A stretch of DNA of 36,445 nucleotides from Deltaproteobacteria bacterium (GTDB lineage Bacteria; Desulfobacterota; Desulfobulbia; Desulfobulbales; SURF-16). Under the pieces are notes generated by a model. It saw only the letters and a program-made list of their open reading frames with translations. It did no database searches and was not told the DNA's origin. Below are positions 1 to 36,445 of the stretch, piece by piece. Location: contig JACRCD010000017.1 in assembly GCA_016219175.1 (NCBI GenBank), positions 1 through 36,445 on the forward strand, written 5' to 3'. Numbering within the stretch: position 1 is the stretch's first letter; each line of letters begins with the position of its first letter. Made by a program: the position numbers and the translations under genes.

Positions 1-2
1 AC

Positions 3-575
3 GGAGTCATCGGCACCGGCATCGACCTGAGCCAGTTGTTCACCGAGCAAGCGAAACTCCGCGCTGAAGAACTCGGCGTTGCCGATCAAGTCAAGTTCAT
101 CCATGGCGATGCTGCCGGCTACGTCGCCGGCGAGAAGGCCGGGGTGGCAGCCTGTCTCGGCGCCACGTGGATCGGCGGGGGAGTAGCCGGCACCATCGAG
201 CTTCTGGCGCAGAGCCTCCGCGCTGGAGGGATCATCCTCATCGGCGAGCCGTACTGGGTACAGCTACCGCCGACGGAAGACGTTGCCAAGGGATGCCTTG
301 CCCACTCAATCTCCGACTTTCTCATGCTTCCGGAACTTCTCGCGTCTTTCGGCCACCTCGGCTACGACGTAGTGGAAATGGTTTTGGCAGACCAAGACAG
401 CTGGGACAGATACGAAGCGGCCAAGTGGCTCACCATGCGCCGATGGCTTGAAGACAATCCCGACGATGAGTTCGCGAAAGATGTTCGAGCCAAACTAACC
501 TCGGAACCCGAGCGCTACGCCGCTTACACGCGTGAATACCTGGGCTGGGGTGTGTTCGCACTGATGACGCGGTGA
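3..575 (+). CDS. SAM-dependent methyltransferase, class I, 5' end outside window
   Basis: The reading frame is open from the first complete codon, so the gene starts before the window and only its last 190 codons or so are present. The visible N-terminal part reads GTGIDLSQLF and, about 25 residues on, VKFIHGDAAGY. This is the end of the SAM-binding region of class I methyltransferases (acidic residue after the second strand, then a G-D-A motif). LRAGGIILIGEPYW fits the strand-4/5 region. A TTG at 36 opens the longest in-window frame, but it lies inside the conserved fold and is not a credible start. The substrate cannot be told. The gene is followed by 163 bases without a gene and then by an attC-like site, so it may be a gene cassette. 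Family assignment is good; function beyond methyl transfer is unknown. Confidence 0.8.
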   Translation, partial: GVIGTGIDLSQLFTEQAKLRAEELGVADQVKFIHGDAAGYVAGEKAGVAACLGATWIGGGVAGTIELLAQSLRAGGIILIGEPYWVQLPPTEDVAKGCLAHSISDFLMLPELLASFGHLGYDVVEMVLADQDSWDRYEAAKWLTMRRWLEDNPDDEFAKDVRAKLTSEPERYAAYTREYLGWGVFALMTR

Positions 576-738
576 TGCGAGGCAGCTGGGGCGTACTTGC
601 GGGGAGGGCATCGCACATAGAAGCCGGGAGGAAGGGAATCAGTTGACGAAGCAAAACAGGCGAGAGCAGATGAGTTTGACATCTCTTCAGGTTTTTGCCT
701 GCTCTATCTCAGTCATCACGCAAAAACAGACCAAAACT

Positions 739-829
739 GTTCAACAAGCAGCTCAACAAGGCCGACCGCCTACAGCCTACGCTCGTTCCTCGCTCCGGCT
801 TCCGGCGGCGGGTGAGCTAAACGTTGAAC
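739..829 (+). other. attC-like integron recombination site
   Basis: The outer arms GTTCAAC (739-745) and GTTGAAC (823-829) pair over seven bases and match the integron core consensus RYYYAAC / GTTRRRY. Inside them are two unpaired 4-base spacers (746-749 and 819-822), then a second paired block, AGCTCA (750-755) with TGAGCT (813-818), then CCGCC (766-770) with GGCGG (804-808). This R box, unpaired spacer, L box and variable tip is the folded shape of an attC site, and 91 bases is a normal length. The next gene starts 32 bases downstream, as expected for a cassette. No integrase gene and no second attC is visible, so the array is inferred from this one site. Confidence 0.65.
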
Positions 830-860
830 GCGCCTGATCAACAAATCGGAGGAGGCTGAA

Positions 861-1451
861 ATGGGTCGAATCGTTGTTATGAACCATCTGACCTTGGATG
901 GGGTCATGCAGGGACCGGGGCGTCCGGATGAGGATACCCGGGGCGGGTTCACGCAGGGTGGCTGGGCCCAGGGATCCGTGACGGCCGGGGATGCCGCGGG
1001 CAAGGCGATGGGCGAGCGGATGGCGGCCGGCGGCGGCTTGGCAGGATGGCTTTTCGGACGGCGGACATACGAGGGGCTTCTGGCACATTGGAACCGCCAG
1101 GGCGGCCCATTTAAGGAGGCGCTTAACAATGCGCCCAAGTACATCGCATCGACTACGCTCAAGGAACCGCTGCCGTGGCCCAACTCAACGCTGATGCGCG
1201 GCGACGTCCCGGAGGCCGTGCACGCGCTCAAGGCGCAGACCAGCGGCGTGCTGGCGATCATGGGCAGCAGTGAACTGATCGGTTCCCTGATGGCTGTTGA
1301 TCTGATTGACGAGTACTTGCTGATGATCCACCCGCTGGTTCTCGGCACGGGACGGCGGCTTTTCCCAAAAGACGTGCGCGTGCGGCTGCAACTGACAAAC
1401 TGCGTCACCACGCCGACTGGCGTGGTAGTCGCCACGTACGCGAAGCCGTAA
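861..1451 (+). CDS. Dihydrofolate reductase family protein (RibD C-terminal type)
   Basis: The protein has 196 residues. It begins GRIVVMNHLTLDGVMQGPG, the typical first strand and loop of the bacterial RibD-C/DHFR-like family, and continues with LFGRRTYEGLLAHW, YIASTTLKEPL, VLAIMGSSELIGSL and LIDEYLLMIHPLVLGTGRRLF, all conserved blocks of that family. These proteins share the NADPH-binding fold of riboflavin deaminase-reductase; most members have no proven substrate and need not be true dihydrofolate reductases. A GGAGGAGG ribosome site lies just before the start at 861. The gene directly follows an attC-like site and ends 39 bases before the VOC gene, so the two may form one cassette or operon. 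Base composition is GC-rich compared with genes further right. Confidence 0.88.
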   Translation: MGRIVVMNHLTLDGVMQGPGRPDEDTRGGFTQGGWAQGSVTAGDAAGKAMGERMAAGGGLAGWLFGRRTYEGLLAHWNRQGGPFKEALNNAPKYIASTTLKEPLPWPNSTLMRGDVPEAVHALKAQTSGVLAIMGSSELIGSLMAVDLIDEYLLMIHPLVLGTGRRLFPKDVRVRLQLTNCVTTPTGVVVATYAKP

Positions 1452-1490
1452 AAGTCGAATTCTTGTTGCATGCGGCATGGAGGAAGTGAC

Positions 1491-1976
1491 ATGGTTAAGA
1501 CAGTAAAGAACACGATTTGCCTTTGGTACGATGGCGACGCCGAGGACGCGGCGCGATTTTACGCCAAGACCTTTCCCGATTCATCCGTTGGCGCGGCGCA
1601 CCGCGCACCGGGAGACTTTCCGTCCGGGAGGAAAGGAGATGTGTTGACGGTCGAGTTTACCGTGATGGGGATTCCCTGTCTCGGGCTCAATGGCGGACCC
1701 GCGTTCAAGCACAACGAAGCATTCTCGTTTCAGGTCGCAACCGCCGACCAGGCCGAAACCGATCGTTACTGGAATGCCATTGTTGGCAACGGCGGCCAAG
1801 AGAATGCGTGCGGCTGGTGCAAGGACAAATGGGGCTTGTCCTGGCAGATTACGCCGATCGCTCTGACGAAAGCGATAACCGATCCCGATCCTGCTGCCGC
1901 CAAGCGCGCGTTCGAGGCGATGATGCAGATGAAAAAGATCGACATCGCTGCAATCGAGGCGGCGCGGCGCGGTTGA
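1491..1976 (+). CDS. VOC family protein, PhnB / 3-demethylubiquinone methyltransferase-like domain
   Basis: The 161-residue protein reads NTICLWYDGDAEDAARFYAKTF near its start, then GDVLTVEFTVMGIPCLGLNGGP and WGLSWQITP. These are hallmarks of the PhnB-like branch of the vicinal-oxygen-chelate superfamily, which was once annotated as 3-demethylubiquinone-9 methyltransferase although most members are not methyltransferases. I chose the ATG at 1491 over the in-frame ATG at 1470 because GGAGGAAG at 1479-1486 is well placed for it. The gene follows the DHFR-family gene with a 39-base gap on the same strand. Such small VOC and DHFR-like genes are common integron cargo, which agrees with the attC-like site upstream. 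The substrate is unknown. Confidence 0.88.
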   Translation: MVKTVKNTICLWYDGDAEDAARFYAKTFPDSSVGAAHRAPGDFPSGRKGDVLTVEFTVMGIPCLGLNGGPAFKHNEAFSFQVATADQAETDRYWNAIVGNGGQENACGWCKDKWGLSWQITPIALTKAITDPDPAAAKRAFEAMMQMKKIDIAAIEAARRG

Positions 1977-2239
1977 GGTTGCATCTGCGAAGCGTGCATC
2001 CCGAAAGCGTATGGTGAACATGACGGCCGGACCAGAACCAGCGCGGTCCCGAGCCTGCGGTTTTAGACCGACGAGGGGGAGAACATATTCGCGCCCGCGC
2101 GAGAGGCGGGATAACAAACGGCTGGGGAACCATCCTGGGTATAGGCTTCGAGTCGTGATTGGAGAATTGTCTACACCGTAAACGACAATGAACTCGTAAT
2201 CCATGTTATCAACATAAAAACTCGGGGGGAGGTATACAA

Positions 2240-2605
2240 ATGAACGTTCAAATTATAGAAAAAACCGGGAAACCCGAATGGGCTGTTATTCCCTTCAGCG
2301 AGTATCAAAAACTTCAGAAGGCGCTCGAAGACGCTGAAGATATAGAAGATATAGAAGATATAGAAGAAAGCCTTAAGGCTATTCAGGAAGGCAAGGAAAT
2401 AACAGTACCAGGGGAAGTCACCTTTGCGATACTTGACGGGGTTAGTCCAGTCCGCGCCTGGAGAGAGCATAAACAAATCAAAATGAGTGAACTGGCAAAC
2501 AAAGCTGGTATCGGCTCAGCTTATCTTTCCCAAATTGAAAACGGCAAAAGAGTGCCTCCTGTCATTTCGACCGAAGGGAGAAATCCTATAAAATCATGGC
2601 AATAA
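2240..2605 (+). CDS. XRE-family antitoxin-like regulator with C-terminus replaced by a repeat element
   Basis: The first 60 residues (MNVQIIEKTGKPEWAVIPF and following) resemble the N-terminal segment of antitoxin-type XRE regulators. Residues about 72-105 (AWREHKQIKMSELANKAG, then YLSQIENGKR) form a helix-turn-helix. The normal final helix is missing: after GKRVP the frame runs into a family 1 inverted-repeat element, which supplies the last dozen or so residues (ISTEGRNPIKSWQ) and the stop. Relatives usually continue for about 25-30 more residues. A strong GGGGGGAGG site lies at 2224-2232. No toxin gene is present on either side, so this is an orphan. DNA binding may be weakened or lost because the HTH core lacks its last helix. 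It could equally be called a pseudogene. Confidence 0.75.
   Translation: MNVQIIEKTGKPEWAVIPFSEYQKLQKALEDAEDIEDIEDIEESLKAIQEGKEITVPGEVTFAILDGVSPVRAWREHKQIKMSELANKAGIGSAYLSQIENGKRVPPVISTEGRNPIKSWQ
2333..2368 (+). repeat. 9-bp in-frame tandem repeat
   Basis: Nearly four copies of a unit ATAGAAGAT (the first one diverged) encode the run EDIEDIEDIEE between the N-terminal segment and the HTH of the antitoxin-like gene. The unit is a multiple of three, so changes in copy number would lengthen or shorten the linker without a frameshift. Confidence 0.85.
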
Positions 2606-2658
2606 AAGATTCCTCACTACGTTCGGAATGACACGCAGGTTCATTTTGCAAGAGCCTC
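2544..2658 (-). mobile_element. Family 1 inverted-repeat element, copy 1, one end missing
   Basis: This is the reverse-oriented counterpart of the elements at 4523-4655 and 10242-10374. It shares the blocks TGTCATTTCGACCGAAGGGA and ATTCCTCACTACGTTCGGAA and the terminal TTTTGCAAGAGCCTC. About 18 bases of the left terminus (GAGGCTCTTGCAAAATAA in the other copies) are absent, and the antitoxin-like gene joins it at GCAAAAGAGTGC. The element is non-coding in itself. It ends six bases before the stop codon of the amidohydrolase gene on the other strand. Confidence 0.8.
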
Positions 2659-2663
2659 AACTA

Positions 2664-4043
2664 TCAAGAATATCGTGCGCTAATCCTTTCCCGGTCCAGC
2701 AGCGAGAGCGTTTTCGGAGCCAAGGCCACATCATAGAGCCGGGCACTGTTCAGCCCGAAAATGGCGCTCTTCACCAAACCGTCCGCCTTGCCAAGCGGCG
2801 GCAAGGCGAATTTTTCCTGCAAATCGGCCGGGATCTCGATGCGCCGGAAGGCCTCTATCTGCCACTGGGGTGAGCCGTACCATACGGAATCAGTGCCCCA
2901 CAGAACCTTGTCAACGCCTAATCCCTTGATCAGGGTGGAGAGCAGTACGGCGCAGTGACGCGGATAGGTGACCGCTGACGAGGCAAAAGCCGTCCCCAGT
3001 TCGGCATAGACATTGTCTACCTTAAATTTTGCCGGGATGGCGGCCAGCTCACTCACCCAGGGGATATAGCCGTTTGCCTCGAAGGAACTGAGGTATTCCG
3101 GAGCGAAATCCTGCAACGGCCGCAGGGCGGCATGATAGATTATGAAATTGAGCCGCGGCCAATCCCGGGCCGCCTTGCCGACATCATCCACCGTGGCGTA
3201 TCTCCAGAGATCGGGAAACGAAGTCTGATAATCATCGGGCAGGAGACCCTTATGGATGCAGACATTGCGAATCCCGGCCTTGACCATTTTTTCGTAGGCC
3301 GGGTAGACCAGTTGTTCGTCATCAAGACGCCAGGGATAGCGTGACGGACCCAGCGGATCGCCAATGGTATACCCTTTCCAGCTATCAGGATGCAGGGTCT
3401 CGATGGCCCTGTCGATTTCCTCAAGCCAGCCGGGCTGTCCGGGCGTGAAAATGGCGTGGGCCAGTAGCCTGCGGCTGCCGGCGATACCGTTGATGACTGA
3501 TCTGGTTTTCGCTATTTCATCGTTGGTCAGAAACCATTTTTGCGGGTCATCGGAGGGGGCGCCGGAGAGCAGACCGATTTTTGTCTGACTCTGCAGGAAA
3601 ACCTCGTCGATGAAATTGTCGAATTTTATCTTTTCAAGATCACTATTCTCCGCGCCCAAATCCTTGTTCCAGTTACGGGCATAGCGCCGCAGACCGGCCA
3701 ACCCCTGCCAAGCGTACTGGTCTCTGACGTAATGCAGCTGCACATCAAAAATAAACTGCTGGTCGAGCGACTTTCTGATTGCCTCGGCCGCTTCGGGTTC
3801 AGAGGCTTCCGCCGGCAGGACATCGAATATCCCGCCATACACCGAATTCATGGCCAGGAAAGCGGCAGCCATGCCGCAAGTGCTGCCGAGAAACCGCCGT
3901 CTGCTCCAGCCAAGTTTCCGGCCGAAGCGGACGGCAAGGGACTCTAGCGTCTTTTCCGTCAGTTTCTGCTGATGCGTTTGCGCGAGCGGCCGGAATTCAC
4001 CATTGGAAAGAACCCTGGTGGGAAGAGGATAACGTCTCTGCAT
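2664..4043 (-). CDS. Amidohydrolase family protein with twin-arginine signal
   Basis: The protein has 459 residues from the ATG at 4043, chosen because AGAGGAGATATCC precedes it; an upstream in-frame ATG at 4097 has no such site. Residues 47-53 read SRRRFLG, a twin-arginine export motif, followed by a hydrophobic stretch (GMAAAFLAMNSV) and AEA as a possible cleavage site near 80, so export to the periplasm is likely. The N-terminal region before the motif is unusually long (46 residues). The rest fits amidohydrolase family 2: FDVQLHYV where the first metal ligands are expected (only one His of the usual HxH), VCIHKGL, IIYHAALRPL and VLWGTDSVWYGSP with the conserved Asp near the end. The substrate is unknown. 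It stands alone between repeat-rich intergenic regions. Confidence 0.8.
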   Translation of the reverse strand: MQRRYPLPTRVLSNGEFRPLAQTHQQKLTEKTLESLAVRFGRKLGWSRRRFLGSTCGMAAAFLAMNSVYGGIFDVLPAEASEPEAAEAIRKSLDQQFIFDVQLHYVRDQYAWQGLAGLRRYARNWNKDLGAENSDLEKIKFDNFIDEVFLQSQTKIGLLSGAPSDDPQKWFLTNDEIAKTRSVINGIAGSRRLLAHAIFTPGQPGWLEEIDRAIETLHPDSWKGYTIGDPLGPSRYPWRLDDEQLVYPAYEKMVKAGIRNVCIHKGLLPDDYQTSFPDLWRYATVDDVGKAARDWPRLNFIIYHAALRPLQDFAPEYLSSFEANGYIPWVSELAAIPAKFKVDNVYAELGTAFASSAVTYPRHCAVLLSTLIKGLGVDKVLWGTDSVWYGSPQWQIEAFRRIEIPADLQEKFALPPLGKADGLVKSAIFGLNSARLYDVALAPKTLSLLDRERISARYS

Positions 4044-4522
4044 GGATATCTCCTCTGATGGAAGTCTTGAATAATTGGAATTTTCGCCCGAGAACAAAAA
4101 ACCTGCTGTCCGGGAAATATATTCAATTATGGTGCCAGCTTTTTTGAAGTGCGGGATGACTGAAATAATTCGTAATATGCTTGGTAATTCCTAGGACCGG
4201 GGTCAATCTGCCTGGGAAGAATGAGCCTGATCATCTCTCCATGAATTTGCGGTCCGGGCAACATACCATAAGGCAAAATCCTGGAATCCTGCCCATCAGG
4301 AATACCGTCCGTCCTTACAGGACTTCAGAATGCGGCTTCAATCGCGTGCGCAACAAATAGCCGTTGCGCACCGGCCACCAGGATACAGGGGGAGGCAGGC
4401 TTTATCGCCCGCCAATCCGCGAGTGCAAACGATGAAACCCCGGATGAAACTTGACACGATTCTATCCTGCCAAGCGATTGACCAAGTGGTATTGAAATTG
4501 CTTTTTATATGCTCACTCGGGT
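4044..4522. other. Intergenic region with one perfect stem-loop
   Basis: I see no credible gene in these 479 bases. The only clear structure is a perfect 9-bp inverted repeat, GTGCGCAAC (4346-4354) and GTTGCGCAC (4363-4371), with an 8-base loop. No T tract follows on either strand, so it is not a standard terminator. Confidence 0.55.
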
Positions 4523-4655
4523 GAGGCTTTTGCAAAATGAACTTGTGTGTCATTCCGAACGCAGTGAGGAATCTGTAATTGCCGTGATTTTATTAGATTT
4601 CTCCCTTCGGTCGAAATGACAGGAACCATTCCTTTGCTTATTTTGCAAGAGCCTC
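4523..4655 (+). mobile_element. Family 1 inverted-repeat element, copy 2
   Basis: A 133-bp non-coding element with terminal inverted repeats, GAGGCTTTTGCAAAAT at the left and ATTTTGCAAGAGCCTC at the right. The interior also carries opposed TGTCATTCCGAAC and TCGAAATGACA blocks. The direct repeat CTCGGGT lies at 4516-4522 and 4653-4659, consistent with a target duplication of about seven bases overlapping the right end. It shares nearly its whole length with 10242-10374. Confidence 0.85.
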
Positions 4656-4712
4656 GGGTGGCCGGCATAACCGGAACAGGCAGCCCAGGCCCGGAATCAA
4701 TTTCTTCTTGCC

Positions 4713-4755
4713 CTTGACTTAAGTCAAGGTTCGGACTCGCACGTTACCCTATAAT
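4713..4755 (+). promoter_or_regulatory. Crp/Fnr-type activator site plus -10 box for the octaheme cytochrome
   Basis: A perfect 16-base palindrome, CTTGACTTAAGTCAAG (4713-4728), has the half-sites TTGAC and GTCAA spaced by four bases, the architecture read by Crp/Fnr-superfamily regulators. A consensus TATAAT lies at 4750-4755. With a start point about seven bases after the -10 box (near 4762), the palindrome centre (4720.5) falls at about -41.5, the classic class II activator position. There is no good -35 box, as expected for an activated promoter. The regulator is not encoded in the window. Fnr, or N-oxide responsive members such as HcpR or Dnr, are candidates by site shape only. Confidence 0.7.
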
Positions 4756-4843
4756 AATCGTGATGGATCATTTTTTTCAGCCGTGGACCTGAAAGTACCC
4801 GGTCCGGAACGGAAAATATTACCCAAAAGCGAGGAGATGAAAG

Positions 4844-6067
4844 ATGAAAAGAGAAATGGCTAGGATGGTCGCGATCGGAGTGGCGGGACTGTTACTGGGG
4901 CTGCCGGCCCTAAGCGGGGCCGCGGAGAGCGCCTGCGTCGGCTGCCACAAGGAGATTACCCCCAACATTGTCAAGGACTTCATGTCAGGCGCCATGGGCA
5001 AGTCGGGCATGGACTGCGCGGACTGCCACGGCAAGGCCCACACCGGTAAGGATGATGCGGCCAAGGCCACCATGCCCAACGAAAAGACCTGCCAGAAATG
5101 CCACGAGAAACAGCATGCCCAGTACGCCGACGGCAAGCACGCCCTGGGCTGGATCGCCATGTCCTCCATGCCCACCAACGCCATCCAGCCCCACGCCTAT
5201 ATCCAGGGGCTCAAGGGCTGCGGAGGCTGTCACAAGGTCGGTATCCGGGACGAGGCCGCCAAAGCCGAATCTCGCTACGGCTCACCCTGCGACTCCTGCC
5301 ACACCCGCCACAAGTTCTCCAAGGCCGAGGCTAAAAAGCCCGAGGCCTGCCAGACCTGCCACATGGGATTCGATCATCCGCAATGGGAGATGTGGTCCGG
5401 GTCCAAGCACGGGGTGATCTACCAGACCGAGGGTGATACCGGCCGGGCCCCCACCTGCCAGACCTGTCACATGGAAGAAGGGAATCACCGGGTCATGACC
5501 TCCTGGGGCTTCCTCGCCCTCCGTCTCCCCGAGGATGACGCCGAGTGGATGGGCTATCGCACCACCATCCTCAAGGGTCTGCATGTCCTGGATCCCCAGG
5601 GGAATGCCACCCCCCGCCTCGACTTGGTCAAGGCCGGCAAGATCGCCCGCCTGACCAAGGAGGAGTGGCAGGCCGAACGCGACCGGATGATCCTGGTCTG
5701 CAGCAAATGCCACAGCAGCAAGTACGCCAAAACCAACCTGCAGAACGCCGACGAGATGATCAAGGAGGCCGACAAGCTGATGTCCCAGGCCATCGAGATC
5801 GTGGCCGGGCTCTATGACAAGGGGGTCATCAAGCCGGGTCCCAACAAGGCGGCCTACCCCGACCTGCTCACCTTCTATGACGCCATTACCCCCATCGAGC
5901 AGACCCTCTACGTCATGTTCCTTGAGCACCGGATGCGGGCCTTCCAAGGCGCCTTTCACATGAACCCGGACTATGTCACCTGGTACGGACTGGCCGAGCT
6001 GCAGAAGGACCTGGTCGAGATCAAGCATGAAGCGGCTACCATGCTGAAGGAGGCCGGGAACAAATAG
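4844..6067 (+). CDS. Octaheme c-type cytochrome, hydroxylamine oxidoreductase (HAO) family
   Basis: The 407-residue protein starts with a Sec signal (RMVAIGVAGLLLGLPALSGA) and carries eight CXXCH haem sites at residues 31, 58, 83, 126, 149, 169, 205 and 286, followed by a haem-free helical C-terminus. Eight sites in this spacing, with the last one set apart by about 80 residues, is the pattern of the octaheme HAO-type cytochromes. These act in the periplasm on hydroxylamine, nitrite or related nitrogen compounds, either oxidatively or reductively. Tyrosines 377 and 381 lie in the region where HAO has its haem-crosslinking Tyr, but without an alignment I cannot assign direction. Start: GAGGAG at 4831-4836. 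No NapC-like or small cytochrome partner is adjacent. The gene is single, with a Crp/Fnr-type promoter upstream and a terminator at 6271. Confidence 0.82.
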   Translation: MKREMARMVAIGVAGLLLGLPALSGAAESACVGCHKEITPNIVKDFMSGAMGKSGMDCADCHGKAHTGKDDAAKATMPNEKTCQKCHEKQHAQYADGKHALGWIAMSSMPTNAIQPHAYIQGLKGCGGCHKVGIRDEAAKAESRYGSPCDSCHTRHKFSKAEAKKPEACQTCHMGFDHPQWEMWSGSKHGVIYQTEGDTGRAPTCQTCHMEEGNHRVMTSWGFLALRLPEDDAEWMGYRTTILKGLHVLDPQGNATPRLDLVKAGKIARLTKEEWQAERDRMILVCSKCHSSKYAKTNLQNADEMIKEADKLMSQAIEIVAGLYDKGVIKPGPNKAAYPDLLTFYDAITPIEQTLYVMFLEHRMRAFQGAFHMNPDYVTWYGLAELQKDLVEIKHEAATMLKEAGNK

Positions 6068-6081
6068 GCAGGCGCAAGCCT

Positions 6082-6244
6082 TGATGAACTCGTAAAAAGT
6101 CGGCGACAAAGCCCGGATGGCTAAGTAACAAAATTCGATATACAAGGCGTAGTGTATTTTTGAGAGCGAGGCCATACATGCGGTATGCCGAACGAACAAA
6201 AATGCGCTGCAACGCAGTAGATCGAATTTTTTACGACGCCATCA
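6082..6244 (+). mobile_element. Family 2 MITE-like element, copy A
   Basis: This 163-bp element has terminal inverted repeats TGATGAACTCGTAAAAA (left) and TTTTTACGACGCCATCA (right) and is flanked by a perfect 5-bp direct repeat AGCCT (6077-6081 and 6245-6249). It contains no transposase. It lies between the cytochrome stop codon and the terminator hairpin, so it would be in the 3' untranslated part of that mRNA. A shorter relative in the opposite orientation lies at 33504-33616. Confidence 0.88.
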
Positions 6245-6270
6245 AGCCTTACTGATTGACCAAAACCAGG

Positions 6271-6321
6271 GCGGGCAAGTGATATCGTGCGAGACAGCGC
6301 ATCACTTACCCGCTTTTTTTT
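6271..6321 (+). terminator. Rho-independent terminator downstream of the octaheme cytochrome
   Basis: GCGGGCAAGTGAT (6271-6283) pairs with ATCACTTACCCGC (6301-6313) with one mismatch and is followed by eight T. It also lies just beyond the 3' end of the peptidase gene on the other strand, where only a weaker T run follows. Confidence 0.9.
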
Positions 6322-6333
6322 GGGTTTACGTTA

Positions 6334-7239
6334 TTAAAGGCCAAACTGCTTTGTTTCGACCCACTCCATCTTTAAGAGGGACCAGAAATCCATGGCCAGT
6401 CTACTAAGGACATAATCGTACGGCAGCCAGCCGTAGCCGTTGTCTCCCCAGCTTGTTCCCCATGAATTACGGATCAGCAGCGCCCCTGTCGTCTCCCTGT
6501 TGCATAACGTGTTCTTTACTTTCTTGCCGTCATCGTAGCCCACGGCAACAATGGCATGACCCCATTGGGCTCTCTCCCCCGGGCACGGATAGGGGATGCC
6601 GCCCTTCACGTTTGTGTTATTAAACGAAGGAAATCCCCAGAAGCCGAACATGGAGGGAATCCCGGCGGCAAGGTACTGTTTGACCGTGGCCAGCACATTT
6701 GCAGGCGGCGCGTTCGCCCCCATGGGGTCATGGCAGAAGTAGCGCAGCGCTTCATAATTATCCGCCACCGCGTAAACAAAGGCGGGCGGGTCCTTATCGA
6801 AATCAGCCACATTGTACGACCAGTATTTTTCATCAGGCACGCCACAGAGGCAAAGCGCGCCCATGACATTTCTCAGCCATGCCCCGGTATCACCTGTCAC
6901 GTTCATCAAATTGCGGGTGGTCTTGTAAAGAAAGAGACGGGAGCCGTCTATATGTTTTCCGTGCGCCCTTCGCTCGAAATATTCCACGATCCCCACCCCG
7001 GCATGGGCCGAGCACGAACCAAGATTCAACTGATTTTCCACCGGGGAACACCACTGCCTGAGATCAACCGTTGCCGGCACGGATAATGTCGCGCCCGTTA
7101 AGCCAAGCCCGGTTGCCACCTCCCTGATATCCTGATGCTCCACGGAATAGTCCCGCAAGTCGGGCATGGGCGGCAACCAACCCGTGCCAACCGTTTCCTT
7201 TGTTTCGAGAAGTTCGACCTTGCTGTATAGATTACACAT
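6334..7239 (-). CDS. Papain-like cysteine peptidase (family C1)
   Basis: The 301-residue protein carries the papain catalytic set: Gln70 and Cys76 in NQLNLGSCSAHA, His228 in QWGHAIVAVGYDDG and Asn258 in LLIRNSWGTSWGDNGYGW. The region around 53-63 (SVPATVDLRQWCSPV) matches the mature N-terminus of C1 peptidases. There is no signal peptide, so it appears cytoplasmic, and the short N-terminal part (about 50 residues) is shorter than a normal inhibitory propeptide. A strong AGGAGGAAAG site precedes the ATG at 7239. It lies 154 bases downstream of the GH13 gene on the same strand and may be cotranscribed with it. Papain-like enzymes are uncommon next to glycosidases; the target is unknown. Confidence 0.9.
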   Translation of the reverse strand: MCNLYSKVELLETKETVGTGWLPPMPDLRDYSVEHQDIREVATGLGLTGATLSVPATVDLRQWCSPVENQLNLGSCSAHAGVGIVEYFERRAHGKHIDGSRLFLYKTTRNLMNVTGDTGAWLRNVMGALCLCGVPDEKYWSYNVADFDKDPPAFVYAVADNYEALRYFCHDPMGANAPPANVLATVKQYLAAGIPSMFGFWGFPSFNNTNVKGGIPYPCPGERAQWGHAIVAVGYDDGKKVKNTLCNRETTGALLIRNSWGTSWGDNGYGWLPYDYVLSRLAMDFWSLLKMEWVETKQFGL

Positions 7240-7393
7240 TTTACTTTCCTCCTCAGTTATGCGGCGATTTAACCCTGATCATTTCCCTGCGGAAGAACCT
7301 CTCCGCCGATCCTACAGGAGAGACTCTTTACTTTTTTAGCAAACCACTTTTTTGAACCTCACCTCCTTACCGAGCGACTATAAAATCCTCCAT

Positions 7394-9439
7394 TTACTCC
7401 AGCACATACACCTTGGCCTCCCATGGAAAAACGGGCTCGCGGCCCACCCACTCACGGGGCACAACCCTGTCCTGGGTTACTTCCCGCCATACCCCGCCAA
7501 ACGGCGTGTCCGGCCAGTTCGGCACCACATATTCGGCCTGTCCGCTCCAGGGATCCGGGGTACAGTAATCGGAAAAGTTGGCCACCACCACCAGGGTCTG
7601 CTCGCTGAAATCCCCGCCCCTTTGCCAGACCGCGACTTTCCTGTCTCCGCTGCAATCCATGTGGATAAATTTCGTATCATTGACCGCCAGGGCGTCACAG
7701 CTGGTCCGCAGCCGGACCAGCCGGCTGACATAATCGAAAATCCGCTTGCGCCACTCATGCCCGCACCGGTCAAAATTGACGGGATCAACCTGCTTAAAGG
7801 GATGCCGCACCACCAGATCATGCTCATCGGCAAATTCCTCGCCCGCAAAGATCATGGGAATGCCCACCGCGGTCAACAGACAGACAAAGGCCAGCTTGAT
7901 GCGCGGTTCCGTATCAAAAACCCGGTTATTGACCAGAAAATTAAAGAGCCGTTCATTGCGATAGCCTTCCACGTCATGGGAGGTGACATAATTGATGGCC
8001 TGGGAGGTGTCATGGAAACCGAGCAAGCGGCAGTCAATCAGGCGGCGGATCATGGCGCCAAAATCAGGTGATTTATCATCGCTTTCGCCCAACAGGGCGC
8101 AGCGCACCATTCTCTTGAAATTCTCATTCCACAAACCGTCAAGACGCCCCTGCGCGACGAGTTCGGTCGGCACCGCCAGCTCCTCTCCCACCACCAGGAA
8201 CCGGGAGTCAACCTCATGGAGGCTCAGGTCCGCGCCTTGCCAGCGTTCCCGCCAGCTCCGCCGCGAAAAGTGCGAAAAATCACGGATGAAATCCCAGCTG
8301 GCGATATTCTCCACACTGTCGATGCGGATGCCGTCGATATGAAAGTCATTAATCCAGCGGGCAATGTGGGTCAGCATCAGCTGCCGGGCCGGCGAGAGAG
8401 GTGATCGCGCCCCGGACACCGGGTCGTAGCTTTCCATGAACCTGTTATAGCGGAAAAGGGCGCCGCCGAAGGCCTGGCGTTTTCTGTGCTGATCGTACTC
8501 CTCCGGATCATTAACGTCGGCCTGCACATGAAAATCATGGAAATTGATGTTTTCATACCCGTAGCGGGTGGCAAAGGCCATGACCACATCGATAAAAAAA
8601 CGCAACCCCTGCTGATGGCAGAGCCGGACGAGTTCGGCCAGGTCCGCGTTGGCGGTTGGGGAAAGATGGCCCTTGGGAAAACCGAGATCATAATCCGGGG
8701 CAAAGTAGTTGCTGGTGGCATAGCCCCACTCGCGATCCACAAAACTGTCGGCCACGGGAAGGAGTTCAAGGCAATTGACACCCAGATCATCAATATGGGA
8801 GAGCCCCTTTTCCAGAACGGCCAGCCCCGAGAAATTAGCGGGCTCGTTTCCCCTGCCCACCAGGGCCGCCACATCCCTGAAGGTGCCGACGCCGATCTGC
8901 ACCTGTGTTTCCAGCTCGTCATACCTGCTCCAGACCGTCGGCAGTTCATAGATGACCAGGCTGTTATTGGCGGGCAGCAGCCTGATGTCCACCTTATCCG
9001 GCCGTTGCCGGAAGGCAGCCTCCCCGTTTGGGTCAACAACCACCAGCTCGTCGTTTTCATAACCGATGACGGCGGCTGGATCCCGGTCATCCGCTCCATG
9101 GGGGGGCTCGACCGGTCCCTGCAGACGCCAGTCCACGCAACAGGCGGCGGGATCGGTAACCAGCATCCTTCCCTTTGCCGCCAGGTAGGGATTCGTATCA
9201 GTGACCTCAAACCAGTAATGATAAACGGAACCGTTCGTTAACCCGCACTGCTTAGCCTCAAACTCCCACAGATCGGGATGATCCGCTGCCGGCTGCATGA
9301 TAAACGAGCCGAGCTGGGCAAAGGAGGGCGGGTTGCCGTGCACCATTTCGCCGATGACCAGCCTGGGCGGCTCATCGCTGCTGCCGGGACGCCAGAGGAT
9401 AAATGATTTTCTTTTACGTTTGATAAGATCGGGCGCCAT
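7394..9439 (-). CDS. Glycoside hydrolase family 13 (alpha-amylase type) protein
   Basis: The protein has 681 residues. The first 100 or so resemble a carbohydrate-binding or N-terminal beta domain of branching/debranching enzymes. The barrel shows region II GIRIDSVENI with the nucleophile Asp374, region III FLVVGEEL with the acid Glu419, and region IV YVTSHD with His488 and Asp489. Region I reads DVVMAFATRY, where most family members have D-x-x-x-N-H, so the usual Asn-His pair is missing. A C-terminal beta domain follows (about 580-681). There is no signal peptide, so the substrate is probably an internal glucan such as glycogen. AAAGGAGAAAAAATC precedes the ATG at 9439. It lies 32 bases downstream of the DUF3467 gene. 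The exact specificity cannot be read from sequence. Confidence 0.88.
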   Translation of the reverse strand: MAPDLIKRKRKSFILWRPGSSDEPPRLVIGEMVHGNPPSFAQLGSFIMQPAADHPDLWEFEAKQCGLTNGSVYHYWFEVTDTNPYLAAKGRMLVTDPAACCVDWRLQGPVEPPHGADDRDPAAVIGYENDELVVVDPNGEAAFRQRPDKVDIRLLPANNSLVIYELPTVWSRYDELETQVQIGVGTFRDVAALVGRGNEPANFSGLAVLEKGLSHIDDLGVNCLELLPVADSFVDREWGYATSNYFAPDYDLGFPKGHLSPTANADLAELVRLCHQQGLRFFIDVVMAFATRYGYENINFHDFHVQADVNDPEEYDQHRKRQAFGGALFRYNRFMESYDPVSGARSPLSPARQLMLTHIARWINDFHIDGIRIDSVENIASWDFIRDFSHFSRRSWRERWQGADLSLHEVDSRFLVVGEELAVPTELVAQGRLDGLWNENFKRMVRCALLGESDDKSPDFGAMIRRLIDCRLLGFHDTSQAINYVTSHDVEGYRNERLFNFLVNNRVFDTEPRIKLAFVCLLTAVGIPMIFAGEEFADEHDLVVRHPFKQVDPVNFDRCGHEWRKRIFDYVSRLVRLRTSCDALAVNDTKFIHMDCSGDRKVAVWQRGGDFSEQTLVVVANFSDYCTPDPWSGQAEYVVPNWPDTPFGGVWREVTQDRVVPREWVGREPVFPWEAKVYVLE

Positions 9440-9471
9440 GATTTTTTCTCCTTTGGCTAATGGCTGGTTGA

Positions 9472-9732
9472 CTAACAGAGCATATTCCTGTTGCTTGGCG
9501 AGCCGAGTTCAATTTCGGGGATCTCTCCATATTTCTCGCGGTAACTCTTCAGCCCCTCGGCAAGCACCTGCAACAGCGCCGCCGCATAAACCGGATTGGT
9601 TATGATGCGGGTGTGGCGGATAACAACATCCAGGTTTTCAGGAAAACACTGGCCACAGTCAATGACGAATTCAAAGGCATTATGCCCCACGTCAAAATGA
9701 TTTGCATATCTGCCTTCAATGGTCTTGTTCAC
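9472..9732 (-). CDS. DUF3467 family protein
   Basis: The 86-residue protein contains EGRYANHFDVGHNAFEFVID, then CGQCFPE, RIITNPVYAAALLQVL and SYREKYGEIPEIE, the pattern of DUF3467 proteins, whose role is unknown. The frame is open upstream of the GTG at 9732, back past 9790. It reads PLIPPPAVYPPECADKGRE, which looks like protein but has no start codon. A good GGGAGAG site and ATGs lie at 9816-9822, 9811 and 9805 in another frame, so the true N-terminus may have been lost by a one-base insertion. It lies upstream of the GH13 gene on the same strand. Confidence 0.78.
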   Translation of the reverse strand: MNKTIEGRYANHFDVGHNAFEFVIDCGQCFPENLDVVIRHTRIITNPVYAAALLQVLAEGLKSYREKYGEIPEIELGSPSNRNMLC

Positions 9733-9822
9733 GGTTTCCCGGCCTTTATCAGCGCATTCAGGCGGATAGACCGCGGGCGGTGGAATGAGCGGTCCGGAGT
9801 GACATATCCATGATACTCTCCC

Positions 9823-10235
9823 TAGCTTTCGCTCTTCAGCCTGAACACCTTAAGCAGTTACCTGAAAAACACTGCTTCATTTATTCTTTCAAAAAGCGGG
9901 CCATCGGGGGTCTAAAAAAAATAGCACATAATAACGTACTATTACCCGGCAAACAATATGACGCCGGCCAATATGGCAAGGAGCAATTGTAACCCAGGAA
10001 TGTGCAAAAAAGGTGGCTTGACCGGCAATACAAAGGGGGGAAGGTGGTCCGAGGGCATTCCGGAGATAATCGCGGAATGTGGAAAAGTGACACATGAACG
10101 TCACACGTCCATGCTACATCCGGCAGGCAAATTATTTCGTTTGTCACGCCAGCCTGAACCTTGCAGACTGTAATACACCGCTGCCCGCCGGGCTGAAGGT
10201 GGTGTCTCGTCGCTGCTCGCCTGTATAGGGAGTGT
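9823..10235. other. Intergenic region, nothing assigned
   Basis: Beyond the DUF3467 leader I find no gene, terminator or clear structure in these 413 bases; the open frames here are short and without ribosome sites. The stretch ends at a family 1 element. Confidence 0.5.
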
Positions 10236-10241
10236 CGGATT

Positions 10242-10374
10242 GAGGCTCATGCAAAATAAACTTGCGTGTCATTCCGAACGTAGTGAGGAATCTTTAATCG
10301 CCTTGATTTTATTAGATTTCTCCCTTCGGTCGAAATGACAGGAAGCACTCTTTTGCTTATTTTGCAAGAGCCGC
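10242..10374 (+). mobile_element. Family 1 inverted-repeat element, copy 3
   Basis: The ends GAGGCTCATGCAAAATAA and TTATTTTGCAAGAGCCGC are inverted relative to each other, and the interior matches the copy at 4523-4655 at nearly all positions. The direct repeat CGGATT lies at 10236-10241 and 10374-10379, consistent with a target duplication. It is 28 bases from the stop codon of the sigma-54 activator gene, which reads toward it, and its hairpin could act as a transcript end. Confidence 0.85.
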
Positions 10375-10402
10375 GGATTTATTGAAAAATTGCCAAACGG
10401 AA

Positions 10403-11791
10403 TTACTGGCGTATATCAGCCAGGGGCGTCCGGACGCTTCGATGCTGAACAATCTGATGTTTGGCCATTTTCCGGTACAGAGTCATGCGGGACCAGTTAA
10501 GCTTTTCAGCAGCCTTGCTTTTATTCCAATTGGCGGCAAAAAGAGCTGAGAGCACCTGATCGCGTTCACTTTTTGGTCTGAAAACCCCACCATAGAATAT
10601 CTGCTGGAAAGGTTTGGGCAGGTCGCTAAACTTAATGGTATCTGCGGGGCCATTGATGCAGGTTGCCTCAACGACATTTTTAAGTTCCCGGATATTGCCG
10701 GGCCAGTCATACTTCAACAGGGAAAACCACGCCTTTTCACTGAAACCCTTGATGTGTAAACCGAAGAGTTTATTGAAATCCCGGACAAACTTGTTGAGCA
10801 GTACGGGGATATCCTCTCTGCGTTGCCGCAGTGGAGGCAAATGGACCCTGGCCACATTCAAGCGAAAAAACAGATCTTTTCTGAACTTGCCCTGTTCCAC
10901 AAGTTCTTCCAGATTCTGATTGGTGGCGGCAATAACCCTGACATCAATGTCCGTGGCAACGTTGCCTCCCAGCCTGTGCACTCTCCCGCTTTCCAGTATT
11001 CGTAGAATTTTAGCCTGGGCAAAGGAGGACATTTCGCCGATTTCATCTAGAAAAAGTATACCGCCGTCAGCCTGTTCAAATTTCCCCGGTTTGGCGGCGA
11101 CAGCACCGGTAAACGCCCCTTTTTCGTAGCCGAAAAGCTCACTTTCCACCAACTGCTCGGGCATGGCGGACGAATTGATGCGAATTAACGGCTTTTCCTT
11201 TCTCTTGCTGTGTTTGTGGATGAAGTCCGCGGTCAGTTCCTTGCCGGTGCCCGTCTCACCGGTAATGAGAACAATGCTGTCCCTGCTGGCCACCTTCAAA
11301 AGGTAATCGCGAATCTCCCGGATCTCTTTGCTGATTCCGGCCAGATCATCCGCATCCGGCCCATTTGTTTTCCCGGGGGATGCGAATTCAAATGCCGAGG
11401 CTGAATCGTGGAAATGATGGTTGAGGCAGCGGGTAAGTTCTTCCGTGGCCCGTGGCCCGGAAAAATAATCAGTGGCGCCTGAACGCAGGGCGGCAACGGC
11501 TTTTTCCTCGGAACCATGTTTCACCACGAGAAAGACGGGCTTCTCCGGACCGCAGGCCTTGATGCGCTCCAGCAGATGGATGCCATCCAGGGGATCCTGC
11601 TGACATGAACAGATAACCACAGCGTCAACTTGCAGTGTTTCCGGGAGATTGTCATACTCTCCGGTCAGGATTATCTTTCGCACCAGATTGCCATTATCGA
11701 GAAGATCACTCTGCAGCCCGCGGGAAAAGCTGTTGTCTTCTTCAGTCAGCAGCAACATGGCTTTCCGTTGCTTCTGTTGAGGATAAATCAT
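10403..11791 (-). CDS. Sigma-54 dependent transcriptional activator with degenerate receiver domain
   Basis: The protein has 462 residues from the ATG at 11791, preferred over the one at 11803 because GGAGAG sits six bases before it. Residues 8-120 have a CheY-like fold, but the phospho-acceptor position reads VVICSCQQDPLDG with Ser/Cys where Asp is expected, and the conserved Lys-Pro is replaced by GPR, so it is probably a pseudo-receiver. The AAA+ domain has Walker A GETGTGKE (178-185), the sigma-54 contact motif GAFTGA (225-230) and Walker B GGILFLDEIGEM (243-254). A Fis-type HTH ends the protein (WNKSKAAEKLNWSRMTLYRK). No partner kinase is adjacent. The target promoters are unknown. Confidence 0.92.
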   Translation of the reverse strand: MIYPQQKQRKAMLLLTEEDNSFSRGLQSDLLDNGNLVRKIILTGEYDNLPETLQVDAVVICSCQQDPLDGIHLLERIKACGPEKPVFLVVKHGSEEKAVAALRSGATDYFSGPRATEELTRCLNHHFHDSASAFEFASPGKTNGPDADDLAGISKEIREIRDYLLKVASRDSIVLITGETGTGKELTADFIHKHSKRKEKPLIRINSSAMPEQLVESELFGYEKGAFTGAVAAKPGKFEQADGGILFLDEIGEMSSFAQAKILRILESGRVHRLGGNVATDIDVRVIAATNQNLEELVEQGKFRKDLFFRLNVARVHLPPLRQRREDIPVLLNKFVRDFNKLFGLHIKGFSEKAWFSLLKYDWPGNIRELKNVVEATCINGPADTIKFSDLPKPFQQIFYGGVFRPKSERDQVLSALFAANWNKSKAAEKLNWSRMTLYRKMAKHQIVQHRSVRTPLADIRQ

Positions 11792-11845
11792 TTTACTCTC
11801 CATGAACCCAACTTAAAACTATCTCGTCATTTCGTCCTTTCCAAC

Positions 11846-11851
11846 ATTATA
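11846..11851 (-). promoter_or_regulatory. -10 box of the sigma-54 activator gene
   Basis: On the minus strand the sequence GCATATAATG gives a perfect TATAAT, with only a weak TTTGTG-like -35 region upstream. A start near 11840 would leave a leader of about 50 bases. It suggests that the activator is transcribed apart from der, which lies upstream. Confidence 0.5.
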
Positions 11852-11943
11852 TGCTTTTTCTCTGATTCACAAAGTATTTTATTAGAATTATTCAAAAAAA
11901 AATCGCAAAAACCCGAAAAAACGTTGGCAAAAAGAGACACCTT

Positions 11944-13284
11944 TCAGGTATAGGTTTTCCGCTGCCGTTCCTTCAGGATGATTTTAATCGGAATTTTGTC
12001 CAGCCCGAGTCCTGTGCTGAACTGGTTCACCAGAAAACGGTTATAGGAAAAATGGACACCTTTGGGGTAATTGACAAAAACGATAAAGGTTGGGGGTTTG
12101 GTGCCCACCTGGGTCGTATAATAGAACTTCAGACGTTTTCCCTTGTACAGCGGCGGGTTGTGAGTTTCAGTCGCCTGCTGGAGAATCTTGTTCAATTTAT
12201 TGGTGGAAAATTCCGTGGTGTACTGTTTAAAGACCTCGTCCAGCACAGGAAAAATTTTGTTGGTGCCTGACCCGGACAGCGCCGAGATGTTGAGAACAGG
12301 GGCATACTCCATAAACCGTGTGGCAAGAGCCAGCTCATCGAGAATTTTTTTCTGCTGTTTTTTGGCACCCTTGACCAGATCCCATTTGTTTACCAGGATC
12401 AGACAGGCCCGCCCCCGCTCCAGGGCATAACTGATTACCTTGGTATCCTGTTCGGTGATTCCCTCGCCGGCATCAATCAGAAGCAGGGCAATATCGCATT
12501 GCTCCAGGGCGGACAAGGCCCGCAACACGCTGTATTTCTCAATTTTTTCCGTTACTTTTCCCTTGCGGCGAATGCCGGCCGTATCAATGAGCAGATAGTT
12601 GCGGCCACTCCTCTCCAGCATGGTGTCCACGGAATCGCGGGTTGTCCCGGGCATATCCGAAACCACCATGCGCTCCTGACCAAGAAGACGATTAATCAGA
12701 GAGGATTTTCCCACGTTGGGGCGACCTATACAGGCAATCTTGATGGTGTTAGCCAGATCGTCTCCCTCCTCGACTGGCGTCATGCCGGCCACCAGAGTGT
12801 CGAGAAAGGATGTCACTCCATAGCCATGCTCCGCGGAAACGCCCCAGAGCTGGTCCACCCCGAGCTCATAAAACTGGGAAAGCAATGTCTCTTCCTGTTC
12901 AGGCCCGTCAATCTTGTTCACCACATGGAATAAAGGTTTTTCAACGCGCCGGAGCATCTTCACGACTTCATAATCTTCCGCCAACAGGCCGCCCTTTGCA
13001 TCAAGAAGGAGCACAATGATATCCGCCTCTTCAATGGCCTGCCGGGTCTGCTGTTGAATGAGACTGCTCATGGTTTCATCCCGGTTAAGCTCGATGCCTC
13101 CCGTGTCAATGAGAATGAACTGGCGTTCGTTCACGGTGACCTTTTCATAGTGCCGGTCACGGGTAACACCGGGAGTCGGGTCGACAATCGCCTTTCGCGC
13201 TTTGGTTATCCGGTTGAAGAGGGTGGATTTTCCCACGTTGGGTCTTCCAACCAGGGCAACCAGGGGACAACGTGAATTTTCCAT
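11944..13284 (-). CDS. der: Ribosome-associated GTPase Der (EngA)
   Basis: Der is an essential GTPase for assembly of the 50S ribosomal subunit. The 446-residue protein shows two tandem GTPase domains: the first with GRPNVGKS (13-20), DTGG (60-63) and NKID (123-126), the second with GRPNVGKS (187-194), DTAG and NKWD. A C-terminal KH-like domain ends it (NPPLYKGKRLKFYYTTQVGT, then FVNYPKGVHFSYNRFL). Length and order are normal. The start lies two bases after the stop of the AmgK-like gene (TAACTATG) with no clear ribosome site of its own, which points to translational coupling. It closes the lipid A operon. Confidence 0.97.
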   Translation of the reverse strand: MENSRCPLVALVGRPNVGKSTLFNRITKARKAIVDPTPGVTRDRHYEKVTVNERQFILIDTGGIELNRDETMSSLIQQQTRQAIEEADIIVLLLDAKGGLLAEDYEVVKMLRRVEKPLFHVVNKIDGPEQEETLLSQFYELGVDQLWGVSAEHGYGVTSFLDTLVAGMTPVEEGDDLANTIKIACIGRPNVGKSSLINRLLGQERMVVSDMPGTTRDSVDTMLERSGRNYLLIDTAGIRRKGKVTEKIEKYSVLRALSALEQCDIALLLIDAGEGITEQDTKVISYALERGRACLILVNKWDLVKGAKKQQKKILDELALATRFMEYAPVLNISALSGSGTNKIFPVLDEVFKQYTTEFSTNKLNKILQQATETHNPPLYKGKRLKFYYTTQVGTKPPTFIVFVNYPKGVHFSYNRFLVNQFSTGLGLDKIPIKIILKERQRKTYT

Positions 13285-13286
13285 AG

Positions 13287-14318
13287 TTAATCGTCCATTC
13301 GTCTAAATTGCATTATATGAAGCTGTTCATCCAACTCATCGGCAAGTTTGATCAAAGCAGGATACTCTTTCCCCCGCGGTTTGCCTAAGAGTACTTTAAG
13401 TGAACCAAGCGCCGGCGGAATAAATTGTTCAAAAAAAATCTTGCCTTTCACCTGGCTTAAAAAGGCAAAGGCCCCGAGGATCTGGAGATTACGCTGCAGG
13501 GCCAGGGCGTGATAACCTGTCAAAAAGACTTGCGGATCAAGGGGAAGCTGCGGGCTTATCCTATCGACATAGTAATGAAACAGCTTGTCCTGGGCGTCCC
13601 CGCTTAACCCGGCATAAGGGTCAATGAGCAAGGAGGCCAGATCATAACCAAGCGGGCCGAAACGCGCGCCCTGATAATCGATGATCTTCACTTTCCCCTG
13701 ATGCACCAGCAGATTACGCGATTGAAAATCCCGGTGCAGGAGATATTCCGCCGGCTCACGGGAAGCCCTGCTGGCAATGTGTTGCAGCTCCAGGATAAGT
13801 TGGGGATCTTCAACATCCCTGCCCAGGTAATCGCGGCAGAAAGAGAATCTGAAATAATCCGATTCGCGGCTAAGCATGAGATGTTCATCATAGCGGACCG
13901 TGTCCCAGCAGAATTCGGGGTCAAAATGACGGGCGCCCCGCAGTTGAAAAAGGATCAAACCCTCAATGGCCTGGTGGTAGAGAGGTTCCACTTCGGCAAA
14001 CGATGCGGCCTTGCGCACCGCAGCCTGCAGATGCAGATTACCCAGATCCTCAAACAGCAGCAGCCCGCTCTTTTTGTCATATCCGGCGATCGCGGGCACC
14101 GGCACATCCCGGTCATGCAGGTGCACGCCGATATTGAAGGCCGCCTCCTGTTCTTCCGCACCCCTGGCCAGGGTGGCTGAAGGGAATACAGCGATGAGCG
14201 GCGGCCTTTCGGCAAAAACAATGCGGTAAAATACCCGGTCCGACCCATCCCCTGACATCTTTTCCAGACGGACCGGAGAACCATCCTGGACAAGGTTGCT
14301 TGTCTGGAGCAGCTCCAT
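13287..14318 (-). CDS. Aminoglycoside phosphotransferase-fold sugar kinase, AmgK-like
   Basis: The 343-residue protein has the kinase signatures SGDGSDRVFYRIV near the N-terminus, LLHRDFQSRNLLV at about 193-205 (catalytic Asp) and IIDYQGARFGPLGYDLASLL at about 212-231 (metal Asp). This matches the N-acetylmuramate/N-acetylglucosamine kinase AmgK and its relatives, which make the sugar-1-phosphate in cell-wall recycling. The adjacent upstream gene is a MurU-like nucleotidyltransferase, the usual partner. I prefer the ATG at 14318; an in-frame ATG at 14384 would overlap the upstream gene by 35 bases. Neither has a strong ribosome site. The substrate is inferred from the gene pair, not proven. 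Confidence 0.78.
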   Translation of the reverse strand: MELLQTSNLVQDGSPVRLEKMSGDGSDRVFYRIVFAERPPLIAVFPSATLARGAEEQEAAFNIGVHLHDRDVPVPAIAGYDKKSGLLLFEDLGNLHLQAAVRKAASFAEVEPLYHQAIEGLILFQLRGARHFDPEFCWDTVRYDEHLMLSRESDYFRFSFCRDYLGRDVEDPQLILELQHIASRASREPAEYLLHRDFQSRNLLVHQGKVKIIDYQGARFGPLGYDLASLLIDPYAGLSGDAQDKLFHYYVDRISPQLPLDPQVFLTGYHALALQRNLQILGAFAFLSQVKGKIFFEQFIPPALGSLKVLLGKPRGKEYPALIKLADELDEQLHIMQFRRMDD

Positions 14319-14349
14319 AATCAGCTGTTTTTGTTTCCGGCCTTCCGGT

Positions 14350-15216
14350 TCAGACGACAATTGTATCTTCAAGTTCCGCTCCATCAGGAACCCGGGCGCC
14401 GTCCCAGACCACCACCCGGTTTAACCGGCATTTCCGGCCGATATGCGCGTCAGAGCCCACACACACCCAGTCTCGGCACTGCAAATCATCAGGCCGTCTG
14501 ACCCCGCTGCCGTAGAAAAAAGGAGAGGTCCCCTTAAAGGGCTCCTTGGTGAGAAGCACCCGGTGCAGGTCCAGATAATCCGCCGGGGTCCCCATATCAG
14601 CCCAGAAATGATCCTGGACCATCTGGGCGCAAATCCTGGCGCCATTCTGTAGCCAATGCCGGTAACAGTCAATGATATTATAGAAGATCCCCGGGGGAAT
14701 GACAGCCAATATCCCGGGATTGAGGACATGAATGCCGGTAAAGGCCAGCTTTCTACCCGCCGCGGTTCCGCCGAAACCGGTTATGCGCAGCTCGTCATCC
14801 ACCGCAACATTGTTAAAGCGGGGATAGTCATGGAGAACAAGGCTCACATCATTTCCCGAGACACAGTGTTTTTCATAGACCCGGGCCAGATCGATGGTAT
14901 GAAAGATATCGCCGTTGGTGACCAGAACAGGCCCTGAACCGAAAAAATCCCGGGCCAGCCGCATGCCACCGCCCGTTCCCAGCTCAACAGACTCTTCCTG
15001 CAGAAAGATTTCCTCCTTTCCGCCCAGCAGCTTGGCAATCTGCTCCCGCAGATGATGGCAGTTGACCAGAATCGACGCAAATCCGGCCTGCCGCAGCTGT
15101 TCGACATGGCGCAGAATCAGGGGTTGATCAAGCACGGGAAAGAGCGGTTTAGGCCGCAGCAGGGAGTAGGGTTTCAGCCGGGTGCCGAAACCGGCGGCAA
15201 GGATCATGGCTTTCAT
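14350..15216 (-). CDS. Sugar-1-phosphate nucleotidyltransferase, MurU-like with hexapeptide tail
   Basis: The 288-residue protein begins MKAMILAAGFGTRLKPYS, the nucleotide-binding loop of the NTP-transferase family, followed by RPKPLFPVLDQPL with the conserved Lys, and VTNGDIFHTID with a metal-binding Asp. The last 50 residues (VCVGSDAHIGRKCRL and following) form a short left-handed beta-helix, absent from the compact MurU of Pseudomonas. Paired with the AmgK-like kinase, it should make a UDP- or similar NDP-sugar, plausibly UDP-MurNAc in peptidoglycan recycling. ADP-heptose-like or mannose-type transfer cannot be excluded. The ATG at 15216 has no ribosome site: a heptamer repeat array begins nine bases upstream. 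Confidence 0.8.
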   Translation of the reverse strand: MKAMILAAGFGTRLKPYSLLRPKPLFPVLDQPLILRHVEQLRQAGFASILVNCHHLREQIAKLLGGKEEIFLQEESVELGTGGGMRLARDFFGSGPVLVTNGDIFHTIDLARVYEKHCVSGNDVSLVLHDYPRFNNVAVDDELRITGFGGTAAGRKLAFTGIHVLNPGILAVIPPGIFYNIIDCYRHWLQNGARICAQMVQDHFWADMGTPADYLDLHRVLLTKEPFKGTSPFFYGSGVRRPDDLQCRDWVCVGSDAHIGRKCRLNRVVVWDGARVPDGAELEDTIVV

Positions 15217-15224
15217 CGATGTTG

Positions 15225-15373
15225 ATGGCTCATGGCTGATGGTTTATGGCTCATGGCTGATGGTTCATGGCTCATGGCTCATGGCTCAGGTTCATGGTTC
15301 ATAGCTCATGGTTCATGGCTCGGGATGAAGTTTATTCGTTTAGCCATCAGCTATCAGCCATGAGCTAACAGCT
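15225..15373. repeat. Heptamer repeat array (ATGGCTC type) with inverted tail
   Basis: About 14 tandem, imperfect copies of a seven-base unit (ATGGCTC, ATGGCTG, ATGGTTC) run from 15225 to about 15322, followed after a short spacer by the opposite-strand form (AGCCATCAGCTATCAGCCAT) at 15342-15361, running to about 15373. The two arms can pair into a long hairpin. The tail overlaps the lpxI stop codon, and the array ends nine bases before the start codon of the MurU-like gene. Confidence 0.85.
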
Positions 15374-16208
15374 AATCAATCATCATTTGTCCATCCGCCC
15401 CTTCCGCCAGTCCGATCACCACGATACCGGCCTTGTCCGCCCGGCTTATCACGGCTTCACGATCAAAGAGGAGCGACTGGCCTGCCTCAACAGCCAGGAC
15501 CGCGGCACTAACCCCTATCATTGACTCGATGGTGGCAGGGCCGGTGGCAGGGAGATCAAAGCGAAAATCCTGCTGCGGTTTTCTTACCTTCACCACCACG
15601 GCATTTTCCTTGGCCAGGGCCCCTCCCCTCTTGATTGCCGCATCAGTTCCCTCAATGGCTTCCACCGCCATGACAGACATATCGCGCACCACCACGCATT
15701 GCCCGATATCAAGTCCGCCTATGGCGCGCGCCATTTTAAAACCGAATTCAATGTCCCGCTTCTGGCTGGAACTCGGTTTTTTTCTGGTCAGAATGCCGGC
15801 GGGAAAAAGAAGATGCCGCAGATAGAGGGTGGATTCCAGCACTTTAATTCCTTCTCTTTCCAGCTCATCGGCAAAGGCCCGCAGAATGGCGTCATCCTGT
15901 CTGATATCAATCTTATTCCACAGACTGATCCCCTTCAAATCAGGGAGCACATCACGGAAAATACGGGTTTTGGTGATAGTGCCCAGGAAAACCGCCTCTT
16001 CCACCCTTTCCGCCTGAAAAAACTTGATGATCTTGCCAAGCTGCCCCAGCTTCACCCAGCAGAAACTGTCCGCGATCCCTTCCAGATCAGGATGGCTCTC
16101 CCCCTTGTGGCCGGCAATGACAACCTGACGTCCGGCACGTTTTGCCGCCTCGGCAAAAAGGTAGGGAAACTGGCGGCCGCCGGCTATTATGCCGATTTTA
16201 TTCGTCAT
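15372..16208 (-). CDS. lpxI: UDP-2,3-diacylglucosamine diphosphatase LpxI
   Basis: LpxI cleaves UDP-2,3-diacylglucosamine to lipid X in lipid A synthesis, replacing LpxH in many bacteria. The 278-residue protein has the start IGIIAGGRQFPYLFAEAAK, then AVFLGTITKT, DDAILRAFADELEREGI, and the C-terminal block IGQCVVVRDMSVMAVEAIEG, followed by GTDAAIKRGG, all typical of LpxI (formerly DUF1009). ATG at 16208 is preferred to the GTG just before it. It overlaps the end of lpxA by 11 bases, so translation is probably coupled. Its place after lpxA in the pathway block supports the call. Confidence 0.95.
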   Translation of the reverse strand: MTNKIGIIAGGRQFPYLFAEAAKRAGRQVVIAGHKGESHPDLEGIADSFCWVKLGQLGKIIKFFQAERVEEAVFLGTITKTRIFRDVLPDLKGISLWNKIDIRQDDAILRAFADELEREGIKVLESTLYLRHLLFPAGILTRKKPSSSQKRDIEFGFKMARAIGGLDIGQCVVVRDMSVMAVEAIEGTDAAIKRGGALAKENAVVVKVRKPQQDFRFDLPATGPATIESMIGVSAAVLAVEAGQSLLFDREAVISRADKAGIVVIGLAEGADGQMMID

Positions 16209-16998
16209 CACTGCTTAGTCTGACCACATTTCGGTTTGAAACAGCAAAAAAATCAATCATTCTTGTCACCAGCACACAATCAACAATCTCCGTCCGGACC
16301 TTCTCCAGGGCTTCCTGGAGCAGCAGATCCTTGGTCTTGAAGATCCAGGTAAAGGCCCTGCCGAGCGTGCGGATATCCTCGGGGCTGAACCCGGCACGTT
16401 TTAACCCTATGCGATTAATACCGCGTACCTGCATATCATTGCGTATTCCAGCCACCATGACATAAGGGGGAACATCCATGCTGATGCCTGACATCCCGCC
16501 GATAAAGGCGTATTCACCAATACGGGAAAACTGATGCACGGCGGTCATGCCGCCCACGGTAACACGGTCACCTATCTCCACGTGGCCTCCCAGGGTGGCA
16601 TTGTTGACCAGGATGACATGGTTGCCGAGACTGCAGTCGTGGGCAACATGGGAATAGGCCATGAACATGCAATTGCTGCCGATGGTGGTGGCGCCGTGAC
16701 CGCCCGGGCTGCCCCGATGGATTGAACAGTATTCCCTGATGATATTGCCGTCACCGATCTGGAGAATGGTCTCCTCACCCTTATATTTTATATCCTGGGG
16801 CGGCGCGCCGACGCAGGCAAAGGCGCCGATGCTGTTGCTTTTCCCCATGGTCAAGGGACCCGAGAGGTAAGCATGGGGGCCGATTTTGCAGTCAGCTCCG
16901 ATCCTGACCCCCTTTTCAATGACCGCATAGGGGCCGACGGAAACCGAGGAATCAAGTTCCGCGCCAAGATCAACAATAGCTGTGGAATGTATCGTCAT
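16198..16998 (-). CDS. lpxA: Acyl-ACP--UDP-N-acetylglucosamine O-acyltransferase LpxA
   Basis: LpxA carries out the first step of lipid A synthesis. The 266-residue protein is a left-handed beta-helix of hexapeptide repeats with a helical C-terminus. It contains AYSHVAHDCSLGNHVILVNN, whose second His (about 120) matches the catalytic His125 of the E. coli enzyme, then GGMTAVHQFSRIGEY and MVAGIRNDMQVRGINRIGLK, the usual LpxA signature. The 147 bases between fabZ and this gene show no terminator. The ribosome site is weak. Confidence 0.97.
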   Translation of the reverse strand: MTIHSTAIVDLGAELDSSVSVGPYAVIEKGVRIGADCKIGPHAYLSGPLTMGKSNSIGAFACVGAPPQDIKYKGEETILQIGDGNIIREYCSIHRGSPGGHGATTIGSNCMFMAYSHVAHDCSLGNHVILVNNATLGGHVEIGDRVTVGGMTAVHQFSRIGEYAFIGGMSGISMDVPPYVMVAGIRNDMQVRGINRIGLKRAGFSPEDIRTLGRAFTWIFKTKDLLLQEALEKVRTEIVDCVLVTRMIDFFAVSNRNVVRLSSDDE

Positions 16999-17145
16999 AT
17001 CATTACATGAATGTTAAATTTACAGGGAACCTTGAAAAATTAGACATCTGGTTCGAGGACAAGAAGCGGTGAAAATAAAAAAGCTTGTCTTTCTAACACA
17101 GACGGCGGGCAATTTCCAGCTTTTATCCTCAACCAAGAACGGAAA

Positions 17146-17595
17146 TCAGGAAAATGTGGCCATCAATTCCGCTTCCGCCGCCAGCTGCCCATCAACAAAG
17201 GCCTTGCCCGCGATCTTGAAGAGTTTTGCCTTACGTTTCAATACGGTCAACTCGTAGATAATCTGATCGCCGGGAACAATCTTTTTTCTGAAGCGCACCC
17301 CGTCCATCCCCGCGAAATATACCAGATTTTTGCCGATTTTCTCCTCATCCGTCAGATACGCCAGCAAGGCCCCGGCCTGGGCCATGCCCTCCATGACCAG
17401 CACCCCCGGCATTACCGGCTCGGACGGGAAATGTCCAGGGAAAAACGGTTCATTCATGGTGACATTTTTTAAGGCCCTGATCGATTGACCGGGGACCACC
17501 TCTAGAATCCGGTCGACCAACACAAAAGGGTAGCGGTGTGGAAGTATTTTTAAAATTTGCACGATATCATATTGTCCGGGTCCTTCACTCATCAT
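17146..17595 (-). CDS. fabZ: 3-hydroxyacyl-ACP dehydratase FabZ
   Basis: FabZ dehydrates 3-hydroxyacyl-ACP in fatty acid synthesis and competes with LpxA and LpxD for the same substrate, which explains its place here. The 149-residue hot-dog-fold protein shows LPHRYPFVLVDRI and the catalytic GHFPSEPVMPGVLVMEGMAQ with His55 and Glu69. It overlaps the end of lpxD by 11 bases. AAGGAGA lies just before the ATG at 17595. Confidence 0.97.
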   Translation of the reverse strand: MMSEGPGQYDIVQILKILPHRYPFVLVDRILEVVPGQSIRALKNVTMNEPFFPGHFPSEPVMPGVLVMEGMAQAGALLAYLTDEEKIGKNLVYFAGMDGVRFRKKIVPGDQIIYELTVLKRKAKLFKIAGKAFVDGQLAAEAELMATFS

Positions 17596-18646
17596 GGGTC
17601 TCCTTATTTATTTCACCACCCGCCAGTTCACTTACCTGTCGCCGCAGCTGACGAACTTCCTTTAACAACCTGGGAATCCGCGAAAAAGCCGTGGCCGCCT
17701 GCAGCCACTCCTTATAGGGGATGGCCGGGAATCCCGCCACCACGGATCCTGCCTTGACGTTGCTGTTTATTCCGCTTCTCCCTGCCGCCATGACCCGGTC
17801 GCCGACCTCAACATGATCACCCACGGCGCCCTGTCCGGCAATAACAACACCCTTGCCAAGCCTTGCGCTGCCGGCAACCCCGCTTTGCGAAACGAGGAGG
17901 CACCCCTCTCCGATTTCCACATTATGGCCGATCTGCACCAGATTATCAATCTTTGTGCCTTTCCTGACCACCGTACTGCCAAAGGTGGCCCTGTCAATAC
18001 ATGAATTAGCCCCTATTTCGACGTCATCCTCAATCACCACATTGCCGACCTGGGGACGCTTGACGTGTACACCCTGGGCATCAGTGGCATAACCAAAGCC
18101 GTCGCTGCCTATTACGGTCCCACTGTAGACAATAACCCTGTCGCCGATTTTGCAGCCATGCCGAACAACCACATTGGCCTCAAGAACAGTCGCCTCGCCG
18201 ATTTCCACGTCATCGCCTACAAACACGCCGGATTCGATGATGACCCTCTCCCCAAGCCTGACCCTGTTGCCGACCGCGGCAAAAGCGGCGATGGCAACCG
18301 AGGAGGGAATGCGGCAATCTCGGCCCACCTGGGCGCGGGCGCTCACCCCGGCCGGAGGCGCTGGTCTTTCATAAAAGAGATTATGGATGACTGCCGCGGC
18401 AAGGTAAGGATTCTTGACCCGGATGCAGGGCAGTGAAATATCCTCCATATCCTGGGGTACGATTACCGCGGAGGCCTTGGTTGCGTCAATCCGCCCGGCA
18501 AATTTTGTCCGGGCGATAAAAGCAATCTCTCCGGCAATGGCCTTTGCCACATCGTTAACAGCTGATATTTTCACCTCGGGATCGCCGCTCAATCGGCCAT
18601 CAACCAAGGCTGCCAGTTCAGCAAGTGATTTTGTTTTCCGTTCCAT
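17585..18646 (-). CDS. lpxD: UDP-3-O-(3-hydroxyacyl)glucosamine N-acyltransferase LpxD
   Basis: LpxD carries out the third step of lipid A synthesis. The 353-residue protein has the N-terminal uridine-binding domain (to about 100), a long hexapeptide beta-helix with VQIGHNVEIGEG, where His241 matches the catalytic His of the family, then AGRSGINSNVKAGSVVAGFP and a C-terminal charged helix (LLKEVRQLRRQVSEL). AGGGGGGAA precedes the ATG at 18646. It is the first gene of the lpxD-fabZ-lpxA-lpxI-MurU-like-AmgK-like-der run. A terminator for the gene upstream lies at 18731, so a promoter should lie between 18647 and 18730, but I see no strong match. Confidence 0.97.
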   Translation of the reverse strand: MERKTKSLAELAALVDGRLSGDPEVKISAVNDVAKAIAGEIAFIARTKFAGRIDATKASAVIVPQDMEDISLPCIRVKNPYLAAAVIHNLFYERPAPPAGVSARAQVGRDCRIPSSVAIAAFAAVGNRVRLGERVIIESGVFVGDDVEIGEATVLEANVVVRHGCKIGDRVIVYSGTVIGSDGFGYATDAQGVHVKRPQVGNVVIEDDVEIGANSCIDRATFGSTVVRKGTKIDNLVQIGHNVEIGEGCLLVSQSGVAGSARLGKGVVIAGQGAVGDHVEVGDRVMAAGRSGINSNVKAGSVVAGFPAIPYKEWLQAATAFSRIPRLLKEVRQLRRQVSELAGGEINKETHDE

Positions 18647-18730
18647 TCATTTCCCCCCTGTTCTTACGAGGTGACAAGCATAACCTGTCCTGACCAGCCG
18701 CGCAAAAAAATTATTTACCCGCCGCTGGCA

Positions 18731-18778
18731 ACAAAAAAAGACGGGCTGTTTTTTTTGTGACAAAAAACAAACCCGTCT
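18731..18778 (-). terminator. Rho-independent terminator of the IHF gene
   Basis: On the minus strand AGACGGG (18778-18772) pairs with CCCGTCT (18745-18739), extended by an A/T-rich inner stem, and is followed by a run of seven T. It separates the IHF gene from the lipid A operon. Confidence 0.85.
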
Positions 18779-18828
18779 GGCAGGGCGGAACATTCACCCG
18801 CCCGGTATCCGGCCTGTGAAAACCCGGT

Positions 18829-19128
18829 TTATTGTTGCATCCCGTTCACCCGGTCGCGCAGGATACCTGAAGGTTTGAAGGTAACAACCTTGCGAGCCGT
18901 CAGGATGAGTTCCTTGCCGGTCTGGGGGTTGCGCCCTCTTCTGGCATTCTTATCCTTGATGTTAAACTTGCCGAAACCACTGATGAGAAGATCCTCACCG
19001 TTCGCGAGACAATCCTTGCTGATTTTCAAGAACGTCTCAACAATCGAGGTGGCCTGCGCCTTGGTCAAGTTGTGAGTTTGATAGATTTTCTGCACCAAAT
19101 CAGCCTTAGTCAGGGTCATGTTGCTCAA
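18829..19128 (-). CDS. ihfA: Integration host factor / HU family DNA-binding protein, alpha-type
   Basis: The 99-residue protein begins MTLTKADLVQKIYQTHNLTK after three extra residues, and contains LLISGFGKFNIKDKNARRGR, then NPQTGKELILTARKVVTFKPS, the beta-arm and clamp of the HU/IHF family. The RRGRNPQTG arm with the Pro and the MTLTKAD start favour the IHF alpha type. It bends DNA in transcription (including sigma-54 promoters), recombination and nucleoid structure. GGAGG lies nine bases before the ATG. Family 4 element lies between it and enolase. Confidence 0.9.
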   Translation of the reverse strand: MSNMTLTKADLVQKIYQTHNLTKAQATSIVETFLKISKDCLANGEDLLISGFGKFNIKDKNARRGRNPQTGKELILTARKVVTFKPSGILRDRVNGMQQ

Positions 19129-19158
19129 CCTCCATCAGTTATTAAACCTTAAGTATTG

Positions 19159-19280
19159 GTAACTTCCAGGTAGATAGGCTGAAAGCTGTAGACCGAAGGA
19201 AAAGCGCCTAAAATATGCAATACGACAGTACCGACAGTCCTATAGCCTTTAGTCTACAGTCTAAACAGCTGGATAGTTAC
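19159..19280. mobile_element. Family 4 MITE-like element with 8-bp target duplication
   Basis: The 122-bp element starts GTAACTTCCAG and ends CTGGATAGTTAC, an imperfect terminal inverted repeat, and is flanked by the perfect direct repeat AAGTATTG (19151-19158 and 19281-19288). The interior holds opposed CTGTAGAC and GTCTACAG motifs. It is non-coding and lies between enolase and the IHF gene, both on minus. Confidence 0.8.
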
Positions 19281-19305
19281 AAGTATTGTAGACGAACATG
19301 TCTGT

Positions 19306-20610
<1,305 letters not shown>

Positions 20611-20673
20611 TCAGTTATTTATGTGAAAACAAACCCAAGCGACATCATGTTTGTAGCTGAAATCATTTAAACA

Positions 20674-20702
20674 ATTATCATTGTTCCTTTATTATTTGTC
20701 AA
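20674..20702 (-). promoter_or_regulatory. Sigma-70 type promoter of eno
   Basis: On the minus strand TTGACA (20702-20697) and GATAAT (20679-20674) are separated by 17 bases. Both boxes are near consensus. A start near 20667 gives a leader of about 70 bases for eno and shows that eno is transcribed separately from pilC. Confidence 0.75.
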
Positions 20703-20775
20703 CAGCAACCAGCAAAACCTTTCTTTTTATGAAAAAAGCTGAAAGCAATGGTTCACACCCCGGAACAGACACTTG

Positions 20776-21984
20776 CTAGCCCACGACACTCGCCATCTTG
20801 AAAATCGGCAGATACATGGCGATAACCAATCCGCCGATGAGGCCGCCGAGAAAAACCATCATGAACGGCTCAATCATGGCGGTCATGTTTTCCACCGCCT
20901 GATCAACCTCTTCATCATAGAAATCGGCAATTTTTTCCAGCATGGTGTCCAGGGCGCCGGTGGCTTCTCCCACATTGATCATCTGCACAACCATACTGGG
21001 GAATACCCCTGTTTCCTCGAGGGGCTCGGCAATGGAGCGGCCTTCGGTGATACTGTCCGCCACCCGAAACACCGCCTGTTCGACAACCTTATTGCCCGCG
21101 GTTTTGCCGACGACATTCAGGGAATCCAGGATCGGCACGCCACTGTGCAGCATGGTCCCCAGTGTTCTGGTGAATTTCGCCACGGCCACCTTACGGATGA
21201 GCGGTCCGAAAACAGGGGCGTTAATGAGCATGTAATCCATCTTTTTACGGCCCTTGTCCGTATTATAAATTTTCTTTATGGCAACAACGACGGCAACCAG
21301 CACGCCGATCATGATAAAAAAATTCTTTTTGGCAAATTCGCTGGCATCAACCACAATCTGCGTTGGAACAGGGAGCGCCGAACCGAAATCGGCAAACATT
21401 TTTGCAAAAACCGGGACGACGAACACGAGGATCACGGCAGTAATAACCAGAGCAATACAGAGACAGATGATCGGGTAGGTCATGGCGCCCTTTATTTTTT
21501 TCTTCAAAGCCATGCTCTTTTCCATAAATCCGGCAAGACGGTTCAGGATGGTATCGAGAATACCACCCACCTCACCGGCATCAATCATATTGCAGAAGAG
21601 ATTGTCAAACACCTTGGGATGCTTTTTCATGGCATCGGCAAAGGTCATACCTGTTTCGACATCAATACGAATGTCGGTCAGCAATTTTTTAAATGTTGCA
21701 TTTTCCTGCTGTCCCGCCAAAATCTCAAGACTTTGCACAAGCGGCAGACCGGCATCAATCATGGTGGAGAGCTGTCTGGTGAAAATCACCACGTCCTTGC
21801 CGGTAACTTTCGGCTGAAACATGGCAAGATTTGCCAAAAGATCTTTAGGCGCCACCTTAAGGACAGTGGGTTTGACCCTGATCTTTTTCAACAGTGCCAG
21901 TGCGGCGGCTTCGCTATGCGCCTCAATTCTCCCTTTTCTTTTCTCCCCGTATGAATTCACTCCCTTCCAGACATATACAGGCAT
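20776..21984 (-). CDS. pilC: Type IV pilus inner membrane platform protein PilC (type II secretion F family)
   Basis: The 402-residue protein starts MPVYVWKGVNSYGEKRKG, the usual PilC start, at the ATG at 21984 with AGAGGAA upstream; the frame runs 18 codons further but without support. Two T2SSF domains are present: the first has FTRQLSTMIDAGLPLVQSLE, the second FTRTLGTMLHSGVPILDSLN. They are joined by a membrane segment (ITAVILVFVVPVFAKMFADF) and followed by another near the C-terminus (FMMVFLGGLIGGLVIAMYLP). PilC anchors the pilus motor in the inner membrane. The ATPase genes pilB and pilT, normally adjacent, are not next to it here. Confidence 0.93.
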   Translation of the reverse strand: MPVYVWKGVNSYGEKRKGRIEAHSEAAALALLKKIRVKPTVLKVAPKDLLANLAMFQPKVTGKDVVIFTRQLSTMIDAGLPLVQSLEILAGQQENATFKKLLTDIRIDVETGMTFADAMKKHPKVFDNLFCNMIDAGEVGGILDTILNRLAGFMEKSMALKKKIKGAMTYPIICLCIALVITAVILVFVVPVFAKMFADFGSALPVPTQIVVDASEFAKKNFFIMIGVLVAVVVAIKKIYNTDKGRKKMDYMLINAPVFGPLIRKVAVAKFTRTLGTMLHSGVPILDSLNVVGKTAGNKVVEQAVFRVADSITEGRSIAEPLEETGVFPSMVVQMINVGEATGALDTMLEKIADFYDEEVDQAVENMTAMIEPFMMVFLGGLIGGLVIAMYLPIFKMASVVG

Positions 21985-22228
21985 GAAATATTCCTCTTTT
22001 TTTCTTTGCGGAAGAAGGCGCCGCCAAAAGTGAAACAATTTTCACTTCAATGCAGCCGGCTTCCGGCATCAGAAATAAATTTTATATCAAGATTTCAGGA
22101 AACACAATACAATTGACAATGTTTTCCATTTCTTATGGATACAAGCATTATTCATGCCTAATCTCTACGGAAACAACTTGACACAAGGCCCACCGAAAAA
22201 AAGAGGGGCCGCTGCTGCTCTTTTTCTA

Positions 22229-22257
22229 TTGACAGAGTCTGCGCTTTAATTTAAATA
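22229..22257 (+). promoter_or_regulatory. Putative promoter of the PxxKW gene
   Basis: TTGACA (22229-22234) is followed after 17 bases by TAAATA (22252-22257). The -35 box is perfect and the -10 box is moderate. It leaves a leader of about 70 bases before the ATG at 22335. Confidence 0.55.
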
Positions 22258-22334
22258 AATATGTTCGATAAACACAACTTGCTTTTCCAACTGATATAAA
22301 TATTTATGGTTTCCGATACAAAGGAGGGTCTGTC

Positions 22335-22598
22335 ATGGCTAGCAATGCTCCGGCAGCAAGTGAACTTTACAGCAGCGGTTTTTTCCATCCCATTGTTGAA
22401 CAGTGCGAGGGATGCGAACGGATCGTAGAAGCAAACAATAATAAATATTGCCAGGCGTATTCCTTTCCAGAGGCAAAATGGCGCCTGGGAATCTGCAACT
22501 TCGCCACACACAAAAAACCTGAGATTGTGGTGAGCACCATTAAAATCAATCCTTTGAAAGCTGCCAAGAGAGCCTCCGGCGGCAAGAAAAAGAAATAA
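22335..22598 (+). CDS. PxxKW family small cysteine-rich protein
   Basis: The 87-residue protein has four cysteines in two groups, CEGC (about 26-29) and C40/C54, and the motif PEAKWRLGICNF that names the PxxKW family, with a lysine-rich tail (KRASGGKKKK). The family is found mainly in sulfate- and metal-reducing bacteria and has no known role; the cysteines suggest metal or Fe-S binding. AAGGAGG lies seven bases before the ATG. It is a single-gene unit with its own promoter and terminator. Confidence 0.85.
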   Translation: MASNAPAASELYSSGFFHPIVEQCEGCERIVEANNNKYCQAYSFPEAKWRLGICNFATHKKPEIVVSTIKINPLKAAKRASGGKKKK

Positions 22599-22637
22599 CG
22601 ATTATCAAAATTATCATAATCCCGGACTTGTCATATA

Positions 22638-22675
22638 ACGACTGAATGGTTTACACCATTCAGTCGTTTTCGTTT
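22638..22675 (+). terminator. Rho-independent terminator of the PxxKW gene
   Basis: ACGACTGAATGG (22638-22649) pairs perfectly with CCATTCAGTCGT (22656-22667) around a six-base loop and is followed by TTTCGTTT. Confidence 0.88.
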
Positions 22676-22717
22676 AGAACGATAAATATGGAAAGATAAA
22701 AAAATGCCTTGTTTTTT

Positions 22718-23299
22718 CTAGCCTCGCGCATTGGGATAGAGGGACAGAAGAAACTCCTCGTCCCCCAGAATTTCCTGAAATCTGGCGTAATTATCCCGAA
22801 AATCTTCCGTCGCCTTCCCTTCTGCCATCAGCTTGCCCGCCGCTTGCTCCAGCAACTCCTTTGAATAATCACTCACCGCATAAAAGACCTTATCCAGAAT
22901 CAACTGTGTTTTTTTTTCATAAGGCGGCACTTTTTTCAACAGCGCAATTTCCGCGTGCCGCAAAGTCGGGGCAGCAAATAAACGAAACAAGCGCGGGGTA
23001 TCATAGACATCCGCAGCATCAAGAAAAAGACACCGCATCTCCGGATCAAGCTCGGCCACAAGCTTGGCGAGCTGTGCATTTTCATCACTGCACGTTTCCG
23101 ACAACAGGAGACGGATATAGGGAGTAATCTCCTCGCTGGATAAAATCCCCTTCCTGAAGGCGCTTTTCAGCCATTTGATCTTCATTTCCGGGCTTTTCGA
23201 GACAAAGGGCAGATATCTTTCCAGCCATTTATTTTTTGTGTTATTTTTTAACCAAGCGATCATTATGTATAAACGTGACACATGAACAGCACATATCAC
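22718..23299 (-). CDS. Unknown protein translationally coupled to a CheY-like regulator
   Basis: I do not recognise this 193-residue protein. It looks mainly alpha-helical and cytoplasmic, with several charged helices (MKIKWLKSAFRKGILSSEEI, AQLAKLVAELDPEMRCLFLD, ELLEQAAGKLMAEGKATEDF) and no membrane segment. The GTG at 23299 overlaps the stop of the response regulator gene (GTGTGA) and has a G-rich stretch before it. An ATG at 23263 giving MIAWLKNN is an alternative without a ribosome site. The overlap suggests that it works with, or is dosed with, the response regulator. Confidence 0.7.
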   Translation of the reverse strand: MICAVHVSRLYIMIAWLKNNTKNKWLERYLPFVSKSPEMKIKWLKSAFRKGILSSEEITPYIRLLLSETCSDENAQLAKLVAELDPEMRCLFLDAADVYDTPRLFRLFAAPTLRHAEIALLKKVPPYEKKTQLILDKVFYAVSDYSKELLEQAAGKLMAEGKATEDFRDNYARFQEILGDEEFLLSLYPNARG

Positions 23300-23676
23300 A
23301 CCCCCATGGTCTTATTAAGAATATACTCCAAATAGCCTGGAGTAAAAGGTTTCGTTACATATTGCTGAACCCCTTCCCTGAATGCGGCAATTATCTGCCC
23401 GAGCTGGGCTTCAGCCGTTACCATGACAAAGGGCGTGTTCTTTTTTTGCGGGTCACGCCGGACTGCTTTCAGCAGCTCAAGGCCACTCATGCCCGGCATG
23501 GAATAATCACAGATCACAAGATCAATGCATTCCCGGTCGATAATTTCCAACGCCATTCTAACATTCGGCGCCTCCAGCACTTTCCCGTAGCCCATCTTTA
23601 CCAGGGACGAGGCAATAATACGCCTCATTATTTTTGAGTCATCCACTACTAGAATCTTAAAGGCAGCCTTTGTCAT
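23296..23676 (-). CDS. CheY-like single-domain response regulator
   Basis: The 126-residue protein is a stand-alone receiver with the full phosphorylation set: Asp12, Asp13, phospho-acceptor Asp57 in VICDYSMPGMSG, Thr87 in MVTAEA and Lys109 in YVTKPFTP. The numbering matches CheY itself. There is no output domain, so it must act by binding a partner. No chemotaxis kinase is nearby. The overlapping downstream gene of unknown function is the obvious candidate partner. Confidence 0.95.
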   Translation of the reverse strand: MTKAAFKILVVDDSKIMRRIIASSLVKMGYGKVLEAPNVRMALEIIDRECIDLVICDYSMPGMSGLELLKAVRRDPQKKNTPFVMVTAEAQLGQIIAAFREGVQQYVTKPFTPGYLEYILNKTMGV

Positions 23677-23905
23677 AATACGAAAAACCTTTCACCTGGT
23701 GAAAACTTTTTACAACTTCAGCAAATGTCTTATAATAAACCATACCGCATGGCCAAAGAAACACTGAAAAAAATATTCTGTTTGACGGAACAGGCAAAGC
23801 GCGATACATTACCAGCATAACAAATAAAATCTTCCCATGCCATCCTGAAGTCTATTTCGTTAAATTTTATTTAAAAAAAATTTAAAGTATGCCCTAGTGA
23901 CCATC

Positions 23906-24838
23906 ATGCAAAAAAGAAAAAAAACCTCCAACACAAAAAACATTATTGTTCTCATCCTGCTGGCCCTTGCGGCTATCTCGGCTTTCTTTTACCTCAATAC
24001 CGGCAAAATAAGTGAAAAAACCGCTGCCATTTCCCCCGAGCAAGAGCGGGAAAAGCTGCAGGAAAAGGTGGATGTCCTTGAAAAGAATCTGCCCCTGGAA
24101 AAGAGCCAGGAGCCTTCGGGTCAGCCGGAAGGTCTTCCCGGACAAGCGGAATCCGAGCCCGGAGCAGATAAACAGAGGGCCCAGGAGCCCGTCAATATAG
24201 ACCCCTGCCAGGAGAGGGCAACCAGGCTTGATACTTTCTTTGCGCAGCTTGACGGCAAGGACTATATTGTTGATTCTCACTTAGATGGGGGATCGAAAGT
24301 TTACCTGACAGCAATTCTCAATAAAATCCTGGAAAACAAACCGAAAATCACCCGGGAAAAAGACGATCTGCTGTCAATACTCCAGAATGCCGCTCATTTT
24401 TTCAGGATACTCGGGGAAAAGGATATCTTAATCTTAAAAAAAATCATGACCAATGAAAAGGAACACTATGAGCCCGTCCTGGCCGATTTTTTCAATTTAT
24501 TCGTCTACCGGGAGAACTGCCTGCATATAAACTATCCGATTCAATTGCCCCTGGAAGATATGTACAGCTACGCGGTATACTTTCTTGACACCCTGGGAGG
24601 GCAGGCCTATCTTTTCCGCCGTGAACCGGCCTTAAGAACCTTAATGAAGTACTACAGTGTCCTGGTTCTTGACCAGGCAAATATGAAAAATGCAAATCCG
24701 CTGGGGATCGATATCAGGTACCACCTGAACAGCCTTATTGAAGAATTAAACTCGCTATCAGGCCTTCAGGATAAGGAAAAATATCTTGACAATCTGCTGA
24801 AGCTGCAGGAAAAGTACGAAAAGCTTTATGGAAAATAA
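23906..24838 (+). CDS. Unknown protein with N-terminal membrane anchor and coiled coil
   Basis: The protein of 310 residues starts with a basic segment and one membrane helix (IIVLILLALAAISAFFYL). A charged coiled-coil stretch follows (QEREKLQEKVDVLEKNLPLE), then a low-complexity Pro/Glu/Gly linker, and a helical domain of about 200 residues probably in the periplasm. I recognise no family. A GTG at 23897 is an alternative start; neither has a good ribosome site. The stop codon coincides with the edge of a family 3 repeat. Confidence 0.72.
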   Translation: MQKRKKTSNTKNIIVLILLALAAISAFFYLNTGKISEKTAAISPEQEREKLQEKVDVLEKNLPLEKSQEPSGQPEGLPGQAESEPGADKQRAQEPVNIDPCQERATRLDTFFAQLDGKDYIVDSHLDGGSKVYLTAILNKILENKPKITREKDDLLSILQNAAHFFRILGEKDILILKKIMTNEKEHYEPVLADFFNLFVYRENCLHINYPIQLPLEDMYSYAVYFLDTLGGQAYLFRREPALRTLMKYYSVLVLDQANMKNANPLGIDIRYHLNSLIEELNSLSGLQDKEKYLDNLLKLQEKYEKLYGK

Positions 24839-24935
24839 GGGATTCAGCAATTGTTGATATACCGTTTATCACGTCTCGAAGGGTTCGTCATTCCGGCATG
24901 ACGACACAGATAAACGGTATTCTTAAAATTTCTAA
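24836..24935 (+). repeat. Family 3 inverted-repeat element, short copy
   Basis: ATACCGTTTATC (24859-24870) and GATAAACGGTAT (24909-24920) are perfect inverted repeats around a loop that includes CATTCCGGCATGAC. The outer parts (GGGATTCAGCAATTGTTGAT and AAATTTCTAA) match the longer copy at 33042-33204 in reverse orientation. It begins at the stop codon of the anchored unknown protein. Confidence 0.8.
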
Positions 24936-24943
24936 TTCTCTAA

Positions 24944-24985
24944 AATAAAAAAAGGAGGCCGGGTCATCCCAGCCTCCTTTTTTTT
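24944..24985. terminator. Bidirectional rho-independent terminator
   Basis: GGAGGC (24954-24959) pairs with GCCTCC (24972-24977), extended by GGG/CCC across one mismatch. A runs precede and T runs follow the stem, so it can stop transcription from both converging genes. Confidence 0.88.
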
Positions 24986-25028
24986 TCGTGTTCTCTTTCC
25001 CTGTCATTCTTCACAGGGGCGCAGCAAA

Positions 25029-25745
25029 CTATTCGCGGTTGCCCATGAAATGCAGAAGGCTCAGAAAGAGATTGATAAAGTCAAGATACAGGGCCAGCGC
25101 TCCCATAATTGCTCCTCTTCTAATTGCCGCTTCCCCCTCCGACATAATTCCCGCAGCGCCTATCTGGGTTATTTTCTGCACATCATAAGCGGTAAGTCCT
25201 GTGAAGATAATCACCCCAAGTCCGGAAATAACCCAGGCCATCATGGAACTCTGCATGAAAATATTGACAACCGAGGCGATGACGATGCCGATCAGTCCCA
25301 TGAACATGAAAGAACCCAGGCTGCTCAAATCTTTTTTGGTCACCATGCCATAGATGGCCATGGCCCCGAACATGCCTGCGGTGATAAAAAATGTTCCGGC
25401 CACGGACGTGGCTGTATATACCTGCAGAATCACGGAAAGGGTTATGCCGTTTAATGCGGAATAAATGACAAAAAGAGCGGTTGCAGCCTGCGGGGAAAGA
25501 CGCATGACCCGGGCTGAAAGATAAAAAACCAACCCCAGCTCGGCAATGATCAATCCCCACCGCATCAGGGGATTCATAATAAAAATCTGCATAGCCGTTG
25601 CAGAGTTAGCCACCAGAAAGGCCATCACTCCGGTTAATCCCAGCCCTATGGCCATCCAATTAAAAACCTTGGCCAGAAAAATTGTCGAGGCCTGACTCCG
25701 CGCCTCGGGAACTGCAACCGTCCTCTCGTAACCATTGTTATACAT
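25029..25745 (-). CDS. Bax inhibitor-1/YccA family membrane protein
   Basis: The 238-residue protein has about seven hydrophobic segments, starting with the family motif FLAKVFNWMAIGLGLTGVMA, and includes YSALNGITLSVILQVYT, AAGMFGAMAIYG-like and ITGLTAYDVQKI-like blocks (here IIFTGLTAYDVQKITQIG) and the final DFINLFLSLLHFMG. This is the BI-1/YccA/YbhL family of inner-membrane proteins, linked to calcium leak and to FtsH control in other bacteria. AAGGAGG precedes the ATG. It has its own promoter. Confidence 0.94.
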   Translation of the reverse strand: MYNNGYERTVAVPEARSQASTIFLAKVFNWMAIGLGLTGVMAFLVANSATAMQIFIMNPLMRWGLIIAELGLVFYLSARVMRLSPQAATALFVIYSALNGITLSVILQVYTATSVAGTFFITAGMFGAMAIYGMVTKKDLSSLGSFMFMGLIGIVIASVVNIFMQSSMMAWVISGLGVIIFTGLTAYDVQKITQIGAAGIMSEGEAAIRRGAIMGALALYLDFINLFLSLLHFMGNRE

Positions 25746-25870
25746 CTTTATTCCTCCTTAAAATGCCGTTAATAGAGTCAACGATGATGAATTCATATTT
25801 TCATGAAGCCGAGTGACTTGAAATTTCATGGCGCCAGCTGCAACTTCATCCTGCTGCTTTGTACTTATAC

Positions 25871-25898
25871 AATATAGCTACTGCTTTCATAGAGTCAA
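25871..25898 (-). promoter_or_regulatory. Promoter of the Bax inhibitor-1 family gene
   Basis: On the minus strand TTGACT (25898-25893) and TATATT (25876-25871) are separated by 16 bases. The leader would be about 120 bases. Confidence 0.6.
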
Positions 25899-25976
25899 GC
25901 GGTTCGGCGCTTCCTTCCGCAACAACTGCCAGCGGGAAAATCCCTATAAAAAATCAACAGACCACACTGCAATATC

Positions 25977-25985
25977 TGGTATAAT
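25977..25985 (+). promoter_or_regulatory. Extended -10 promoter placing the start point at the SNF2 gene ATG
   Basis: TGGTATAAT is a perfect extended -10 element. The ATG begins at 25992, seven bases after the last T, exactly where transcription should start. No Shine-Dalgarno sequence lies in between, so the mRNA may be leaderless. Confidence 0.55.
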
Positions 25986-25991
25986 ACTAAA

Positions 25992-28900
25992 ATGGCAAAT
26001 TTTCCACACATCGAAAAAAATCCGCATCTGCTCTCCCAATACGAATCCCTTAAGCGGGATGAGCAGGAGATTCTTCAGCTCATCTCAATAATTTTCGAGC
26101 CCTGCGCCCCGAAAATTATTCTCGAATGTTCCATGGAACTCCATGGCGGTCACGAGGAGGCAAAACCTTCCGCTGAAGAGCTGCCCCTATCCGCCATTCT
26201 TCGCAAACTCCAGGAACGTGACCTCATAACATGGCGCAATCAGGTTAATCCCCTCATCATTGAAATTATCAGCAGAAAAGCTCTGGACACGGGCAACTTC
26301 TCAAAAATGGCCCGCATTATCCAAAAAAAACTGCCTGCCCACGGAGAAGCCTATGACCTTCTCACCCAGAAAACCCCGCGCCACGTCCGGGAAATGAGAA
26401 TTGGTCTCTACCTGGGGGATTTCGATCATTTTAACAAACACCTTCTACATTATTATGACTGCCCCGATGCATCGGACACAGACTCACCCCTGGCAGACAT
26501 CGTCAACAATCCATTCGCGCCCGAGTGGTTTAAAACGCTTCCCCCCCATCTGCAACTGCATGGACTCCATGAAATAAGCAGAAAAAGCCTTTTTTCCCTT
26601 GAACCGTTTGATCTGCCCCTTGCCTATCTGCAAGACAAAAACACTCTCAGCATCATTCCCCCGGCAGGCTGGCCTTCCGTGTATTACCTGCTTATCTCCA
26701 ACCTGCTGCTGCGTGCGGATCTGGCAGAGGCAAGCCGGAAACTGGCTGAAGCAAAAAACAGCATTGATTCACTGGGGCTTCGCGGCTGGCTGCAATTCAT
26801 GCTCGGCAACAATAGTGAGGCAATCAACTGTTTCAAGGAAGATCTAGACAATCTGCGCCTAAAAAAAGAGTCAAAAAACGTCTTTTACATCGGTATTGAA
26901 GGGCTCTTTTTTATCCTTGCCCTGCTCAAATCAGATGATTACCGGCATTATCCGGCAATTTCAGCATTTATCTCAATTGTGGAAACAGAACAGCTAAACA
27001 ACCCCTTACTGCCCGCCTATAAAATTCTGCGGAAGGTAACCAGGGAAAAATTGGAAACCTTTAAGGCAGGAGTAACGGAGCAACTCTGGCATCATGGTGA
27101 AAAAAATGCGGTGACGGCTTTATTCATGGGCCTTGGTAATTTCTGGTTGAACGGCAGCATAGAAGCCGTTCAGCGAGACGAGCTGGCCGCGCTTTATGAG
27201 CGGGCAAAAGAAAACGGCTACAACTGGCTGGCCATGGAGTTTGCAACTCTGCTTGTTGAAACCGCGGGAAGCGACACCTGCGGCGCCTTCATCAGGGACG
27301 TCCAACAAAAAACGGGGCTTACCTCCCTCCTTTTGCTGATCCAGCACGAAAAAACATGGCAACGCGCCTTAAAGGCATTAAACATCATCAGTTTGGAAAA
27401 TGAGCAGAATCTCCTTGCCCGATACCGTCTGATCTGGCTGGTGAAATTCAAGGACGGCTTTGTCACCATTGCTCCCCGGGAACAGAGGATGACAGCTGAC
27501 GGACAATGGAGCCGGGGCAGATCCGTGGCCTTAAAGCGATTATACAGCGGAGAAAATCTCGCCTTTGCCACGGAGCAGGACCAGAGAATCCGGTCAACAT
27601 TGCACAAGAAGGAGGTCAATCTCGGAACATCCTATGAATTTGACATGGATGAGACCCTGTCTGCCCTGGCCGGACATCCCCTTCTTTTTGCAGCGGATAA
27701 TCCTTCCCTTCCGGTTCAATTCAGCAAAGGTGAACCGGAGTTGCACGCCATGCAAGCCCAGGACAAACTGCACCTTAAATTTTCATTACCCATTGGCGAT
27801 GAAAAAATCCTGGCAGTCCAGGAGACGCCTACCCGTTTCAAGATCATTGAGATCTCGGCGAAACACAGAAAAATTTACTCCATCCTGGGTGATGAAGGTC
27901 TTGTTGTCCCCGCGGCCGCCAAAAATCAGGTTCTCGAAACACTCGGCACCTTGTCTTCCTGTCTGACCGTTCATTCCGATATCGGGGCAACAACAGGTGA
28001 TATCAAAGAGGTTTTTGCCTCGGACAAGATTATCATGCAACTGTTCCCGGTGGGAACGGGATTCCGGATCTCCATGATGGTGAAGCCATTTGGCGGGAGC
28101 GGACCGTATCTGTACCCGGGGCAGGGATCTGAAAACGTCATTGCGGAAATACACGGAAAACGGCGGCAAACCCGGCGTAATCTTGAAAGAGAAAGAGAAA
28201 ATTGCGCATACATTGTCAAACATTGCCCAACCCTGAACAGGCTTGGCGATACCGATGGTGAATGGTTCATTGAAGACCTGCAGGATTGCCTTGAGGTTCT
28301 TCAGGAAATCGAAACGCTGGGGGACAACCTCACTATCGAATGGCCTGAAGGTGAAAAACTATCCGTTCGTCACCATGCCTCTTTCAATAACTTCCACATG
28401 CATATCAAGCATAAACACAACTGGTTTGAAGTGGACGGGAAACTGAGTCTTGACCAGGACAAGGTTATTGAAATGAAACAACTCATCGAAATCGGCCAGA
28501 AACATTCCGGCAGATTTATTCCTCTGGGCAAAGGTGAATTTCTCGCCCTGTCCCGGGAGTTCCGGAAACAACTGGATGAACTGGCCAGCTTTGCCAATCT
28601 GCACGGACAAAAACTGCGCATCCATCCGCTGGCCTGCGGCGCCCTTGAACCTCTCACTGAAAGCGGCATTACCTTGACCGCGGACACGAAGTGGCATGAT
28701 CACCTGCAACTCATCAGAGAGTCTCGCACCTTCCAGCCAGAGATGCCTAAAACCCTGCAGGCCCAACTTCGCGACTACCAGATCGAGGGATACAAATGGC
28801 TGGCCCGCCTCAAGCACTGGGGGGTCGGCGCCTGTCTGGCGGACGACATGGGCCTCGGCAAAACCATTCAGACTCTGGCCATCATAGTCCAGGAGGCCCC

Positions 28901-30137
28901 GCACGGCCCCTCCCTGGTTGTAGCGCCGACATCCGTCTGCATGAATTGGCAGGCGGAAATCCGCCGTTTTGCCCCCACTCTGCGGGCTGTGCTTTTCGGG
29001 GGCAAGGAAAGAGGCCAGCTGCTTGATAATCTCGGCCCCTTTGACGTGCTCATCTGCAGCTACGGACTTTTGCAGCAGGAAAACACCCTGCTGTCGTCCA
29101 GGGAATGGCGGGTTATCGTTCTTGATGAGGCGCAAGCCATCAAAAACATTGCCACCAAGCGCTCAAGGGCGGCGATGGAACTTGAGGGTCATTTTAAAAT
29201 GATCACAACCGGCACCCCCATAGAAAATCATCTTGGCGAGCTTTGGAATCTTTTTAATTTTATTAATCCGGGGCTTCTTGGCTCACTTGATCAGTTCAAC
29301 CACCGCTTTGCCATTCCCATTGAAAAAGAGAAGGATCCAAACGCACAGAAGAAGCTGAAAAAACTTATCCAGCCCTTTATTTTGCGCCGCTTGAAAAGCC
29401 AGGTTCTCGAAGAACTGCCGCCACGCACGGAAATTGAACTCCTGGTGGATATGAGCCAGGAAGAATCGGCATTCTATGAAGCATTGCGCATTCGCGCTCT
29501 GGAAAAAATTGAGCGCGCCGAAGTTCCGCATGGCCATAAACGCATGCAGATTCTGGCGGAAATCATGAAACTAAGACAGGCCAGCTGCAACCCAAGCCTC
29601 GTCCAGCCTAATACAACCATCCGGAGTTCCAAACTGGAACTGTTCGGCACTGTTATCAAGGAGCTCTTGGAAAATCGCCATAAGGCCCTTGTTTTCAGTC
29701 AGTTTACCAGCCATCTGCGCATTATTCGCTCATTTCTTGATGAACAGAACATCACCTATAAATATCTTGACGGTTCTACTCCCGCCCTGAAACGACAAGC
29801 TCAGGTGGCGGAATTCCAGGCAGGAGACGGTGATCTTTTTCTTATCAGCCTGAAAGCCGGAGGAGTAGGGCTGAACCTTACCGCGGCTGATTATGTAATC
29901 CATATGGACCCCTGGTGGAATCCGGCCGTTGAGGATCAGGCATCAGACCGCGCTCACCGCATCGGTCAGATTCACCCGGTCACTGTTTACCGTCTTGTCA
30001 CAAAAAACACGATTGAAGAAAAAATTCTCCGGCTGCACCGAAACAAACGGGAACTTGCCGACAATCTTCTGCAAGGCAGCGACATGAGCAACAAGCTGAT
30101 GGTGGAAGACCTCATCGAGCTGATGCAATCTTTTTAG
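25992..30137 (+). CDS. SNF2-family helicase-like ATPase with long N-terminal extension
   Basis: The protein has 1381 residues. The C-terminal 450 form a complete SNF2 motor: LRDYQIEGYKWLARL, Walker A DDMGLGKT (951-958), DEAQ box (1045-1048), TGTPIENHLGELWNLFNFIN, KALVFSQFT, YLDGSTP, LISLKAGGVGLNLTAADYVI and DQASDRAHRIGQ with the arginine finger. The first 900 or so residues lack the cysteines of a SWIM zinc finger. They comprise a helical region (to about 500) and a beta-rich region (about 520-900, with FRISMMVKPFGGSGPYLYPG) of the SNF2-associated type seen in bacterial HepA-like proteins. It should move along double-stranded DNA or displace bound proteins; the biological role is unknown. It is a single gene, and no nuclease or methylase is adjacent. 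Confidence 0.93.
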   Translation: MANFPHIEKNPHLLSQYESLKRDEQEILQLISIIFEPCAPKIILECSMELHGGHEEAKPSAEELPLSAILRKLQERDLITWRNQVNPLIIEIISRKALDTGNFSKMARIIQKKLPAHGEAYDLLTQKTPRHVREMRIGLYLGDFDHFNKHLLHYYDCPDASDTDSPLADIVNNPFAPEWFKTLPPHLQLHGLHEISRKSLFSLEPFDLPLAYLQDKNTLSIIPPAGWPSVYYLLISNLLLRADLAEASRKLAEAKNSIDSLGLRGWLQFMLGNNSEAINCFKEDLDNLRLKKESKNVFYIGIEGLFFILALLKSDDYRHYPAISAFISIVETEQLNNPLLPAYKILRKVTREKLETFKAGVTEQLWHHGEKNAVTALFMGLGNFWLNGSIEAVQRDELAALYERAKENGYNWLAMEFATLLVETAGSDTCGAFIRDVQQKTGLTSLLLLIQHEKTWQRALKALNIISLENEQNLLARYRLIWLVKFKDGFVTIAPREQRMTADGQWSRGRSVALKRLYSGENLAFATEQDQRIRSTLHKKEVNLGTSYEFDMDETLSALAGHPLLFAADNPSLPVQFSKGEPELHAMQAQDKLHLKFSLPIGDEKILAVQETPTRFKIIEISAKHRKIYSILGDEGLVVPAAAKNQVLETLGTLSSCLTVHSDIGATTGDIKEVFASDKIIMQLFPVGTGFRISMMVKPFGGSGPYLYPGQGSENVIAEIHGKRRQTRRNLERERENCAYIVKHCPTLNRLGDTDGEWFIEDLQDCLEVLQEIETLGDNLTIEWPEGEKLSVRHHASFNNFHMHIKHKHNWFEVDGKLSLDQDKVIEMKQLIEIGQKHSGRFIPLGKGEFLALSREFRKQLDELASFANLHGQKLRIHPLACGALEPLTESGITLTADTKWHDHLQLIRESRTFQPEMPKTLQAQLRDYQIEGYKWLARLKHWGVGACLADDMGLGKTIQTLAIIVQEAPHGPSLVVAPTSVCMNWQAEIRRFAPTLRAVLFGGKERGQLLDNLGPFDVLICSYGLLQQENTLLSSREWRVIVLDEAQAIKNIATKRSRAAMELEGHFKMITTGTPIENHLGELWNLFNFINPGLLGSLDQFNHRFAIPIEKEKDPNAQKKLKKLIQPFILRRLKSQVLEELPPRTEIELLVDMSQEESAFYEALRIRALEKIERAEVPHGHKRMQILAEIMKLRQASCNPSLVQPNTTIRSSKLELFGTVIKELLENRHKALVFSQFTSHLRIIRSFLDEQNITYKYLDGSTPALKRQAQVAEFQAGDGDLFLISLKAGGVGLNLTAADYVIHMDPWWNPAVEDQASDRAHRIGQIHPVTVYRLVTKNTIEEKILRLHRNKRELADNLLQGSDMSNKLMVEDLIELMQSF

Positions 30138-30236
30138 TAGTGATTAATATATAAAAAAGAGGGCTGGCGCAGAGCAATGCTAGCCTGACGCAAGGGCACC
30201 ATAAAAAATGAAGGAGGGCATTTCTCATCAGCCCCG

Positions 30237-30277
30237 CTCATTGCCGGTAATTGCCTCTTGACATTGCCGGCAATGAG
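30237..30277. promoter_or_regulatory. Inverted repeat overlapping a TTGACA box
   Basis: CTCATTGCCGG (30237-30247) and CCGGCAATGAG (30267-30277) are perfect inverted repeats of 11 bases. A TTGACA (30258-30263) lies in the loop, and a TTAAATA-like -10 region follows after about 19 bases. It could be an operator-controlled promoter of the small exported protein, or a hairpin. I cannot decide between them. Confidence 0.4.
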
Positions 30278-30370
30278 GGACTTAAATAGATAAATGAGGT
30301 GACTTTTTCCGTCACTGCCTGACTTTTCAGCCGCAGGATATTCTTTTCATGGTTCATGGGGAGAAAAAAT

Positions 30371-30805
30371 ATGAAAAAAAATATTGTCTATCTCTTCTTT
30401 CCGCTGCTCTTCTTTCTAACAACATTATCTTCCGCACCCGCTCAACCCCGAATCCTCTCTGCCGCCGAAATGACGCGCGTGCTGTCGGAAAAAACCTTCT
30501 CCCTGACTTACACAGGTGAGAACAAGGGCAACTCCCTCATCTACTTCTCCCGGGATGGCAAGTATACCATTCTCTTTCCATCCGGAAATGTCAGATCGAC
30601 GGAAAAATGGCAGGCGGACAGCAATGGAGACCTTTGCCTGCGCAAGGTGAAACGTTCAAAAAAGGATGATCAGTATATCACCCGCTGCGGTAAACTTTCC
30701 CTGGTCGGGGAGAATACCCTGTTCCACCATGATGACACGGGCAAACATATCCTCAGCCTGCAGTACATCGGCAACGGCAACCTTCTTGGCAAACCGCCGT
30801 ATTAA
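30371..30805 (+). CDS. Small exported protein of unknown function
   Basis: The 144-residue protein begins with a Sec signal (KNIVYLFFPLLFFLTTLSSA, cleavage near APAQP). The mature part is beta-rich with FSLTYTGENKGNSLIYFSRD and a later pair of cysteines (DLCLRK, ITRCGKL) that may form a disulfide. The alternation of Gly-rich turns resembles small periplasmic proteins of the DUF995 sort, but I do not claim membership. The ATG at 30371 is chosen for the GGGGAG about nine bases upstream; an ATG-like start at 30356 is less likely. Confidence 0.75.
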   Translation: MKKNIVYLFFPLLFFLTTLSSAPAQPRILSAAEMTRVLSEKTFSLTYTGENKGNSLIYFSRDGKYTILFPSGNVRSTEKWQADSNGDLCLRKVKRSKKDDQYITRCGKLSLVGENTLFHHDDTGKHILSLQYIGNGNLLGKPPY

Positions 30806-30825
30806 TTATATCGGACATATTCCTT

Positions 30826-31284
30826 TCACTTATGCTCCGCGGGAGCGCAAATCAACACCTTGCTTCCCTCCTTAAACGTCACCTCGATCTTATTGGGCGG
30901 CACCTTGCGGGTTATGATCCCCAGGCCGAAGACTGGGTGATCGACCAGATCCCCGTCTTTGAAATTGGCGGTCATGGCGTAGGAAACAGCGGCCAATGGA
31001 TCCCTGCCTCCAATCAGTTCCCGGAAATGCGCTTCGGCTTTCATCACCCTGGACGTCAGGCCGTTTTTCCCGGCCACCGTCCTGCCAGCTGATTGACGCC
31101 GCACCGTTGGCTTTTTTTCTATTTTGACAGGCCGGAAATTATGGGTGCCCTTGCAGACATTGCACTGTACCCTTGCCACCTGATCCCCAACCAAGGCAAC
31201 GATGGTATGGTTGGTGACGTCCTTGCACTTGAGACATCGGGAATCGATGTCATCTCCGACTGTTGGCTGCTTGTCAATTTTCAA
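30826..31284 (-). CDS. Unknown protein with N-terminal zinc ribbon and C-terminal SH3-like domain
   Basis: The 152-residue protein has CLKC (about 17-20) and CNVC (about 41-44), a four-cysteine zinc ribbon, then a basic linker (VRRQSAGRTVAGKNG) and a C-terminal block FKDGDLVDHPVFGLGIITRK, followed by KIEVTFKEGSKVLI. The last block resembles the Tudor/SH3-like tails (G-x-x-V-x-H-x-x-F-G-x-G) of UvrD-like helicases and CarD-type proteins. A nucleic-acid or RNA polymerase contact is plausible but unproven. The start is a TTG preceded by AAGGAGAGG. Confidence 0.75.
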   Translation of the reverse strand: MKIDKQPTVGDDIDSRCLKCKDVTNHTIVALVGDQVARVQCNVCKGTHNFRPVKIEKKPTVRRQSAGRTVAGKNGLTSRVMKAEAHFRELIGGRDPLAAVSYAMTANFKDGDLVDHPVFGLGIITRKVPPNKIEVTFKEGSKVLICAPAEHK

Positions 31285-31341
31285 TTGCTTCCTCTCCTTA
31301 GAGGTTGTCTACTGCTTATTAAGTTTATCAACAAAAAAAAT

Positions 31342-32952
31342 TCAGACCTTTTGCAAAACCTTGGCAAAAGAGATGAAGAAAGTGATCCCCTGCTTTCTGC
31401 CATGTTCCAACCATACCTCGCCGCCATGCTGCGCCGCAATCTCTTTGACTATAGCCAGCCCCAGACCGGTGCCGGCAATACCCATGGAGTTCTTTTTCCT
31501 CTTGAACATGGAAAAAATACCTTTGCAGTCTTCCTGCGCCAAACCGATGCCGTTATCCCGCACGGAAAGAATATGAAATTTTTCCGAATCAACGTAGCCG
31601 ACTTCGATTTCACTTAACCTCTCCCCGCCATATTTCAGAGCGTTATCCACAAGGTTCCTCAGCACCCGCAACAGCGACATGCGGTCAACGATCATATCCG
31701 GCGGAGATTCCGGGGTAATCCACTTCACCGCCCGCAGGTCAAGCTGTACGGAAAACTCCTCCCTGGTTATGGCCAGGGTTTCCGCCAAGGATACCTTTTG
31801 TAAAAAAAGGGGCGCTTCCCTGGATGAGATGAATATATTGATTTTATCCACCAGGGCGGCAATCTGTTCGGAAGAGTGGAGGATCTGTTCACAGAATTTT
31901 TTCCCCTTCTCGTCCAGTATGCTCCCGCACCGGTCACGCATATGCTTGGTCAGCCCATGGATTGAAATAGCGGGATTTTTCAGATCATGAACCACGGAGT
32001 AGGCAAACTCCTTTATTTTCTTCGAGCTTTCCTTGAGGTCGTCCTCAACCTTTTTTTGGTCCGAGATGTCATAATGGGTGCCGACAAAACGAAGGGGGCG
32101 GCCATTTTCATCCCATTCCACCACCTTGCCCCTGGCCAGAACCCACTGCCATTCCCCAGCCTTGTTCCGCATGCGAAATTCCGCGACGTACCGCGAGGTG
32201 CTGCCCTGCAGATGATGATGGACAGCGGCCAGGGTTTTCTGCTTGTCATCCGGATGAAGCAACTGTTCCCAGGTAATGCATTTCTTGATCACCTCTTCCG
32301 CTGTATAGCCCAGCATCCTGGCCCAGTTTTCTCCATAATACACCTCACCGGTCTGCAGATTACGGTCCCAGACCCCGTTTGAGGTGGCATCAAGCACCAT
32401 CCGAAAAAATTTTTCCCTTTCCCGCAGCTTGTCCTCGGCCCGCTTTTGCCTGGTGATATCATGGTTGCTTGCCCGTCTGCCGAGAGAAGAGCCATCCATG
32501 GCCGGAACAGCCCGGCAGCTGTGGGCAAGCCAGCGCTCATCCCCGTCTTTGGTCAGAATCCGGAAATTAAACTGAAAGTCAGCACTATCATTGATCTCTT
32601 CCCGGAGATGGTTTGCAAACTGCTGCCTGTCTTTTTCATGGACGATCGAAACAAGCAACCCGGGATTGTTACGGAAATCATCCGCGCTGTATCCGGTTAT
32701 ATGCTCACAGGAGGGCGAGATGTGGATATACTTGCCCTGAGGGTCGATCCAGTATTCCCAGTTGTAGGAAAAATCCGCGATAATGCGGAATTGCTGCTCT
32801 TTTTCCTTAATTTTCTCCTCAAGCCGCTGGCGCACGGCTCTTTCCCGCTCAAGCTGCCGGGCTACCTCTCCTAGCTGGCGAGAAAGTTCATTCACTCGTT
32901 GCCCAGGATCATTATGCGCCTCTTGTCCCTGGTCCGAACCGGATTGCTTCAT
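31342..32952 (-). CDS. Soluble PAS-PAS sensor histidine kinase
   Basis: The protein of 536 residues has an N-terminal coiled coil (about 25-60 in the longer form), two PAS domains (about 62-175 and 188-305, the first with PSCEHITGYSADDF, the second with ENWARMLGYTAEEV), then the dimerisation helix with AYSVVHDLKNP (phospho-His330 in the longer numbering) and an ATPase domain with LRNLVDNALKYGG, VRDNGIGLA and GTGLGLAIVKEIAAQHGG. There is no membrane segment, so it senses an internal signal. The ATG at 32952 follows AGGAAG at a good distance; the ATG at 32976 is an alternative. No response regulator is adjacent. Confidence 0.92.
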   Translation of the reverse strand: MKQSGSDQGQEAHNDPGQRVNELSRQLGEVARQLERERAVRQRLEEKIKEKEQQFRIIADFSYNWEYWIDPQGKYIHISPSCEHITGYSADDFRNNPGLLVSIVHEKDRQQFANHLREEINDSADFQFNFRILTKDGDERWLAHSCRAVPAMDGSSLGRRASNHDITRQKRAEDKLREREKFFRMVLDATSNGVWDRNLQTGEVYYGENWARMLGYTAEEVIKKCITWEQLLHPDDKQKTLAAVHHHLQGSTSRYVAEFRMRNKAGEWQWVLARGKVVEWDENGRPLRFVGTHYDISDQKKVEDDLKESSKKIKEFAYSVVHDLKNPAISIHGLTKHMRDRCGSILDEKGKKFCEQILHSSEQIAALVDKINIFISSREAPLFLQKVSLAETLAITREEFSVQLDLRAVKWITPESPPDMIVDRMSLLRVLRNLVDNALKYGGERLSEIEVGYVDSEKFHILSVRDNGIGLAQEDCKGIFSMFKRKKNSMGIAGTGLGLAIVKEIAAQHGGEVWLEHGRKQGITFFISFAKVLQKV

Positions 32953-33041
32953 GTGAGATGCTTCCTGATGCGCCATGTTCCGTGTGATTTGTTACGACTT
33001 AACATCAACCGCGGACCTGACCGGATCCGGGCAATTTTAAG

Positions 33042-33204
33042 GGACTTAGAAATTTTCAAAATACCGTTTATCTGTATCGTCAGGCCAACATGTTTTTAGC
33101 TGGCATCCAGTGATGATCTGGATTCCGGCTTAAAACATGCCGGAATGACGGACCCTTCGAGACGTGATAAACGGTATATCAACAATTGCTGAATCCCTAA
33201 GTCC
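33042..33204 (-). repeat. Family 3 inverted-repeat element, long copy
   Basis: The outer ends GGACTTAG (33042-33049) and CTAAGTCC (33197-33204) are perfect inverted repeats, and inside them are ATACCGTTTATC and GATAAACGGTAT. Compared with the copy at 24836-24935 it has about 60 extra bases in the middle, including CATCCAGTGATGATCTGGAT and GCCGGAATGAC. It lies between two divergent sensor kinase genes. Confidence 0.8.
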
Positions 33205-33498
33205 TCCGGGGTCATTTAAGGTATTACTCAGGCAGTAAACCAAGAATAGCCACGCAACTGTAACACAATGTGAACAAACTATTGCCATTGTACACGATAA
33301 TACCCTCAACATTAAAAAAAAATTACAACAAATAATCCAGTCGCCATGATGCCTTACCGGCAGACAAACCGTATCCCCTTGACTTCTCCCGTTATTTCAT
33401 GCAAGTATCAAGAGAGGATCAGGGCTTGACCTGGCAATCTATTTTAGTTTTTTTAAAAAATGAGCAAATGGGCTCCTCATAAAGAAGAATACCTCGCA
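33205..33498. other. Leader region of the hybrid kinase gene
   Basis: This stretch should hold the native promoter of the hybrid kinase. TTGACT (33378-33383) and TTGACC (33424-33429) are possible -35 boxes, but no convincing -10 box follows either. AAAGAAG at 33481-33487, 11 bases before the ATG at 33499, may be the original ribosome site. Confidence 0.4.
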
Positions 33499-33624
33499 AT
33501 GACTGATGGCGTCGTAAAAAATACCCTGAAGGGCATAAATCCGATCTACTGCGTTGTAGCGTATTTTTGTTACTTAGCCATCCGTGCTTTGTCGCCGACT
33601 TTTTACGAGTTCATCAATGACTAA
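33499..33624 (+). CDS. 41-codon upstream reading frame created by a MITE insertion
   Basis: The ATG at 33499 is the left half of the 5-bp target duplication ATGAC and probably the original start codon of the hybrid kinase. It now reads through the family 2 element and ends at TAA 33622-33624, overlapping the new kinase start (ATGACTAA at 33617). The peptide is element-derived and unlikely to have a function of its own, but its translation could feed ribosomes to the kinase start. Confidence 0.4.
   Translation: MTDGVVKNTLKGINPIYCVVAYFCYLAIRALSPTFYEFIND
33504..33616 (-). mobile_element. Family 2 MITE-like element, copy B
   Basis: This 113-bp element has ends TGATGGCGTCGTAAAAAA and TTTTTACGAGTTCATCA and is flanked by ATGAC on both sides (33499-33503 and 33617-33621). 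It matches copy A (6082-6244) in reverse orientation at both ends and lacks about 50 bases of the middle. It carries no coding capacity for a transposase. Confidence 0.88.
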
Positions 33625-35890
33625 TCGGAAAATTATTTTTCTTCGCCCCCTGCTTTTCGCAACCATTCTGTTATTATTGCCGGCCCTCATCCGGCTGGTT
33701 CCCATCAATGCCCTGGCCGGGGAAAACAAATCACCCTTACCGCCCAGCGTCTCTCTAACCCCTGCCGAACAGGACTGGCTTGCCGCGCATCCGGTCATTC
33801 GTCTGGCCCCTGATCCTGAGTTCGCTCCCATTGAATATTTCGACCGCGCCGGCACTTATCAAGGGGTCGCCGCGGATATGATCAGACTGCTGGAGCTGAA
33901 ATTAGGAATTTCCTTTACCATCATCAGGGCCGCTGACTGGGACGAGGTGATGGTGCAATTTAAAAATCACGAAATCGACGCACTGGGGGCCATTGTCCCG
34001 ACACCTAACCGCAAGACATTCATGCGTATCAGCGAGCCTCTGCTGCAAGTTCCCGGAGCAATCATGGTCCGCAAGAATGTTGATGCCCAGCTGACTTTCC
34101 CTGCCCTCAGGGAATTGAAGGTCGCGGTCGTTTCCAACTACACGGCCCATGACATCATGCAGAAGGAATACCCGGAAATTGAGCTTGATGTGGTGAAAAC
34201 CACCACCGCGGGTCTGACCAAGGTCTCCTTCGGCATGGTGGACGCCTTTGTCGAAAATCTGGCTACCGCCACTTATTATCTCCAGGAAGCCGCCATCTCA
34301 AATGTCCATGTCGCAGGCGATACCCCTTTTACATACCAGTGGGGTATCGGCATCAGACAGGACTGGGGGGAGCTTGAAAGCATCATCAATAAAGGCATTG
34401 CCGCCATCTCCCAGGAGGAGCGGCGGGCCATCCTGGAACGCTGGCTTCCGACCCGGCAGCAATGGCAGCCGAACAAAAAACAGCTAGCGGCGTTCCTCAC
34501 GGTCATGGCGCTCCTCTGCGTTGCCGCTGTTTTCCTGTGGAATCTCTCGTTACGGCGCAAGGTGGCCCAGCGCACGGAAGCCCTGAATAAAATAATTGAT
34601 GAGCACCAGCAGGCAGAAGAAGAAATCCGCCTGCTCAACACCAATCTCGAACAGAGGGTACATGAACGGACAGCCGAACTGGAAAAAGAGATAACAGAAC
34701 GTATCCGGTCCGAGCAAGAGAGAATGGAGCTTGAGGAACGGCTGCGCCAGGCGCAGAAAATGGAATCAATCGGCACGCTTGCCGGAGGTATCGCCCACGA
34801 CTTCAACAATATTCTCACCGCCATATTCGGTTATGCGGAAATGGCGATCATCGATGCCGAAAATAGTAATAAATTAAAAGCAGATCTTGACGGAATTCTT
34901 CATGGGGCCAATAGAGCCCGCGACCTGGTAAGGCAGATTCTGACCTTCAGCAGGAAAACCGCTCAGGAACTCAAACCGCTCAGAATTCAATCCGTTGCCA
35001 AGGAAGTACTCAAACTCTTACGATCAACCATTCCGAGCACGATCGCCATCAACCAGCACATAGATACTGACTGTGAACCTGTATTGGCTGACCCGACCCA
35101 GATACATCAAGTCATGATGAACCTGTGCACCAATGCCTACCATGCCATGCGCAATTTTCCCGGGGAATTAAGCGTTTCCGTGCTGCCGGTGGTCTTGACC
35201 CCAACAGAGCTCGCCTCACGGATCCCCCTGGCGCCCGGCCGTTATGTCAAACTTGAGGTCAGCGATACCGGCAGCGGAATGTCCCGTGCGGTTTCAGAAA
35301 GAATCTTTGAACCCTATTTCACTACCAAGGAAAAAAGCGAGGGAACAGGTCTGGGACTTGCGGTCGTGCATGGTATTATTAAAAGTTTGCAGGGGCATAT
35401 TGAAGTTGAGAGCGAACCGGGGAAAGGAACAACTTTCAGGGTCTATCTCAAAACGGTCCGGGCTGCGGAAGAAATAAACGTGCAGGAACGGCAAAGCCTT
35501 CCCACAGGTTCTGAACGGATTCTTTTTATTGATGATGATGAGGCAATCGCCGAATTACAGAAAAAAAACCTGGAAAGCCTTGGGTATGGAGTAACGAGCT
35601 TGATAGACAGTGCGGAGGCCCTTGCCGCGTTTCAAAATTCCCCGGATGATTTTGATCTTCTTATCACCGATATGACCATGCCGAAAATGACCGGAGATGA
35701 ACTCGCCGGCCGCATTTTGGCTCTCCGGCCTGATATGCCTATTATTCTCTGCACCGGATTCAGTGAACGTATTGATGAAAAAAAAGCAAAACTTCTGGGT
35801 ATCAGTGAATTTATCATGAAACCGATCGCCAGAACCACTCTGGCCGTGGTTATCAGAAAGGTGCTTGACGAAAAAAAAGGCCCGCGCTGA
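33617..35890 (+). CDS. Hybrid histidine kinase with periplasmic solute-binding sensor and receiver domain
   Basis: The protein has 757 residues from the ATG at 33617. It has a signal/anchor (LLFATILLLLPALIRLVPIN), a periplasmic SBP_bac_3 domain (about 58-280, IRLAPDPEFAPIEYFDRAG to WLPTRQQW), a membrane helix (about 290-310), a coiled coil with VHERTAELEKEI, then the kinase: GTLAGGIAHDFNNILTAIFG with His394, MMNLCTNAYHAM, VSDTGSGM with Asp550 and GTGLGLAVVHGI. A C-terminal receiver follows with FIDDDEA, Asp685 in LLITDMTMPKMTG and Lys735. It resembles kinases that sense amino-acid-like ligands in the periplasm. The frame could extend to 33584, but that part is repeat DNA. It has no proper ribosome site because a family 2 element sits directly before the start. 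Confidence 0.93.
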   Translation: MTNRKIIFLRPLLFATILLLLPALIRLVPINALAGENKSPLPPSVSLTPAEQDWLAAHPVIRLAPDPEFAPIEYFDRAGTYQGVAADMIRLLELKLGISFTIIRAADWDEVMVQFKNHEIDALGAIVPTPNRKTFMRISEPLLQVPGAIMVRKNVDAQLTFPALRELKVAVVSNYTAHDIMQKEYPEIELDVVKTTTAGLTKVSFGMVDAFVENLATATYYLQEAAISNVHVAGDTPFTYQWGIGIRQDWGELESIINKGIAAISQEERRAILERWLPTRQQWQPNKKQLAAFLTVMALLCVAAVFLWNLSLRRKVAQRTEALNKIIDEHQQAEEEIRLLNTNLEQRVHERTAELEKEITERIRSEQERMELEERLRQAQKMESIGTLAGGIAHDFNNILTAIFGYAEMAIIDAENSNKLKADLDGILHGANRARDLVRQILTFSRKTAQELKPLRIQSVAKEVLKLLRSTIPSTIAINQHIDTDCEPVLADPTQIHQVMMNLCTNAYHAMRNFPGELSVSVLPVVLTPTELASRIPLAPGRYVKLEVSDTGSGMSRAVSERIFEPYFTTKEKSEGTGLGLAVVHGIIKSLQGHIEVESEPGKGTTFRVYLKTVRAAEEINVQERQSLPTGSERILFIDDDEAIAELQKKNLESLGYGVTSLIDSAEALAAFQNSPDDFDLLITDMTMPKMTGDELAGRILALRPDMPIILCTGFSERIDEKKAKLLGISEFIMKPIARTTLAVVIRKVLDEKKGPR

Positions 35891-35905
35891 AGCGGGCCTT
35901 CTGCT
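35871..35905. terminator. Hairpin terminator between hybrid kinase and Hsp20 genes
   Basis: AAGGCCCGC (35877-35885) pairs perfectly with GCGGGCCTT (35892-35900). On the minus strand it is followed by eight T, so it best serves the hsp20 gene; on plus only a weak T-rich stretch follows. The stop codon of the hybrid kinase lies in the six-base loop, so the hairpin overlaps its coding end. Confidence 0.85.
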
Positions 35906-35924
35906 GCTTAGAAACCGACAGAAC

Positions 35925-36380
35925 CTAATGAACGGTAATGTGGGCGATTCTCTTTTTCGCCTCCTCGGTTTTCGGCAAAGTGATTTTCAATACACCGTTT
36001 GTGAAGGTAGCCTCGATGCTGTCACTCTTTACCTCAACGGGGAGTTTGAAAGCGCGGTAGAAAGAACCGTAACGCCGCTCCATCCGGTGTACATGTCTGT
36101 CCGTTTCCTTGTGCTCCTCTTTTCTCTCACCCCTGATGACCAGCACATCATTTTCAAGGGAAATATCGATATCCTTCTTGTCCAGCCCGGGAAGATCGGC
36201 AACAACCTCAAGGGCCTTATCCGTTTCGTTGACATCAAGCCGCGGAGTCCATTTATTCTCCTCGGATGTCAGTTCGGGAAACATCGATCCTTCCCAGAAT
36301 CTCTTGAACATGTCCTCAAATCCCTCGAAAACATCCGGTACATCATGCTGACGACGTCTGAATGGCATAAGATCGAACAT
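35925..36380 (-). CDS. Hsp20 family small heat shock protein
   Basis: The 151-residue protein is an alpha-crystallin type chaperone that holds unfolded proteins. The core domain shows WTPRLDVNETDKALEVVADL, then PGLDKKDIDISLENDVLVIR, RRYGSFYRAFKLP and the conserved A-x-x-x-N-G-V-L motif in EATFTNGVLKITLPK. The C-terminal IxI-like motif is AHITVH. A strong GAGAGGAGGTG site precedes the ATG at 36380. Its promoter lies beyond, or at, the end of the window. Confidence 0.95.
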   Translation of the reverse strand: MFDLMPFRRRQHDVPDVFEGFEDMFKRFWEGSMFPELTSEENKWTPRLDVNETDKALEVVADLPGLDKKDIDISLENDVLVIRGERKEEHKETDRHVHRMERRYGSFYRAFKLPVEVKSDSIEATFTNGVLKITLPKTEEAKKRIAHITVH

Positions 36381-36445
36381 AATAACACCTCCTCTCTTGT
36401 CATTTGTACTTATCAGTTTTATCTTGTTTACCTCCTTCTAATTAA

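Follow-up and report, generated by a model that had tools for sequence, protein, structure and literature searches.

HAO-like octaheme cytochromes are widespread in anaerobes, and their roles outside nitrifiers and anammox bacteria have largely been guessed from homology. In a 36,445-nt stretch of DNA from a Deltaproteobacteria bacterium (hereafter the window), a gene for such a cytochrome stands downstream of a perfect palindrome, which raises the question of what kind of regulator reads this site and to which response the enzyme belongs. The comparative evidence described below makes it very probable that the palindrome is an HcpR-type (DNR-like) Crp/Fnr class II operator and that the octaheme cytochrome is a member of a nitrogen-oxide regulon, with binding, activation, signal, reaction, and location as the predicted parts of this reading.

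The octaheme gene and its promoter

The octaheme gene is flanked by minus-strand genes, an amidohydrolase gene at 2664-4097 and a papain-type protease gene at 6334-7239, and since both neighbors are on the minus strand, it is by layout alone in its transcription unit. An imperfect inverted repeat with 23-nt arms 129 nt apart lies directly 3' of it (6076-6250). The gene product matches the PF13447 profile and contains CXXCH motifs at residues 31, 58, 83, 126, 149, 169, 205, and 286, which confirms its earlier assignment as an octaheme HAO-like cytochrome; eight CXXCH motifs are found in 107 of 110 homologue loci as well. Sequence and profile searches of solved structures retrieved HAO and HDH, the best match being the Kuenenia reducing HAO-like protein 6h5l. 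This protein also ranked first (E 9e-11) in a fold search with a predicted model of middling confidence (pLDDT 73), in which the other matches below 0.001 were HAO-family entries only, plus one hypothetical multiheme protein (4qo5). With 98.6 bits, the window protein falls short of the 900-bit NCBIfam cut-off for hydrazine dehydrogenase, and it gives no match at E up to 0.001 to PF02335 (NrfA/octaheme nitrite reductase, Cytochrom_C552), of which the genome holds strong matches on contigs C93 and C65. A distant HAO-like paralogue (G000:C71:22679-23401, where G000 denotes this genome; open frame of 420 aa, 37% over about 200 aa) has no operator.

Table 1. Features of the octaheme locus, in window coordinates
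Feature	Position	Strand	Basis
HAO-like octaheme cytochrome c, 407 aa	4844..6067	+	PF13447 profile, eight CXXCH, structure matches
Putative HcpR-type operator, perfect 16-bp palindrome CTTGACTTAAGTCAAG	4713..4728	.	Window sequence; four other class II sites in the genome; motif upstream of homologues
Operator core TTGACTTAAGTCAA	4714-4727		Inside CTTGACTTAAGTCAAG
-10 element TATAAT	4750..4755	+	22 nt 3' of operator core; no -35 element; 22-23 nt gap at other regulon promoters
Predicted transcription start	4762	+	Arithmetic: 7 nt past the -10 hexamer; palindrome centre at -41.5
Shine-Dalgarno-like GAGGAG	4831..4836	+	Sequence; upstream of ATG 4844

The cross-link tyrosine found near the C-terminus of the oxidative HAO and HDH is absent from the window protein, in which Thr379 aligns to the corresponding residue of N. 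europaea HAO in an alignment with a one-residue gap. We take this tyrosine, whose place was counted on the alignment, to be the one numbered Tyr467. Among 99 distinct homologues, the position is occupied by Thr in 44, His in 27, Tyr in 19, and Phe and Asn in one each, and it is unreadable in seven. According to excerpts of two studies (PMC12758564, PMC8940962), absence of this tyrosine goes with reductive chemistry, the inferred reductive ancestor had His, and some signs point to a separate His-to-Tyr change within Desulfobacterota. The excerpt of PMC12758564 assigns His to the reductive and Tyr to the oxidative forms, and Thr is not described in the excerpts of either study. As tyrosine loss accompanies reductive chemistry, the Thr form is predicted to be reductive. 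The cytochrome is probably periplasmic.

The initial annotation had pointed to a perfect palindrome with TTGAC/GTCAA half-sites and to a consensus TATAAT that would place it at about -41.5, the class II activator position. The palindrome was confirmed as a 16-mer (Table 1), and the spacing also holds by sequence geometry, with the palindrome centre (4720.5) at -41.5 relative to the predicted start. A promoter scan of 4100-6400 gave no plus-strand sigma-70-type pair using this TATAAT; therefore, no -35-like hexamer fits. The features of a class II promoter (centre near -41.5, -10 present, -35 absent) are seen here by geometry and gap conservation relative to a predicted start. With up to three mismatches allowed, CTTGACTTAAGTCAAG is the sole match in the window, in which dinucleotide shuffles average 0.14 matches. 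One perfect 16-bp palindrome of any sequence was seen in the 36 kb, versus 0.56 expected. By itself, the palindrome is unremarkable in a window of this size, and the case beyond chance is comparative: a chance palindrome was ruled out by the counts in this genome, across the order, and upstream of homologues, each set against backward controls. An Rfam scan of the window at gathering scores gave no match. A dispersed element of approximately 133 bp with inverted ends occupies 4523-4655 of the window and recurs at C74:10241-10376 and on many other contigs of the genome; 40 of 89 candidates were scored, giving 40 copies at 91-100% identity, the window copy included.

Operator sites and a candidate regulator in the same genome

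In the 4.2-Mb genome, TTGACNNNNGTCAA occurs at five places, versus one for the backward pattern. The class II arrangement (TTGAYNNNNRTCAA, 22-23 nt, TANNNT) was found at five places as well, with none in the backward control, and one of these is the octaheme gene of the window. At a second, before hcp (TIGR01703; G000:C9), TTGACATAAGTCAA is separated by 22 nt from TATACT. A third (C93:11638) stands before nrfHA (TIGR03153, PF02335), on which longer antisense ORFs are overlaid, and a fourth (C91:8414) before a cupin-like gene of 105 aa, whose Cupin_2 score of 24.1 bits is below the cut-off of 27.2. The fifth (C22:49859) lies between a DVU0772-family gene (function unknown) and a molybdoenzyme gene; by eye, a 22-nt gap separates it from TAGACT in one direction and from TATGAA in the other. 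Cupin-like and DVU0772-family genes are also seen by eye behind such sites in relatives, and they are candidate new parts of the nitrogen-oxide response. Another site, TTGACAATGGTCAA in a flagellar cluster (C62:18359), lacks a suitably spaced -10 and was taken as chance. A second PF03063 match (C49) was rejected as hcp, as it reads by eye like a CO-dehydrogenase-like protein and has no operator. The search for the palindrome before hcp and nrfA that had been proposed as a check was thus successful in this genome, with the 22-23 nt spacing at both hcp and nrfHA.

The proposed check for Crp/Fnr regulators also yielded a fitting HcpR/DNR-like candidate encoded in this same genome. Two of the 11 proteins that carry a cyclic-nucleotide-type domain read as Crp/Fnr regulators, and only one protein, of 228 aa (G000:C9:11352-12035; hereafter the C9 regulator), is over the HTH_Crp_2 cut-off. 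Its best solved relative is P. aeruginosa DNR (3dkw). O2-sensing FNR holds an Fe-S cluster by four cysteines of the regulator. The C9 regulator has one cysteine, and several relatives' open frames have none; a strict O2-sensing Fe-S Fnr is therefore disfavored. Of the factors first suggested (Fnr, HcpR or Dnr-like), the HcpR/DNR-like type is retained on helix residues and motif, and the strict Fe-S Fnr is dropped. The other Crp/Fnr-like protein is divergent: it has 198 aa and the helix AHETLYR, and its gene lies at G000:C8:24691-24951 (L129).

Of the 30 closest copies of the C9 regulator, 27 share the recognition helix GTIPETLSRI, and two more have GTIPETLSRM. In 12 distant copies, 11 of them readable, the residue before Glu is Pro in nine and Ser in two, the latter reading SSETLSR or TSETLSR. 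With the numbering aligned by eye to CRP, IPETLSR of the C9 regulator places Pro at 180, where HcpR has Ser or Pro, and Glu at 181. According to excerpts of the HcpR papers (PMC545781, PMC1274295), the change from Arg180 to Ser or Pro accompanies the TTGAC motif in Desulfotalea, Desulfuromonas, and Geobacter, and the targets named are hcp, frdX, nrfHA, ndh, nar, and cytochrome c-like genes. The operator core TTGACTTAAGTCAA matches the published HcpR operator wyTTGACnnnnGTCAArw, and the outer CC/GG conform to it at one letter per side. By recognition-helix residues and motif, HcpR is the best fit among Fnr, HcpR, and Dnr. The exact 18-mer of the published D. psychrophila hcp1 site was found in none of 257 genomes.

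The C9 regulator has a match at E below 1e-60 in 126 of the 146 genomes of the order; co-occurrence of site and regulator says little, because so many genomes have a close copy. Three site-bearing genomes, G049, G110, and G116, lack such a copy (best E 3e-25, 5e-21, and 9e-24, respectively), the last two being 81% and 86% complete. Regarding the signal, the excerpted text of PMC12750200 presents P. gingivalis HcpR as responding to NO by way of heme. In D. desulfuricans, HcpR1 binds heme, is proposed to be an NO sensor, and reads a CRP-like site, and hcp is under HcpR2, modelled with Fe-S clusters, rather than under the heme-binding HcpR1 (PMC5701242, in excerpt); the signal for the C9 regulator is accordingly uncertain.

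Conservation of the operator and exchange of the enzyme

Across the order, 146 genomes were scanned with TTGACTTAWGTCAA. They contain 25 sites apart from those of this genome, and the backward pattern has no more than four matches. By eye, with profile checks for some and a closer reading of one, 21 of the 25 adjoin nitrogen-oxide genes or members of the regulon described above. HAO-like genes account for eight, nrfA/nrfHA for four (G104, G116, G128, G011), and NIT-domain nitrate/nitrite receptors for three (G099, G110, G008; the G110 receptor gene is followed by an HAO-like gene). One site is found at hcp in G038, one in G048 at a gene that in this genome comes after hcp, and one each at a NirB-like gene followed by a cupin gene (G013), a cupin gene (G038), a DVU0772-like gene (G011), and a molybdoenzyme gene (G136). 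The other four (G086, G144, G014, G044) have no fitting gene by eye. TANNNT stands at 22-23 nt in either direction at 15 of the 25 sites, whereas 1000 shuffles average 3.0 such sites and reach at most 9. By locus, NIT-domain chemotaxis receptors are seen near the palindrome in relatives at L149 (by profile) and at L152, L153, and L154 (by eye); at L153, the palindrome sits 3' of the receptor gene and 5' of nrfA.

The upstream regions of homologues were taken from 110 loci, which are best matches (30 loci and the best 80 of 456). Eleven loci were removed because 60 aa in a row are identical to those of a locus earlier in the set (one gene retrieved twice, or Geomonas genes that are nearly the same), and so were two with less than 100 bp upstream, which left 97. 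Within 300 bp upstream, TTGAYNNNNRTCAA is present in 30 of these 97, a fraction that is not unbiased because only best matches were taken, and a count that overstates independent events because relatives are not independent; 0.13 were expected, and none was found with the backward pattern or in 97 kb of coding sequence. The site precedes 13 of the 22 homologues at more than 70% identity and 17 of the remaining 75. In the TTGAYNNNNRTCAA promoters, the match to TATAAT peaks at gaps of 22-23 nt, a level reached in none of 2000 shuffles, and the strict TANNNT at 22-23 nt is present in only 8 of the 30. The bearers include Desulfobulbales, Geomonas, Citrifermentans, Thermosulfurimonas, and Acidobacteriota MAGs. 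According to excerpts of PMC5276818, Thermosulfurimonas dismutans ammonifies nitrate without NrfA, and HaoA-like proteins are proposed as one option. Within the genus of the present species, a Tyr-type gene of G003 has no site and that of G004 has a site with one mismatch. The CRP-like TGTGA-N6-TCACA and the HcpR2-like GTAAC-N4-GTTAC each occur in none of the 97 upstream regions. Taken with the hcp and nrfHA sites, the conservation before homologues in several phyla supports the initial reading of a nitrogen-oxide gene under a class II Crp/Fnr-type site.

A different operator, ATGAYNNNNRTCAT, was found upstream of 19 of the 97 homologues, with no overlap with the 30 bearers of TTGAYNNNNRTCAA and with none for the backward pattern; 48 promoters have neither. 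Seventeen of the 19 sites read TATGA..TCATA, TANNNT follows at 22-23 nt in 13 (at exactly 22 in 11), and all 19 bearers come from records titled Nitrospirota (loci between L054 and L111). The full class II arrangement with TATGAY-N4-RTCATA gave 53 matches in 12 Nitrospirota genomes and none backward, the sites at HAO-like genes being there by construction, since the genomes were chosen for that site. First genes were read by eye at 30 of the 53 loci (within L215-L244), and ten were profile-checked. They include HAO-like cytochromes (L220, L226, L232), hcp (L236, PF03063), an NrfA-family cytochrome (L231, PF02335), WrbA (L234), DUF1858 proteins, and CBS and TM_HPP genes, the latter two likewise present on contig C43 of the present genome; no gene was seen at five loci. 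At L228 and L242, a c-type cytochrome gene is followed by one for a haem-copper oxidase family protein (PF00115). For the NorB-type domain, the score exceeds the cut-off by a narrow margin in L242 and by a clear one in L228, and the L228 cytochrome is above the NCBIfam SoxX cut-off (68.1 bits versus 61); this gene pair is possibly an NO reductase. The assignment of norC/norB at L228, L233, L242, and L244 was dropped as evidence after the profile checks. Another phylum thus has a similar gene set under a different operator, the HAO-like gene and hcp included.

An exchange of the octaheme gene in this species is seen on comparison with its genus. Four of the five other genus genomes (G002-G005) have a Tyr-type gene with 50-53% identity to the window protein, and in G001 no close copy of the Tyr or Thr type was matched. 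A quick tree puts the window gene in a Thr-type clade with other families and Geobacteraceae (22 rows, support 99) and the 19 Tyr-type members in a group of their own (support 100). The G005 Tyr-type gene stands behind TTGACTTAAGTCAA, between a GAF-domain gene and CBS-HPP DNA. At the syntenic place of the present genome, on C43, the flanks match at 79-82% and the operator is kept as TTGACTTATGTCAA (G000:C43:29396; L120 about 7397-7514). All that is left of the gene is a stretch resembling residues 331-364 (E 4e-4). The order there is operator, Tyr-type remnant, a copy of the dispersed repeat (by eye), and the CBS and TM_HPP genes. As judged by these comparisons, the species has lost most of the Tyr-type HAO gene of its genus and has a Thr-type enzyme behind an equivalent operator. 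Because of the matching flanks, the kept operator, and the gene remnant at the syntenic place, the C43 palindrome, found in the genome scan with TTGACNNNNGTCAA, is most plausibly a relic. A role for it in expressing the CBS-HPP genes is conceivable, as such genes stand behind similar operators elsewhere. Tyr, Thr, and His variants of the enzyme are all found behind such operators, and regulation is therefore separable from enzyme subtype. We lean, with modest confidence, toward the view that HAO-like octahemes are a core target of NO-type Crp/Fnr regulators across phyla, read through TTGAY-N4-RTCAA in Thermodesulfobacteriota and Acidobacteriota versus TATGAY-N4-RTCATA in Nitrospirota, typically at -41.5, with the operator logic kept and the enzyme type exchanged.

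Proposed mechanism, alternatives, and known systems

In the proposed mechanism, NO, or nitrite through NO, would activate an HcpR-type dimer, the signal probably being NO on a heme of the regulator. The dimer would bind TTGAC-N4-GTCAA centred at -41.5, stand in for the missing -35 element, and recruit RNA polymerase to TATAAT by class II activation. The predicted regulon of this genome comprises the octaheme gene, hcp, nrfHA, the small cupin-like gene, and the DVU0772-family gene/molybdoenzyme pair. The octaheme cytochrome would be made together with Hcp and NrfHA. Its substrate outside the cytoplasm is most likely nitrite, NO or hydroxylamine, which it would reduce, and Hcp would handle what enters the cytoplasm.

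The operator may be genuine but read by another Crp/Fnr protein, either the 198-aa protein on C8 or one absent from the draft assembly. That such a second protein (G000:C8:24691, AHETLYR) exists and that G049 has the site in the absence of a close copy of the C9 regulator speak for this reading. However, the C8 protein has His before Glu, not the Ser or Pro tied to the TTGA half-site in the HcpR papers, whereas the C9 protein carries the published residues and is matched, as noted above, across most genomes of the order; a different reader is thus quite unlikely. Still less probable, to a degree that makes it highly unlikely, is that the site is a repressor operator or a dual site instead of a class II activator site. 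In excerpts of PMC545781, HcpR is predicted to repress some Desulfovibrio genes with sites overlapping the -10 box, and the -10 of the octaheme promoter is a perfect consensus; however, the palindrome here is clear of the -10, the activator position with the 22-23 nt gap recurs in many promoters, and no -35 was found at the octaheme gene.

Another alternative concerns the enzyme, which may be co-regulated with nitrogen-oxide genes but act as an electron shuttle or on another substrate. HAO-like octahemes are diverse, and the Thr at the cross-link position is neither the reductive His nor the oxidative Tyr named in the excerpts of PMC12758564. Against this stand the eight-heme HAO layout, the similarity in profile and fold to HAO, HDH, and the reducing HAO-like complex, and the occurrence of a similar operator before HAO-like genes and hcp in both Desulfobulbales and Nitrospirota, and before nrfA/nrfHA in Desulfobulbales; we consider a role of this kind unlikely.

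Under the preferred reading, a nitrogen-oxide regulon under an HcpR-type class II operator, the switch that HAO-like octahemes share with hcp and nrfHA, and that recurs at hcp in Nitrospirota with another operator sequence, ties these enzymes to the handling of nitrite and NO independently of homology. The enzyme is probably part of a defense against, or a respiration of, nitrite or nitric oxide. If the view of HAO-like octahemes as a core target across phyla is true, the octaheme cytochrome would be a periplasmic NO, nitrite or hydroxylamine reductase partnering Hcp in organisms not usually counted among nitrogen-oxide users.

The operator type and the regulon have been known since 2004-2005, with a cytochrome c among the predicted targets. 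The HcpR regulon described in the excerpts of PMC545781 (Rodionov 2004) and PMC1274295 (Rodionov 2005) shares with the present one the motif, the regulator with Ser/Pro180, the hcp and nrfHA targets, and cytochrome c-like extras. A named HAO-like target, a cross-phylum class II conservation, and cupin-like, DVU0772 or NIT-receptor targets were not found in these excerpts. In Table 10 of PMC545781, as excerpted, such a site stands before one Desulfuromonas gene entered as "Cytochrome c (heme-binding protein)", which may be HAO-like or not; because this target is of unstated type, the octaheme may have been predicted earlier as an HcpR target. A statement linking the HcpR regulon to a hydroxylamine oxidoreductase-like octaheme was not found in the part of the open-licence literature that was searched, and there the HAO-like octaheme as a conserved target, the different operator of Nitrospirota, and the swap under a kept operator are undescribed. 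From their excerpts, PMC11972089 and PMC12142623 are on other octahemes, and the predicted Nitrosomonas FNR regulon excludes hydroxylamine dehydrogenase (PMC8510549).

The regulator side of the system resembles P. aeruginosa DNR (3dkw), whose helix QPETFSRI corresponds to IPETLSRI of the C9 regulator. P. aeruginosa DNR is a denitrification activator in another phylum. On the side of the response, a close parallel in the excerpted literature is the reverse-HURM pathway of Nautilia profundicola (HaoA and Hcp; PMC3701875), which likewise places an HAO-like octaheme and Hcp in one response and whose genes are more expressed on nitrate; unlike there, nrfHA is present here, and the neighbors of the octaheme gene are not cytochrome genes. 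On the enzyme side, the nitrite-reducing HAOr (PMC8940962, PMC12758564, in excerpt) is one comparison. Kuenenia Kustc0458 (6h5l) is the best sequence and fold match and likewise lacks the cross-link Tyr, with Trp in its place, whereas the window protein is about 100 residues shorter, has Thr at this key position, and shows 26% identity to it in the fold alignment.
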